The position numbers and the translations under genes are program-made. A stretch of 64,000 bases of DNA from Roseibacterium elongatum DSM 19469 (GTDB lineage: Bacteria; Pseudomonadota; Alphaproteobacteria; Rhodobacterales; Rhodobacteraceae). The notes under the pieces were generated by a model. It was given only the letters and a program-made list of their open reading frames with translations, was not told the origin of the DNA and searched no databases. This document shows positions 1 to 64,000 of this stretch, one piece after another; positions within the stretch are counted from its first letter, which is position 1, and every line of letters begins with the position of its first letter. The stretch lies in NCBI RefSeq assembly GCF_000590925.1, contig NZ_CP004372.1, forward strand, positions 2,089,001 through 2,153,000, given 5' to 3'.

Positions 1-618
1 CCCAAGGGGGCAGGGGCGCTGCCAACGCCCCCGGCACAGCGGATCGCCCTGGCCCAGGATGCCGCGTTTTCCTTTGCCTATCCGCATCTGGTGCAGGGCT
101 GGCGCGCGGCGGGGGCCGAGATCCTGCCGTTTTCGCCCCTGGCCGACGAGGCGCCCGACCCCTCGGCCGATCTGGTCTGGCTGCCCGGCGGCTACCCCGA
201 ATTGCATGCCGGTCGGCTGGCTGCGGCCACGCGATTTCTGGACGGGGTGCGGCAGCACGCCCGGACCAGGCCGGTCCATGGTGAATGCGGGGGCTACATG
301 GCGATGGGGCAGGCCCTGGTGGACAAGGACGGGCACCGTCACGCGATGGCGGGGTTGCTGGGCCTCGTGACCTCCTACGAATGTCGCAAGTTCCACCTCG
401 GCTATCGTCGCGCCGTGCTTGACGGGCCGATGCCCGGCCACCGGAGCGGCGCGGCGCTCAAGGGGCACGAGTTCCACTATTCGACGATCCTCGAGCAGCC
501 GGACGCGCCGCTGGCCAGCGTCACCGATGCCGATGGCAATCCCGTCCCCGAAACGGGATCGCGGCGGGGCCATGCCACCGGCACCTTTTTTCACCTGATC
601 GCGGGAGAGGCCGGATGA
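1..618 (+). CDS. cobB: Cobyrinate a,c-diamide synthase, C-terminal part (5' end outside window)
   Basis: CobB uses glutamine and ATP to amidate the a and c side chains in cobalamin synthesis (hydrogenobyrinate in the aerobic pathway). The reading frame is open from base 1, so the N-terminal ATP-binding half lies outside the window. What is present is the class I glutamine amidotransferase half: the nucleophile motif HGECGGYM and, near the end, the His motif GHEFHYS. The stop overlaps the start of cobA in an ATGA, indicating translational coupling. The following cobA and cobF support the cobalamin assignment over other GATase families. Confidence 0.93.
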   Translation, partial: PKGAGALPTPPAQRIALAQDAAFSFAYPHLVQGWRAAGAEILPFSPLADEAPDPSADLVWLPGGYPELHAGRLAAATRFLDGVRQHARTRPVHGECGGYMAMGQALVDKDGHRHAMAGLLGLVTSYECRKFHLGYRRAVLDGPMPGHRSGAALKGHEFHYSTILEQPDAPLASVTDADGNPVPETGSRRGHATGTFFHLIAGEAG

Positions 619-1346
619 CGGGCTTTGTCAGTTTCGTGGGATCGGGGCCGGGCGACCCCGAGCTTTTGACCCTCAAGGCGCTGGACCGGATAAAGCGCGC
701 CGATGCGATCCTGTACGATGATCTGTCGGCCGGTCCGATCCTTTCGCATGCCCGGCCCAGTACCGACCTTGTGGGGGTCGGGAAACGCGCGGGCCGCCCC
801 TCGCCCAAGCAGCACCATGTCAGCCGCCTGCTGGTGGATTACGCGCGCGCCGGGGGGCGGGTCGTGCGCCTGAAATCCGGCGACAGCGGGCTGTTCGGAC
901 GGTTGGAAGAGGAACTGGTGGCCTTGCGCGAGGCGGGGATCGCCTTCGAGATCATACCCGGCGTCGCCTCGCCCTTTGCGGCGGCGGCGGCGGCGGGCAT
1001 CCCGCTGACGAGGCGGCTGAGCGCGCGGCGGGTGCAATTCGTGACCGGGCATGACGCCTCGGGCCAACTGCCCGCCGATCTGGACCTCGACGCGCTGGCC
1101 GATGCCACGGCCTGCACCGTCGTCTTCATGGGCAAGCGCACCTTTCCCCTGCTTGCGCAGGCAGTGATGGCGCGCGGCCTGGCCGCCGACACCCCGGCCA
1201 TGCTGGCCGAGGCGGTCGGATCGCCCGCGGCCCGCTATGCGCGCAGCACCCTTGCGGCCCTGGCCGATCAACTGGCCAAGGGCACCGGCGACAAGCCCGC
1301 CCTCATCTTCTATGGCCCCTTGGCCGAGAGCTTTCACGATGACTGA
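615..1346 (+). CDS. cobA: Uroporphyrinogen-III C-methyltransferase
   Basis: CobA (SUMT) transfers two methyl groups from S-adenosylmethionine to uroporphyrinogen III, giving precorrin-2, the branch point to cobalamin and siroheme. The 243-residue protein has the family's N-terminal glycine-rich motif GSGPGDPELLTLKA, the LKSGDSGLFGR segment and the EIIPGVAS motif that lines the SAM pocket. Length is normal for the single-domain enzyme; there is no CysG-type oxidase/ferrochelatase domain. The start overlaps the cobB stop (ATGA) and the stop overlaps the cobF start, so the three genes form a tight operon. Confidence 0.95.
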   Translation: MTGFVSFVGSGPGDPELLTLKALDRIKRADAILYDDLSAGPILSHARPSTDLVGVGKRAGRPSPKQHHVSRLLVDYARAGGRVVRLKSGDSGLFGRLEEELVALREAGIAFEIIPGVASPFAAAAAAGIPLTRRLSARRVQFVTGHDASGQLPADLDLDALADATACTVVFMGKRTFPLLAQAVMARGLAADTPAMLAEAVGSPAARYARSTLAALADQLAKGTGDKPALIFYGPLAESFHDD

Positions 1347-2079
1347 GCTATGGCTGGTCGGCATCGGCACCGGGAACCCCGATCACCTGACCCTCGAAGG
1401 GCGGGCCGCGCTGCGTGACGCGGCGTTGGTGATGGTGCCGCGCAAGGGGGCGGAAAAGTCCGACCTTGCCGAATTGCGCCATCAGATCCTTGCGGCCTGC
1501 GGCAGCACCGCCCCGGTGGCCGAGTTCGACATGCCCCTGCGCGATGACAGCCTGCCCTATGCCGAGCGGGTGGCGCGCTGGCATGACGAGATCGCCGCGA
1601 TCTGGGCCGCGACCATGGCGGCAGCGCAGCCGCGGGGGCCTGTTGCGCTGCTGGTCTGGGGGGATCCGGGGCTGTACGACTCGACCCTGCGGATCGCGGA
1701 TCGCCTGGTGCCGAGGCCGCGCTTGCGCGTCGTCCCGGGGATCACCGCCTTGCAGGCTCTGACAGCAGCGCATGCCGTCCCGTTCAACACTGTGAACGGG
1801 GCGGTGACCGTCACCACCGGCCGCCGCCTGCGCGATCATGGCTGGCCCGAGGGGGCCGAAACCGTCGCCGTGATGCTGGACGGGGACTGCAGTTTCCAGC
1901 GCCTGCCGCCCGAGGGGCTGCATATCTGGTGGGGTGGGTTTCTGGGCATGCCCGAGCAGGTGCTCGAGGCCGGGCCGCTGGCCGAGGCCGGGCCGCGCAT
2001 CGTCGCCACCCGCGCCGCGGCGCGCGCGCGCCATGGCTGGATCATGGACACCTATCTGATCCGCAAGGGCGCGGGGTGA
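1339..2079 (+). CDS. cobF: Precorrin-6A synthase (deacetylating)
   Basis: CobF methylates C1 of precorrin-5 and removes the acetyl group, a step specific to the aerobic cobalamin pathway. The 246-residue product has the tetrapyrrole-methylase fold signatures LVGIGTGNPDHLTLEG at the N-terminus and RVVPGITALQAL in the middle. The start at 1339 was chosen because it overlaps the cobA stop by 8 bases and begins MTELWLVGIG; a more upstream ATG would read antisense to family conservation. Presence of cobF indicates that this organism makes the corrin ring aerobically. Confidence 0.92.
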   Translation: MTELWLVGIGTGNPDHLTLEGRAALRDAALVMVPRKGAEKSDLAELRHQILAACGSTAPVAEFDMPLRDDSLPYAERVARWHDEIAAIWAATMAAAQPRGPVALLVWGDPGLYDSTLRIADRLVPRPRLRVVPGITALQALTAAHAVPFNTVNGAVTVTTGRRLRDHGWPEGAETVAVMLDGDCSFQRLPPEGLHIWWGGFLGMPEQVLEAGPLAEAGPRIVATRAAARARHGWIMDTYLIRKGAG

Positions 2080-2121
2080 CGCCGCCGGCTGCGCGCCAAG
2101 GCCCGCCGAACGATCGCGCGA

Positions 2122-2139
2122 GGCCCGAGAAAGCGGGCC
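2122..2139. terminator. Putative bidirectional terminator between cobF and the BLUF gene
   Basis: GGCCCG-AGAAAG-CGGGCC forms a 6-bp perfect GC stem with a 6-base loop in the 69-bp gap between convergent genes. No T tract follows on either side, so its strength is uncertain. Confidence 0.4.
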
Positions 2140-2148
2140 GCGCCGCTG

Positions 2149-3270
2149 TCAGGCCAATGACCGCCCATCGCGCGCCATCCACGCCATGACCGAGAGCGCC
2201 AGCCATTCGACATCACTTGCCGGAAGCGGTCCCGTCGCATCGCGCCGAAACCCCAGCCGCGCGGGCCAGTCGCACAGCGCGCCACCGGCGCGGCCACCGA
2301 CATGGACCGGACGATCCGGGATACGGGCCTTGATCCGGTGGGCCAACTCGGCCGTCCGGTCCGCGTCGCTCGCCAGACCGACTCGTGGGCCCGCAATGAC
2401 GATCGACGCCGGATCTGTGCGCGACAGGGTGGCCAGTGTCGCCTCGATATCGCCTTCCAGCACGAGTTGAACGGACATGCCCGCAGCGCGCAGCAGATCG
2501 GCCTTGACCACCGCGCCGAGGATTTCGAAGTTGCCCGGCGGCACGACGATGGCAACCGACCCCTGATCGCGCAACGGCAAAGGACTGCGCCCGAGGCGCT
2601 GCCAAAGGCAGTTCAGATGCCCCAACCCGACCGCGATCTCGGCCGTGGACCAGACCTCGTCCTGCCAGCCCTTCGCGAAGGCGGCGCAGACCTCGTCGAC
2701 AAGTTGCGCCCGCGTGCGCAGATCCTTTCTGGCCGGCGGCGGCAGGTTGGGCAGGCTGTCGGACCCGCAACGCACCAACTGCTCGGCCAGGCTGACCGGT
2801 GTGCCCCCGCCGTTCAAGTCCCGTCGCATCCGCCGCCGATGGCCATGGGCCGCATGCTCGAAGGCGATCATCGCCTGGTCGACATCCAACGCCCCACCAC
2901 GGGGCCCGAGGACCGCCCCTGGCAGGCTGTCATCCTGCACCGGAGGTTCGGCAAGACGCATCGGCCAGCCGGGAAAACGCCGCGTCGGCATCCAACCGGC
3001 ACTCAGGACCGAGATGTCCCGGTGCCGCGGATCGGCCGTGATGCGCGCCATAAGGGCGCAGACATCGTCGGCCGGCCCCTCGAGCCATTGCAGGAACGTG
3101 TCTTTGCTGGAAATGAGCACGCCCGAGACCCCGTTGCGACGGTTCTTCGTTTCCGACTGGGCGGCCAGGGTGACGACCTCGCGGCGTTGCAACCCGGCGG
3201 CCGCGCGGCTGGAATAGGCAAGGCGAAAAATCCGCTGCCCATCGGGAAAGGGGATTGTCACGTGTCGCAT
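2149..3270 (-). CDS. AppA-like regulator: BLUF blue-light domain plus B12-binding-like domain
   Basis: The 373-residue protein begins with a BLUF (FAD blue-light sensor) domain, about residues 14-105. The residues that matter for the photocycle are present: Tyr19 (LAYSS), Asn43 (five before VSG), Gln61 (FLQWLEG) and Trp93. After a linker, residues from about 205 to the end resemble the B12-binding-like (SCHIC) domain of the AppA/PpaA/AerR family: a helical lead-in, then a Rossmann-like part with VPPGNFEILG in place of the classic cobalamin motif DxHxxG. So a His-ligated B12 as in MetH is not expected at that position; heme or base-on cobalamin binding remains possible. AppA of Rhodobacter sphaeroides is an antirepressor of PpsR; no ppsR is in the window, and AppA's Cys-rich tail is absent here. 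The start has the RBS GAGAGG. The leader carries a cobalamin riboswitch. Confidence 0.85.
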   Translation of the reverse strand: MRHVTIPFPDGQRIFRLAYSSRAAAGLQRREVVTLAAQSETKNRRNGVSGVLISSKDTFLQWLEGPADDVCALMARITADPRHRDISVLSAGWMPTRRFPGWPMRLAEPPVQDDSLPGAVLGPRGGALDVDQAMIAFEHAAHGHRRRMRRDLNGGGTPVSLAEQLVRCGSDSLPNLPPPARKDLRTRAQLVDEVCAAFAKGWQDEVWSTAEIAVGLGHLNCLWQRLGRSPLPLRDQGSVAIVVPPGNFEILGAVVKADLLRAAGMSVQLVLEGDIEATLATLSRTDPASIVIAGPRVGLASDADRTAELAHRIKARIPDRPVHVGGRAGGALCDWPARLGFRRDATGPLPASDVEWLALSVMAWMARDGRSLA

Positions 3271-3316
3271 TTTTGCCGCCTCTCATCATCGGCGGGGCGG
3301 CAGGCCAACGGACGAA

Positions 3317-3334
3317 ACCGCCTGGTCCGGCGGT
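3317..3334 (-). terminator. Hairpin between riboswitch and BLUF gene; possible expression platform
   Basis: On the minus strand ACCGCC-GGACCA-GGCGGT gives a 6-bp stem and 6-base loop followed by TTTC. It lies between the aptamer's B12 box and the start codon, so it could be an intrinsic terminator formed when cobalamin is bound. The short T run makes this only a candidate. Confidence 0.35.
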
Positions 3335-3379
3335 GGCGTCCCCAGTCCCCCCGGTGCACCCCGCCCGGTCCAACATGTC

Positions 3380-3560
3380 AGATGGCAGGTCTCCTGGCTT
3401 GCGGGTTGTTGCTCGACCGGTCCTTCCCGGGCCTTGGGCCCAGTGGCGTTCTCCGGTCTCGCTCGCCGCTCACAGTTGCGGGGGCAGCCACGGATTTGCC
3501 CGGTCGGTCGGACCATCGGGCGCACCGTGTTCCCTTTTCAGCCAGACGCCCCTGAAAGGA
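3380..3560 (-). ncRNA. Cobalamin riboswitch (AdoCbl aptamer)
   Basis: On the minus strand the conserved cobalamin-aptamer elements appear in order: GGGAACACGGTG (3523-3534), the core CCGCAACTGTGAGCGG (around 3466-3481), GCCACTG (3441-3447), the GGGAAGG segment, and the B12 box AGCCAGGAGACCTGCC (3384-3399). The only gene it can control in this orientation is the BLUF/B12-fold regulator, whose ATG is about 113 bases downstream of the box. metH ends upstream of it and the cob genes are on the other strand. Confidence 0.93.
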
Positions 3561-3759
3561 CGCCTGCGCACCATCGCGGGCAGTGTGGATCGGGCGGCGA
3601 GTGCAAACGGAAACTTACGCACCGGCTGGCATTTTGTCTCGACATGGTGAGGGGTTGCGCTGGATTCAGAAAATTGATCTGCCCACGCCCCGCCCGCCTG
3701 CGCGCAAGCGCGGCGAGAGGCGTCGGGCGCTGCGATCACCCCACGCGCAGCCCGCCCGG

Positions 3760-6488
3760 TCACGCCGCGGCGCGGTCTGGCGAGGATCCGGGCGTGTAAT
3801 TCAGAATGGGCGCAAGCCAGCGCTCGGCCTCGTCCACGTCCATGCCCTTGCGCTGCGCGTAATCTTCCACCTGGTCGCGTTCGACCTTGCCGACGCCGAA
3901 ATAGTAGCTGTCGGGGTGGCCGATATAGAGGCCGGAGACCGACGAGCCGGGCCACATCGCCATGCTTTCGGTCAGGCGCACGCCCGTCGTTGCCTCGGCA
4001 TCAAGGAGCCGGAACAGCGTCTGCTTTTCGGTGTGGTCGGGTTGCGCCGGATAGCCCGGGGCAGGGCGGATCCCGGCATAGGGCTCGCCGATCAGATCCT
4101 GCGGCGCGAACGCCTCGTCCGTCGCATAGCCCCAGAACTCCCGCCGCACGCGTTGGTGCAACATCTCGGCCATCGCCTCGGCGATCCGGTCGGCCAGCGC
4201 CTTGACGAGGATCGCGCCGAAATTGTCGTTGGCCTTGTCCAGCCGCTCGGCGATCTCGATCTCTTCGGGGCCCGCGGTCACGACGAAGCCGCCGACATGA
4301 TCGGCCCCCTTGCCCTCGGGCGCCATGAAATCCGACAGGGCGAGGTTGCGGCGGTCGCCGCGTTTGGCGGTTTGCTGGCGCAGCGTATGAAATGTGGCCA
4401 GCGTCTCGGCCCGATCCGCCCCGGTGAACAGCCGGATATCGTCGCCGACCGCGTTCGCGGGCCAAAAGCCCAGAACGGCGCGCGGCGTGAACCAGCGTTC
4501 GTCGATGATGCGTTTCAGCATGTCCTGCGCGTCGGCAAAGAGGGCGCGCGCCGCCTCGCCCTGTTTTTCGTCCTCGAGGATCTTTGGATAGACGCCCCGC
4601 ATTTCCCATGTGTGGAAAAAGGGCGTCCAGTCGATGTAGCGGGCGATCTCGGCCAGATCCCAATCCTCGATACCCCGCGTGCCGGTAAAGGTCGGGGCGG
4701 GCGGGGTGTAGGCGTCCCAGTCCAGCCTGAGGGCATTGGCCCGCGCGGCGGCCAGCGGGACACGTTGCTTGGCGCGTTCACCGCGTTCGTGCTTTTCGGC
4801 GACGTCGGCATAGTCGGACCGGATGCCGGCGACATAGGCGTCTTTCTGCGTCGGGCTGAGCAGCGCGCCCACCACGCCCACGGCGCGGCTGGCATCCGTG
4901 ACATAGACGGCCTGACCGCGCGCATAACGCGGCGCGATCTTGACGGCGGTATGCACCTTGGACGTGGTCGCGCCCCCGATCAACAGCGGAATGTCGAAGC
5001 CTTCGCGCTCCATCTCGGAGGCAAGATGCACCATTTCATCCAGCGATGGCGTGATCAGGCCCGACAGGCCGATGATATCCACGTTCTCCTCTCGGGCGAC
5101 CTGCAGGATCTTCTGCGGCGGCACCATCACGCCAAGGTCCACGATCTCGTAGTTGTTGCAGGCCAGAACGACACCGACGATGTTCTTGCCGATGTCGTGG
5201 ACATCGCCCTTGACGGTGGCCATCAGCACCTTGCCCGCCGATTGCCGCCCGTCGCCGCCCGACAGGCGCTTTTCCTCTTCCATGTATGGCAGCAGGACCG
5301 CGACGGCCTGTTTCATCACGCGGGCCGATTTCACCACCTGTGGCAAGAACATCTTGCCCGCGCCGAACAGGTCGCCCACCACGTTCATGCCGGCCATCAA
5401 GGGCCCTTCGATGACATGCAGCGGACGCTCGGCAGCGGCGCGGGCGGCCTCGGTGTCTTCCTCGATGAACTCGGTGATGCCGTTGACCAGCGCATGTTCC
5501 AGCCGCTTTTCCACCGGCCAGTCGCGCCAGGCGAGGTCGCGCACCTTCTCCTCACGCTTGCCGCCGCGAAAACGCTCGGCGATGTCCAGCAAGCGCTCGG
5601 TCGCGGTGCCGCCCGCCTTGGGCTGGCGATTGAGGACAACATCCTCGCAGGCCTCGCGCAGCTCGGGGTCGATCTGGTCATAGACGGCCAGCTGCCCGGC
5701 ATTGACGATGCCCATGTCCATGCCCGCCTTGATGGCGTGGTAAAGGAAGACGGCATGCATCGCCTCGCGCACCGGCTCGTTGCCGCGAAAGCTGAAGGAC
5801 AAATTCGACACGCCACCAGACACGTGGGCATGCGGCAGGTTCTGCCGGATCCAACGGGTCGCCTCGTGAAATCGACGCCGTAATTGTCATGCTCCTCGAT
5901 GCCGGTGGCGACGGCAAAGACATTCGGGTCGAAGATGATGTCCTCGGACGGAAAGCCCATCTCGTCCACCAGGATGCGATAGGCGCGGGCGCAGATCTCG
6001 ATCTTGCGCTCATACGTGTCGGCCTGGCCCTGCTCGTCAAAGGCCATCACCACCACCGCCGCGCCATAGCCCATGCACAGCCCGGCGTGATGACGAAACG
6101 CCTCTTCGCCCTCCTTCAGGCTGATCGAGTTCACGACCGGCTTGCCCTGAACGCATTGCAGGCCGGCCTCGATCACCTCCCATTTGGAGCTGTCGATCAT
6201 GATCGGCACGCGGGCGATATCGGGCTCGGAGGCGATGAGATTGAGATACTCGACCATCGCGGCGGTCGAATCGATCAGCCCCTCGTCCATGTTCACATCG
6301 ATGATCTGCGCGCCGTTCTCGACCTGGTCGCGCGCGACGTTCAGCGCGGCGGCATAGTCGCGGTTGACGATCAGTTTGCGAAAGCGGGCCGAGCCGGTCA
6401 CGTTCGTGCGCTCGCCCACGTTCACGAAGGGAATGTCAGGCGTCAGGACAAAGGGCTCGAGGCCCGACAGCCGAAGATAGCGGGTCAT
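3760..6488 (-). CDS. metH: Cobalamin-dependent methionine synthase, pterin/B12/activation subunit (frameshifted)
   Basis: This gene encodes everything of MetH except the homocysteine domain: the pterin-binding barrel (starting [13 protein letters not shown], with [11 protein letters not shown]), the B12 cap and Rossmann domain with the cobalamin motif [11 protein letters not shown], and the C-terminal AdoMet activation domain ([22 protein letters not shown]). It takes methyl from 5-methyl-THF to cobalamin for transfer to homocysteine. The reading frame breaks at about 5866-5872: before it runs [14 protein letters not shown], after it [16 protein letters not shown] in another frame. One lost base restores a continuous product of about 909 residues, so this is probably a sequencing error or a very recent mutation. 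The start overlaps the upstream homocysteine-methyltransferase stop by 4 bases. Confidence 0.9.
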
Positions 6489-7537
6489 GCGGTCACCTTG
6501 CGGGGGGCAAATTCGGCCACCGCATCGGCGATGGCCCGGATGTGGTCCGGGGTCGTGCCACAGCAGCCGCCGACGACATTGACGATCCCGTCCCGTGCGA
6601 AATCGGCGACCTGTGCCGCGGTTTCGTCGGGCGTTTCGTCATAGGCGCCAAAGGCGTTGGGCAGCCCGGCATTGGGATAGGCGCAGGTCAGCGAGGTCGC
6701 GACGCCCGCGATCTCGGCCATGTGGGGGCGCATCGCGGCGGCCCCCAGCGCGCAGTTCAGGCCGACCGTGAACGGGCGCGCATGGGCCACCGAATGCCAG
6801 AAGGCCGTGGGCGTCTGGCCCGACAGGGTGCGGCCCGAGGCGTCGGTGATCGTCCCCGAGATCATGATCGGCAGGCGGCGGCCGGCCTTGGCAAAACTTT
6901 CATAGGCGGCAAAGATCGCGGCCTTGGCGTTGAGCGTGTCAAAGATCGTCTCGATCAGGATCAGGTCGGCGCCGCCCTCGATCAACCCGTCGATCTGCTG
7001 GCCATAGGCCAGACGCAGGTCATTGAAGGTCACGGCGCGATAGCCGGGGTCGTTCACATCGGGGCTGATCGAGGCGGTGCGGTTCGTCGGCCCGACCGCA
7101 CCTGCGACGAAGCGCGGGCGGCCATCGGCGGCCATCGCCCGTTCGGCGGCCCGCCGCGCCACCTGCGCGCCGGCCAGGTTGAGGTCATGCACCGCCCCTT
7201 CCAGCCCGTAATCGGCCTGGGCGATCGTGGTGGCCGAAAACGTGTTCGTCTCGAGAATATCCGCCCCGGCCAAAGCGAATTCGACCTGGATGTCCTCGAC
7301 CGCTTGCGGCTGGGTCAGCACGAGCAGGTCGTTGTTGCCCATCTGCGGATGGTCGGGGTGATAGTGATGGCGACAGCCGGGGCCGTGGATATGGCCGTTC
7401 GCGGTGAAATCCTCCTCGGTCATGTTCAGGGTCTGGATCATGGTGCCCATCGCCCCGTCGAGGATCAGGATGCGCTCGGCCGCCAGGGCGCGCAACGCGG
7501 CATGGGCGGGGCTTTCGGGCAAGGAGAAGTTCAACAT
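6485..7537 (-). CDS. metH: Methionine synthase homocysteine-methyltransferase subunit (MetH domain 1)
   Basis: The 350-residue product is the zinc-dependent homocysteine-binding TIM barrel that forms the first domain of single-chain MetH. The zinc ligands are visible: Cys in VGLNCALGA and the Cys pair in [12 protein letters not shown]. It ends where domain 1 of MetH ends and a new start codon follows in an ATGA overlap, so here methionine synthase is naturally two polypeptides made from one operon. This split is distinct from the frameshift further downstream. The 156-base gap upstream is relatively AT-rich and should hold the promoter. Confidence 0.92.
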
Positions 7538-7693
7538 CGGTGATGGTCCGGTCAGCTCGGTTTTGCGGCACCATAGCGATGGGTCGACATGAATTGAACT
7601 GAATGATTTTCGCGATGTTTATGAGGTGGACTCACAAAAATTTGGCGCGGCGGCCGCGTTGAGGCGGGACTGCGCCACTGTCATTGCCGGCGA

Positions 7694-7947
7694 TCACGCC
7701 ATGTCGTCGGGGCGTTCGCGCGACAACTGGATGTGCTGAAGGCGGTCCAACTCGGCCAGGGCCGCTTGCGGGTCGCCGGTGCGCGCAAGGGCGCGCTCAA
7801 AGGCGCGCCGCACCGATCGCGGACGCCATGGCAGGGCCGCGCCGGCGACCCATGCGCGCAGGACAGGGGCAGGCGGTCGTAGTCGCGCATCGGATCCTGC
7901 CGCCGACGCCGCCTGCGCAGTCGGGTTGTTCCAAGGTTTCCGCCCAA
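7694..7947 (-). CDS. DUF6525-type small protein (frameshifted)
   Basis: Two reading frames together give an 84-residue protein: an Arg-rich start NLGTTRLRRRRRR, then DPMRDYDRLP, followed in another frame by LRAWVAGAALPWRPRSV and ending SRERPDDMA. The order and spacing match the small DUF6525 family common in Rhodobacteraceae, whose function is unknown. The break falls at a run of four G (plus strand 7866-7869); one more base in that run joins the halves. The best start is TTG at 7947, preceded by AGAGGG; ATG codons further upstream would add sequence without family resemblance. It lies upstream of, and in the same direction as, metH. Confidence 0.6.
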
Positions 7948-8130
7948 GTCGACCCTCTTTCGTCGTGACACGGGGCCGATCGCGCCATGGCGCTGCGCCC
8001 CGGCCAAGATGGAACAAACGTGTGGCGAGCGATCGTCTTTCGCGGCCAGACCCGTCCACATCGTTCAAAGTGGTGTCCTGGTCCGCCCGGCCGCCGGTCT
8101 GCGGCCCGAGGCGGACTTGGTATCCTGTGC

Positions 8131-8154
8131 GGCCGACGCCCCTGGGCGCCGGCC
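8131..8154 (-). terminator. Putative terminator downstream of znuA
   Basis: GGCCG-a-CGCC with loop CCTG and GGCG-c-CGGCC on the other arm forms a strong GC hairpin beginning 7 bases after the znuA stop. No U tract follows on the minus strand. The rest of the gap 7948-8161 shows no gene. Confidence 0.45.
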
Positions 8155-8161
8155 GTTTGGA

Positions 8162-9256
8162 TCACGCCGCTGACAGGCACTCGGCCAGGGTTGTGGCCAG
8201 GTTCCGCATCAATTGCGGGTACAGCGTCGGCCCGACGTCAAGATCGACACCCAGCGGGTCGATCACCCCTGTATTCGCCTCGGTGCCCTCTAGAACGGTG
8301 GCCACAAGGCCGGGGTCGAATTGCGGTTCCGCCAGGACACACTGAACCCCTGCGTCGCGGACGCGCTCCTGTATCTCGGCGATCCGCGCCGGGCTGGGAT
8401 CTTGCGCGTCGCCCAGCGAAATGGCGCCGGAGGCCGGGAAATCGAAGGCCGTCTCGAAATACTGGTACGCGTCATGGAAAACGATGAAATTGCCACCGCG
8501 CACCGGGTCGAGGAGTTCGGTGACCTCGGCCGACACGGCCTCGAGTTCCGCTTGCGCCGCCGCGGCATTCGCGAAATAGGCCCCGGCATTCTCGGGATCG
8601 GCCGCGGACAATTCGGCCGCGATCAGGTTCAGCCATGCCGCCGCATTCGCGGGAGACAGCCATGCGTGGGGGTCGAACGCCCCGTGGTCATGGCCGTGGT
8701 CGTGCCCATCGGCGTCGGCATGCTCCTCATCGGCGTGCTCGTCGTCATGCGCGTGGTCATCGTCGTGATCATGGTCGTCATGCCCGTGGTCGTCGTGATC
8801 ATGCGCCGCATCTGCGTGATCTTCGTGGTCATGATCGTCGTCCGCGTGGTCGTCATGATCGTGGTCATGATCTTCATCGCCATGCGAATGCGCCTCGAAC
8901 AGGGCCCCTTCGCGGAACGGCAGCAAGGTCGTTTCCTCCGCTTCCAGCAGGGTCAGAACCCCGGCCCCCTCGGCCAGCACGCGCACGGCGCTGGTCATCC
9001 AGGGCGCCAGGCTGTCGCCCATCCAGATCACGACATCCGCGTTCTGCAATGCGTCGGCCTCGGACGGGCGCAGGTTGTATTCGTGCGGCGAGGCCCCCGG
9101 CGGCAGGATCAGGTTCGGTTCGCCGACCCCGTCCATCACGCGCGCCACGAGGGAATGGATCGGTGCGATGTCGACGGCGACACTGGGCACATCGGCCATC
9201 GCCGTGCCGCCCAACAGGGTGGCCGCTACGGATAGGGAGGCAAGCTTTCTGGACAT
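8162..9256 (-). CDS. znuA: Zinc ABC transporter, periplasmic binding protein
   Basis: ZnuA captures Zn2+ in the periplasm for the ZnuBC importer. The 364-residue protein begins with a signal peptide (MSRKLASLSVAATLLGGTAMA). Zinc-site motifs are present: PPGASPHEY (His58) and DPHAWLSP. Between them, residues about 123-198 form a very His/Asp-rich loop with roughly 23 histidines, the hallmark that separates zinc- from manganese-type cluster 9 proteins; it is longer than in most homologues. The start at 9256 fits the signal peptide; an upstream ATG at 9328 would prepend unrelated residues and run through the zur operator. It is divergent from zur-znuCB. Confidence 0.94.
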   Translation of the reverse strand: MSRKLASLSVAATLLGGTAMADVPSVAVDIAPIHSLVARVMDGVGEPNLILPPGASPHEYNLRPSEADALQNADVVIWMGDSLAPWMTSAVRVLAEGAGVLTLLEAEETTLLPFREGALFEAHSHGDEDHDHDHDDHADDDHDHEDHADAAHDHDDHGHDDHDHDDDHAHDDEHADEEHADADGHDHGHDHGAFDPHAWLSPANAAAWLNLIAAELSAADPENAGAYFANAAAAQAELEAVSAEVTELLDPVRGGNFIVFHDAYQYFETAFDFPASGAISLGDAQDPSPARIAEIQERVRDAGVQCVLAEPQFDPGLVATVLEGTEANTGVIDPLGVDLDVGPTLYPQLMRNLATTLAECLSAA

Positions 9257-9267
9257 GGAGAACCCCG

Positions 9268-9282
9268 TGTGATTGTATAACA
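9268..9282. promoter_or_regulatory. Zur-box-like palindrome, znuA side
   Basis: TGTGAT-TGT-ATAACA matches the pattern TGwTAT-N3-ATAwCA with one mismatch. It lies 12 bases before the znuA start. Zur regulation is inferred from the neighbouring zur gene. Confidence 0.5.
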
Positions 9283-9298
9283 TTGGCTGTTGCCTAAA

Positions 9299-9313
9299 TG
9301 ATATGAAATAACA
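9299..9313. promoter_or_regulatory. Zur-box-like palindrome, zur side
   Basis: TGATAT-GAA-ATAACA fits TGwTAT-N3-ATAwCA at every position. It touches the first possible zur ATG (9313), which argues that zur translation starts at 9334. With the second copy 31 bases away it would allow Zur to repress both directions. Confidence 0.6.
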
Positions 9314-9333
9314 TGGCAAGTGAGGCAAGACTC

Positions 9334-9831
9334 ATGTCCGCCGAAAGCGCGGTTCCCCTCGGGTTCGAAAAGCATGACCACATGACCTGCGTCGCCGAGG
9401 CCCTGTCCGCAGCCGAGGCGCGCTGCGCCGAGGAAGGCCTGCGCCTGACGCCGGTGCGTCGCAAGGTGCTGGAGTTGCTGCTGCAAGAGCATCGTGCGCT
9501 GGGGGCCTATGCCATTCTGGATCTGCTGCGCGGGGCGGGGTTCGGCTCGCAGCCGCCGGTGGCCTATCGCGCCCTCGATTTCCTGTCGGAACATGGTTTC
9601 GTGCACCGGATCGAGCGCCTGAATGCCTTTGTCGCCTGCGCCCATCCCACCGAGCAGCATTCGCCGGCCTTCATGATTTGCCGGATCTGCGGCGCGGTGG
9701 CCGAAACGCCCGCCTCGCCCGGCAAAGGGGCCTTTGCCGCCGCCGCCCGCGCCGCGGGGTTTCAGATCGAGAAAACGGTGTTCGAGGCCGAGGGCATTTG
9801 CCCGGCCTGCGCCGAGAAAGCAGATGCATGA
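9334..9831 (+). CDS. zur: Zinc uptake regulator, Fur family
   Basis: A 165-residue Fur-family repressor with the winged-helix segment (RLTPVRRKVLELL to VAYRALDFLSEHG) and the metal-site motif CAHPTEQHSP, plus the structural zinc cysteine pairs CRICG and CPAC. Position between znuA and znuCB identifies it as Zur rather than Fur. The start at 9334 is preceded by GAGG at good spacing; the ATG at 9313 is embedded in the candidate Zur box. The stop overlaps znuC in an ATGA. Zur would bind DNA with Zn2+ and repress both znu transcripts, including its own. Confidence 0.92.
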   Translation: MSAESAVPLGFEKHDHMTCVAEALSAAEARCAEEGLRLTPVRRKVLELLLQEHRALGAYAILDLLRGAGFGSQPPVAYRALDFLSEHGFVHRIERLNAFVACAHPTEQHSPAFMICRICGAVAETPASPGKGAFAAAARAAGFQIEKTVFEAEGICPACAEKADA

Positions 9832-10571
9832 GCCTGATCAGTGTCAAGGACCTGAGCGTCGCCTATGGTGCGAACCGCGTGCTGCGCCATGTGGACCTGA
9901 CCCTCGAACCGGGGGAGATCGTCACCATCGTGGGGCCGAACGGGTCGGGCAAGACCAGCCTCTTGCGCGCCATCATCGGGGCCACGCCGGTCAGCGACGG
10001 CAAGATCACCCTGAAGCCGGGGCTGAAGATCGGCTACGTGCCGCAGCGTCTGCATATCGACCCGACCTTGCCGATCACGGTCGACCGTTTCATGCGCCTG
10101 ACCGACCCCGTGTCGCGCGACCGATGCAAGGCGGCGCTGACCAAGGCGGGCGTGCCCGACCTGCTGACACGGCAGATGTCGCAGCTGTCGGGCGGGCAGT
10201 TCCAGCGCGTCCTGCTGGCGCGGGCGCTGATCAACCAGCCCGATGTCCTGCTGCTTGACGAGGCGACGCAGGGGCTGGATCAACCCGGATCGGCGGCCTT
10301 CTACCAACAGATCGAGGCCGTGCGCCGCGAGACCGGCTGTGCCGTCGTCATGATCAGCCACGAGTTGCACGTGGTCATGAGCGCGTCCGACCGCGTCATC
10401 TGTCTGAACGGTCATGTCTGTTGCGAGGGCACGCCCGCGGTCGTCGCTTCGGCACCGGAGTATCGGGCGCTGTTCGGCACCGGGACCGGGGGGGCCTTGG
10501 CGCTCTATCGGCACGAGCATGACCACGGCCACGACCACGACCACCCGCAAAGCCACGAGGCCGCCGAATAA
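9828..10571 (+). CDS. znuC: Zinc ABC transporter, ATPase
   Basis: ZnuC energises zinc import. The 247-residue ATPase shows Walker A GPNGSGKT, signature LSGGQFQR, Walker B VLLLDEA and the switch His in VVMISHE. It ends in a His-rich tail (RHEHDHGHDHDH), which is cytoplasmic and could bind zinc; such tails occur in some alphaproteobacterial ZnuC. It is coupled to zur by an ATGA and to znuB by TAATG. Confidence 0.94.
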   Translation: MSLISVKDLSVAYGANRVLRHVDLTLEPGEIVTIVGPNGSGKTSLLRAIIGATPVSDGKITLKPGLKIGYVPQRLHIDPTLPITVDRFMRLTDPVSRDRCKAALTKAGVPDLLTRQMSQLSGGQFQRVLLARALINQPDVLLLDEATQGLDQPGSAAFYQQIEAVRRETGCAVVMISHELHVVMSASDRVICLNGHVCCEGTPAVVASAPEYRALFGTGTGGALALYRHEHDHGHDHDHPQSHEAAE

Positions 10572-11368
10572 TGCTCGACGATTTCATGACCCGCGCCACC
10601 CTTGCGGGGATCGGGGTGGCCTTTGCCGCGGCGCCGCTGGGCTGTTTCGTGGTCTGGCGCCGGATGGCCTATTTTGGCGATGCGACGGCCCATGCCGCCA
10701 TTCTGGGGGTCGCGTTGTCGCTGGCGCTCCAGATCTCGATCTTTGCCGGGGCGCTGGCCGTGGCCCTGCTCATGGCGCTGACCGTGACGGTGCTGGCCGG
10801 GCGAGGCTATGCGATGGACACGCTGCTGGGTGTGCTTGCGCATGCCGCCCTGGCCTTCGGCTTGGTGGCGGTGTCGTTCATCTCGGGCGTGCGGTTCGAT
10901 CTGATGGCCTATCTGTTCGGCGATATCCTGGCGGTGTCGCGCGGGGATCTGGTGGTGATCTGGGGCGGCGCGGCCCTGGTCGTTGCGCTGATCGTCTGGC
11001 GCTGGGCGGCGCTCTTGACCTCGACCCTCAGTCCCGAACTGGCCTATGCCAGCGGTCTCGATCCCAAGCGCGAACAACTGGTCCTGACGATTTCGCTGGC
11101 CATCACGGTGGCCGTCGCCATCAAGGTGGTGGGGGTGCTGCTGATCGCGGCCATGCTGATCATCCCGGCCGCCGCCGCCCGTGGCCTGGCCCGGACGCCC
11201 GAGGCCATGGCGATGATCGCCGCCGCGATCGGGGCGATTTCGGCCGTGACCGGCCTGCAGGGGGCTTATCTGTTCGACACGCCGGCCGGCCCGACCATCG
11301 TCTGCGTGGCCGCGATCATTTTCGCGGTGCTGAACCTGTTTGGATGGCGCAGCCGCAGCGGGGCCTGA
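10571..11368 (+). CDS. znuB: Zinc ABC transporter, permease
   Basis: A 265-residue integral membrane protein of the ABC-3 (cluster 9) permease family with about eight hydrophobic segments; it begins MLDDFMTRATLAGIG and contains the family segment FGDATAHAAILG. It forms the membrane channel of ZnuABC. It is the last gene of zur-znuC-znuB, sharing one base with the znuC stop. Confidence 0.93.
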   Translation: MLDDFMTRATLAGIGVAFAAAPLGCFVVWRRMAYFGDATAHAAILGVALSLALQISIFAGALAVALLMALTVTVLAGRGYAMDTLLGVLAHAALAFGLVAVSFISGVRFDLMAYLFGDILAVSRGDLVVIWGGAALVVALIVWRWAALLTSTLSPELAYASGLDPKREQLVLTISLAITVAVAIKVVGVLLIAAMLIIPAAAARGLARTPEAMAMIAAAIGAISAVTGLQGAYLFDTPAGPTIVCVAAIIFAVLNLFGWRSRSGA

Positions 11369-11395
11369 TCGCGCGCCGCATGGACCTGCAAAGGT

Positions 11396-11731
11396 CTAGC
11401 GGGGCGACAGCAGAACCGACGATTGGATGCGCCCGTCCGCAAGAGTCTGCTCGGCCGCAAACGGCAGTGTCCCGTCGCCATTCAGCCCGAAATGGATGAT
11501 TGCCGCCTCTGTAGCCGATGCCCCGCGCAGGATCACCTCGGCGCGCCCCGGGCGACCGGCGACGCGGGTATCGCTGCCGTCAATCTGGAGCTGACATCGC
11601 AACCGGGCGCTTTCCGTGCCATCGGCGTAAATGCCTTCACCCTGGCAGTCGCCGGTCATTTGCAACAGGGTGAATTGAGCCCGACCGGCGGTTGGAAACG
11701 CCATGATCAAAAGCGGAAGACGTGGTTTCAT
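11396..11731 (-). CDS. Small exported protein of unknown function
   Basis: This 111-residue protein is not recognised. It starts with a probable Sec signal peptide (MKPRLPLLIMAFPTAGRA, cleavage near AQF) and the rest is predicted beta-rich and soluble, with two cysteines (GDCQGEG and RCQLQ) that could form a disulfide. It follows the decayed RND exporter on the same strand by 11 bases, so it may be a leftover of the same former operon. It has normal local codon use and may still be functional. Confidence 0.55.
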   Translation of the reverse strand: MKPRLPLLIMAFPTAGRAQFTLLQMTGDCQGEGIYADGTESARLRCQLQIDGSDTRVAGRPGRAEVILRGASATEAAIIHFGLNGDGTLPFAAEQTLADGRIQSSVLLSPR

Positions 11732-11742
11732 CAGTCATCCAC

Positions 11743-12760
11743 CTAGGCCAGCACCGAGACGATCAGGCTGGTCGTCACGACAGGCGGGATGGTGGCCTGC
11801 GGCGCCCGCGCCACATCGGGCCACCGTGGCCTGTGCCGCGCGCCCTGGTCCAGGCGCAGCCGGTTCGCCAGGTGGATCGTATCGTCCACCGCGATGCCGA
11901 AGGCGATGGTCGGGTCGATGGCAATCCGGTGGCGGAGAGCAGCCACCGCCGCGCGGCTGATCCACGAAAACCGCACCAGCCCCGCGCGCAGATGTCCGGC
12001 CCGCAGGGGCAGCATCACCGCCACCGGCACGGCCAGCACGACCGCAAACGGCGTCAAAAACAACCCCGTGGCCCCCAGCACCGTCAGCTCCGACAAGGAC
12101 GCCGAGCCCACGATCAAAAGGCTGCGAAAGGCCATCGCCGTCGTCAGCGCGGTTGGCATGATCGCCACGAAGGCCGTCATCGGGATGCCGAGGCCCGCGA
12201 TCAGCGCCAGCGACCAGATCCGCCCGAGGTTCGGCGGCAGGGGGCAGAGCACAGCCGCGCGCCATGATCGAAACAACCCCACGAGCGACAGCTCGGGCTT
12301 CGGGTCCGCCCCGGCCCTGGCGCGGGCACGAGCGTCACTGCGCTGCGATTGCCAGACGGACCGATCCGGGATCACGGTGATCAGGTCGTCTGACAGGATC
12401 TGAAGGGCCAAGGGGCGAGATATCGCGCAACTGCCGCAGCCGCGCCCCATCCACCAAAGCGGCCAGATCGCTGCGTGCAAGGTGGGTCGCCCCCACGCCT
12501 TCGGGATCGGGAAGGGAGAAGATGCTGAGCACAGCAGACACGCCTTCGGTAAAGGACAGATCGAGGATGGGGTTTCCAACGCCGTCAGCACGCCACCGGC
12601 GCCCGTGTCGGCGCTCTGCACCATTACCGCCTGATCGCGCGCGGGTGCGCCGAAATCCTGTTCGAACGCATCGAAGGTTCGGTCTGTCTCGGCCTCGTCC
12701 CGCGAGGCGGCCGCGTTGTCAATCCCGCCGCCTGCCCGGTCGCGGCGGGGCGCGTCGTTG
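11743..12760 (-). pseudogene. Decayed RND/MMPL-type exporter
   Basis: Pieces of an RND-superfamily exporter are readable across three frames in the right order: a periplasmic-loop start (TFDAFEQDFGAPARD), ALETPSSI, then VLSIFSLPDPEG in a second frame, then LITVIPDRSVWQSQR, transmembrane segments (IWSLALIAGLGIPMTAFVAI, GSASLSELTVLG), and the second-repeat motif FGIAVDDTIHLANRLRLD ending PPVVTTSLI. Typical homologues are about 750-800 residues; only about 340 codons remain. The first transmembrane helix, several internal blocks and the C-terminal helices are missing, and at least two frameshifts are present. Internal losses show this is real decay and not only a sequencing error. Confidence 0.8.
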
Positions 12761-13162
12761 CGTCAGCCCGGTGGCCCATACTGCGCGAACCGCCGTCTTG
12801 GGCGCAGCTTGGGGCAGGGCCTAATCGGGCCTGGTTGGATCGGAGCATGGGATCAAAGCTCGTTCCCCCCCCCCCCGCTGCGTCCGCAGCGGGCTGCTCG
12901 GAGCCGATCATGGGACAGGGCGGCGACGGCCAGATCGGGGATAGTTCCGAGTTGCAGCCCGCCCCGTCACGGGCGATAGGGTATGGCGGTGGATTGACCA
13001 GGGCGAGGTGGCGGCTCACCCCAGGCTGTTCGTGATTGCCAGGTGCGTCGACATCGTGCCGTTAAAAGCAGGTTTGGCTGATTTTTGAAAGACATGACCG
13101 ACATGCGCCGCCGCTTCGAATGCCGACCCAAGCTGCCACGCCACCGGGGCGTTGTCTGATCG
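12761..13162. other. Intergenic region with C12 tract and hairpin
   Basis: No gene was recognised. The region holds a 12-C homopolymer (12865-12876) abutting the hairpin CCCGCTGC-GTCC-GCAGCGGG (12874-12893). The part just before 13163 should contain the bluE promoter; no cobalamin riboswitch elements (B12 box) were found there. Confidence 0.6.
12865..12893. repeat. C12 homopolymer joined to an 8-bp hairpin
   Basis: Twelve consecutive C (12865-12876), the last three being part of a perfect stem CCCGCTGC / GCAGCGGG with loop GTCC. It could be a terminator-like structure or a slippage-prone tract. Confidence 0.6.
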
Positions 13163-13954
13163 ATGGTCTTCGTCGCGGGACATTTCGGGGAATGGTTGCA
13201 AGGGCGGGTTGGCCCCGCCGCCGAGGTTGCGCTGATCACGCTGGCTTGTCCGGTCGCCGGGGCGCGGGCCGAGATCGCCGCGTCCGCCACGCTCGGCCTC
13301 GAGCAGGCCGAACCGCTGCTGGATATCGCGCGCTGTCGCGGGTTTCTGCGCCATCTCGGTCTGGCTGATGCCCTCCGGATCCGGCTGCAGGCCGACCTGC
13401 CGCCCGGTGGCGGCGCCGGCATGTCGACCGCGTCGCTGGTGGCCCTCGCGCGGGCGGCGGGCGCGCCCGAGGACCGGATCGCGGCGGCCTGCCTTGCGGT
13501 CGAGGGGGCGACCGACCCGGTCATGCTGCCATGCCCCGACGCGGTGCTCTGGGCCCCCCGCTCGGCGCGGTGTCTGGCCGGGATGCCGCCCCCACCCGCA
13601 GCCGAGATCGTGGGTGGCTACTGGGGTCCGCCCTGCCGCACCGATCCCGGCGATACCGCCTTTCCCGAGATTGACGATCTCGTGTCCGCCTGGGCCACCG
13701 GGCCCGATCTGCCCGAGGCCGCGCGCCTTGCGGCGCGGTCCGCCACGCGCACGACGCGGTCGCGCGGCCCCAAGAACGACCCGACCCCGGCCATGGCCCG
13801 CGACCTTGCCGCCTTGGGCTGGGCGCGGGCGCATACCGGGCCAGCGCGTGCGCTGATCTTTGCGCCGGGGCAGGCCCCCGCCGATGCCGAGGATCACCTG
13901 CGGCGCGCGGGCTATACCCATATTCTGCGATTTCGCACCGGGGGGCGCGCATGA
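13163..13954 (+). CDS. bluE: GHMP kinase, L-threonine kinase of cobalamin synthesis (PduX/BluE-like)
   Basis: The 263-residue protein belongs to the GHMP kinase family: the phosphate-binding motif PPGGGAGMSTASL lies near residue 85, and the N-terminus VAGHFGEWLQG matches PduX-type L-threonine kinases. These make L-threonine phosphate, which CobC decarboxylates to (R)-1-aminopropan-2-ol phosphate, the nucleotide-loop linker. The next two genes are cobD and cobC, exactly the enzymes that use the product, and the gene overlaps cobD in an ATGA. The Rhodobacter name bluE is given by position and similarity from memory. Confidence 0.78.
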   Translation: MVFVAGHFGEWLQGRVGPAAEVALITLACPVAGARAEIAASATLGLEQAEPLLDIARCRGFLRHLGLADALRIRLQADLPPGGGAGMSTASLVALARAAGAPEDRIAAACLAVEGATDPVMLPCPDAVLWAPRSARCLAGMPPPPAAEIVGGYWGPPCRTDPGDTAFPEIDDLVSAWATGPDLPEAARLAARSATRTTRSRGPKNDPTPAMARDLAALGWARAHTGPARALIFAPGQAPADAEDHLRRAGYTHILRFRTGGRA

Positions 13955-14892
13955 GTTTTGCCGCTGCGATGGCGCTTGCACTGGTGATCGACGCCTGTCT
14001 CGGCTGGCCCGATCGCCTCTACGCCCGTATCGGGCATCCGGTGACGTGGATCGGGGCGGTGATCTCGGCGCTCGAGACGCGGCTCAATCATGGCCCCGAC
14101 CGGCGGCGGCGCGTCTGGGGGGGCGTTACCGTCGCGATCGTACTGGCGGTGTCGATCCTGCCCGCGATCTGGGTCCAGAGCGTTCTGCCGGACGGGTGGG
14201 GCGGGGTGATCCTGGCCGGAATACTGGGCTGGCCGTTGATCGCGTCGCGGGCGTTGCACGACTATGTCGCCGCCGTATCGCGGCCGCTGGCGTCGGGCGA
14301 TCTGGCCGGGGCGCGGGCCGCGGTCGCCATGCTCGTCAGCCGTGATCCCAAGGGGCTGGATGCCGCAGCGGTGGCACGGGCCGGCGTCGAAAGCCTTGCT
14401 GAAAACACCTCGGACGGGGTTGTGGCCCCGCTGTTCTGGGGGGCGATCCTGGGCTTGCCCGGGCTGGCCGGGTACAAGGCGGTCAACACGCTCGACTCGA
14501 TGATCGGCTATCGCAACGACCGCTACGAGGATTTCGGAAAGGTCGCCGCGCGTATGGATGACGCGCTGAATCTGATCCCGGCGCGGCTGACGGGGCTGAT
14601 CTTCGTGCTGGTATCGGGGCAGAGGCGCAGGGCCTGGTCTGTCATGCTGCGCGATGCGGGCCAGCACCGGTCGCCCAATGCCGGTTGGCCCGAGGCGGCG
14701 ATGGCCGGGGCCCTTGGCATCCGGGTATCCGGGCCACGTGTCTATGACGCGCGTGTCGTCCAGGAGCCCTGGGTCAACGCGGGCGCACCCGACCCGGATG
14801 CCGAGGACATGGCGCGCGGCCTTGCCCTTTACCTGCGAGCGATGGTCTTGTGTGGCGCGGGCCTTGTGACGCTCGCTTGGATCGGGGGCTGA
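13951..14892 (+). CDS. cobD: Adenosylcobinamide-phosphate synthase
   Basis: CobD (CbiB) attaches aminopropanol phosphate to adenosylcobyric acid. The 313-residue membrane protein shows the family core: GHPVTWIG near the N-terminus, ESLAENTSDGVVAPLFW, and YKAVNTLDSMIGYRNDRYEDFG. Several hydrophobic segments agree with inner-membrane location. It is coupled to bluE by ATGA, and cobC starts one base after its stop. Confidence 0.95.
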   Translation: MSFAAAMALALVIDACLGWPDRLYARIGHPVTWIGAVISALETRLNHGPDRRRRVWGGVTVAIVLAVSILPAIWVQSVLPDGWGGVILAGILGWPLIASRALHDYVAAVSRPLASGDLAGARAAVAMLVSRDPKGLDAAAVARAGVESLAENTSDGVVAPLFWGAILGLPGLAGYKAVNTLDSMIGYRNDRYEDFGKVAARMDDALNLIPARLTGLIFVLVSGQRRRAWSVMLRDAGQHRSPNAGWPEAAMAGALGIRVSGPRVYDARVVQEPWVNAGAPDPDAEDMARGLALYLRAMVLCGAGLVTLAWIGG

Positions 14893-14893
14893 C

Positions 14894-15865
14894 ATGCGCG
14901 ACCACGGCGGCGATCTGGACAGGGCGCGCGCGACCTATGGCGGGGCCGACTGGATCGATCTGTCGACCGGGATCAACCCGGTGCCGTACCCGATGCCGGA
15001 CCTGCCGCATCACGCAATCGCCGCCCTGCCCACCGCGCAGGATATCGCCGCGCTCGAGGGCGCGGCGGCCCGCGCCTATGGCACCGGGGCGCAGGTGGCG
15101 GCGCTGGCCGGGGCGCAGGGGGCCATCCAGCTGGTGCCCCGCCTGCGGCCGGTCCGGCGGGCCGCCGTGCTGTCGCCCAGCTACAACGAACATGCCGCGT
15201 CGCTGAGCGCCCAGGGCTGGGAGGTGGAGGCGGTGGCGTCACCCACCGACATGGCCGGGGCCGATCTGGCGGTGGTGGTAAACCCCAACAACCCCGATGG
15301 GCGGTGTTGGACGCCGGAGGAGATGGCCGCCCTGGCCGACCGGGTCGGGCTGTTGGTGGTGGATGAGAGTTTCGCCGACCCGCACCCCGAATTATCGCTT
15401 GCGCCGCGACTGGCGCACATGGGCGAACGGGCGATCGTGCTGCGGTCCTTCGGCAAGTTCTACGGTCTGGCCGGGCTGCGGCTGGGCTTTGCCATTGGGG
15501 GGACCGAGACCGTGGCCGCGATCCGTGCGCTGGCCGGGCCATGGGCCGTCAGCGGCCCGGCGATCGTGGCAGGGACGGCGGCGCTGACCGATGCCACATG
15601 GCGCGCGGCCTGCTGCGCGCGGTTGGCGGATGACAGCGCTCGACTGGATGCGCTGGCCGTGGCGGCGGGGTGGGGCCTTGTCGGCGGTACGGCGCTGTTT
15701 CGGACCTATGACGCGGGCAATGCCCGCGCCGCGCAGGAGCGTCTGGCCCGAGCCGCGATCTGGACACGCATCTTCCCCTATAGCGATGGCTGGATCCGCC
15801 TCGGCCTGCCGGGCAGCGAGGCGGCATGGCAGCGCCTGCGCGCGGCGCTGCCGGGGGCGACCTGA
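14894..15865 (+). CDS. cobC: Threonine-phosphate decarboxylase (PLP)
   Basis: CobC is a fold-type I PLP enzyme related to histidinol-phosphate aminotransferase that decarboxylates L-threonine phosphate. The 323-residue product contains DLSTGINPVPYP, the VVNPNNPDGR motif, VVDESFADP and the PLP-lysine segment LRSFGKFYGLAGLRLG. The name follows the Pseudomonas/Rhodobacter nomenclature (Salmonella calls it CobD). It ends the bluE-cobD-cobC operon and converges on the peptide-transporter operon. Confidence 0.93.
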   Translation: MRDHGGDLDRARATYGGADWIDLSTGINPVPYPMPDLPHHAIAALPTAQDIAALEGAAARAYGTGAQVAALAGAQGAIQLVPRLRPVRRAAVLSPSYNEHAASLSAQGWEVEAVASPTDMAGADLAVVVNPNNPDGRCWTPEEMAALADRVGLLVVDESFADPHPELSLAPRLAHMGERAIVLRSFGKFYGLAGLRLGFAIGGTETVAAIRALAGPWAVSGPAIVAGTAALTDATWRAACCARLADDSARLDALAVAAGWGLVGGTALFRTYDAGNARAAQERLARAAIWTRIFPYSDGWIRLGLPGSEAAWQRLRAALPGAT

Positions 15866-15919
15866 TGGCATGACGGGTCTTGCGCGGACCGTCCACGCCA
15901 CGCGGCGGTGGCGGGGCGT

Positions 15920-17623
15920 TCAGGCGACGTTCAGCCCTTCGTCCGACAGACCGTCGAGGCGCGGCATCAACGACAGGAGATGCTGCGTATAGGCATGTTG
16001 CGGGCGGCTGAACAGCGTCTCGGTTTCGGCCACCTCGACCAGCTTGCCGTCCTTCATCACGCCGACGCGGTCGCACATCTGGCGCACCACGGGCAGGTCG
16101 TGGCTGATGAACAGCATGGTCAGGTTCAGATGTTCCTGCAGATCCTTGAGGATATTGAGGATCTGCGCCTGGATCGACACGTCCAGCGCGCTGGTCGGTT
16201 CGTCGCAGATCAGGAACTTGGGCTGCGTCGCAAGAGCCCGCGCGATGGAAATGCGCTGCCGCTGCCCGCCCGAGAACTCGTGCGGGTATTTCAGCCCCGC
16301 CTCGGCGCCCAGGCCGACACGGTCCAGCAATTCGTCCACGCGTGCCTTCAGGGCAGGCCCCGACAGGATGCCGTGATGCCGCGCGGGTTCGGCGACGATC
16401 GAGTCCACCCGCATGCGCGGGTTGAGCGACGAATAGGGATCCTGAAAGATCATCTGAATCTCGCGTCGATACCAGTCGGGCACCCCCGATTTGCCGGCGG
16501 TCACGTCCTGCCCACGGTAGCGCACCGCGCCGCCATCCACCGGGTACAGCCCCGCGATCATCCGCGCGATGGTCGACTTGCCCGAGCCGCTTTCCCCGAC
16601 AAGGCCGAACACCTCGCCCTGGCGGATCTCGAACCGGGCCTGGTCGACGGCGGTGAAATATTGCCGGCGAGAGGGCAGGATCGCGCCCTTGGACAGGAAA
16701 GTCTTGGTGATGCCCTCGGCCTCGATCAGCGGCTTGCCGCGTTCCGAGGCGTCGGTGGGCCAGCTGCGCGCAAGGTCCTCGATATGGAACTCGGTCACGC
16801 GCCCGCCGTAAGAGATCAGCGGAAAGCGCGCCAGCTTGATCGTTGGCCGCGGGACGGCGGCGATCAGCGACTTGGTATAGGGGTGCTGGGGGCGGCCCAG
16901 AACATCACCCGTCGCGCCGCTTTCGACGACCTCGCCCTGATACATCACCGTGACCTTGTCGGTGGTGTCGGCGATCACGCCCATGTCATGGGTGATCAGG
17001 ATCACGCCCACCTGCCGCTCGCGCGCCAGTTCCTTGATCAGGTCGAGGATCTGCGCCTGGATCGACACGTCCAGCGCGGTGGTCGGCTCGTCCGCGATGA
17101 TCACGTCAGGTTCCGAGCACAGCGCCAGCGCGATCACCACGCGCTGCCGCATCCCGCCCGAAAACTGGTGCGGATACTGGTTCACCCGCTCCTGCGGGTT
17201 GGGGATGCCGACGCGGTCGATCAACTCGACCGCCCGGGCCTCGGCCGCGTCCTCGGACAGGTCCAGATGCGCGCGGATGGTCTCGACCAGTTGCTGTTTG
17301 ACCGTGAACAGCGGATTGAGCGAGGTCAGCGGGTCCTGAAAGATCATCGAGATCTTCTTGCCCCGCAGCGCCTGCATCGCCTCGGCATCAAGGCCCGAGA
17401 TCTCCTCGCCCCGGAACCGGATCAGGCCGCCGGCAATGCGGCCTGGGCGTTCCAGCAGGCCCATGACCGCCGCGCCGATGGTGGATTTGCCCGCGCCGCT
17501 TTCGCCGACAAGGCCGTGGATCTGGCCGGGCTCGACTGTCAGATGCGCATCCTTGACTGCGACAAAGGTCTGGCGGCGGGTCGGAAACTCGACCGTCAGG
17601 TTCTCGATTTCCAGCAGGGACAT
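15920..17623 (-). CDS. Fused peptide ABC transporter ATPase (DppD-DppF type)
   Basis: A 567-residue protein with two complete ABC cassettes. The first has Walker A GESGAGKST, signature FSGGMRQR and Walker B VIIADEPT; the second has GESGSGKST, FSGGQRQR and FLICDEPT. Each is followed by the oligopeptide-type C-terminal extension (PQHPYTKSL, PQHAYTQHL). It thus replaces separate OppD and OppF subunits, as in GsiA-like fusions. The start at 17623 (MSLLEIENLTVEF) shares one base with the dppC stop (TGATG). It powers the permease pair encoded just upstream. Confidence 0.93.
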   Translation of the reverse strand: MSLLEIENLTVEFPTRRQTFVAVKDAHLTVEPGQIHGLVGESGAGKSTIGAAVMGLLERPGRIAGGLIRFRGEEISGLDAEAMQALRGKKISMIFQDPLTSLNPLFTVKQQLVETIRAHLDLSEDAAEARAVELIDRVGIPNPQERVNQYPHQFSGGMRQRVVIALALCSEPDVIIADEPTTALDVSIQAQILDLIKELARERQVGVILITHDMGVIADTTDKVTVMYQGEVVESGATGDVLGRPQHPYTKSLIAAVPRPTIKLARFPLISYGGRVTEFHIEDLARSWPTDASERGKPLIEAEGITKTFLSKGAILPSRRQYFTAVDQARFEIRQGEVFGLVGESGSGKSTIARMIAGLYPVDGGAVRYRGQDVTAGKSGVPDWYRREIQMIFQDPYSSLNPRMRVDSIVAEPARHHGILSGPALKARVDELLDRVGLGAEAGLKYPHEFSGGQRQRISIARALATQPKFLICDEPTSALDVSIQAQILNILKDLQEHLNLTMLFISHDLPVVRQMCDRVGVMKDGKLVEVAETETLFSRPQHAYTQHLLSLMPRLDGLSDEGLNVA

Positions 17624-18575
17624 CAGCGCAACCTCGGGTTCAGGGCGTCGCGCAGCCAGTCGCCCAGCAGATTCACCGACAGGGCAAGGGCCAGCAGCGT
17701 CAGCGCCGGGAAGAACAGGATCCACCACTCGCCCGAGAACAGAAAGCCTTGGCCGATGCGGATCAGCGTGCCAAGCGAGGGCTCGGTCGGGGGCGCGCCG
17801 ACGCCGAGGAAGGACAGCGTCGCCTCGGCAATGATGGCCAGTGCCAGCGAGATCGTGGCGATCACCAGAACCGGCGACAGGACATTGGGCAGGATGTGGC
17901 GCAGCATGATCGAAAAGGGCGAGCGCCCGATCAGGCGCGCGGCCTGCACATATTCCTTCGAGCGTTCGACCAGCGTCGCGCCGCGTACGACGCGGGCGAA
18001 CTGCACCCAGTCCGACAGGCCGATGGCCAGGATCAGCACCCAGATCGCCATCTGGTCGCGGTATTCGGGCGGGGTGATGCCCTTGGCGATGCCGAAGATC
18101 AGCATCGCGACAAGGATGGCGGGAAAGGTCAGCTGCACGTCGGCCACGCGCATGATGATCGTTTCGGTCAGTCCACCGACATACCCGCGATCAGCCCCAG
18201 CGTGACCCCGATAACCAGCGCCAGAAACACCGCCGCAAACCCCACGAAAAGCGAGATGCGCAAGCCGTAAAGGATGGTCGAGAACACATCGCGCCCCTGG
18301 TCGTCGGTGCCCAGCAGAAAGCTGTCGCCGGTGAACATGTTGGCCTCGCCCGGCGGGGTGAAGCCGTTCATCAGGTTCAGCGTCGCGGGGTTGAACGGGT
18401 CATGCGGCGCGATCAGCGGCGCAAAGACCGCCGACAGGACCAACAGCAGCACCACGGCGGACGAGATCAGCGCCACGGGCGAGCGCCGGAAGGAATGGGC
18501 CACGTCGCTGTCCCACGCCATCGCGATGCGGGAGCGGGCGCGTTCGGCCTGAACGGTGTTCGCGTTGTCTGTCAT
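17623..18575 (-). CDS. dppC: Peptide ABC transporter permease, DppC type (frameshifted)
   Basis: The first frame encodes the DppC N-terminus with a cytoplasmic start, TM1 and LLGTDDQGRDVFSTILYG, ending ALVIGVTLGLIAG. The second frame continues with MRVADVQLTFPAILVAML and the permease signature EYVQAARLIGRSPFSIMLRH to the end. The frames meet at a CCC run (plus strand 18184-18186); one added base gives the expected GYVGGLTETIIMRVAD junction and a product of about 317 residues. It is therefore probably an intact gene with a one-base sequence error. It pairs with dppB, which ends 10 bases upstream. Confidence 0.88.
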
Positions 18576-18585
18576 GGGACGTCCT

Positions 18586-19548
18586 TCACGTTCTCAGCCG
18601 CGGGTCGATCGCGACATAGAGCAGATCGACGACCAGGTTGATGGCGACGAACATCACCGAGATCAGCATCAGGTAGGCGGCCATGACCGGGATGTCGACG
18701 AACTGGATCGCATTGATGAACAGCAGCCCGACGCCCGGCCATTGGAATACCGTTTCGGTGATGATGGCGAAGGCGATGATCGAGCCCAGTTGCAGGCCGG
18801 TCACGGTGATGACGGGCACCAGCGTATTCTTGAGCGCGTGGCGGAAATGGATCGCGCGGTCCTTGAGGCCGCGGGCGCGCGCAAAGCGGATGTAATCGGC
18901 GCGCATGACCTCGAGCATCTCGGAGCGCACCAGCCGCATGATCAGCGTCATCTGGTAAAGCCCCAGCGTGATCGATGGCAGGATCAGGGCGACCAGCCCC
19001 GATTGCGTCAGGAACCCGGTGGACCAGCCGCCCACCTGCACCACGTCGCCGCGCCCGAAACTGGGCAGCCAGGACAGTTCCACCGCGAAGACGTAGATCA
19101 GCAGCACGCCGATCAGAAAGGTGGGCAGCGACACGCCGATCAGCGACAGGGTCATGATCGTGTTGGCGGCAAACCCGTCGCGCCGGATCGCGGTGAAAAT
19201 GCCGAAGACGATGCCGAACACCATGGCGAACAGGCCCGACACGGCCGCCAGTTCCAGCGTGGCGGGCAGCCGTTCGGCGATGATCTCGGCGACGGGCCGC
19301 CCCTGACGGTACGAGATGCCCAGATCGCCCTGCACGGCGCGCACCAGGAAATCCCAGTATTGCACGAAGAATGGCTTGTTCAGCCCCAGGCTTTCGCGCA
19401 GCCGCTCGATATCCTGCATCGTGCGTTCCTGCCCCAGCATCGTGTCGATCGGGTCGCCCACGAAGCGGAACATCGCAAAGGCCACCAGCCCCACGATCAG
19501 AAGAACCAGCACCGATTGAAGAATGCGTTTGAGGATGTAGCTGACCAT
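18586..19548 (-). CDS. dppB: Peptide ABC transporter permease, DppB type
   Basis: A 320-residue inner-membrane permease with about six hydrophobic segments. It begins MVSYILKRILQSVLVLL, contains the DppB-type segment FRFVGDPID, and the EAA-like signature YIRFARARGLKDRAIHFRH in the C-terminal half that contacts the ATPase. The start at 19548 was preferred over 19599 because the added residues (QQPPKQNGNG) are not family-like and GGCAGG precedes this ATG. It forms the channel with DppC. Confidence 0.92.
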   Translation of the reverse strand: MVSYILKRILQSVLVLLIVGLVAFAMFRFVGDPIDTMLGQERTMQDIERLRESLGLNKPFFVQYWDFLVRAVQGDLGISYRQGRPVAEIIAERLPATLELAAVSGLFAMVFGIVFGIFTAIRRDGFAANTIMTLSLIGVSLPTFLIGVLLIYVFAVELSWLPSFGRGDVVQVGGWSTGFLTQSGLVALILPSITLGLYQMTLIMRLVRSEMLEVMRADYIRFARARGLKDRAIHFRHALKNTLVPVITVTGLQLGSIIAFAIITETVFQWPGVGLLFINAIQFVDIPVMAAYLMLISVMFVAINLVVDLLYVAIDPRLRT

Positions 19549-19735
19549 CTGCCTGCCATTTCCGTTTTGCTTCGGGGGTTGCTGCACTCTCTTGCCCAAA
19601 GGGTCAAGTCGTCATTCCGACGGAGCCGACCCCGCGATCTCGGCACGGCAAAAGGGCGACCGATCCCGGCGATCCCAACATCAGGAAAATGGAAGAGAAA
19701 AACAGGCAAGCGCGGCGTGCGGCCGTTGGGGGTGC

Positions 19736-19762
19736 GGGGCGGCATGCTGTGCGTGCCGCCCC
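19736..19762 (-). terminator. Hairpin in the dppA-dppB gap
   Basis: GGGGCGGCA and TGCCGCCCC form a perfect 9-bp stem around a 9-base loop, 11 bases after the dppA-like stop. It fits the common arrangement in which a hairpin after the binding-protein gene stabilises its mRNA or partially terminates transcription. The remainder of the 225-base gap holds no gene. Confidence 0.6.
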
Positions 19763-19773
19763 ACGATGTCAGG

Positions 19774-21363
19774 TCACTCGGCTTCGAAATATTTGAATTT
19801 CACCGAGTCGTCGGCATCCACAAGCGTGCTCCAGCCGTCCGATATGCCCCAGTTCAGGATCTGGTTGTGGACGGGGATGTAGATCAACTCTTCCTCGGCC
19901 ATTTCCCAAAGCTGCGCGATGGTGGCGTCGCGGGCGTCGAGATCGACCTCGGAGGCCAGCGACACGATCATCTCGTCCATCTCGGCATCCGAGAAATTGG
20001 TGCCGTTCCAGCTGCCGCGCCCCTCGCCACGGGTGTGGTAGAGGAAGTTGAAGATGTATTCCGAGTCATAGGTCGGAACACCCCAGCCCAGCATATAGAA
20101 GTCGGTTTCGCCATTCGCGATCAGCGGGAAGTGCTGCGCGCGGGGCAGGGCCGACAGGTTCGCGGTGATGCCGATTTGCGCCAGCATGCCGACGGTGGCC
20201 TGGCAGATCGCCTCGTCGTTGATGTAGCGATCGTTCGGGCAGTCGAGTTGCACCGAGAAACCGTCGCCATAGCCGGCCTCTTCCATCAGGGCGTTGGCCG
20301 CTTCGATGTCATAGGCGGGGTAGGCGTCAAGCTCTTCGGTCCAACCGTTGACCGGGGGCGGCATGATCACGCCCGCGGGCTCCGACTGGCCGCGCATCAC
20401 GACCTGCTGGATGGCCTCGCGGTTGATCGCGATGTCGATGGCCTGACGCACCCGGAGATCGGCGAAGGGGTTTGCCCCATCGACATTGTCCAGCTCCAGA
20501 TCCTCGGCGCCGACATTCATGCCGAAAAAGATCACGCGGTTCTGCGGTGCGGTGATCACCTCCATCCCGTCGGCGTCGTTGACGCGCTGCAAATCCTGGA
20601 CCGGCACGTCCTGGATGAAATCCACCTCGCCGGTCAGCAGGGCCGCGACGCGAGTGGCCGGGTTCTGGATCGGGGTGAAGATGATCTCGCTGACGGCCAA
20701 CGGAAACTCACCCACGCCCCAGTAGTCGGGATTGGCGCTGAGTACGGTGCGCACATCGGCCTCGCGGCTTTGCAGCACGTAGGGGCCGGTGCCGTTGGTG
20801 TTGCGCGCGGCATAGGTGTCTTCGCCTGCGGCGTAATCCTGCACCGCCTCGGCGTTGTTCGCCTCGGCCCAGCCCTGATCCATCATCATGATGTTGGTCA
20901 GGTTGTTGGGCAGCAGCGGGTTCGGACCGTCGGTGACGATTTCCAGCGTGTAGGGGCCGGTTGCGCGCACCTCGGAGACCGAGCTGAGCAGTTCCTTGAA
21001 GTTCGAGGTTTCCGTCATCGCGCGTTCGATCGAGAACACCGCGTCGGCGCTGTCGAACTCTTCGCCGCCGTGGAAGGTCACGCCTTCGCGCAGGGTGAAG
21101 ACCCAGACATTGGGATCGTCTTCGGACGGTTCCCAGCTGGTGGCGAGGCCGGCTTCCATTTCGCCGGCATGGTTGCGCACGATCAACGGCTCGTAGATCT
21201 GGTGCATCAGCGTCGTCGTCGGGCCTTCGTTCTGCGAATGCGGATCGAGGGTCAGCGCCTCGGCGGCCCGTGCCCAACGCAGCGTCTCGGCCGAAACCTC
21301 GGCTGCGGTCAGCGCCGTGGTGGCCAGCAGCGCCGCACCGAAGGCGGCTACACGAAAGGTCAT
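19774..21363 (-). CDS. Peptide ABC transporter substrate-binding protein (family 5)
   Basis: A 529-residue exported solute-binding protein (SBP family 5, DppA/OppA/GsiB-like). The signal peptide is MTFRVAAFGAALLATTALTA with cleavage near VSA. Family features include the N-terminal LTLDPHSQNEG, the signature region FTLREGVTFHGGEEFDSADAVFS, and a C-terminal VHNQILNWG. The start at 21363 has AGGGAG seven bases upstream. It is the first gene of the importer operon. The substrate cannot be told from sequence: dipeptides, glutathione and oligosaccharides are all possible for the family. Confidence 0.9.
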   Translation of the reverse strand: MTFRVAAFGAALLATTALTAAEVSAETLRWARAAEALTLDPHSQNEGPTTTLMHQIYEPLIVRNHAGEMEAGLATSWEPSEDDPNVWVFTLREGVTFHGGEEFDSADAVFSIERAMTETSNFKELLSSVSEVRATGPYTLEIVTDGPNPLLPNNLTNIMMMDQGWAEANNAEAVQDYAAGEDTYAARNTNGTGPYVLQSREADVRTVLSANPDYWGVGEFPLAVSEIIFTPIQNPATRVAALLTGEVDFIQDVPVQDLQRVNDADGMEVITAPQNRVIFFGMNVGAEDLELDNVDGANPFADLRVRQAIDIAINREAIQQVVMRGQSEPAGVIMPPPVNGWTEELDAYPAYDIEAANALMEEAGYGDGFSVQLDCPNDRYINDEAICQATVGMLAQIGITANLSALPRAQHFPLIANGETDFYMLGWGVPTYDSEYIFNFLYHTRGEGRGSWNGTNFSDAEMDEMIVSLASEVDLDARDATIAQLWEMAEEELIYIPVHNQILNWGISDGWSTLVDADDSVKFKYFEAE

Positions 21364-21670
21364 CGTAATCTCCCTGAACGTTTTTTGACTGCGCGGGAGT
21401 ATGGACAGGTTTTGACGGTTGTCCAGACGTGCCGACGCGCCGCGCGCGACGTCAGCTTTGCGCATGAGGCGCGGCGTTTTTCCCCGGCAAGCCGATCCCC
21501 ATTGCCGTGGTGGCGTGGCTTTCGGCACATGCAAATCCAGTTTGCCGACATGCCCCTTTTCGGCAAAGGCGCGCTTGCGCCGCCGCGTAGCGCCGGAAGC
21601 GCCGCGCACGAGTGCTGCCGATGCGCCAAGGCCGCGCGTGGTATCCGCCCTGGCGGCGCTGGTCACGGCG

Positions 21671-22001
21671 ATGCCAAGCGCGCCACAGGTCGCGGCCATT
21701 TGCTCGACGCCCGAGCCGATACCGCCCGAGGCGCCGGTGCCCAGACCGGTGTCGCCTCGGCCAACCTGCGCGCGTGGCGGCCGCGCCACCGGATGCGCGC
21801 TTGCGGCAGCTGTTGCAGGCGCACAAGCAAGCGGCGGCTACCATGATGGCCGCCCTTGCAGATCTTCCGGGCTGCGAGGCCCGGATCTCGATTCTGTTCG
21901 AGGGGGTGACGCAAAGTTGGCCCCTGTGGGGCGAAAAGGCGTTGGCCGCCGCGCGCGAGATGGCGGCGACACTCCCGGCTGGCCGGGGCAGGGCATCCTG
22001 A
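21671..22001 (+). CDS. Possible small hypothetical protein, probably frameshifted
   Basis: Within the 694-base gap between the peptide transporter and the AraC gene, one frame from 21671 reads a Pro-rich exported-looking stretch (CSTPEPIPPEAPVPRP) and a second frame from about 21775 reads a convincing helical C-terminus (LRQLLQAHKQAAATMMAAL, then ISILFEGVTQSWPLWG) up to a TGA at 21999. Codon use in the second part looks coding. The two could be one small protein with a frameshift near 21770-21785, or chance. No family was recognised. Confidence 0.25.
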
Positions 22002-22057
22002 CCGCGCGCATGGGCCGTGCCTTGGCCACGCCCCGGCTTGCCCCTAAGCTGGGCGGC

Positions 22058-23062
22058 ATGGGCTATGTCACGTCACTCTTTGCGCGAAAAATGGTGGCGG
22101 CGGCCGGTGACGCGGTGGATGGCGATGGCCTGCTGCGGTCTGTCGGGCTGGACCCGCAGGCGGCCTGGGACCCCCGGCAGATGATCCCGGCGGCGGCCTA
22201 TTATGACATGCTCGAAACCATGGCGACCCAGACCGATGTCACCGATCTGCCAGTGCGCGTCGGCGCCTCGATGCGCTGTGACGATTATGGCGCGCTGGGC
22301 TTGGCGTGGAAGGCGGCGGTCGATCTGCACGGCTCGCTGTCGCGGATCGCGCGCTATGCCCGCCTCTGGACCAGCGTCGTCCGATACGAGCTGCGGCCCG
22401 ATCCGCGCGGCCTGTTGTTCGTGCTGCACCGGCCGGGCGAACGACGCCTTGGGTTGCGCCTGTCGAATGAGACAACGCTGGCCGCGACCGTCTCGCTGGC
22501 CCGGCAGGTCGCGCCCGGCCCGGTGACGCCACTGGAACTGCGCCTCCAGCATCCCGAGCCGCGCTCTGTCGCGGCCCACGCCGCATGGTTCGGCTGTCCG
22601 CTGCGGTTCGAGGCGGGCTGCGATGCGCTGCTGTTCTCGCCCGAGACAATGGCGCAGCCGAACATCCTCGGCGACGACGGAATTTCGCGCTACCTGATTT
22701 CGCATCTCGAGGCCGAGTTGTCGCAGATCACGCAGGACACACCGCTGATCCGTCAGGCGCGGGCCAGCATCGCGCAATCGCTCAGCGAGGGGGTGCCGAA
22801 AATGGCGGATGTGGCGCGCAGCCTCGGCCTGAGCGCACGATCCTTCCACAGGCGTCTGTCCGAGCAGGGCAAGAGTTTTCAGGGCCTGACCGAAGAAACG
22901 CGCCGCGACCTGGCCGAGGGGTTGTTGCGCGATGACCGCCATTCCCTGGCCGAAATCGCCTTTCTCACCGGCTTTTCCGAACAGAGCTCTTTCACGCGTG
23001 CGTTCAAGCGCTGGCTGGGCACGACACCGGCTAGCTATCGGCGCGATCATTTGCGCCGCTGA
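22058..23062 (+). CDS. AraC-family transcriptional regulator
   Basis: A 334-residue regulator with an N-terminal ligand-type domain of the OruR/ArgR-like (Arabinose_bd) class and a C-terminal double helix-turn-helix domain: MADVARSLGLSARSFHRRL and then LAEIAFLTGFSEQSSFTRAF-KRW, finishing GTTPASYRR. The start at 22058 (MGYVTSLFARKMV) gives the usual length. The NmrA-like and DUF1772 genes follow on the same strand and are the likely targets. The effector is unknown. Confidence 0.88.
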   Translation: MGYVTSLFARKMVAAAGDAVDGDGLLRSVGLDPQAAWDPRQMIPAAAYYDMLETMATQTDVTDLPVRVGASMRCDDYGALGLAWKAAVDLHGSLSRIARYARLWTSVVRYELRPDPRGLLFVLHRPGERRLGLRLSNETTLAATVSLARQVAPGPVTPLELRLQHPEPRSVAAHAAWFGCPLRFEAGCDALLFSPETMAQPNILGDDGISRYLISHLEAELSQITQDTPLIRQARASIAQSLSEGVPKMADVARSLGLSARSFHRRLSEQGKSFQGLTEETRRDLAEGLLRDDRHSLAEIAFLTGFSEQSSFTRAFKRWLGTTPASYRRDHLRR

Positions 23063-23080
23063 TCGTGACAGTGGCGGCCA

Positions 23081-23115
23081 CGGTCAAAAGCCTGGCACCC
23101 GCGGTCAAGACCGCG
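23081..23115. promoter_or_regulatory. Candidate AraC-family operator upstream of the NmrA-like gene
   Basis: CGGTCAA occurs at 23081-23087 and again at 23102-23108 in the same orientation, 21 bases apart (two helical turns), as AraC-type monomers often require. The second copy sits inside the palindrome CGCGGTCAAGACCGCG (23100-23115). Confidence 0.4.
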
Positions 23116-23170
23116 TGGCAGGCCCGCCATTATCCCTCGGGTATCAACACCGACCCAAGGAGACCGCGTC

Positions 23171-23998
23171 ATGCACCCCAACCCCACCCTCGTCATCGGC
23201 GCCACCGGCAAGACCGGCCGCCGCGTCGCCGCCAAGCTTGAGGCCAAGGGCCTGCCGGTCCGCCATGGATCGCGCCGGTCGGCCCGGCCCTTCGACTGGG
23301 AGGCCCCCGAAACCTGGCAGCCCGCCCTCGACGGGGTGCGCGCGGCCTATGTCACCTATTTCCCCGACCTTGCCTTTCCGGGTGCTGTCGAAAAACTGGA
23401 CGCGCTGTGCGAAACGGCCAAGGCCGCCGGGGTCAACCACCTTGTCCTGCTGTCGGGCCGGGGCGAGCATCACGCGCGGCTGGGCGAGGAGGTGGTGCGC
23501 AGCTGTGGGCTGGAGTTCACCATCGTCCGGGCGGCCTGGTTCGCGCAGAATTTCAGCGAGGGCTACCTGCGTGACCCGATCCTGACCGGGGTGCTGCCTA
23601 TGCCGGGCGGCGACATGCCCGAGCCGATCATCGACATCGACGATATCGCCGATGTGGCCGTCGCCGCCCTGACCGAGGCGCGCCACCGGGGTCAGCTCTA
23701 CGAGGTGACGGGGCCGCGCCTGATGACCTTCGCCGAGATGGCAGCCGAGCTGTCGGCGGCGACGGGCCGCGAGATCCGGCACGTGCCGATCAGTTTCGAG
23801 GCGTTCCACGCCAATATCGCGCAATCGGGCGGCGATTTCGTGGCCGATGTCTTTACCGCCATCGCGCGCGAAACGCTGGACGGGCGCAACGCCCATGTCA
23901 CCGACGGGGTCGAGCGTGCGCTGGGCCGCAAGCCGCGCGATTTCAGCGCCTTCGCCCGCGCGGCGGCTGAGGCGGGCCTCTGGCCGGTCGCGGCCTGA
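23171..23998 (+). CDS. NmrA-like NAD(P)-binding oxidoreductase
   Basis: A 275-residue atypical short-chain dehydrogenase: the N-terminus LVIGATGKTGRRVAAKL is the GxxGxxG dinucleotide-binding turn, and the body (VNHLVLLSGRGEHHA, FTIVRAAWFAQNFSEG, IIDIDDIADVAV) is typical of the NmrA/YtfG (quinone-oxidoreductase-like) group. It lacks a clear YxxxK catalytic pair, so it may be a redox sensor rather than an enzyme. AAGGAG precedes the start. It follows the AraC regulator and precedes a DUF1772 membrane protein. Confidence 0.85.
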   Translation: MHPNPTLVIGATGKTGRRVAAKLEAKGLPVRHGSRRSARPFDWEAPETWQPALDGVRAAYVTYFPDLAFPGAVEKLDALCETAKAAGVNHLVLLSGRGEHHARLGEEVVRSCGLEFTIVRAAWFAQNFSEGYLRDPILTGVLPMPGGDMPEPIIDIDDIADVAVAALTEARHRGQLYEVTGPRLMTFAEMAAELSAATGREIRHVPISFEAFHANIAQSGGDFVADVFTAIARETLDGRNAHVTDGVERALGRKPRDFSAFARAAAEAGLWPVAA

Positions 23999-24102
23999 CA
24001 GCGCGCAAGGCGGCGGCATTCCGCCAGCCCAATCCATTCTTTTCCTTGGGGGGCGGCAGCGTCGCAGCCGCCCCCTGACCAACTCAGAAAGGACGTGATC
24101 AT

Positions 24103-24597
24103 ATGTCCATGCTCCTCCTCGCCGTGATGCACATCGCTGCCGTGGCATATGCAGCGATCGGCGGTGTCTTCCTCGCCTTTTCGGATTTCCTCATGCGCAG
24201 CCTGTCGCGCTCACCGGGCGCAAGCGGCATCGAAACCATGCAATCCATCAATCGCGAGGTGTTCCGCTGGGTTTTCATGTCCCTGTTCCTGGGCATGGCG
24301 CCGGTATCGCTGTTGCTGGGCCTCGTCGCGGCCCCACGGGTCGAGGCAAACGCCGCGCTGCCAATCCTGCTGGCGGCGGGGGCATACCTTGTGGGGTGCT
24401 TCGGCGTGACGGTCGCCTTCAATGTGCCCATGAACCAGGCGCTGGCCGCGATGACCCCGCCCGACGACCGCGCCTTGGCTTATTGGGCCGACAGATACCT
24501 GCCGCGATGGACGTTCTGGAACACCGTCCGCACGGTGGCCTGCGTCTTTGCGTCCACCATGATGATGCTGGGCCTGATCCGCATGGCCGTGGGATAG
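24103..24597 (+). CDS. DUF1772 membrane protein (anthrone-oxygenase-like)
   Basis: A 164-residue protein with four hydrophobic segments and the family end motif NVPMNQALAAM followed by YWADRYLPRWTFWNTVRTV, characteristic of DUF1772. Members include fungal anthrone oxygenases, but bacterial function is unknown. It is 104 bases after the NmrA-like gene, has its own AAAGGA RBS, and converges on the ACP gene. Confidence 0.8.
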   Translation: MSMLLLAVMHIAAVAYAAIGGVFLAFSDFLMRSLSRSPGASGIETMQSINREVFRWVFMSLFLGMAPVSLLLGLVAAPRVEANAALPILLAAGAYLVGCFGVTVAFNVPMNQALAAMTPPDDRALAYWADRYLPRWTFWNTVRTVACVFASTMMMLGLIRMAVG

Positions 24598-24623
24598 CCG
24601 ACCCGACACCAATGTGCGTGCCG

Positions 24624-24884
24624 TCACGCCCCCTCGGACGCCGCCGCGCGTTCGGCCAGGTAGGCGGCGGCCTTGGCGGGGGTTTCGATCCGCGGATAGT
24701 CCCCCTCGGGAATGTCAAAGCCCAGGCGCGTGTGCAGCGCGGTGACAAGGTTCAGCACATCCATCGAGTCCAGCCCCAGATCGTCCTGGATATGTTCGTC
24801 ATCGGCGACGGTGTCGGCCTCGATATCAGGGGCGATGCGGGTCAGTTCCTCGAGAAAGAGGGCACGATACTCGGTGTTGGTCAT
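24624..24884 (-). CDS. Acyl carrier protein dedicated to an E1/E2/AMP-ligase cluster
   Basis: An 86-residue acyl carrier protein with the phosphopantetheine attachment serine in DLGLDSMDVLNLV (Ser40) and the acidic four-helix pattern. It is not the fatty-acid acpP: it ends an operon in which an AMP-ligase, a fused E1 and an E2 precede it, overlapping the E2 stop by ATGA. It may accept an acyl group from the E2, or directly from the AMP-ligase. Confidence 0.85.
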   Translation of the reverse strand: MTNTEYRALFLEELTRIAPDIEADTVADDEHIQDDLGLDSMDVLNLVTALHTRLGFDIPEGDYPRIETPAKAAAYLAERAAASEGA

Positions 24885-26050
24885 AGCATCTCCGGCGCTT
24901 GAAGAAGTTCGGCGAACCTGCTGATAAAACGGGCAACCTGCCGCCCGTCGCTGACGCGATGATCGGCAGACAGGGTCAGCGTCACGACATGGCGCGGCAC
25001 GACCGCGCCCTCGACCACCCAGGGCCTGAGATGGGGCGCGCCCAGCCCGACAAGGGCGACCTGCGGCGGAAAGATGACCCCGCTCATCGCCTCGGCGCCC
25101 GTATCGCCGAGGCTGGAGACGGTGATCGTGCCCGAGGTCATTTCCGACCCGCGCAAACGCCCGCTTCGCGCCCGGCTGACCAGATCGCGCATCGCCGCCA
25201 TAGTGTCATCCAGCGACAGGTCTGCCGCATCCTGGATGGCCGGCGCGACCAGACCGCCACCGCGCAAGGCGATGGCGACGCCGACATGGACCGCAGACGC
25301 GGCGACGAACCCCTCGGGATCGCTGTAATGGCCGTTCATCTCGCGCACCTTTGCGGCAGCGAGGGCGGCGGCGCGCACGAAGACCGCCCCGAGCAGCACG
25401 CGATCGGCCGGGGGGCAATCGGCGTTGCGGGTTTTCAGAAAGGCGATGGCGGGGTCCACGTCGATCGTCTCGGACAGGTAGAAATGCGGGATGGTCTGTT
25501 TGGACCGTGTCATCGCGGCGGCGATGGCCTTGCGCATCTCTTCCATGGGCGAGGAGGCCGGGCGCGGCCGAACGGGCGCGGCGTGCTCGACATCGGCCAG
25601 CAGGATCGCGCCGCCCGGTCCACTGCCCTGGAGCGCCGCCAGATCCACCCCGAGGTCCTTGGCGCGCCGACGGGCCGCCGGTGAGGCAGCAGCGGCAGAC
25701 CCCGGCATGACGCGTGGTTCGTCAGCGACCGGCGGGGCGGATGGCGCAGACGCGGGCGGGGACTCCGCGCCCTGGGGCGCGGGTGGCGCGGCGACGGGGG
25801 CGGGCGGGGCCTCCCCCTCGGCCAGAACAACGGCCAAGGGCGCACCGACGGGCAGATCCGCCCCAAGATCGGCCAGCAATTCGTGCACCGTGCCGTTCTG
25901 AAAGATCTCGATCTCGATCGCGCCTTTCTGGGTCTCGACCGCCGCGACCACATCGCCGCGTTTGACCGTATCGCCGGGCTGGACCAGCCATTCGACCAAC
26001 CTGCCGCGCTCCATGTCGGCCCCGAGCGATGGCATGCTGAACACGGCCAT
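24881..26050 (-). CDS. 2-oxoacid dehydrogenase E2 (lipoyl acyltransferase)
   Basis: A 389-residue E2: N-terminal lipoyl domain with the modified lysine in ETQKGAIEI (Lys42), an Ala/Pro-rich linker, a short E1/E3-binding domain (SPAARRRAKDLGVDLAALQG, then SGPGGAI), and the CoA-dependent acyltransferase domain ending with the catalytic DHRVSDG (His about 364). It moves the acyl group made by the E1 from lipoate to an acceptor, normally CoA. It lies between the fused E1 and an ACP gene; no E3 is in the cluster, so housekeeping Lpd would be needed. The start at 26050 matches the lipoyl-domain beginning. Confidence 0.9.
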   Translation of the reverse strand: MAVFSMPSLGADMERGRLVEWLVQPGDTVKRGDVVAAVETQKGAIEIEIFQNGTVHELLADLGADLPVGAPLAVVLAEGEAPPAPVAAPPAPQGAESPPASAPSAPPVADEPRVMPGSAAAASPAARRRAKDLGVDLAALQGSGPGGAILLADVEHAAPVRPRPASSPMEEMRKAIAAAMTRSKQTIPHFYLSETIDVDPAIAFLKTRNADCPPADRVLLGAVFVRAAALAAAKVREMNGHYSDPEGFVAASAVHVGVAIALRGGGLVAPAIQDAADLSLDDTMAAMRDLVSRARSGRLRGSEMTSGTITVSSLGDTGAEAMSGVIFPPQVALVGLGAPHLRPWVVEGAVVPRHVVTLTLSADHRVSDGRQVARFISRFAELLQAPEML

Positions 26051-26051
26051 C

Positions 26052-28042
26052 TCAGCGGCCCAACTGCGCCCTGGCGGCGGCGATGATGTCGGGACCCTGA
26101 GGGATCGAGGCGTCTTCGAGATGCTTGGGGTAGGGGATCGGCACCTCGCGGGCGCAAACGCGCCCCACCGGGCCGTCGAGCGACCAGAACGCCTGTTCGA
26201 CGATGCGCGCGCAGATCTCGGCCGAGAGCGAGCCGCTGCGCCAGCCCTCGTCGATGATGACCGCGCGGCGCGTCTTGCCGACCGAGGCCATGATCGTGGC
26301 ATCGTCCAGTGGCCGCAGGCTGCGCAGGTCGATCACCTCGGCCTCGATGCCTTCGGCGGCCAGCGCCTCGGCGGCCTCCAACGTTTTCCACAACGACCCG
26401 CCATAGGTGATCAGGCTGACATCCATGCCCGCGCGCCGCACGGCTGCCTTGGTGATATCGACGGCTCCGGCGGCCGCGTCGATCATGGCGGTGCGGTTAT
26501 AAAGCATGACATTCTCGAAGATCAGCACCGGGTCGGGGTCCTGCAGTGCGGTCCAGAGCATGCCGCGCGCATCCTCGACCGTGGCGGGGGCCAGCACCTT
26601 GAGCCCCGGAATATGGGCATACCACCCCTCTAGGCTGTGCGAATGCTGCGCGGCCAGCTGTTTGCCCGCGCCCGTGGCCATGCGGATGACCAGCGGCACG
26701 CCGAATTGCCCGCCCGACATGTGCCGGATCGTGGCGGCGGTGTTCATGATCTGGTCAAGCGCCAGCAGGCTGAAATTCACCGTCATCAATTCCACGATGG
26801 GGCGCATGCCGGCAGCCGCCGCCCCGATGCCCGCGCCGGTAAAGCCCGACTCCGACAGGGGCGTGTCGCGAATGCGCGCTTCGCCAAACTCGTCCATCAG
26901 CCCCTTGGACACGGCGTAGCAGCCGCCATAGGCTCCCACATCCTCGCCCATCAGGAACACGCGGTCGTCGCGAGTCATGGCGTCGCGGATGGCCTGTTTG
27001 ACGGCTTCGCGATAGGTGATCTCGACTGTCTCGCCCGAGGGGGCGGCGGGCGCGGGCGGGTCCGGCTGTGGCCCCAGCACATGCGCCTCCAGCGTTTCGA
27101 CGGGCTCCCACGTGCCGGCCTCGGCAAAGGCCACGGCCTCGGCGATCTCGGTGTCGCCCTCTGCCTCTATCGTGGCGATGTCGCTGTCGTGGATCAGCCC
27201 GGCCTCCAACAGCCATGTCTGGAACCGGACGATGGGGCCATCGGCGCGGCGGGCCTCGATCTCGGATTTCTCGCGGTACAGCTGAGCGTCGAACATGGAA
27301 TGCGCGCGGAATCGGTAGGTCTGGCATTCCAGAAAGACAGGCCGCCCCGTCTCGCGGATGCGGGCCAGCGCCGTGCGGGTGGCGGCCTCGACCTCCACCA
27401 CATTCATCCCGTCCACGACCTGCGCCTCGATCCCGTAGGCGGCGGCCTTGCTGCGGATATCGGTCTGGCTTTCCGAGCGCGCCAGCGCGGTGCCCATGGC
27501 ATAGCCATTGTTTTCGCAGACGAACAGGACGGGCAGGTCCCACAACTCAGCCAGGTTCAGGGTCTCGTGAAACTCGCCCTCGGCCACCGCGCCCTCGCCG
27601 AAAAAGCAGACCGTCACGCGATCCTCGCCGCGCATCTTGTCGCCAAGCGCGAGGCCCCCGGCCAGGGGCAGTCCGCCGCCGACAATGGCGTTGCCGCCGA
27701 AAAACTCCGCCTCGGCGTCGAACAGATGCATCGAGCCGCCACGCCCGCCCGAACAGCCCTCGGCCTTGCCGAACATCTCGGCCATGACCTGCGGCATCGG
27801 TACACCGCGCGCCAGCGCATGGCCGTGTTCGCGGTAGGTCGCCACGATCCTGTCGGTGTGGGACAAGACCGGGATCACGCCGGCGGCGATGGCCTCCTCT
27901 CCGTCATAGAGATGCAGGAAGCCGCGGATTTTCTGCTGCGTGTACAGTTCGGCGCATTTGTCCTCGAACCGGCGGATGCGGATCATGTGGCGCAAGATGT
28001 CCAGCACATGCGCACGGTCGAGACGGGGCTTGTCGGTGACAC

Positions 28043-28046
<4 letters not shown>
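26052..28046 (-). CDS. Thiamine-dependent dehydrogenase E1, alpha-beta fusion
   Basis: A 664-residue protein in which an E1-alpha half (about residues 1-320) and an E1-beta half (about 345-664) are fused. The alpha half has [14 protein letters not shown] and the thiamine diphosphate motif [13 protein letters not shown]...CENN; the beta half has [28 protein letters not shown] and [16 protein letters not shown]. It resembles acetoin and pyruvate dehydrogenases (AcoAB, PdhAB); the 2-oxo substrate cannot be fixed. Most bacteria encode the two halves separately. It overlaps the AMP-ligase gene by 4 bases and ends one base before the E2 start. Confidence 0.9.
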
Positions 28047-29749
<1,703 letters not shown>

Positions 29750-29871
29750 CGTCATCCTCCCTCGCGCCCAGTGTGAAAGCGACTCGGGCCGGGAAACATG
29801 ATGCAGGTCAATGCACGCAAGGCGTGTTTACAATCCCTCGCTGTCAACCCTCGGACGGTTGCAGGGGCCAG

Positions 29872-32574
<2,703 letters not shown>

Positions 32575-32891
32575 CGGCGTATCCCTTGGGCCGTCGGCAG
32601 CCGGATGGCCGCCCCACATCGCGTGGCCGCTGCCATGTTTCCCAAAACCATCGGAAAAAGAAAATGCGACGCCCCCGCCCGCCCCCCGCCGGGCACGGAC
32701 CATCCGCAGATGCACGCACGCCCGCCTTGCGCGAATTGCCCAAGTCTTGATCACTTGCCGGCAATGCTGATCAGGATGTGGTTTTTGCACCAGGATCGGG
32801 GCGCGCTGCGCTTCGTCCCTTGCATCGCGATCCGTGCTGCGAAAGAACGCGAGAGGCTCATCACGCGAGAAAGAAGCAGAGGCAGCGCCAC
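32575..32891. other. Divergent promoter region ATPase / glgP
   Basis: No gene in these 317 bases. The notable element is at 32748-32773: two TGATCA palindromes flank a central TTGCCGGCAA palindrome, giving a near-dyad 26-base block that could be an operator. The glgP RBS AGAGG is at the right edge. Confidence 0.55.
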
Positions 32892-35268
<2,377 letters not shown>

Positions 35269-35274
35269 ACGCGC

Positions 35275-35295
35275 CCGCCCCGTCTGTCGGGGCGG
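35275..35295 (+). terminator. Hairpin after glgP
   Basis: CCGCCCCG-TCTGT-CGGGGCGG is a perfect 8-bp stem with a 5-base loop, 6 bases after the glgP stop. It may attenuate read-through into glgC or protect the glgP mRNA end. Confidence 0.55.
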
Positions 35296-35446
35296 TTGCA
35301 ACTGCGCCGCGTTGCCCTAGGCTGGCCGAGGATGTGGGTGGCGATGAAAGCGCTGACGCGGCCATGCCATCCGATCGTCGGGGTACCTGCCGGTTTGGCC
35401 GTGCTCTGGCGATGCACATGACCGGCAAAAGGGAGGGCCGCAGCCC

Positions 35447-36715
35447 ATGGTCGACAGCTCATCACGCCTCATGCGCAAGAGCATGGCCTTTGTCCTGGCC
35501 GGTGGCCGCGGAAGCCGGCTGAAGGAACTGACCGACAACCGCGCGAAACCGGCCGTCTATTTCGGCGGCAAGGCGCGGATCATCGACTTTGCCCTGTCCA
35601 ATGCGTTGAACTCGGGCATTCGCAAGATGGCGATCGCCACGCAATACAAGGCGCATTCGCTGATCCGGCACTGCCAGCGCGGGTGGAGCTTTTTCCGGCC
35701 CGAGCGCAACGAATACCTCGATATTCTGCCGGCCAGCCAGCGCGTGTCGGAGCATCAGTGGTATCTCGGCACGGCCGATGCTGTGACGCAGAACATCGAC
35801 ATCGTCGACAGCTACGGCGTCGATTACGTGCTGATCCTTGCGGGCGATCACATCTACAAGATGGATTACGAGCGGATGATCCGCCAGCATGTCGAAACCG
35901 GGGCCGACGTGACCGTGGGCTGCCTGACCGTCCCGCGCGCCGAGGCGACGGCATTCGGCGTGATGGGTGTGGACGCGCAGGACCGCATCACCAGCTTTCT
36001 CGAAAAGCCCGCCGACCCCCCCGGCACGCCCGATGACCCGACTGTCGCGCTGGCCTCGATGGGGATTTACGTGTTCTCGTGGAAACTCCTGCGCGAATTG
36101 CTGATCGCCGACGCCGCAGACCCGAATTCCAGCCATGATTTTGGCGGCGACATCATTCCCGACATCGTCAAGACCGGCAAAGCCATGGCGCATCGTTTCG
36201 CGGACAGTTGCGTGCGCCATGCGCCCGACGCCCCGGCCTATTGGCGTGACGTGGGCACGCTCGATGCCTTCTGGAAGGCGAATGTCGATCTGACGGGCTT
36301 TACCCCCGATCTGGACCTTTGGGACCACAACTGGCCGATCTGGACCTATTCCGAGATCGTGCCGCCCGCGAAATTCATCCATGACGAGGAAAACCGGCGC
36401 GGCACCGCCGTCAGTTCGCTGGTGTCGGGCGGCTGCATCATCTCGGGCACCGAGATCCGTCAATCGCTGCTGTTCACCATGGTTCACACCAACAGCTATT
36501 CCAGCCTCGATCAGGCGGTGGTCCTGCCGCACGCCAATATCGCGCGTCATGCAAGGCTGACCAAGGTCGTGATCGACCGCGGCGTGCAGATCCCCGAGGG
36601 GCTGGTCGTGGGCGAAGACCCCGAGGAAGATGCCAAGTGGTTTCGCGTCTCGGAAGGGGGCGTGACGCTGATCACCCGAAAGATGATCGAAGCCCGCGCG
36701 GCGGCTTTGGGATGA
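35447..36715 (+). CDS. glgC: Glucose-1-phosphate adenylyltransferase
   Basis: GlgC makes ADP-glucose, the committed step of bacterial glycogen synthesis. The 422-residue protein has the catalytic nucleotide-binding loop [20 protein letters not shown], the [13 protein letters not shown] substrate segment, [12 protein letters not shown], and a C-terminal left-handed beta-helix used in allosteric control. GGGAGGG precedes the start. It overlaps glgA by 4 bases (ATGA), so synthesis genes are translationally coupled. Confidence 0.95.
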
Positions 36716-38139
36716 AGGTCCTGTCCGTCGCCTCGGAATGCGTGCCCTTCGTCAAGACGGGGGGACTGGCCGATGTGGTCGGCGCCCTGCCCGGCGTGAT
36801 GGCGCAGGCGGGTGTCGAGATGCGGGTCATGCTGCCCGGCTACCCGGCCGTGATGGCGGCGATCGGCAAGGGTGAGGGGGTGTTGCACGACGACGACCTG
36901 TTCGGCGGGCCGGGGCGGCTGGTGTCGGCGCAGGCGGCCGGGATCGACCTGCTGGTGCTCGATGCGCCGCATCTCTTCGACCGCGACGGGTCGCTCTACA
37001 TGGGGCCGGGCGGGCAGGATTGGCCCGACAATCCCGAGCGCTTCGCCGCGCTGTCGTGGATGGCGGCGCGGGTGGCGGCCGAGGGGGTGGGCACATGGCG
37101 TCCCGATCTGGTGCATGGCCATGACTGGCAGGCGGGTTTCGCGCCCTATTACCTAAAAAAGCGCGGTGCGGATGTTCCCACAGTCTTCACCATCCACAAC
37201 ATCGCCTTTCACGGTACGGCCGCGGCCGACAGGTTGGGCGCGCTGCGGCTGGACCCGGCCGATTTCGTGCAGGATGGCGGGTTCGAATTCTGGGGGCAGA
37301 TCGACGCGCTGAAGGCCGGTCTGCTCTGGTCGGACCGGATCACCACGGTGTCGCCAAGCTATGCGCGGGAATTGACGCGGCCCGAGTTCGGCGCCGGCCT
37401 GCACGGCGTGATCGAGGCGCGCGCGGGCGATCTGGCGGGCATCCTGAACGGCATCGACACCGAGATCTGGAACCCGGCCACCGACCCCCATATCGTCGCG
37501 CGCTACAAGAGCCCGCGCGGCAAGGCAAAGAACAAGAAAGCCCTGCGGCAGGAGTTCGCCCTGCCCGAGGCGGGCGGACCGCTTTGCGTTGTGGTCTCGC
37601 GCCTGACCGAGCAAAAGGGTCTGGACCTTTTGATCGACGCCTTGCCCGCGCTGGTGGACCGGGGCGGTCAACTGGTGCTTCTGGGCACGGGCGAGGCCGC
37701 GTTGGAGGCTGCGTTCCGCGACGCGGCGCACCACGAGAATGTCGCCGTCCATATCGGCTATGACGAGGCGATGTCGCACCGTCTGATCGCCGGGGCGGAC
37801 GCGATCCTTGTGCCCTCGCGGTTCGAGCCCTGCGGTCTGACGCAGCTTTATGCGCTCCGCTACGGCACGATCCCGCTTGTGGCGCTGACCGGGGGGCTGG
37901 CAGATACGGTTATCCCGGCAAACCCCGCCGCCCTGTCAAAGGGGGTGGCGACGGGCATCCAGATTACCCCGCCCACGGCCCATGCGCTTGCCCTGGGGTT
38001 GATCGACCTATGTACGCTCTACCAGGACAAGACGACCTGGGCCCGCATGCAGCGCAATGCCATGGCCCAGCCCGTCGGGTGGGCGGCCTCGGCCGCCGCC
38101 TATGCCCGGCTCTATCACGAGGTGGCTGACCCCGCATGA
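36712..38139 (+). CDS. glgA: Glycogen synthase (ADP-glucose)
   Basis: GlgA, a GT5 glycosyltransferase, extends alpha-1,4 chains from ADP-glucose. The 475-residue protein shows the ADP-glucose site [14 protein letters not shown] at the N-terminus, HGHDWQAG, and the C-terminal nucleotide-binding motif [18 protein letters not shown]. Length and motif order are standard. It overlaps glgC and glgX in ATGA junctions. Confidence 0.95.
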
Positions 38140-40229
38140 CCCCAAAACCGATGATGGCCGAAGGCCGCGCCGCGCCCCTGGGGGCGACATTCGATGGCGA
38201 GGGCGTGAATTTCGCCGTGTTCTCGGAACATGCCACGCGCATCACCGTCTGCCTGTTTTCCGAAGACGGCCGGCACGAGACGGCGCGCCTGGACTTGCCC
38301 GAACGCGATGGTGACGTGTGGCACGGCTACGTGTCGGGGCTGCGGCCGGGGCAGCTTTACGGGTTGCGCGCCGATGGGCCCTATGCCCCGCATCAGGGGC
38401 ATCGCTTCAACTACAACAAGCTGTTGATCGACCCTTATGCCAAACGCCTGACGGGCCACCCGCGCTGGCATGACGCGCTGATGGGCTATACGGTGGGCCA
38501 CAGCCACCAGGACCTGAGCTTCGACAAGCGTGACAGCGCCCCCTACATGCCGCGCTGTTCGGTCGAGGACCCCAGCTTTTCCTGGGGCGAGGATCGTCCG
38601 CCGCACACCCGCGAGGCCGAGACGATCCTGTACGAGGCGCATGTCAAAGGGTTCACGCAGCAGTTTCCCGGGGCCGATCATCCGGGCAGTTTTCTCGCGC
38701 TCGGCTCGGACGCGGTGCTGGATTACCTCACGGATCTCGGGATCACGGCGATCGAGCTGCTTCCGTCGCAGGCGTTCCTGAATGACCGGTTCCTCGTCGA
38801 AAAGGGGCTGACGAACTACTGGGGCTACCAGACGCTGGGGTTTTTCGCGCCTGAACCGCGCTACCTGACCGCGGGGCAGATCGCCGAATTTCAGTACATG
38901 GTCGCGCGGCTGCATGCCGCCGGGATCGAGGTGATCCTGGATGTGGTCTACAATCACACCTGCGAAGGGTCCGAGACGGGACCGACCCTGTGTTTCCGGG
39001 GCCTCGACAACCTCAGCTATTACCGCCTCGCCTCGGACGGACGTAGCTACATCAACGACACGGGCACGGGAAACACGGTGAACGTGGATCACCCGATGGT
39101 CCTGCGCATGATCCTCGACAGTCTGCGCTACTGGGTCGAGGTGATGCATGTGGACGGATTCCGCTTTGACCTGTGTTCGACGCTGGGGCGCACGGATCAC
39201 GGGTTTCACAGGGGCGCGGCGTTTTTCGACGCGATCCGGCAGGACCCGGTGCTGACCAACGTCAAACTGATCGCCGAGCCCTGGGATATCGGGCCGGGGG
39301 GCTATCAACTCGGGGCCTTCCCACCGCCCTTCATGGAATGGAACGACAAGTTTCGCGACGGCGTGCGGTGCTATTGGCGTGGCGATGCCGGGCTGGTGCC
39401 CGAACTGGCCGAGCGCCTGACCGGGTCTGCGATGCAATTCGATCATTCGGGGCGCAACGCCACGTCTTCGGTCAACCTGCTGACGGCCCATGACGGGTTC
39501 ACGCTGGCCGATGTCGTTTCCTACGTGGAGCGCCACAACCTGGCCAATGGCGAGGATAACCGCGACGGCCATGGCGAGAATTTCTCGGACAATTTCGGCG
39601 TCGAGGGGCCAAGCGACGATCCGGGCGTGATCGCGGCGCGCGCGCGGCGGCGGCGCAACATGATGGCGACGCTGTTGCTGGCCCAGGGCACGCCGATGCT
39701 GCTGGCCGGGGACGAGGTCGGCCACAGCCAGAACGGCAACAACAATGCCTATTGCCAGGACAATGAAACGGGCTGGATCGACTGGGGCCAAGCCGACGAG
39801 GCGTTCCGCGCCTTCACGCGCGGGCTGATCGCGTTTCGCAAGGCGCACCCCATTCTGCGGCAAAAGCGGTTCCTGCACAGTCAGGAACGTGCGGTTGACG
39901 GGGTCGAGGACCTGTTCTGGTGGCGCGAGGATGGCGTGCCCATGACGCAGGCCGACTGGGACGATCCCGAGCGTCGCGTGCTCTGTGCCGAATTGCGCAT
40001 GGCCTCTGGCAGCCCGGCCTATGCCGAGCGCGAGGAAGCGCTGTTTCTGGTGTTCACTGCCGGGGACGCGGCGGCCACGATCACCTTGCCCGATCCGCCC
40101 GATGGATGGTCCTGGCGTCACCGGATCGACAGTGGCCAGGCCTGGTTCGGGGATATCGATGCCGGGGACGCGCTGCGGATCACGGGCCCCTCTGTAGCGG
40201 TTTGCGTGTTGGAGGCGCGCGATGGCTGA
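38136..40229 (+). CDS. glgX: Glycogen debranching enzyme
   Basis: GlgX, a GH13 isoamylase-type enzyme, removes alpha-1,6 branches from phosphorylase-limit glycogen. The 697-residue protein has an N-terminal CBM48-like domain (GATFDGEGVNFAVFSEHATR) and the four GH13 regions: DVVYNHT, GFRFDLCST (nucleophile Asp), IAEPWDIG (acid Glu) and LTAHDGFTL. It overlaps malQ by 8 bases, consistent with joint breakdown of glycogen by GlgP, GlgX and MalQ. Confidence 0.94.
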   Translation: MTPKPMMAEGRAAPLGATFDGEGVNFAVFSEHATRITVCLFSEDGRHETARLDLPERDGDVWHGYVSGLRPGQLYGLRADGPYAPHQGHRFNYNKLLIDPYAKRLTGHPRWHDALMGYTVGHSHQDLSFDKRDSAPYMPRCSVEDPSFSWGEDRPPHTREAETILYEAHVKGFTQQFPGADHPGSFLALGSDAVLDYLTDLGITAIELLPSQAFLNDRFLVEKGLTNYWGYQTLGFFAPEPRYLTAGQIAEFQYMVARLHAAGIEVILDVVYNHTCEGSETGPTLCFRGLDNLSYYRLASDGRSYINDTGTGNTVNVDHPMVLRMILDSLRYWVEVMHVDGFRFDLCSTLGRTDHGFHRGAAFFDAIRQDPVLTNVKLIAEPWDIGPGGYQLGAFPPPFMEWNDKFRDGVRCYWRGDAGLVPELAERLTGSAMQFDHSGRNATSSVNLLTAHDGFTLADVVSYVERHNLANGEDNRDGHGENFSDNFGVEGPSDDPGVIAARARRRRNMMATLLLAQGTPMLLAGDEVGHSQNGNNNAYCQDNETGWIDWGQADEAFRAFTRGLIAFRKAHPILRQKRFLHSQERAVDGVEDLFWWREDGVPMTQADWDDPERRVLCAELRMASGSPAYAEREEALFLVFTAGDAAATITLPDPPDGWSWRHRIDSGQAWFGDIDAGDALRITGPSVAVCVLEARDG

Positions 40230-42138
40230 CGCGCTGTCGGCCTTGGCCAAGCGGGCGGGGATCATCCCATCCTATACCGACCAGACAGGACGGCGGCGGC
40301 GCACGGGCAAGGCGACGATGCGGGCGCTCCTGGCGGCGATGGGTCTGCCGGTGCGCAACGAGGCCGAGGCGGCCGGGCATCTGGCCGGGTTGGAGGCCGA
40401 GACGGCGGCGCGAACGCTGCCACATTGGGTCGTCGGCGTGCCCGATACCGCCTTGCGTGGGGTCCTGCCCGAGGATGCGGTCTGGTTCCTCGAACGCGAG
40501 GATGGCCGCACCGCAGAGGGGCGAGGCGACACGGTGCCGGCCTTGCCCTTGGGCCTGCACGATCTGCATGTGGGCGGGGCGCGGTGTAGCGTGATCGTCG
40601 CGCCCGCGCGCCTTGCCGCGCCGCCCCGCGCCTGGGGGTTGATGGCGCCGCTGCATGCGATGCGTCCGGCCGTTCTCGGCGGCTTGGCCGATTACGAGGA
40701 TCTGGCCATCGCGGCCGAGGGGCTGGCGCGACAGGGGGCGGCGTTTCTGGGGTTGAACCCGATCCATGCCGGGTTCTTTGCCGATCCCGCGGGGTTCAGC
40801 CCCTACACCCCCTCGCATCGTCGCCGCCTGAGCGCGTTTCACCTCGGCGACGGGACGTCGCCCGCGCCATCCGGCGCATTGATCGACTACGGGGTCGAGA
40901 TCCCGCGCCGCCGCGCGGCCCTGCAGGCCGCTTTCGCGGTGTTTCAATCCGCTGGCGGCGATGCCGATTTCGACGCATTCCGCCGTGACGAAGGCGCGCC
41001 GCTTGCGCGGTTCGCCCTGCATCAGGCCCTGTCGGACCGGCACGGGGCCTATTGGGCGGAATGGCCCGCGGCCCTGCAGGACCCCGCCAGTGACGTGGTG
41101 GCACGGGCCGGGGCCGAGATGGCCGAGGCCGTCACCTTTCATGCCTGGCTGCAATGGCGCGCGCGAAACGATCTGATGGCAGCCAATCGGCGGGCCAGGG
41201 CGGCAGGCATGGGCTTGGGCCTTTATCTCGATCTGGCCGTGGGAACGCACCCCGCCGGGGCCGAAACCTGGGAGGATCGCGACAGTTTCGCCTTTGGCGC
41301 GTCGCTGGGGGCCCCGCCCGATGCCTTTTCCGCCGATGGCCAAAGCTGGGGCTTGGCCCCGTTCAATCCGCGCGCGCTGGTGGCCAAGGGCTTTCGCCCG
41401 CTGGCCGAAACCCTGCGCTGCCAGATGGCGCTGTCGGGGGCGGTGCGGATCGACCATATTCTCGGGTTCGACCGCGCCTTCTGGGTGCCCGAGGGTGCGC
41501 CGGGCGCCTATGTGCAGATGCCGCGCGACGCGATGCTGGCGGTGGTCAGGCTCGAGGCCGCGCGCGCGGGGGCCGTGGTGGTGGGCGAGGATCTGGGCAA
41601 TGTGCCGCGCGGGTTGCGCGCTGCGCTGGCGGCGTCCGGAATTCAGAGCTGCCGCTTGCAACTCTTTGAACAGATGCCGGGCGACGCGCCTGTGTTTCGT
41701 GCGCCCGAGCGGTTCGAGCCGAAATCCATCGCCAGTTTCTCGACCCATGATCTGCCGACGTGGAAAGGCTGGCGGCAGGGGCACGAGATCGAGACGCGGC
41801 GCGATCTGGGGCATGTCACGCCCGCATTCGCGGACCGGGAACTCGCGCGACGCAAGGACGAGGTGGCGGCCTTCGACGCGATGACGGCCAAGGTTGCACC
41901 CAAAGGGACCGACCCGGCCTCGGTCGACGCGATGCACCATGCACTGGGCGCGACCCGGTCAGCGCTGGCCATGGTGCAGGTGGAATGCGCGCTGGATGTC
42001 GTGCCGCAGCCGAACCTGCCGGGCACGACGACCCAATACCCGAATTGGCGCCAGCGCCTGCCTGTCGGCGCGGCGGATCTGGGCCGCGACCCGCGCATCG
42101 CGCACGCCGCCCGCATCATGGCGGCGCACAAACGCTGA
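40222..42138 (+). CDS. malQ: 4-alpha-glucanotransferase (amylomaltase)
   Basis: MalQ (GH77) disproportionates malto-oligosaccharides released during glycogen debranching. The 638-residue protein contains VRIDHILGFDRAFWVP (nucleophile Asp), GEDLGNVP (acid Glu) and SFSTHDLPTWKGW. The N-terminal region (IIPSYTDQTGRRRRTG) is the family's extra domain. Last gene of the plus-strand glg operon; it converges with the GghA-like gene with only four bases between stops. Confidence 0.92.
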   Translation: MADALSALAKRAGIIPSYTDQTGRRRRTGKATMRALLAAMGLPVRNEAEAAGHLAGLEAETAARTLPHWVVGVPDTALRGVLPEDAVWFLEREDGRTAEGRGDTVPALPLGLHDLHVGGARCSVIVAPARLAAPPRAWGLMAPLHAMRPAVLGGLADYEDLAIAAEGLARQGAAFLGLNPIHAGFFADPAGFSPYTPSHRRRLSAFHLGDGTSPAPSGALIDYGVEIPRRRAALQAAFAVFQSAGGDADFDAFRRDEGAPLARFALHQALSDRHGAYWAEWPAALQDPASDVVARAGAEMAEAVTFHAWLQWRARNDLMAANRRARAAGMGLGLYLDLAVGTHPAGAETWEDRDSFAFGASLGAPPDAFSADGQSWGLAPFNPRALVAKGFRPLAETLRCQMALSGAVRIDHILGFDRAFWVPEGAPGAYVQMPRDAMLAVVRLEAARAGAVVVGEDLGNVPRGLRAALAASGIQSCRLQLFEQMPGDAPVFRAPERFEPKSIASFSTHDLPTWKGWRQGHEIETRRDLGHVTPAFADRELARRKDEVAAFDAMTAKVAPKGTDPASVDAMHHALGATRSALAMVQVECALDVVPQPNLPGTTTQYPNWRQRLPVGAADLGRDPRIAHAARIMAAHKR

Positions 42139-42142
42139 GCGC

Positions 42143-44512
42143 TCAGCGCGGCGCGCGGGTGTAAACCAGCGCCATCGAGTCGTGCAGCGTGATCGGCCCG
42201 CCGATATACTCGCCGCCGATCGACGGTGTCCGCAGCGCCAGCCGCCAGCCCGTGCCTTCGATCCCCGGCACGGGCAGGGTCAGGGGGTCGATTTCCTCGG
42301 TCGGCTTGCCCTCCATATGGGCGACGGAAAAGACCTGTTCGCCATCTGGGCCATGCCTGAGCGAGGCAAAGACGGTGCGCCCCTTGATCGGGCGCAAATG
42401 GTCGAAATGGTCCCTTGGTCCGTAATTGTCGCGCAGCCATGGGCGCGCACGGCGGAAATTGCGCGTGGCCAGGCAGAACGCGGCCTGTTCGCCATCGAGC
42501 GACGGCAGGGAGTTCGACACGTTGCAATAGTCATGCATGTCGTCCATCCACGCCCGCGCGATGCGCTTGAGGTTGACCACGGTGAAATCCGGCCCGGCCA
42601 GCGGCGGTTCGGCCCTGGACAGCAGGCGCGCGATTTCTTCCAGATCGTATTCCGTGACCTCGACCAGCGCGGGCAGAAACTCCATGAAGCGCGCCAGGTC
42701 CGCCCGCGTCTCGAAGCCCAGTTCCTTGAGCCGGCGGAAATTGGCGGGCACCGAATAGCTGTATTCATCGACCTGCCATTTCAGGCTGATCGCCTCTTCG
42801 GCGACGACCTTGACCCCGTAGCGGTCATCCTGATTGCGGATAAAGCCCCAACTGGCCCGCGCCATGGCGTTCAGGAAATCCATCGGCACGCCGGGCAGCG
42901 CCACATAGGTCAGCACATGGACGGCGGGGTTGTCATAGGCCTTGTCGAGGATCTCCATCCGCGTGCGGCCAAGGCGCGTGTTCACGTTCAGCTTGGGGTT
43001 CACCTGTGTGCCGCGCCGCAACGTGTCGTGGTTCGAGGTGCCCGAGATCCAGTTCGCGCCCACGTCCAGCATCTCGCGGATGCGCCAGAATTTCGACAGC
43101 CAGAAGGTATAAAGGAACGGCGTGTTGTGGGCGAAGGTCAGCGGCCCCCATTGGAACACGTCATCGTCGCGCTGCGTCTCGATCACCGCGCGGTAATCCG
43201 AGGACAGTTCCCAATCCTCGTCCGGCCAGGGGCGGCCATCCTCGAAGATGAACCACGGTCGATAGCGGGTGCCGGCGACCTGTTGTTCGGTATCGGCCAT
43301 TTCCTGCAGGAAATCGTCGTCATGGCGCAAGACCTGCGCGGCGCTGTCCCACCACTTGAAATCCTGCGCGCCGTCGACGCGCACACCATCGGCCCCGAAA
43401 TCGACCTTGCGGCGCTGCATCTCCAGCAGGATCGCGCGCACGGCGGGGTTCTGGTAGTCGAGGTTCTGGCCATACATGTTCGGCCCGGCGAAGAAATGGC
43501 TGTTCAGCGCATCGAGCCCCTGATTGTCGGAATGGCCGAACACCACGTCGAGGATCAGTTTCTTGGGCTTGTTCGGAAAGGAATGCAGTGCCGCGATCAG
43601 GTCGATCAACTCGTCCGGGCGGCCGGATTCCAGCAGCACAGGGTTCACCGTGGACATACCCGCGATGACGATGTCATAGCCCCAGTTCGTCGTGTCGGGC
43701 CTGAGCAGCGAGACCTCGACCGCGTCGCTGTCACCGGCCTGTTCCTGCCAGAAATCCGGGCCTTTCTCGTAGACGGTGGTGGGTTCCACCGGCAACAGTT
43801 GCACCGCGTCATAGCCCAGAAACAACTGGTCGGCGGGTTCCAGCGGCAGGTCGCGCGCGACCCGTTCGGCCAGTCGTTGGTAGTGGCGCGTCAGGCTGGC
43901 GAGGGTCCCACCCGCCGTTGCCGTGGGCACGTGGATTTGCAGGATGTTGCCCGGCGGGCCGAACTTGTGCGGGGCGTCGCCGCGCAGCGCCTCGAAATAG
44001 GCGGCGTCGCCGCGCCCCGCCTGCATGGCGTCCGTATCGTACAGTTCCGCCGGGGCCAACGCGCCAAAAGGCAGCGACATGGCCAGCGGGTCCAGGATGC
44101 GGTGCCACTGGTCCTCGGCATCGCGCCAGGCCAGCGCATAGAAGTCTCCGATGGTCTCGCGGCTGCCCGCGCGCATGCCCGTGACGGCGGTGAAGCAATG
44201 CGCCTCTTCGCGGATCACGGGCACCCAGGCGCGTTCGAACCGGACGGTCTGATGCGCGCGGGTCAGGTCCAGTTGCTCGACCGGCGACAGGATCTCGAGG
44301 AAGATGTCCCCCGAGGGCACGCGCTGATCCAGCAGGTCCGGTGTCCAGAACCCGAACAGCGCACGCGCGCCCTCGACCCGGCCACCAAGGCGGCGTGCGA
44401 TGGCGCGTTCGGCCTCGAAACTCGTCTCGGCGGTGGTGAGCGCGTGGCCCGCGGCCTCGGCCTCGGCGCGGGCGGCGTCCTCGTCGAACACAATTCGGTC
44501 GGTCAGGGGCAT
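42143..44512 (-). CDS. gghA: Glucosylglycerol hydrolase-like GH13-related enzyme
   Basis: A 789-residue protein that resembles the cyanobacterial glucosylglycerol hydrolase GghA (GHL5 group) in my recollection of that family. GH13-type catalytic elements are visible: GADGVRVDGAQDF (nucleophile Asp), IFEDGRPWPDEDW (acid Glu), and GTSNHDTLRRG (transition-state Asp). LILDVVFGHSDNQGLD and GPNMYGQ are group features. It would split glucosylglycerol, a salt-stress solute, into glucose and glycerol. Position between malQ and glgB places it in the glycogen cluster; a different alpha-glucoside substrate is possible. It is 35 bases downstream of glgB. Confidence 0.62.
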   Translation of the reverse strand: MPLTDRIVFDEDAARAEAEAAGHALTTAETSFEAERAIARRLGGRVEGARALFGFWTPDLLDQRVPSGDIFLEILSPVEQLDLTRAHQTVRFERAWVPVIREEAHCFTAVTGMRAGSRETIGDFYALAWRDAEDQWHRILDPLAMSLPFGALAPAELYDTDAMQAGRGDAAYFEALRGDAPHKFGPPGNILQIHVPTATAGGTLASLTRHYQRLAERVARDLPLEPADQLFLGYDAVQLLPVEPTTVYEKGPDFWQEQAGDSDAVEVSLLRPDTTNWGYDIVIAGMSTVNPVLLESGRPDELIDLIAALHSFPNKPKKLILDVVFGHSDNQGLDALNSHFFAGPNMYGQNLDYQNPAVRAILLEMQRRKVDFGADGVRVDGAQDFKWWDSAAQVLRHDDDFLQEMADTEQQVAGTRYRPWFIFEDGRPWPDEDWELSSDYRAVIETQRDDDVFQWGPLTFAHNTPFLYTFWLSKFWRIREMLDVGANWISGTSNHDTLRRGTQVNPKLNVNTRLGRTRMEILDKAYDNPAVHVLTYVALPGVPMDFLNAMARASWGFIRNQDDRYGVKVVAEEAISLKWQVDEYSYSVPANFRRLKELGFETRADLARFMEFLPALVEVTEYDLEEIARLLSRAEPPLAGPDFTVVNLKRIARAWMDDMHDYCNVSNSLPSLDGEQAAFCLATRNFRRARPWLRDNYGPRDHFDHLRPIKGRTVFASLRHGPDGEQVFSVAHMEGKPTEEIDPLTLPVPGIEGTGWRLALRTPSIGGEYIGGPITLHDSMALVYTRAPR

Positions 44513-44547
44513 CGCGGCTCCTTAATTCTTGATGATGTCGGGGGCGC

Positions 44548-46758
44548 TCAGCCCTCGTGGATCAGGATCACCGTGGAGAGCGGCGGCAGGTAGATCTCGG
44601 TGCTGGCCGCCTGGCCGTGGCGTGGCTTGCCTACGGCATCGACAGCGCCCATGTTGCCGCGCCCGCCACCGCCATAGATCTCGGCATCGGTGTTCAGCGC
44701 CTCGCGCCAGCGCCCAGTGGCCGGCAGACCCAGCTTGTAGGCCGGGCGTTCCACGGGGGTGAAGTTGCAGATGATGACGGCGTTGGGGTCGTCCGGCCCG
44801 CCGCGGCGCAGCCACGCGTAGACGGAATTGGCGGCATCATCGGCCTCGATCCACTGGAACCCCTTGGGGTCGGCATCCAGCGCGTGCAGCGCGGGCGTGC
44901 CGCGATAGAGCGTGTTGAGGTCGCGCACCAGACGCTGCAGCCCGGCGTGGCGCGGATCGTCCAGCGCCGCCCAGTCGATCTGCGCGTCATGGTTCCATTC
45001 CGACCGCTGGCCGAACTCCTGCCCCATGAACAGCAGCTTCTTGCCCGGATGCCCCCACATGAAGCCGTAATAGGCGCGCAGGTTGGCGAATTTCTCATCC
45101 TCCGGCCCGGGCATCCTGGTCAGCATCGAGCCTTTGCCATGCACGACCTCGTCATGGCTGATCGGCAGGATGAAGTTTTCGGAAAACGCATAGGTCAGGC
45201 CGAAGGTCATCTGGTGGTGGTGGTGTTGTCGGTAAATCGGCTCGCGCGACATGTAGTCGAGCGTGTCGTTCATCCAGCCCATGTTCCATTTGTAGCCGAA
45301 GCCCAAGCCACCCTGATCGACCGGGGCCGAGACCTTGGGATAAGAGGTGCTTTCCTCGGCCACTGTCATGATGCCGGGCTGCGCGCCATAGGTGGCGATG
45401 TTCATCTCCTGCAACATGGCGATGGCTTCGTAGTTTTCGCGCCCGCCATCCTTGTTGGGAACCCATTCGCCCTCGGCCCGCGAATAGTCGCGGTAGAGCA
45501 TCGAGGCGACGGCATCCACGCGCAGCCCGTCGACATGGTATTCCTCGAGCCAGTAGATCGCATTGGACACAAGGTAGTTCCTCACCTCGGTCCGCCCGTA
45601 ATTGTAGATCAGCGTGTTCCAATCCTGATGGAACCCCTCGCGCGGGTCGGCATGTTCGTAAAGCGCGGTGCCGTCGAAACGGCCCAGCCCATGCGGATCG
45701 GTCGGGAAATGCCCCGGCACCCAGTCGAGGATGACGCCAAGCCCCTTGTTATGGGCTGCGGCAACCAGATCGCGGAATTCATGCGGCGGCCCGTGGCGCA
45801 CGGTTGGCGCGAACAGGCCCACGGGCTGATAGCCCCAGGATCCATCGAAGGGATATTCGCTGATCGGCATCAGTTCGATATGGGTAAAGCCCATGTCGGC
45901 GGCATAATCCACCAACTCCTCGGCCGCCTCGACATAGGAAATGGGACGCCCGCCTTCCTTGCGGCGCCACGATCCCAGATGCACCTCGTAAACCGAAATT
46001 GGCGCGGTGCGGGCTTTGCGCCCGGCACGCGTCTCCATCCAGTCGTCATCGGGCCAGCCATAGCCGCGAATGTCGCGCACGACCGAGGCGTTTTCCGGCG
46101 GGTGTTGCGAGCCGAAGCCGACCGGGTCGGCCTTGAGCGGGCCGAGTTTTCCGTCCGCCCCAAGCAATTCGTATTTGTAGGGTTCGCCCTCGCCGATGCC
46201 GGGGATGAAGATTTCCCATACGCCGGTATTGGCGCGGCGGCGCATCACATGCCGCCGCCCGTCCCACAGGTTGAAGCCGCCCGCCACCGACACGCGTTTG
46301 GCATTGGGTGCCCAGACCGCGAAATGCGTGCCGGCCACGCCCTCATGCGTGATGACATGGGCGCCCAGAACCTCCCAAAGGCGTTTGTGGGTCCCTTCGC
46401 CCATCAGGTAGTCGTCGATCTCGCCCAGAACCGGGCCAAAGCGATAAGGGTCGTCGAACTCCCACGCGACGCCGCCCGGGGCGGTGGCTTGCAGCCGGTA
46501 AGGCGCATCGCCCGGAACCGGGCCGAAGAATATGCCGTCATATTCTTTGGCCGGGGCAAGCGGGTGGGCTGATTGCGCGCCGTCGACCGTCGCCGAAACG
46601 CTGTCCGCGCCCGGAACGAACACGGTGACGATCCTGTCGCCGCTCCGATCATGCGGTCCAAGCACCGCGAACGGATCATCCAGTGTTCCGTTCAGAAGGC
46701 GGGTCAACAGGGCGGGCGGGGCGATGGGGGCAGTCAGGTCGCGGTGATCTGTTTGCAT
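44548..46758 (-). CDS. glgB: 1,4-alpha-glucan branching enzyme
   Basis: GlgB introduces alpha-1,6 branches into glycogen. The 736-residue protein has an N-terminal CBM48 duplication (FAVLGPHDRSGDRIV; THFAVWAPNAKRVSVAG), then the GH13 regions DWVPGHFPTD, GLRVDAVASMLYRDYSR (nucleophile Asp), TVAEESTSYP (acid Glu) and ISHDEVVHGKGS. It is on the opposite strand from glgPCAX, together with the GghA-like gene, and its own start follows 65 bases after the CoA-transferase stop, so read-through from that operon is possible. Confidence 0.94.
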   Translation of the reverse strand: MQTDHRDLTAPIAPPALLTRLLNGTLDDPFAVLGPHDRSGDRIVTVFVPGADSVSATVDGAQSAHPLAPAKEYDGIFFGPVPGDAPYRLQATAPGGVAWEFDDPYRFGPVLGEIDDYLMGEGTHKRLWEVLGAHVITHEGVAGTHFAVWAPNAKRVSVAGGFNLWDGRRHVMRRRANTGVWEIFIPGIGEGEPYKYELLGADGKLGPLKADPVGFGSQHPPENASVVRDIRGYGWPDDDWMETRAGRKARTAPISVYEVHLGSWRRKEGGRPISYVEAAEELVDYAADMGFTHIELMPISEYPFDGSWGYQPVGLFAPTVRHGPPHEFRDLVAAAHNKGLGVILDWVPGHFPTDPHGLGRFDGTALYEHADPREGFHQDWNTLIYNYGRTEVRNYLVSNAIYWLEEYHVDGLRVDAVASMLYRDYSRAEGEWVPNKDGGRENYEAIAMLQEMNIATYGAQPGIMTVAEESTSYPKVSAPVDQGGLGFGYKWNMGWMNDTLDYMSREPIYRQHHHHQMTFGLTYAFSENFILPISHDEVVHGKGSMLTRMPGPEDEKFANLRAYYGFMWGHPGKKLLFMGQEFGQRSEWNHDAQIDWAALDDPRHAGLQRLVRDLNTLYRGTPALHALDADPKGFQWIEADDAANSVYAWLRRGGPDDPNAVIICNFTPVERPAYKLGLPATGRWREALNTDAEIYGGGGRGNMGAVDAVGKPRHGQAASTEIYLPPLSTVILIHEG

Positions 46759-46823
46759 ATGCAGAAAGGATAGGGATTATCCCGCGAACATCAACCGGGG
46801 CGGCCGACCCGCGGGGCCAGCCC

Positions 46824-48029
46824 CTATCCAGCGGGGTCGCCCGCCCCCATGATGCCATTGGCGATCAGCGCGTCGATCTCGGCCTCGTCATAGCCAGCGG
46901 CACGCAGGACCTCGCGGCCATGTTCGCCCAGGTCTGGCACCGTATGGCGCACGCGCAGCGGGGTTTGCGAGAACTTGATCGGGAAGCCCGTCATCTTCAC
47001 CGTGCCATGACCCGGATGGGGTACGTCGAGCACCATCTCCTGCGCGGCGACCTGCGGATCGGCCAGCGCCTCGGTCAGCGATTGCACGCGCCCCGAGGGG
47101 ACGCCGGCCTTGTTCAACCGCGCGATCCATTCCGCCTGCGTGCCGCCCGCGACCGCCGCATTGATCAGCGCGTTCAGCTCGGCCCGGTTCTGCACCCGCA
47201 TCGCGTTGTTGACAAAGCGTGGCTCGTCCAACAGGTGCGACAGCCCGATTTCCTTCATGAAACGTTGCACGATCACTTCGGTCGAGGGGGCCACCGCGAT
47301 ATCGCCATCCGAGGCCCGGAACAGGCCATAGGGCGAGGCGATCGGGTGATCGTTGCCGGTCGGCACCGGGTCGCGCCCCGTGGCTAGCGCGTTCGAGGAC
47401 AGATAGGCCATCATCGACATCATGGACATCATCATCGACGCCTCGACCCGCTGCGCCGGGCCGCCGTTTTCGCGCCCGCGCAGGGCCGCGACGGCCCCAA
47501 GCGCGGCGTAAAGTCCAGCCACCAGGTCGGTGATGGGGGGCGCGGTGCGCAGCGGGCCGGTGTCAGGCGTGCCGTTCGTGGCCATGTAGCCCGACATGGC
47601 CTGCGCGATGAAGTCAAAGGCCGGGCGGTCGGCATAGGGCCCGGTCGAGCCATATCCGTTCACGCTGACCACGATGAGATCGGGGTTGATCTCGTTCAGG
47701 CGGGCCTCGGTCAGGCCCATCTTGGCCAGAACGCCGGGGCGGAAATTCTCGGTCAGGATGTCGGCGCGCGCCAGCAGCCGTTCCAGCACGGCGACGCCCT
47801 CGGGCTTGCGCAGGTCCAGTTCCAGCGACTGCTTGTTGCGGTTGAAGCCCGCGAAATACCACGACAGGCCGTCGATCTTGTGCCCCTGGCCGCGGACATG
47901 GTCGCCGCCGGGGGCCTCGATCTTGACGACCTCGGCCCCGAGATCACCGAGGATCATGGAACAGAACGGACCGGACAGGATACGCGTCAGGTCGATGACC
48001 CGGACGCCGGAAAGGGGAAGCGCGCTCAT
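46824..48029 (-). CDS. Family III CoA-transferase (CaiB/BaiF)
   Basis: A 401-residue family III CoA-transferase: LTRILSGPFCSMILGDLGAEVVKIE at the N-terminus, ENFRPGVLAKMG, and the catalytic aspartate in RPAFDFIAQAMSG. It would move CoA from a donor such as succinyl-CoA to a carboxylic acid. It follows the HMG-CoA-lyase-like gene with a 4-base overlap and lies opposite a TctCBA importer, suggesting that an imported acid is activated here before cleavage. Exact substrate unknown. Confidence 0.88.
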   Translation of the reverse strand: MSALPLSGVRVIDLTRILSGPFCSMILGDLGAEVVKIEAPGGDHVRGQGHKIDGLSWYFAGFNRNKQSLELDLRKPEGVAVLERLLARADILTENFRPGVLAKMGLTEARLNEINPDLIVVSVNGYGSTGPYADRPAFDFIAQAMSGYMATNGTPDTGPLRTAPPITDLVAGLYAALGAVAALRGRENGGPAQRVEASMMMSMMSMMAYLSSNALATGRDPVPTGNDHPIASPYGLFRASDGDIAVAPSTEVIVQRFMKEIGLSHLLDEPRFVNNAMRVQNRAELNALINAAVAGGTQAEWIARLNKAGVPSGRVQSLTEALADPQVAAQEMVLDVPHPGHGTVKMTGFPIKFSQTPLRVRHTVPDLGEHGREVLRAAGYDEAEIDALIANGIMGAGDPAG

Positions 48030-48982
48030 CCTGCGGCCGTCACGGTCAGGTCGGGGTCATGGCGTTTCAGGCGCGGCCCCGCTTTGAGCACCTGTCCGGG
48101 CAAGGGGCGGCCGATCACCTCTTGCGTCAGCGTGGCGGCGGCGATGATCTTGTCGAGATCCACGCCGCTCTCGTAGCCGCTTTCCTGCAGCAGATAGACC
48201 AGATCCTCGGTGCAGATATTGCCCGTGGCCCCCGCCGCGAACGGGCAGCCGCCAAGGCCCCCGACGGACGCATCGTAATGGGTGACCCCCTCGGACAGGC
48301 CGGTCATGACGCAGGCCAGGCCGACGCCGCGCGTGTTGTGGAAATGCAGATGGATCTCCAGCCCCGGCGCCGCGTCGCGGATGGCGCGGATGGCGGCCTG
48401 CACCGTCAGCGGCGTGGCCATGCCCGTGGTATCCCCCAGCGAGACGCTGCTTGCACCAAGCTCCTGATACCGTTTGGCGATGCGCGCGACCTGCCGGGGC
48501 GGTACGATCCCCTCGAAGGGGCAGCCGAAGGCGGTGGCGATGCCGCCCTCGATGGCGATGCCGGCCTTGTCCAGCGTGGCGAAAACGGCCTCGAACTCGG
48601 ACAGGGATTGATCGACGGGGCGGTTCACGTTCTTGAGGTTATGCGTCTCCGAGGCCGAAACCACGGTATGCACCGCATCGACGCCCGCGCCGGCGGCCCG
48701 TTCGGCACCGCGCAGGTTCGGCACCAGCGCGGTCACAAAGGCCCCCTCGGGGCGGTCGATCCCGGCCAACACCTCTTCGGCATCGGCCAGTTGCGGCACC
48801 GCGCGCGGGCTGACGAAGGAGGTCACCTGCATGTGCCGCAGCCCGCTGGCAAACAGCGCGTTGACGATCTCGATCTTTTTCGCGGTCGGGATGAAGGTCT
48901 TTTCGTTCTGAAAGCCGTCGCGGGGCCCGACCTCGCAAATGGTGATGTGGGACCCCGGTGGCACGGGGGTGGCGCTGGCCAT
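48026..48982 (-). CDS. HMG-CoA lyase-family enzyme
   Basis: A 318-residue DRE-TIM lyase: CEVGPRDGFQNEK carries the metal/base residues, SVSLGDTTGMATP and LHFHNTRGVGLA are barrel motifs, and GLGGCPFAAGATGNICTEDLVYLL includes the catalytic Cys loop of HMG-CoA lyase. It would cleave 3-hydroxy-3-methylglutaryl-CoA (acetyl-CoA plus acetoacetate) or a relative such as citramalyl-CoA. The start at 48982 has GAAAGG nine bases upstream; ATG at 48991 is directly after that RBS and less likely. Paired with the CoA-transferase gene. Confidence 0.87.
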   Translation of the reverse strand: MASATPVPPGSHITICEVGPRDGFQNEKTFIPTAKKIEIVNALFASGLRHMQVTSFVSPRAVPQLADAEEVLAGIDRPEGAFVTALVPNLRGAERAAGAGVDAVHTVVSASETHNLKNVNRPVDQSLSEFEAVFATLDKAGIAIEGGIATAFGCPFEGIVPPRQVARIAKRYQELGASSVSLGDTTGMATPLTVQAAIRAIRDAAPGLEIHLHFHNTRGVGLACVMTGLSEGVTHYDASVGGLGGCPFAAGATGNICTEDLVYLLQESGYESGVDLDKIIAAATLTQEVIGRPLPGQVLKAGPRLKRHDPDLTVTAAG

Positions 48983-49355
48983 GTCTGTCATCCTTTCGGC
49001 GTGTCCCGCCCGTGGTTCGACGGGGGGCTGCACCGTCAGTCTGGCAAGAATGCGCCGGCCTCGGCAAGGGGCGGGACGGGTGCGCCCGCGCCCACGGTCG
49101 GCTCGACTGCCGAGCTTGACAGCGTATTGGACCCGTCATGGCCGCTATTGCGGGGGCCTCTTCGTCGAGCCAAGCAAAGGCAAACATGGCAGAATCGACC
49201 GTTCGCCGGCGTGGCGCCATGTGCCCGAAGCAGGCATCGCAAAACGCGATGTAGACATCTCGCTTTAAGATGGGACTTGCGGGTTGCCGTTGCATCCCCT
49301 TGCAATCCAGCCACAACTGATCATTCTTCGCTGCACGTTTTTGGGAGGACGTTAC
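48983..49355. other. Divergent promoter region lyase / tctC
   Basis: No gene in these 373 bases. It contains two inverted repeats listed separately, a TTGACA (49116-49121) without an obvious -10, and the tctC RBS GGGAGG at the right edge. Confidence 0.55.
49235..49272. promoter_or_regulatory. Candidate LysR-type operator pair
   Basis: CATCGC-AAAAC-GCGATG (49235-49251) and CATCT-CGCTTTA-AGATG (49256-49272) are inverted repeats sharing the ATC...GAT form common for LysR-type regulators. They are about 21 bases apart centre to centre in the divergent promoter; a LysR gene ends the tct operon. Confidence 0.45.
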
Positions 49356-50327
49356 ATGAAAATCTTGACCAACACGTCGGTGGCCCTGGGCTTGGCAATG
49401 ACCGCCATGGTGACGGTCGCCACCCCGGCCTCGGCCAATGAATGCATTGCCCCGTCGAATCCCGGCGGCGGCTGGGACTTTACCTGCCGCACCATCGGCC
49501 GGATCCTGACGGAACTGGATCTCGTCGATGGCAACGTTCAGGTCACCAACATGCCCGGCGGCGTGGGGGCGGTGACCTTCGCGATGGTCGCCTCGGAACG
49601 CTCGGACGATGCCGAATTGATCGTGGCCACCTCGACCGTGGGCATCACCCAGATCGCGCAGGGCCGCTACCCCGCGCCGCTGGATACGATGCGCTACCTT
49701 GCGATGCTGGGCGCCGATGTGGGCGTCATCGCCGTGGACAATGACAGCCCGATTCAGAGCCTGGCAGAACTGAACGCGGCCATGGCCGAAGATCCGACCG
49801 CGCTGGTCACCGCCGGTTCGTCTGGCGCGGGCGGCTGGGACCACATCCGCCTGTTGATGGTCGCCGACGCCGCGGGCGTGGACGACATCAGCGCCATCCG
49901 CTGGGTGCAGTTCGACGGCGGCACGGACGCGGTCACGCAGATGATGGGCGGCCAGATCGATGTGGTGTCGACCGACCTTGGCGAGATCGCGGGCTTTGTC
50001 GAATCGGGTGATATCCGCGTTCTGGCGGCGCTGAGCGACGATCCGATCCCGGCCTTCCCCGATATCCCCACAGCGATCTCGCAAGGCATCGACGTGACGG
50101 GTTACAACTGGCGCGGGCTCTACACCGGCGGCGACGTCACCGACGAGGAATACGCGTCCTGGGTCGAGCGTCTGGAAACGCTCTACAACTCCGACGCATG
50201 GCAGGAAGCGGCCACCGCGTCCGGTCTGGTCCCGATCTGGCGTGGCGGCGACGAGTTCGAAGCCTTCGTGCGTGAACAGGCCGAGGTGATGGAGCAGATC
50301 TCGCGCGATATCGGCGTCATCGAATGA
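49356..50327 (+). CDS. tctC: Tripartite tricarboxylate transporter, binding protein
   Basis: A 323-residue periplasmic solute receptor of the TctC family, with a signal peptide (MKILTNTSVALGLAMTAM, cleavage near ASA-NE). Family features include the N-terminal PGGGWDFTCR loop that binds carboxylate, the NMPGG motif and GSSGAGGWDH. It delivers an organic acid to TctAB; cluster enzymes suggest a C5-C6 dicarboxylate. The start at 49356 has GGGAGG upstream and gives a proper signal peptide. It overlaps tctB in an ATGA. Confidence 0.92.
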   Translation: MKILTNTSVALGLAMTAMVTVATPASANECIAPSNPGGGWDFTCRTIGRILTELDLVDGNVQVTNMPGGVGAVTFAMVASERSDDAELIVATSTVGITQIAQGRYPAPLDTMRYLAMLGADVGVIAVDNDSPIQSLAELNAAMAEDPTALVTAGSSGAGGWDHIRLLMVADAAGVDDISAIRWVQFDGGTDAVTQMMGGQIDVVSTDLGEIAGFVESGDIRVLAALSDDPIPAFPDIPTAISQGIDVTGYNWRGLYTGGDVTDEEYASWVERLETLYNSDAWQEAATASGLVPIWRGGDEFEAFVREQAEVMEQISRDIGVIE

Positions 50328-50761
50328 GCATACGACTACTGGGTGTCGCGATCTTCGTGATCGCGGCACTCTACACACGGCAGGCGGGGACCTACGCCAT
50401 CACCTTCGGCGATGTGCTGGGGCCGACGGTCTTTCCGATCATTGTCGGGATGCCGATGATGATCCTGTCCGCCTCTCTCGTGGTATTCCCCGCGGGGCAG
50501 GTCGATTGGCCCGCGCCACAGCGCCTGGGCCGTCAGGCCGCCGCTCTGGCCGTGCTGGTCGGCTATACCATCGCGCTGGAGCCCCTGGGCTTTCCGCTGG
50601 CGACCTTCGCGCTCATCGCGCTGATCGGCATCATTCTGGGGGGCGCGCCGTGGCGGGCCGTCATTCTCGGCGGGGTCATGGCGCCTGCGCTTTGGGCATT
50701 GTTCGATCAGGTGCTGGGCCTGCCGCTCGACTTCCTGGGAGAGCTCTTCGTCAGCGACTGA
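50324..50761 (+). CDS. tctB: Tripartite tricarboxylate transporter, small membrane subunit
   Basis: A 145-residue membrane protein with four hydrophobic segments, as usual for TctB. It starts inside the tctC stop (ATGA) and is followed after 21 bases by tctA. Sequence conservation in this subunit is low, so the call rests on size, topology and position. Confidence 0.87.
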   Translation: MSIRLLGVAIFVIAALYTRQAGTYAITFGDVLGPTVFPIIVGMPMMILSASLVVFPAGQVDWPAPQRLGRQAAALAVLVGYTIALEPLGFPLATFALIALIGIILGGAPWRAVILGGVMAPALWALFDQVLGLPLDFLGELFVSD

Positions 50762-50782
50762 CGCGGGGCAGGGGGACGTTTC

Positions 50783-52298
50783 ATGGAAATCCTGTCGCTT
50801 TTGGGTCAAGGCTTTGTCGTTGCCCTGACGCCGCTCAATATCGGCCTGCTGCTGATGGGGTGTTTCATCGGGACCCTGCTGGGCGCATTGCCGGGTCTTG
50901 GTCCGGTGAACGGGGTCGCGGTGCTGATCCCGCTGACCTTTGCCTTCGGCTTCGATCCGACCTCGTCGATGATCCTGCTTTGTGCCGTCTATTTCGGCTG
51001 CATGTACGGCGGACGGATCAGTTCCATCCTTCTCAACATTCCCGGTGACGAACCGGCGATCATGACCACGCTCGACGGCTATCCGATGGCGGTGCAGGGC
51101 CAGGCGGCCAATGCGCTGGCCATTTCCGGTGTCGCGTCCTTCGTGGGGGCCACCATCGCGGTCATCGGTCTGTCGCTGTTTGCGCCGGTGCTGGCGCGCG
51201 CGGCAATCCATTTCGGCCCTGCGGATTACTTCGCGCTCTACATCCTCGCCTTCGCCACCATTGGCGGGATCGCCGGGGTCGATCCGCGCAAGACCCTTCT
51301 GTCCGCGCTGATCGGCCTGATGCTGGCGACCGTGGGTCTCGACCCGATCTCGGGCGTGCCGCGCTACACCTTCGACAGTTTCCACCTTTATGACGGGATC
51401 GAGCCGATCGTGGCCCTTGTCGGCCTGTTCGCGATCTCGGAAATCCTGATGCTGTTGGAAAAGCATCTCAAGGACCGGCCCAAGGCCATCCCGGTGGGCA
51501 GCTGGCTGCCGCAATGGGGCGCGATCTGGCGCACCCGCTGGGCGATGCTGCGCGGGTCCGGCGTCGGGTTTGTCGCCGGCGTTCTGCCGGGGGCGGGGGC
51601 CTCGCTCGGGTCCTTCATGTCCTATGTCGCCGAGAAGCAGACCTCGAACAAGAACGGCACCTTCGGCAAGGGCGATCCGCGCGGGGTGGCGGCGCCGGAG
51701 TCGGGCAACAACGCGGCCTCGGGCGGCGCCCTGATCCCGATGCTCAGCCTTGGCGTTCCCGGCTCGGGCACGACCGCCCGTGCTGTTGGCGATGCTCATT
51801 TCGCTTAACGTGCAACCGGGGCCGTTGCTGTTCGAACGGCAGGCCGATCTGGTCTGGGGTCTGGTCGCCTCGCTCTATATGGCCAACATCGCGCTGCTGA
51901 TCCTGAACCTGCCGATGATCGGTATCTTCACCCGGCTGATGATGACGCCGACCTGGGCCTTGATGCCGATCGTGGCGGCGGTCACCTTCGTCGGGGTCTA
52001 CGGCATCTCGAACTCGGTCTTCGATCTTGAGATGATGGTGTTTTTCGGGGTCATAGGCTACATCCTGCGCAAGATGGACGTCAGCCTCGTGCCCCTGGTT
52101 CTCGGGCTGCTGCTGGGTGGCGACATGGAGCGGAACCTGCGCCGGGCGATGTCGATTTCCGATGGCGATTGGAGCATCCTGATCGCCAGCCCGATCTCGA
52201 TCACGCTATATGTGATGACGGTGTTCTTCCTCGGGCTTTCGGTCTGGCTGACGATGCGCGACCACAAGCAGGCGCAATCGCGCACCATGGAAGGGTGA
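50783..52298 (+). CDS. tctA: Tripartite tricarboxylate transporter, large membrane subunit (frameshifted)
   Basis: TctA is the main sodium-coupled membrane subunit. The first frame gives GALPGLGPVNGVAVLIPLTF, the family motif GDEPAIMTTLDGYPMA, and PGAGASLGSFMSYVAEK, up to GVPGSGTTA. The second frame resumes with VLLAMLISLNVQPGPLLF and runs to the end. The break is at a CCC run (51777-51779) that is one C too long; with one C removed the protein is about 504 residues, standard for TctA. A sequencing insertion is most likely. Confidence 0.92.
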
Positions 52299-52317
52299 CG
52301 CAAGGGCGGGCGTGTCC

Positions 52318-53220
52318 ATGGCCTATGACCTGACCTCGCTGGCCCTGTTTCGCAGCCTCGCGCAGGAGGGCAGCATCGCTGCAGCCGCGGCCAAGCTGGG
52401 CCTTGCCGCCTCCGCCGCCAGCCGCCGCCTCTCGGATCTGGAAAAACAGGCCGGTGTGGCGTTGATCCGGCGGCATCGGCGCGGCGTGACCCTGACCGAG
52501 GCCGGGCGGCTGATGCTCAGGCATGCCGAGGTGCTGGCCGGGCAGGTCGCGCGGCTGCAATCCGAGCTGGAGGACCACGCCGCCGGCCATCGCGGCGCGA
52601 TCCGCATGGCGGCCAATACCTCGGCCATCACGCAGTTCCTGCCCGAAGACCTGGCCGAGTTCCTTGTGTCCAATCCGGGCATCAGCCTTCAGATGGCCGA
52701 AATGGAAAGCGTCGAGATCATCCAGGCGGTGCGCAGCGGCGCGGTGGACCTGGGGATATTCTCGGCCTTCACCCAGGCGGCGGGGCTGCATGTGCTGCCC
52801 TATCGCCGCGACACGCTGGTGGTCTGCGCCCCGGCCGATCATCCGCTGAGCGCGCGGCGCACGCTGCGCCTGCGCGATCTCGACGGACACAGCGTGGTGG
52901 CCCTTCAGCGCAACAGTTCCCTGCAGGCCCATGTCGACAAACGCGCCGAGGATCTGGGCATCACCATCCGCACCACGGTCGAAGTCAAAAGCTTCGATGG
53001 CGTGCGGCGCATGGTGCAGGCGCGGCTTGGCATCGCGATCCTGCCCTTCGGCGCCGTCGAGGCCTATCTTGGGGATGGCAGCATCGTGATGATCCCCATC
53101 GACGAGCCCTGGGCGACGCGCGACCTGATGATCGCCTTGCCCGGTTCCGACGACCTGTCGCCGCAGGTCGCGGCCTTGGTTCGGATATTGCAGGGGCAGG
53201 GCGATCAGGCGCGCCAGTAG
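52318..53220 (+). CDS. LysR-family regulator of the tct operon
   Basis: A 300-residue LysR-type regulator: N-terminal winged helix (FRSLAQEGSIAAAAAKLGLAASAASRRL) and a substrate-binding domain with SGAVDLGIFSAF. It lies directly after tctA and is probably the regulator of the divergent tct and lyase/CoA-transferase operons, responding to the transported acid. The start is ATG 52318 or GTG 52312; AAGGG lies 5 or 11 bases ahead. Its last 16 bases overlap the convergent trmO gene. Confidence 0.88.
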   Translation: MAYDLTSLALFRSLAQEGSIAAAAAKLGLAASAASRRLSDLEKQAGVALIRRHRRGVTLTEAGRLMLRHAEVLAGQVARLQSELEDHAAGHRGAIRMAANTSAITQFLPEDLAEFLVSNPGISLQMAEMESVEIIQAVRSGAVDLGIFSAFTQAAGLHVLPYRRDTLVVCAPADHPLSARRTLRLRDLDGHSVVALQRNSSLQAHVDKRAEDLGITIRTTVEVKSFDGVRRMVQARLGIAILPFGAVEAYLGDGSIVMIPIDEPWATRDLMIALPGSDDLSPQVAALVRILQGQGDQARQ

Positions 53221-53678
53221 CCTTGCATCAGGACCTTGGCCCAATCCGGTTCCCTGAGTGGCCCGCGCGGCGCAAAGCCCGACATGACCGGCTTGATGTC
53301 CAGCACCGGCGTGCCGTCGATGGCATCAAGACCGGCAAGGTGCAGCGCCAGCCCATCGACCCCCAGCACCCGGCAGGCCGTGACACCGATGCGGTTCGGG
53401 CGGTTTTTTCCACGCTGCGCAAAGATTCCGACCCGTGGCCAGTCCGGGTTGCCGCGCGGATGCCGCGCGCCGGTTTCGATCTGCGCCGGCGTCACGCGGT
53501 CGAACAGAAAAACGATCTCGGCATGGGAAAAGCGGTCGAGGCCCATCAGCGCCTCGGGCGTGAACCGGGCTGGGTCAAGCTCGATCCGGGCCGCGATGCT
53601 GTCCCAGTCGTCATCGACCGGCGCGGCCCGGTTCGAGACGACCCGCCCGATGGGGTGCAGGGTAACGCCCTGCGCCAT
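53205..53678 (-). CDS. trmO: tRNA (t6A37) methyltransferase TrmO/TsaA-like
   Basis: A 157-residue beta-barrel protein of the TsaA/YaeB family, which adds the N6-methyl group to t6A37 in some threonine tRNAs using SAM. It starts MAQGVTLHPIGRVVSN, has RFSHAEIVFLFDRV, ARHPRGNPDWPRVGIFAQRGKNRPNRIGVT (cofactor loop) and a short C-terminal PVLDIKPVMSGF motif. It lacks the extra C-terminal domain of the E. coli protein. One base separates it from the upstream CMD-family gene stop. Confidence 0.85.
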   Translation of the reverse strand: MAQGVTLHPIGRVVSNRAAPVDDDWDSIAARIELDPARFTPEALMGLDRFSHAEIVFLFDRVTPAQIETGARHPRGNPDWPRVGIFAQRGKNRPNRIGVTACRVLGVDGLALHLAGLDAIDGTPVLDIKPVMSGFAPRGPLREPDWAKVLMQGYWRA

Positions 53679-53679
53679 G

Positions 53680-54069
53680 TCAGAGCATCCCTTCCTCGGC
53701 CAGAACCTTTCGGGCGACACGGAAACATTCATGCGCCTGCGGCACGCCGCAATAGATCGCGACGACATGCACGGCGGCGCGGATCTGGTCGCGGGTGACG
53801 CCATTGCGGATCGCGCCGCGGCAATGGATTTCCCATTCGTGCATCTTCCCCAGCGCGCCCAGCATGGACAGGTTCATCAGGCTACGGGTCTTGGCGTCGA
53901 TGGCGTCATCGCCCCAGCCAAAGCCCCAGGCCCAGGCGGTCATCGCCTCTTGAAAGCCTTGGGTCAGGTCGTCGGCGCTCTCGAAGCTTTTGGCGACATA
54001 ATCTTCGCCAAGCGTGGCCTTGCGCCGTTCCATCCCCTTTTCGAACAGATCCTCGTCGAACGTGCCCAT
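53680..54069 (-). CDS. Carboxymuconolactone decarboxylase-family protein
   Basis: A 129-residue all-helical protein like PcaC (4-carboxymuconolactone decarboxylase): MERRKATLGEDYV, FGWGDDAIDAKTRSLMNLSMLGAL, HCRGAIRNGVTRDQI and AAVHVVAIYCGVP-QAHECF. Lacking a CxxC pair, it is closer to PcaC than to AhpD peroxidases. No other protocatechuate genes are nearby, so the actual role is open. It is transcribed with trmO. Confidence 0.8.
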   Translation of the reverse strand: MGTFDEDLFEKGMERRKATLGEDYVAKSFESADDLTQGFQEAMTAWAWGFGWGDDAIDAKTRSLMNLSMLGALGKMHEWEIHCRGAIRNGVTRDQIRAAVHVVAIYCGVPQAHECFRVARKVLAEEGML

Positions 54070-54125
54070 CTGTGTCCTCCCTCATTCCATCTGATCCCCG
54101 AGTGTGGTCTGCGCGGTGTCGGCGA

Positions 54126-54839
54126 TCAACCGTCCTCGCCCAGGGTCAAGGCGACGCGGTCGCCGGCGAACCATGTGCGCCCGTATTCGACCGGGCGGCC
54201 CGCGGCATCCACATTCACACCGACGGTGCGCAAGATCGCCGCGCCACCGGGCAGATGCAGATGCGTGGCAAGGGTGGGCGATGCCGTCTTGGCCGTGATC
54301 GTCGTTCGGGCTCGGGTGTAATCGTCAAGGCCATTGGCCTTGAACGCCTGGGTCACCGATTGCGTGGCCTGCAGCGCGCGCAGCATCTGCGGGAACCGCG
54401 CCGCCGGAAAGACCGAACGAAACAGCGCGATGGGTGCGCCGTCTGACAGGCTGAGCCCCTCGTAGACATGCACCTCGGCCCCGTCATCAAGCGAAAGGGC
54501 CTCGGCCTCGTCCGGGCCGGCGGCGCGCGTTTCCAGATGCAGGATGCGTTTTTCGGGCACGCGGCCGGCGGCGGTCAGGTTCTGGTGGAACCGGACGCGG
54601 CGGCCAATGGGGTAGGGCGTCGGGCGATGGCGCACGAACACGCCCGCGCCGCGCCGGGCATGGATCGTGCCGGTCTCGGCCAGATCGGCAAGGGCACGGC
54701 GCACTGTGTGCCGGTTCACGCCGAAGCGTTCGGCCAATTTCGCCTCGGTCGGCAGCTTGTCGCCCGGGGCGTAGTGCCCATCGGCGATTTCTTCCGACAA
54801 CCGGTCGCGGATCGCGGTCCAAAGGGGGGAGCGTCCCAT
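54126..54839 (-). CDS. phnF: Phosphonate operon regulator, GntR/HutC family
   Basis: A 237-residue GntR-family regulator: winged helix (IADGHYAPGDKLPTEAKLAERFGVNRHTVRRAL) and a C-terminal UTRA ligand domain. Divergent from phnG, it corresponds to PhnF. It probably represses the C-P lyase operon; the tandem TTGTATAG repeats in the 96-base gap are its likely site. Confidence 0.88.
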   Translation of the reverse strand: MGRSPLWTAIRDRLSEEIADGHYAPGDKLPTEAKLAERFGVNRHTVRRALADLAETGTIHARRGAGVFVRHRPTPYPIGRRVRFHQNLTAAGRVPEKRILHLETRAAGPDEAEALSLDDGAEVHVYEGLSLSDGAPIALFRSVFPAARFPQMLRALQATQSVTQAFKANGLDDYTRARTTITAKTASPTLATHLHLPGGAAILRTVGVNVDAAGRPVEYGRTWFAGDRVALTLGEDG

Positions 54840-54898
54840 TCTGTCACCAAATCTTCATGTCACGTGGGCTTGTGCCGCCTCGGGTGGCCTCGTATGAT

Positions 54899-54914
54899 TT
54901 GTATAGTTGTATAG
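54899..54914. promoter_or_regulatory. Candidate PhnF operator, tandem repeat
   Basis: TTGTATAG is repeated twice without a gap in the phnF-phnG intergenic region. HutC-type regulators commonly bind GTATA-containing half-sites, so this is the best candidate site; it lies 21 bases before phnG. Confidence 0.5.
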
Positions 54915-54935
54915 AAAAATGGACAACTCGAAAAT

Positions 54936-55412
54936 ATGTCGATCTCTTCCCCCGAGGTATCGGACGCGGCGGCGATGGCGGCCCGGAAACTGCGCCTGTC
55001 GACGCTGGCCAAGGCGCCGTCGGAGCGCCTGTGCGCGCTGTGGGCGGCGTACCGGGCGGACCCGCCCGCGCATGAGGTGCTGCGCCCCCCCGAGGTCGGC
55101 ACGGTCATGCTGCGCGGTCGCGCCGGTGCGACTGGTGCGCCGTTCAACCTGGGCGAAATGACCGTGACGCGCTGTTCCGTCCGTCTGACGGGCGGTGCCG
55201 TGGGGCACGGCCATGTGCAGGGCCGCGATCGTGACGCGGCGCTGGCGGCCGCGCTGATCGACGCCTTGTCCGAGGCCGGCGAGGCCAAGGCGATCGAGAC
55301 CGCCATTCTGGCGCCCCTGCGCGACGAGGCGGTGGCGTCCAAGGCCGCGCGCGCGGCCAAGGCGGCGGCCACCAGGGTCGAGTTCTTCACCATGGTCCGG
55401 GGAGAGAATTGA
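54936..55412 (+). CDS. phnG: C-P lyase complex subunit PhnG
   Basis: PhnG is part of the PhnGHIJ core that couples methylphosphonate-type substrates to ATP. The 158-residue protein has LRPPEVGTVMLRGRAGATGAPFNLGEMTVTRCSVRL, characteristic of the family, and GHGHVQGRD. It is the first gene after the phnF-phnG divergent promoter; its TGA shares a base with the phnH ATG. Confidence 0.92.
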   Translation: MSISSPEVSDAAAMAARKLRLSTLAKAPSERLCALWAAYRADPPAHEVLRPPEVGTVMLRGRAGATGAPFNLGEMTVTRCSVRLTGGAVGHGHVQGRDRDAALAAALIDALSEAGEAKAIETAILAPLRDEAVASKAARAAKAAATRVEFFTMVRGEN

Positions 55413-55981
55413 TGCAGGCCCAGTTTCTTGACGGCGGCTTTGCCGATCCGCCGCGCGACGCCGCACATGCCTTTCGCGCGGCCCTGTCGGCGCTGTCGCG
55501 TCCCGGGCGGATCGAGACCATGGCCGGGGCGATGCCCCCCGCGCCGGCCTCGCCCGCGGCGGGCGCGCTGCTGCTGACGCTTTGCGACAGCACGACGGGC
55601 CTCTATCTGGCCCCGTCCCATGACACCGAGGCGCTGCGCGGCTGGATCACCTTTCACACCGCCGCGCCTGTCGTCGGGCCCGAGCACGCGGCCTTTGCCT
55701 TGGGCACGTGGTCGGGTTTGCAGCCTGTGACGCGGTTCCGGATCGGCACGCCGGAATACCCCGACCGCGCGGCGACCCTGATCGTCGAGCTGGACGCGCT
55801 GGACAATGCGGGCGCGACCCTGACCGGCCCCGGCATCGAGGACAGCGCGCGCCTGTCGGTGCCTGACGTCGCGGCCTTTCAGGCCAACCGCCGGCAGTTC
55901 CCGCTGGGGTTCGATACCTACTTTACCTGCGGCGACCGCGTGGCCGGTTTGCCGCGCTCCACCCGCCTAGAGGAGGGCTGA
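55412..55981 (+). CDS. phnH: C-P lyase complex subunit PhnH
   Basis: A 189-residue PhnH: FADPPRDAAHAFRAALSALSRPG near the N-terminus is the family signature, with TGPGIEDSARL and FPLGFDTYFTCGDRVAGLPRST at the end. PhnH forms the symmetric core with PhnG, I and J. ATG 55412 (TGATG junction with phnG) is preferred to the TTG just ahead. Confidence 0.93.
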   Translation: MQAQFLDGGFADPPRDAAHAFRAALSALSRPGRIETMAGAMPPAPASPAAGALLLTLCDSTTGLYLAPSHDTEALRGWITFHTAAPVVGPEHAAFALGTWSGLQPVTRFRIGTPEYPDRAATLIVELDALDNAGATLTGPGIEDSARLSVPDVAAFQANRRQFPLGFDTYFTCGDRVAGLPRSTRLEEG

Positions 55982-55984
55982 TCC

Positions 55985-57076
55985 ATGTATGTGGCCGTAA
56001 AGGGCGGCGAGCGCGCGATCGACAATGCCCATGCCTGGCTGGCCGAGGAACGGCGCGGCGACACCGATGTGGCCGAGTTGAGCCTGGCGCAGATCCGCGA
56101 ACAGCTCAGCCTTGCCGTGAACAGGGTGATGGCCGAGGGCTCGCTTTACGACCCCGATCTCGCCGCGCTGGCGATCAAGCAGGCGCGCGGCGACCTGATC
56201 GAGGCGGTGTTCCTGATCCGCGCCTATCGCACCACCCTGCCGCGTTTCGGCGCGACCCATCCCGTTGACACGGGCGCGATGGCCTGCGACCGGCGCATCA
56301 GCGCGACCTTCAAGGATCTGCCGGGCGGGCAGGTGCTGGGCCCGACCTTCGACTACACGCATCGGCTTCTGGATTTCGCCCTGGCGGCCGAAGGGCTGCA
56401 GCCGCCCGCGGCACGTGAGGGGACGGCGGCGCAGGACCCGCTGCCGCATGTCACCGACTTTCTCGCGCGCGAGGACCTGATCCAGCCTGAACCCGAGGGT
56501 GCCGAGACCCCGCGCGACCTGACGCGCGAGCCTTTGGAGTTACCCGCCGACCGCCCCCTGCGCCTGCAAGCCCTGACCCGTGGCGACGAGGGATTCGTGT
56601 TGTCCATGGCCTATTCCACGCAGCGCGGCTATGGCCGAAACCATCCGTTCGTGGGCGAGTTGCGCATCGGCACCGTGCCGGTCGAGATGGAGATCCCCGA
56701 GCTGGGCTTTTCCATCGAGCTGGGAGACGTCGTGCTGACCGAATGCGAGACGGTAAACCAGTTCACCGGGTCCAGGACCGAACCGCCGCAATTCACGCGC
56801 GGCTACGGCCTCGTCTTCGGGCAGACCGAGCGCAAGGCGATTTCCATGGCGCTGGTGGATCGTGCCCTGCGGTGGGAGGAATTGGGCGAGGACTATGTCG
56901 GCGCGCCCGCACAGGATGCGGAGTTCGTTCTCTACCATGCCGATAATGTGCAGGCGACGGGGTTCCTGGAACACATCAAGCTGCCGCATTACGTCGATTT
57001 CCAGTCCGAACTGGAGTTGATCCGTCGGCTGCGGGCCGAGGCAATGCAGGCCGACGCGCAAGAGGCGGCGGAATGA
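55985..57076 (+). CDS. phnI: C-P lyase complex subunit PhnI
   Basis: PhnI exchanges the adenine of ATP for the phosphonate, giving the ribosyl-phosphonate triphosphate. The 363-residue protein begins MYVAVKGGERAIDNAHAWL and contains RTTLPRFGATHPVDTGAM, YSTQRGYGRNHPFVGELR and ARGYGL-type ends (FTRGYGLVFGQTERKAISMALVDRAL). GGAGGG precedes the start. A 220-base gap to phnJ follows, unusual for this operon. Confidence 0.94.
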   Translation: MYVAVKGGERAIDNAHAWLAEERRGDTDVAELSLAQIREQLSLAVNRVMAEGSLYDPDLAALAIKQARGDLIEAVFLIRAYRTTLPRFGATHPVDTGAMACDRRISATFKDLPGGQVLGPTFDYTHRLLDFALAAEGLQPPAAREGTAAQDPLPHVTDFLAREDLIQPEPEGAETPRDLTREPLELPADRPLRLQALTRGDEGFVLSMAYSTQRGYGRNHPFVGELRIGTVPVEMEIPELGFSIELGDVVLTECETVNQFTGSRTEPPQFTRGYGLVFGQTERKAISMALVDRALRWEELGEDYVGAPAQDAEFVLYHADNVQATGFLEHIKLPHYVDFQSELELIRRLRAEAMQADAQEAAE

Positions 57077-57089
57077 TCGGCGCTGATCC

Positions 57090-57268
57090 TCACCGTGATT
57101 TGGGCACGCCGCGTCGGGGGTCGGATCGGGGGATCCGGCCGGGGCGGGGGTGTTTGCGAAGCCCTTGGTTCGGGGCGTCGCGGTCCCGGATCAGTACGGT
57201 ATACACTGCCGCGCCGATGATCGCGGCCACCACGGCGACGAGACCGCCAAAACCCCCAAAGCACCCAT
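57090..57268 (-). CDS. Possible small single-span membrane protein antisense between phnI and phnJ
   Basis: On the minus strand a start at 57268 reads MGALGV, and after one added T in the TTTT run (plus strand 57249-57252) the frame continues FGGLVAVVAAIIGAAVYTVL-IRDRDAPNQG to a TGA at 57090. This would be a 59-residue protein with one transmembrane helix and a basic tail. It explains the odd 220-base gap, but it needs a frameshift and has no recognised family. Confidence 0.25.
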
Positions 57269-57296
57269 TCCATCGCCAATGCCCTCCGAGGCTCTC

Positions 57297-58158
57297 ATGT
57301 CTGACTACAACTTCGCCTATCTCGACGAACAAACCAAGCGCATGATCCGCCGCGCGATCCTGAAAGGGGTCGCCGTGCCGGGCTATCAGGTGCCCTTCGC
57401 CAGCCGTGAAATGCCCATGCCATACGGCTGGGGGACGGGGGGCGGTTCAGGTCAGCGCGGCCTGCCTCACGCCGGATGACAGGCTCAAGGTGATCGACCA
57501 GGGGGCCGATGACACCACCAACGCCGTCTCGATCCGCAAGTTCTTTGAAAAGACCGCCCGGGTGGCCACGACCGAACACACGGCCGAGGCCACCGTGATC
57601 CAGACCCGCCACCGCATCCCCGAAACGCCACTGACCGAGGATCAGATCCTCGTCTATCAGGTGCCGATCCCCGAGCCGCTGCGGTTTCTCGAACCCTCCG
57701 AGGTCGAGACGCGCAAGATGCACGCGCTTGAGGATTACGGGCTGATGCATGTGAAGCTCTACGAGGATATCAGCCGCCACGGCGAGATCGCGACCGCCTA
57801 TGCCTACCCGGTCACGGTCGAGGGGCGTTACGTGATGGACCCATCCCCGATCCCGAAATTCGACAACCCCAAGCTGGAAAGCGCGGCACTACAGCTTTTC
57901 GGTGCGGGGCGGGAACAGCGCATCTACGCCGTGCCGCCCTACACCAAGGTCGTCAGCCTTGATTTCGAGGATTACCCCTTCGATCCGTCCAAGGCGCCGC
58001 ATGCCTGCGCGCTTTGCGGGGCCGAGGACAGTTATCTGGACGAGGTCATCACCGACGATCGGGGCAGTCGCATGTTCGTGTGTTCCGACACCGATTTCTG
58101 CGCCTCGCGGCGTGCGGAGGGGCATGTGGGCAAACTGGGCGAGGCGGTGCCCGCATGA
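57297..58158 (+). CDS. phnJ: C-P lyase, radical SAM subunit PhnJ (frameshifted)
   Basis: PhnJ cleaves the carbon-phosphorus bond with a radical SAM mechanism. The product starts MSDYNFAYLDEQTKRMIRRA and runs to MPMPYGWGTGG; after the break VIDQGADDTTNAVSIRKFF, RIPETPLTEDQILVYQVPIP, and the cluster/active-site cysteines CALCG and FVCSDTDFC follow. The frame changes by one extra G at or near the G6 run at 57437-57445; removing one base gives GTGGVQVSA and a 286-residue protein close to the usual length. Sequencing error is likely. RBS GAGG precedes the start; the stop overlaps the hydrolase gene (ATGA). Confidence 0.93.
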
Positions 58159-58832
58159 GCGAGACCGTCTGGATCCATGGCACCGGCCTGAACGGGCTGC
58201 GCTGGGGGCCGCAGGCCGAGACGGGTCTTTGGCCCGATTTGCCCGGCCATGGGGCCGCGCCGCGCGCCGGTGACACGGTCGCGGCCTATGCCAAGGCACT
58301 GGTGCCGGGCCTGCCGCCGCGCTTTGCCATCGTCGGCCATTCGCTGGGGGGCATGGTGGCCATGGCGCTGGCGGCAAGGGCCCCCGACCGCTGCCGCGCC
58401 TTGATCCTGATCGACGTGCCGCTGTCGCTGCCCGACTGGATGCCGAAACGTCTGGGTGTCTGGACCGCGCCCGTGTTTTCGCGGTTTCCCGGCCCGCGCG
58501 GCTTTGCCCGGATGATGGCGCGGCGCACTGAAAACGTCACGGCTCGCCCCGCGATCCGTGACCGGATCGAGGCAATGGACCGTGGCGGTTTTCAGGATGC
58601 GATGGTGGCCACCGCGCGCTTTGACGGTCGCCCGTTATTGCCCAAGCTGACCATGCCGGTCCTGTCCCTGCTGGGGCGCGACAGCATGCTGACCGGGCAG
58701 ATGGAGCGGCATGCCTATGCCGCCCTGCCCAAGGCCGAACTGGTCGAGATCGAGGCCGGCCACATGCTGCCCTTCGATGCGGCCGAGACGATCGACCCGA
58801 TGATGACCCGTTTTCTGGAGATGCACCGATGA
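58155..58832 (+). CDS. Alpha/beta hydrolase within the phn operon
   Basis: A 225-residue alpha/beta-fold hydrolase (BioH/MenH-like size): HGTGLNG forms the oxyanion region, nucleophile Ser in VGHSLGGM, and the catalytic His in EAGHMLPFD. It is not part of the E. coli C-P lyase set. It overlaps phnJ (ATGA) and phnK (ATGA), so it is made with them in fixed order, suggesting a step on phosphonate esters or amides, or quality control. Function is inferred from place only. Confidence 0.85.
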   Translation: MSETVWIHGTGLNGLRWGPQAETGLWPDLPGHGAAPRAGDTVAAYAKALVPGLPPRFAIVGHSLGGMVAMALAARAPDRCRALILIDVPLSLPDWMPKRLGVWTAPVFSRFPGPRGFARMMARRTENVTARPAIRDRIEAMDRGGFQDAMVATARFDGRPLLPKLTMPVLSLLGRDSMLTGQMERHAYAALPKAELVEIEAGHMLPFDAAETIDPMMTRFLEMHR

Positions 58833-59599
58833 CGCCGCTTTTGTCCGTTCAGGACCTGACGAAACGCTATGGCGCACGGATCGGGTGCGCCGATGTCGGT
58901 TTCGACCTGTACTCCGGCGAGGTGCTGGGGATCGTCGGTGAAAGCGGATCAGGCAAATCCACGCTGCTCAATTGCCTTGCCGGGCATCTGGCGCCGGACG
59001 CGGGGCGGGTGGTCTTCGACACCCGCGCCGACGGGCCGCGCGATGTCTTGCGGATGTCGGAACCCGAACGCCGCATGCTGGGCCGCACCGATTGGGCCTT
59101 TGTCCACCAGAACCCGCGCGACGGGTTGCGCATGCGGATCAGCGCGGGCGGCAATGTGGGCGAACGCGTGATGGCCGTGGGGGCGCGGCACTACGGCGAT
59201 ATCCGCGATCAGGCACTGGATTGGCTGGGCCGGGTCGAGATCGCGGGCGAGCGGATCGACGACCGTCCCTCGGCCTTTTCGGGCGGGATGCAGCAACGCC
59301 TACAAATCGCGCGCAACCTCGTGACCGGGCCCCGGCTGGTGTTCATGGACGAACCGACCGGGGGCCTTGATGTGAGCGTGCAGGCCCGGCTGTTGGACCT
59401 GATCCGCGGGCTTGTGCGGCGCATGGGTCTTTCCGCCATCGTGGTGACGCATGATCTGGCTGTCGTACGCCTGTTGGCGGATCGGCTTATGGTGATGAAG
59501 GACGGCCATGTGATCGAGACCGGTCTGACCGATCAGGTGCTCGACGATCCGCAGGCCGCCTATACGCAGCTGCTCGTCAGCTCGGTTCTGCACGTCTGA
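58829..59599 (+). CDS. phnK: C-P lyase ABC-type subunit PhnK
   Basis: PhnK is an ABC ATPase-like protein that binds the PhnGHIJ core instead of a transporter. The 256-residue protein has Walker A GESGSGKST, signature FSGGMQQR, Walker B LVFMDEPT and PhnK-typical ERRMLGRTDWAFVHQNPRDGLRM. It overlaps the hydrolase gene and is followed by phnL after 11 bases. Confidence 0.93.
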   Translation: MTPLLSVQDLTKRYGARIGCADVGFDLYSGEVLGIVGESGSGKSTLLNCLAGHLAPDAGRVVFDTRADGPRDVLRMSEPERRMLGRTDWAFVHQNPRDGLRMRISAGGNVGERVMAVGARHYGDIRDQALDWLGRVEIAGERIDDRPSAFSGGMQQRLQIARNLVTGPRLVFMDEPTGGLDVSVQARLLDLIRGLVRRMGLSAIVVTHDLAVVRLLADRLMVMKDGHVIETGLTDQVLDDPQAAYTQLLVSSVLHV

Positions 59600-59610
59600 G
59601 GAGGCCCCCG

Positions 59611-60291
59611 ATGATCAAGGTCGAAAATCTCGCTAAGAATTTCACGCTCCACAATCAGGGCGGCGCCGTCATCCCGGTGATCGAGGGGGCGGGGTTTTCG
59701 GTCGCCCCCGGTGAATGCGTGGCGCTAACCGGCGAAAGCGGGGCGGGCAAATCCACCGTGATGCGCATTCTCTACGGCAACTACACGGCGCAGGGCGGGT
59801 CGGTGCGGATCGATGGCATCGACATCACCCGCGCTGCGCCGCGCGAGATCCTGGCGCTGCGGCGCGAGACGCTGGGCTATGTCAGCCAGTTCCTGCGCGT
59901 CCTACCGCGTGTGCCCACGCTGGAGGTGGTGGCCGAGCCGCTGCTGGCGCTGGGGCGCAGCGAAGACGCGGCGCTCGACCGCGCCCGCGATCTGCTGACG
60001 CGGCTGCGCATCCCCGAACGGCTGTGGTCGCTGTCGCCCACGACCTTTTCGGGCGGGGAACAGCAGCGCGTGAACATCGCGCGCGGCTTTGCCCATGGCT
60101 ACCCGGCCCTGCTGCTGGACGAACCCACCGCCAGCCTGGACGCCACCAACCGCGAGACGGTCCTGTCCCTGATCGAAGAGGCCAAGGCTGGTGGCGCGGC
60201 CATCGTCGGCATCTTTCACGATCTCGAGGCGCGCGCCCGTGTCGCCGATCGCGAGATCGACGTGTCGGCCTTTACCCCGAGGGCGGCGTGA
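59611..60291 (+). CDS. phnL: C-P lyase ABC-type subunit PhnL
   Basis: A 226-residue ABC ATPase-like protein with Walker A GESGAGKST, PhnL-type GYVSQFLRVLPRVP, signature FSGGEQQR and Walker B LLLDEPT. In E. coli PhnL binds on top of PhnK in the lyase complex and is needed for activity. GAGG precedes the start. Its TGA shares one base with the phnN ATG. Confidence 0.93.
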   Translation: MIKVENLAKNFTLHNQGGAVIPVIEGAGFSVAPGECVALTGESGAGKSTVMRILYGNYTAQGGSVRIDGIDITRAAPREILALRRETLGYVSQFLRVLPRVPTLEVVAEPLLALGRSEDAALDRARDLLTRLRIPERLWSLSPTTFSGGEQQRVNIARGFAHGYPALLLDEPTASLDATNRETVLSLIEEAKAGGAAIVGIFHDLEARARVADREIDVSAFTPRAA

Positions 60292-60833
60292 TGGCGGGGC
60301 GGTTCATCGCCGTGGTCGGGCCGTCAGGCGTCGGCAAGGACAGCGTGATGGAGGCGCTCTGCGCCGCGCGCCCCGATCTTTATCGCGCGCGCCGCGTCAT
60401 CACCCGACCCGAAGCGGTGGGCGGCGAGGCGTTCGACGGGATCAGCCCGGCCCTGTTCGCGGCGCGGGCCGCTGGCGGGGATTTCGCGCTGCACTGGCAG
60501 GCGCATGGGCTGAGCTACGGCATCCCGCGCGAGGTGCAGACCGTGTTACGCGGCGGTCGGGATGTGTTGGCCAACCTCTCGCGCGGAGTCCTGGGCAAGG
60601 CAGGCCGCGCGTTCGACGATGTCCACGTGCTGCATATCACCGCGACCCCCGAGGCGTTGAAGCGCCGTCTGGCCGGGCGCGCCCGCGAAAGCGCGGCAGA
60701 CATCGCCCGACGCCTGTCGCGGCCAGCGCCCGAGATGCCCACCGACCTGACGGTCACCGAGATCGACAACTCCGGCCCGCTTTCGGAGGCCGTGGCGCAG
60801 GCCATGGCCGCGCTCTACCCTGCGAGGGTATAG
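60291..60833 (+). CDS. phnN: Ribose 1,5-bisphosphate phosphokinase
   Basis: PhnN converts ribose 1,5-bisphosphate to PRPP, the final step of phosphonate breakdown. The 180-residue guanylate-kinase-like protein has the P-loop VVGPSGVGKDSV, the RARRVITRPEAVGGE segment and GISPALFAARAAGGDFAL-HWQAHGLSYGIP. The 3' end overlaps the convergent DUF1045 gene by 19 bases. Confidence 0.93.
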   Translation: MAGRFIAVVGPSGVGKDSVMEALCAARPDLYRARRVITRPEAVGGEAFDGISPALFAARAAGGDFALHWQAHGLSYGIPREVQTVLRGGRDVLANLSRGVLGKAGRAFDDVHVLHITATPEALKRRLAGRARESAADIARRLSRPAPEMPTDLTVTEIDNSGPLSEAVAQAMAALYPARV

Positions 60834-61501
60834 CGGTGGAGCAGATGAAACATGCCCTCGGCGTCCTCGCCCATCAGGCACAGGCTGTCCAGAACGAAAG
60901 GGGCGGTCAGCACCGGCGCGAAATGCGTGGCCAGGGCGGCGCGCGTGACCTCGGCCTGCGCGCTGGGCAGTTTGCCGGTCAGCGTCAGGTGAAAGCGGAA
61001 CGCGTCCATCACGTAAGGATAGCCCCAGCGCCTGAGGTAATGCTCCTGCCGGTCGGACAGGCCCGGTTTGCGGCGCTTGGCCAACTCGGCCTCGGATGCC
61101 GGTGCACGGAACCCGTCCAGCGCCTCGACGGTCGCGGACGCCAGGGCCGACAGCGCCGGATCGGGCGTTGCGGGCACAATGGCGATGAACGAGCCCAGGC
61201 GACGCAGCTCCAGCCGGTCGATCACCACGGGGGACCGCGTGGCGCAAAAGGCGCGCGCGGCGGCGTCGAGCGCATCGGCCTCGTCGGGATGGGTCAGGCG
61301 GAAGGGCGGCTTGATCGTGCCGTGAAACCCGTATTTGCGCGGCGTGGCCGTCAGGGCGGCCGCTGTGGCGGTCAGACCCGCAACCTCGGGCTGCGCGAGG
61401 CTGGTGCCCGTCACGCTGTCCCAGCCCAGCCATTGGGCGCCGGCGCGATAGAGCGGCCCCTCGGGGACCGCGTAGATGCCGTATCGCTTGAACCTATCCA
61501 T
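60815..61501 (-). CDS. DUF1045 phosphonate-associated 2H-type protein
   Basis: A 228-residue DUF1045 protein, a group found in phosphonate loci and related to 2H phosphoesterases. The two His-containing motifs are visible: KYGFHGTIKPPF and FRFHLTLTGKL. It may act on cyclic phosphate intermediates, a role filled by PhnP in E. coli; that is inference. It lies on the minus strand inside the phn cluster; start ATG 61501 begins MDRFKRYGIYAVPEG as in homologues. Confidence 0.85.
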   Translation of the reverse strand: MDRFKRYGIYAVPEGPLYRAGAQWLGWDSVTGTSLAQPEVAGLTATAAALTATPRKYGFHGTIKPPFRLTHPDEADALDAAARAFCATRSPVVIDRLELRRLGSFIAIVPATPDPALSALASATVEALDGFRAPASEAELAKRRKPGLSDRQEHYLRRWGYPYVMDAFRFHLTLTGKLPSAQAEVTRAALATHFAPVLTAPFVLDSLCLMGEDAEGMFHLLHRYTLAG

Positions 61502-61547
61502 ATTCCCTGCTCCGGTTGATGCACACATGCCCAAGGACCACGCCCTG

Positions 61548-62693
61548 ATGCCCGACACGCTGACGCTTGCCAATGCCCGCCTGATCCTGCCCTCGGGGGC
61601 GGTGACGGGGGCGATCACCCTGCGCGGCGGCGAAATTGTCGAGATCGCGACCGGGCCGCGTGTGCCGCCGGGTGCGGTGGATTGCGCGGGCGATTACGTG
61701 GCCCCCGGCCTTATCGAGCTGCATACGGACAACCTTGAACGTCACATCCGCCCGCGCCCCTCGGCGCATTGGCCGCATGACGCGGCGATCGTGGCCCATG
61801 ACGCGGAACTGGCGGCCTGCGGCATCACCACGGTGTTCGACGCGATCCGCGTGGGGTCGATCGAGGGGAAGGGCGGAATCGGCTGGTCGCGCTATGCCCG
61901 CGACCTGGCGCACGAACTGCTCGAGATGCGCGCGGCCGCGGCGCTGAAGATCAGCCACCATATCCACCTGCGGGCCGAGATCTGTTCCGAAACCCTGATC
62001 GAGGAACTGGCGCAGTTTTCGCCCGAGGATCGCGTCGGTATCCTGAGCCTGATGGATCACACGCCGGGGCAGCGCCAATTCGCCGATATCGACCAGTACC
62101 GCACCTACATGAAGGGCAAGCATGGCCTGAGCGAAGAGGTGTTCATGGACCATGTGGCGACCCGCAAGGCCCTCGGCGATCGGGTGCGCGACGCGCATGA
62201 GGCCGCGGCTGTGGAGGCCGCACAGCGCCTGGGCGCGGTGCTGGCCAGCCATGACGACACCACGTTGAGCCATGTCGTGCGCTCGGCCGGGCACGGGATT
62301 GCACTGGCCGAGTTCCCCACCACCAAGGAGGCGGCGCGCGCCTGCCATCAGCACAAGATCAAGGTCATGATGGGGGCGCCCAACCTGATCCGGGGCGGGT
62401 CGCATTCGGGCAATGTGGCGGCGCGGGACCTGGCCGAGGCCGACCTTCTGGATATCCTGTCGTCGGATTATGTGCCCGCGGCGCTGCTCTATGCGGCGGT
62501 GAAGCTGGGCGAGATCTGGGACGACATGGCGCAGGCCATGGCCACGGTTTCGGCCGCGCCGGCGCAGGCCACGGGGCTGATGGATCGCGGGCGGTTGGCC
62601 GAAGGGATGCGCGCCGACGTGATCCGCTTCGCCACCGTCAAGGGCGTGCCGGCCCTGCGCGGTGTGTGGTCGGCGGGCACGCGCGTGGCGTGA
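61548..62693 (+). CDS. phnM: Ribosyl-phosphonate triphosphate diphosphatase
   Basis: PhnM is an amidohydrolase that removes pyrophosphate from the ribosyl-phosphonate triphosphate made by PhnI. The 381-residue protein has the metal site ELHTDNLERH, DHTPGQRQF, LASHDDTT, and GAPNLIRGGSHSGN followed by LSSDYVPAA. ATG 61548 was chosen for AAGGA ten bases upstream and normal length; 61527 is possible. Only 46 bases separate it from the divergent DUF1045 start, so its promoter must be compact or lie inside that gene. Confidence 0.93.
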   Translation: MPDTLTLANARLILPSGAVTGAITLRGGEIVEIATGPRVPPGAVDCAGDYVAPGLIELHTDNLERHIRPRPSAHWPHDAAIVAHDAELAACGITTVFDAIRVGSIEGKGGIGWSRYARDLAHELLEMRAAAALKISHHIHLRAEICSETLIEELAQFSPEDRVGILSLMDHTPGQRQFADIDQYRTYMKGKHGLSEEVFMDHVATRKALGDRVRDAHEAAAVEAAQRLGAVLASHDDTTLSHVVRSAGHGIALAEFPTTKEAARACHQHKIKVMMGAPNLIRGGSHSGNVAARDLAEADLLDILSSDYVPAALLYAAVKLGEIWDDMAQAMATVSAAPAQATGLMDRGRLAEGMRADVIRFATVKGVPALRGVWSAGTRVA

Positions 62694-62700
62694 GGGGGCA

Positions 62701-62733
62701 GCGCCTCGGCGGGCCTTGAACCCGCCTCGGCGC
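62701..62733. terminator. Bidirectional terminator between phnM and the TIM-barrel gene
   Basis: Two stacked stems, GCGCC/GGCGC and GGCGGG/CCCGCC, separated by TC/TC bulges with a 7-base loop, lie 7 bases after the phnM stop in a convergent gap. Confidence 0.6.
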
Positions 62734-62763
62734 TTGGGCGCGGGGCGGCGCGCGGCGGTGCCC

Positions 62764-63597
62764 TCAGCGGGCAAGGCCCTGACCCGAAAGGTAGTCCATG
62801 GCAACGGGAATGTCGGCGGCCTCGCGCAGTTCCAGCACAAGGTGCGGGCGCTGCGGCAGGGCGGCGATGGCGGCGAAGACCGCGTGCCAGTTCACCGTTC
62901 CGCGCCCCGGTGCCCAATGGCGGTCGGCGAACCCATCGGCATCCTGCAGATGCACATGGGCCAGCAGCGGGCCGGCATCGGCGATGAAGTAATCCACCGG
63001 TGGTGCGCCCGTCGCGCCGTGGGCGTAGTGCGCGTGGCCGGTGTCGATCGAGAGTTTCACCGCGTCCGACCCGAAACTGCTGGCCAGATCGCGGCGAAAG
63101 CGCGGGTCGATATCCTCGATGTTTTCGATGACCAGCGTGATGCCCTCGGCCTCGGCCAGCGCGACGGCCTCGCGCAGGATGGCGTGGACCGCGTCGATCT
63201 TGCGCTCGGCGGCGGCGGGCGTGGCCCCGATACGCGGGTTGTTTCCGAAATTGAACCAATCCCACGTGGAATAGGGGGAATGGATCACCATCTGTGACGC
63301 CCCGAGCGCGGCGGCAGCGCGCACCCCGCTGACGTAGCGCCGGGCGACGATGGGCGCGATCTCGGGGTCTGCGGTGTCGAGGGCCAGATCGTAGAACGGC
63401 CCGTGGATGCCCAACCGCCCCTCGAACCCGTCGAGATGGGTGCGGGCGGCGGCCACGCGCCCCGGCCAGTCGCCCAGCAGAACCTCGGGCAGCAGAAAGT
63501 CCTGCAGTTCGAGATCGCGCTGATCGGCGATCAGCCAATCACGGAAGCGGGGCAGGTCGGCCACCATCAGCGCGGCCCCGATCTTGAGCGGTGTCAT
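62764..63597 (-). CDS. Sugar phosphate isomerase/epimerase-like TIM-barrel protein
   Basis: A 277-residue protein of the xylose-isomerase-like TIM-barrel (AP endonuclease 2) superfamily. Metal-binding residues expected for this fold are in VIENIEDIDP (Glu), SIDTGHAHYAHG (Asp/His), VHLQDADG (His/Asp) and LELREA (Glu). It lies 11 bases after the second phnM-like gene and is probably co-transcribed with it. Substrate unknown; a ribose-phosphate-type sugar from phosphonate breakdown is plausible. Confidence 0.82.
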   Translation of the reverse strand: MTPLKIGAALMVADLPRFRDWLIADQRDLELQDFLLPEVLLGDWPGRVAAARTHLDGFEGRLGIHGPFYDLALDTADPEIAPIVARRYVSGVRAAAALGASQMVIHSPYSTWDWFNFGNNPRIGATPAAAERKIDAVHAILREAVALAEAEGITLVIENIEDIDPRFRRDLASSFGSDAVKLSIDTGHAHYAHGATGAPPVDYFIADAGPLLAHVHLQDADGFADRHWAPGRGTVNWHAVFAAIAALPQRPHLVLELREAADIPVAMDYLSGQGLAR

Positions 63598-63608
63598 GGT
63601 CGATCCCC

Positions 63609-64000
63609 TCAGAAAACCTGCCGGCCGGCGCGCCAGACCGCCTGAACGACCGGCTGACCATCTTGCAGCCGCACAGCGACCAGATCGGCGCGCAGCCCGT
63701 CGGCGATGGCCCCGCGATCCTTCAGACCGGTCAGTTGGGCCGGGGCGCGCGTGACCAGCGCGATGGCGGCGGGCAGATCCTGCGGCAGGGCGGAATCGGC
63801 GGCGATGGCAAAGGCCGCATCCAGCGGCGAGCGCGGGATATAGTCGGAGGCCAGCGCATCCACGAGGCCATGGGCCAGCAACTCGGCCACAGCGACATTG
63901 CCCGATTGCGAGCCACCGCGCAGGTAGTTCGGCGCACCGGCGACGATGGACAGGTCCGCTTGGCGCGCGCGGCGGGCGGCGGCCAGCGTGGTGGGAAACT
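63609..64000 (-). CDS. Second PhnM-like amidohydrolase, C-terminal part (5' end outside window)
   Basis: The frame is open to the window edge and reads FPTTLAAARRAR, then GAPNYLRGGSQSGN, LASDYIPRSPLDAAF and LTGLKDRGAIADGLRADLV, all matching the C-terminal region of PhnM but clearly diverged from the phnM at 61548-62693. About 130 residues are visible. It is therefore a paralogue rather than a copy, and it starts an operon with the TIM-barrel gene. Confidence 0.85.
   Translation of the reverse strand, partial: FPTTLAAARRARQADLSIVAGAPNYLRGGSQSGNVAVAELLAHGLVDALASDYIPRSPLDAAFAIAADSALPQDLPAAIALVTRAPAQLTGLKDRGAIADGLRADLVAVRLQDGQPVVQAVWRAGRQVF

Follow-up and report, generated by a model that had tools for sequence, protein, structure and literature searches.

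We found a complete cobalamin riboswitch aptamer immediately ahead of a gene encoding a BLUF domain joined to a B12-type fold in the 64,000-nucleotide stretch of the Roseibacterium elongatum DSM 19469 genome analysed here (the window; Table 1), and the same pairing at other loci in other genomes. Cobalamin riboswitches are known for the control of cobalamin transport and synthesis and of B12-independent enzymes. We hypothesise, giving the idea an even chance of being right, that this BLUF protein is produced under B12 shortage as a flavin-based stand-in that does without B12 and replaces PpaA/AerR, the B12-requiring antirepressor of PpsR, with PpsR as its probable target and antirepression as the probable sign of its output.

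Table 1. Features of the window around the BLUF gene (positions count from the first nucleotide of the window).
Feature	Position	Strand	Evidence or remark
Two tetrapyrrole methylases (cob genes), convergent with the BLUF gene	615..2079	+	Pfam PF00590, 150 and 104.8 bits
BLUF/B12-fold (AppA-like) protein, 373 aa, ATG start	2149..3270	-	Domain matches and predicted fold
Helical cap and Rossmann B12-type (SCHIC) domain, aa 154-339	2254..2811	-	
Degenerate cobalamin motif N247-F-E249-I-L-G252	2515..2532	-	AerR here has E-x-H-x-x-G
BLUF domain, aa 15-104	2959..3228	-	Pfam PF04940, 91 bits; Tyr19, Asn43, Gln61, Trp102, Met104
Putative expression platform	3271..3366	-	Two mutually exclusive local folds
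Cobalamin riboswitch aptamer, complete	3367..3590	-	RF00174; B12 box AGCCAGGAGACCTGCC
metH in pieces (6485-7537, 5397-6488, 3760-5823)	3760..7537	-	NCBIfam PRK09490/metH over three ORFs

The aptamer matches the whole Rfam cobalamin model (positions 1-189 of 189) at 113 bits (E 1.6e-27; gathering cut-off 31.5 bits) and is the sole Rfam match in the window at gathering thresholds, which bears out the original prediction that a complete aptamer of this class lies upstream of the BLUF gene. Judging from the riboswitch class, cobalamin would be expected to lower expression of the gene. The leader offers two putative, mutually exclusive folds: pairing of GGGCGGGG (3366-3359) with CCCCGCC (3297-3291) would leave the Shine-Dalgarno-like GAGAGGCGG (3284-3276) free, and pairing of GCCGCC (3301-3296) with GGCGGC (3280-3275) would hide that stretch; neither is better than shuffled sequences (z -0.5 and -0.63), so the expression platform is a candidate only. 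Between 2000 and 3900 the minus strand shows no terminator-like site. Local folds pair the Shine-Dalgarno-like stretch, wholly or in part, at all 11 loci with a placeable start (window, L008, L010, L011, L012, L014, L015, L017, L023, L108, L109), with fold energies from z -2.3 (L012) to +0.4 against simple shuffles, and on such energies we do not claim a conserved expression platform. The host genome, a single contig of 3,555,109 bases, has three further cobalamin riboswitches, which precede a cobN-like gene (by eye, L104), a small ORF that matches no family (L105) and a TonB receptor (L106) whose best model is a B12 receptor, with a score below the cut-off.

The predicted protein has the layout of AppA, a BLUF domain followed by a helical cap and a B12-type fold, and its nearest fold is AppA, including AppA bound to PpsR; the proposal that a BLUF domain joined to an AppA/PpaA-like B12-fold domain lies behind the riboswitch thus holds, on the fold and on the PF04940 match. 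Two Pfam models stay below their cut-offs in this protein, AppA_SCHIC at 22.1 bits (cut-off 28.6) and B12-binding at 13.2 bits (cut-off 32.1). The five BLUF residues listed in Table 1 are present in 20 of 20 aligned proteins, and we take this set to be the photocycle residues of AppA. The protein is probably a blue-light sensor with flavin, and flavin photochemistry, in its BLUF domain.

The residues known to hold the metal in AerR and AppA are missing. AerR binds cobalt through His145 of the motif E143-x-H145-x-x-G148, and the H145A change largely disrupts its cobalamin binding (excerpts of PMC6199135); the heme ligand of AppA, His284, is shifted two positions from AerR His145 (excerpt of PMC9144470). 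When aligned with PpaA/AerR-like proteins, the window protein has Glu249 at the cobalt-binding position and, in the same alignment, Asn247 at the position of His284. Among the 20 aligned proteins the histidine position of the cobalamin motif holds Glu in 18 and Asp in 2, and it is Glu in all eight readable riboswitch-linked members of the clade of the window protein (the window, L008, L010, L011, L012, L014, L015 and L109; the ninth, L017, is interrupted by an in-frame stop and does not enter the alignment). The idea that the light sensor may itself read B12 or heme therefore finds no support in the window protein, where both known metal-ligand positions are non-histidine. Loss of the cobalamin motif is already known in the PpaA/AerR family, since Rhodospirillum rubrum has a member without it (according to an excerpt of PMC10734443).

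Four riboswitch-linked relatives (L023, L026, L037 and L052, with ETHLIG, ESHLLG, EPHLLG and EPHLLQ) do keep the histidine, and they occupy a different part of the tree from the clade of the window protein. An upstream riboswitch together with absence of the known cobalamin ligand is thus true of that clade and not of these four, so B12 independence cannot explain every riboswitch-BLUF pairing; the four need another reading, for example a B12 sensor made at low B12, or a B12/flavin dual sensor, which their histidine makes plausible. Applied to the window protein, such a reading would have the B12-fold domain still bind a tetrapyrrole, either cobalamin without the histidine or heme through another residue, and act as a dual sensor of light and of B12 or heme under feedback by its own ligand. 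The match of the fold to AppA SCHIC and to AerR and the histidine of the four distant relatives speak for it. Against it stand the residues found at the ligand positions of AerR (Glu249) and AppA (Asn247), the Glu or Asp that all 20 aligned proteins have at the first of these, and the Pfam B12-binding score below cut-off, and we judge it quite unlikely.

A cobalamin riboswitch on the same strand lies upstream of the gene at 13 BLUF/B12-fold loci in 12 genomes labelled Alpha-, Beta- or Gammaproteobacteria (85.5-130.1 bits), a count that includes the window, takes Rhodovulum sulfidophilum once and has two loci from the metagenome-assembled genome (MAG) G1040. The scores in bits are 124.9 (L010), 120 (L011), 126.1 (L012), 125.2 (L014), 123.1 (L015), 85.5 (L017), 116.5 (L023), 102.5 (L008), 119.7 (L052), 118.6 (L037), 96.9 (L026) and, for R. 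sulfidophilum, 130.1 (L071/L109) and 128.4 (L108, another strain); L006/L066 and L009 repeat L014 and L017, and L070 repeats L015. At L017, from a Shimia MAG, the gene (8001-8794) has its in-frame stop shortly after the start and the riboswitch match persists.

Among 49 loci of the genome collection, the riboswitch precedes 10 of 23 BLUF/B12-fold genes versus none of 25 BLUF-only genes (Fisher p 1.7e-4); the truncated L035 was excluded from this test and gives p 2.4e-4 when counted as B12-fold, and moving L052, whose B12 fold is weak (13.5 bits by profile; Pfam AppA_SCHIC 17.1, under cut-off), to the BLUF-only group gives 9 of 22 versus 1 of 26 (p 0.003), all these p-values being rough since related sequences enter the count individually. 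All 23 BLUF/B12-fold loci were searched with Rfam; the 25 BLUF-only loci, two of which (L048, L054) have fewer than 700 bases upstream, and L035 were judged by B12-box pattern only. The broken L017 is for that reason not a row in the pattern survey, and its riboswitch comes from Rfam. Seven more BLUF-only loci (L060-L065, L072) had no riboswitch by Rfam (0 of 7), which together with the 0 of 25 by pattern rules out the riboswitch as a mark of all BLUF genes.

The expectation that orthologues would also have the riboswitch upstream was borne out at these 13 loci and failed at three Glu-bearing relatives, L013, L016 and L107, for which no riboswitch, degenerate ones included, was found up to E 1; the Glu and the riboswitch can therefore separate. 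AppA-like and other BLUF/B12-fold genes without an upstream riboswitch are L018-L022, L024, L025, L030, L033, L042, L047 and L067-L069; the stretches examined for L030 and L042 do contain one at another place, not before the BLUF gene. A tree of 29 proteins, with seven forks open and L008 on a long branch, rejects a single riboswitch-linked clade (p-AU 0.00012), and with it one inherited origin of the pairing; it needs at least six changes of riboswitch state, with gains and losses indistinguishable. Could the riboswitch belong to neighbouring B12 genes and have come to lie before the BLUF gene by shuffling, without function there? Several genomes are rich in such riboswitches, with up to 13, but at 13 loci, whose neighbours differ, the riboswitch stands immediately before the BLUF gene and on its strand; it also lies on separate parts of the tree and, by B12-box pattern, precedes none of the 25 BLUF-only genes, so that we regard hitchhiking of this kind as highly improbable.

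The protein matches in at least 5 of 394 genomes of the family (E 1e-20), and in at least 5 of 390 of the order and at least 1 of 385 of the class (E 1e-30), this genome included in each case and some matches lacking the riboswitch; about five candidates were scored per genome, so these counts are lower bounds. A full-length protein occurs in 3 of 16 genomes of the genus of R. euryhalinum and, within the genus of the window, in this genome only among five. The L037-type protein occurs in 2 of 399 genomes, and the second of these loci (L159) has no B12 box.

Class I and class III ribonucleotide reductases (RNR), MetE, the glyoxylate shunt and the methylcitrate cycle all bypass B12-dependent steps, and genes for them recur beside the BLUF gene. 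At L010 the order is riboswitch, nrdI, nrdE (as two ORFs), nrdF, then a riboswitch and the BLUF gene, and at L017, read by eye, it is metH, riboswitch, an ORF in which nrdI appears to continue into nrdF, riboswitch and BLUF gene. At L052, in the same MAG as L010, a riboswitch, RNR alpha (nrdA) and RNR beta (nrdB) precede the riboswitch and the BLUF gene; this alpha subunit scores 402.6 with the model of the B12-dependent NrdJ (cut-off 399.95) and 1631.5 with a non-NrdJ model, a score that together with the beta subunit following it supports a class I reading. The BLUF gene of L011 is divergent from an RNR alpha gene that has its own riboswitch; this alpha subunit is over the cut-off of a non-NrdJ model and below that of NrdJ. 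On the R. sulfidophilum plasmids (L108, L109) aceB, aceA, riboswitch and BLUF gene follow in order, and a second riboswitch on the same plasmid precedes a MetE-type methionine synthase. In R. euryhalinum (L140) a series of riboswitch, nrdD, nrdG, an unread stretch, prpC, prpB and metE is convergent with the BLUF gene. Such company, frequent among the relatives, suggests that the protein stands in for a light sensor dependent on B12. The neighbours in the window itself, metH and cob genes, count against the stand-in reading, and no B12-independent enzyme was seen by eye next door at L008, L012, L023, L026 and L037.

Several of these loci show further features. MAG G1040 has two unlike BLUF/B12-fold genes (L010, L052), each with its own cobalamin riboswitch and each immediately behind a riboswitch-led set of RNR genes. 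The stretch 2051-13553 of L140 forms a riboswitch-led island of B12 independence with a class III RNR, methylcitrate-cycle genes and MetE. On pORIO2 of Cereibacter azotoformans (L107, 4998-6101) aceB, aceA and the BLUF gene stand together as in R. sulfidophilum, with prpC-prpB nearby and no riboswitch detected. Contig 91 of G1045 (L141) carries two cobalamin riboswitches on opposite strands, facing by eye a cobN-like gene and a receptor/transporter set, on a contig with ppsR and a reaction-centre gene. The metH of the window is broken at 5397-5823, where ORF 5397-6488 corresponds to positions 326-531 of the MetH model and ORF 3760-5823, in another frame, to 546-1182; the same part is a single ORF in L017 and L144, and the interruption may be either a real frameshift or an assembly error. 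Ordinary-looking zinc-uptake genes lie at 8162-11368 of the window: one encodes a ZnuA (Pfam 204 bits) that contains a stretch rich in His and Asp, and a Fur-type regulator, an ABC ATPase and a permease were recognised by eye.

Regarding photosynthesis, PpsR/CrtJ (TIGR02040, above the curated cut-off) and reaction-centre genes were found in all 15 genomes tested, ten with a riboswitch-linked gene (G000, G118, G342, G363, G1027, G1038, G1040, G1041, G1042, G1045) and five without (G051, G062, G516, G1043, G1044); G1046 and G1047 lay outside this test. The background frequency of reaction-centre genes is 48 of 120 genomes of the family (40 percent). The link to photosynthesis gene control that had been drawn from AppA therefore stands as co-occurrence, one that does not separate riboswitch-bearing from riboswitch-less genomes, PpsR being present in both. 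A PpaA/AerR-like ORF adjoins ppsR and keeps the histidine in 15 of 15 genomes (that of G1041 was found by reading the stretch; that of G1040 has Gln replacing the motif Glu; in G1045 the motif pattern matched another place and the alignment gives EQHSFG), and in this genome it passes the Pfam B12-binding cut-off (37.4 bits versus 32.1). The host genome has a second stand-alone B12-fold protein at about 1.57 Mb (L152, 1318-2154; Pfam B12-binding 46.1 bits), with an intact E-x-H-x-x-G and next to a sensor-kinase-like ORF, not ppsR. The BLUF gene lies at 2.09 Mb and ppsR at 1.08 Mb; this distance of about 1.0 Mb, and the B12-related genes near the BLUF gene at several loci, would suit a target other than PpsR, for instance B12-related metabolism in the light, with PpsR present merely as a reflection of phototroph hosts. 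We consider such a target improbable, since the BLUF protein shares its output domain with known PpsR partners and PpsR/CrtJ is there in every genome tested.

We propose that with plentiful cobalamin the riboswitch would repress the BLUF gene, and that scarcity would release this repression. In Dinoroseobacter shibae the interaction of PpaA with PpsR requires cobalamin (excerpt of PMC10890935). PpaA/AerR, needing B12 to bind PpsR, would then fail under B12 shortage, and the BLUF protein, whose AppA/AerR-type output domain lacks the cobalt-binding histidine and most likely docks on PpsR/CrtJ, could take over the light-dependent antirepression of photosynthesis genes. The BLUF protein would be to PpaA/AerR what MetE is to MetH. 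More specifically, and tentatively, as a proposal that falls somewhat short of an even chance, the chromophore of the light sensor would be swapped according to vitamin supply, a riboswitch-driven flavin BLUF/B12-fold antirepressor replacing the cobalamin-based PpaA/AerR on PpsR at low cobalamin. The same parts could work with the opposite sign, the BLUF protein helping PpsR to repress photosynthesis genes at low B12, because bacteriochlorophyll synthesis can depend on B12 and its intermediates turn phototoxic. The B12 need would lie in the BchE step of this synthesis. Such a brake would fit the presence of PpsR in all 15 genomes and the variable sign of PpsR partners, two AerR isoforms acting in opposite ways (excerpt of PMC6199135); but AppA, which comes closest in structure, acts as an antirepressor according to an excerpt of PMC10890935, and the neighbours at several loci are replacement enzymes, not brakes, and we deem it unlikely.

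Taken with the stand-in reading, the recurrent arrangement suggests that a B12-free light sensor is made when the vitamin needed by the usual light sensor is low. A photoreceptor as the riboswitch-controlled gene, in genomes labelled Alpha-, Beta- and Gammaproteobacteria, would connect the supply of the vitamin with the response to light through an RNA. If the proposal is true, a riboswitch governs a photoreceptor and the logic of MetE and MetH reaches from enzymes to light sensing, and the histidine-keeping pairings on separate branches would be a second way to couple light sensing with B12 supply. It would also explain, in a form open to testing, why phototrophs retain PpsR partners of both the flavin- and the B12-based kind, each of which could serve when the cofactor of the other is missing. 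Riboswitch-bearing R. sulfidophilum, R. euryhalinum and R. adriaticum are in culture collections, so that it can be tested now.

The component parts are of known kinds, and the pairing of the riboswitch with a BLUF/B12-fold gene is one for which we found no earlier report in the open-licence PMC literature, as judged by the titles and abstract openings listed. A BLUF gene on a R. sulfidophilum plasmid was noted in 2013 as an AppA orthologue, in a text that does not contain the word riboswitch (PMC3738892); it belongs to the same family (38.5-40.1 percent identity) and has a leader riboswitch of 128-130 bits but, unlike the gene of the window, lies behind aceB-aceA on a plasmid. Compared with AppA of Cereibacter (Rhodobacter) sphaeroides, the window protein is 22-23 percent identical, has Asn247 for the heme ligand His284 and lacks the Cys-rich C-terminus (five Cys, the last at 333 of 373), and none of five AppA-branch genes (L019, L020, L022, L030, L069) has the riboswitch. 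PpaA/AerR, whose gene adjoins ppsR, is a cobalamin-binding protein with the E-x-H-x-x-G motif and without a BLUF domain, whereas the window protein has Glu249 for the histidine and its gene lies away from ppsR. The isoenzymes under cobalamin riboswitches (metE, class I and III RNR) share the RNA class and, in several cases, the very loci, but the gene controlled here encodes a photoreceptor rather than an enzyme or transporter. In D. shibae, LdaP is a flavin-based (LOV) sensor that antirepresses PpsR alongside the B12-dependent PpaA (excerpt of PMC10890935, a paper whose main text has the word riboswitch 0 times); LdaP is a LOV and the window protein a BLUF protein, the latter being predicted to be a flavin-based light sensor as well.
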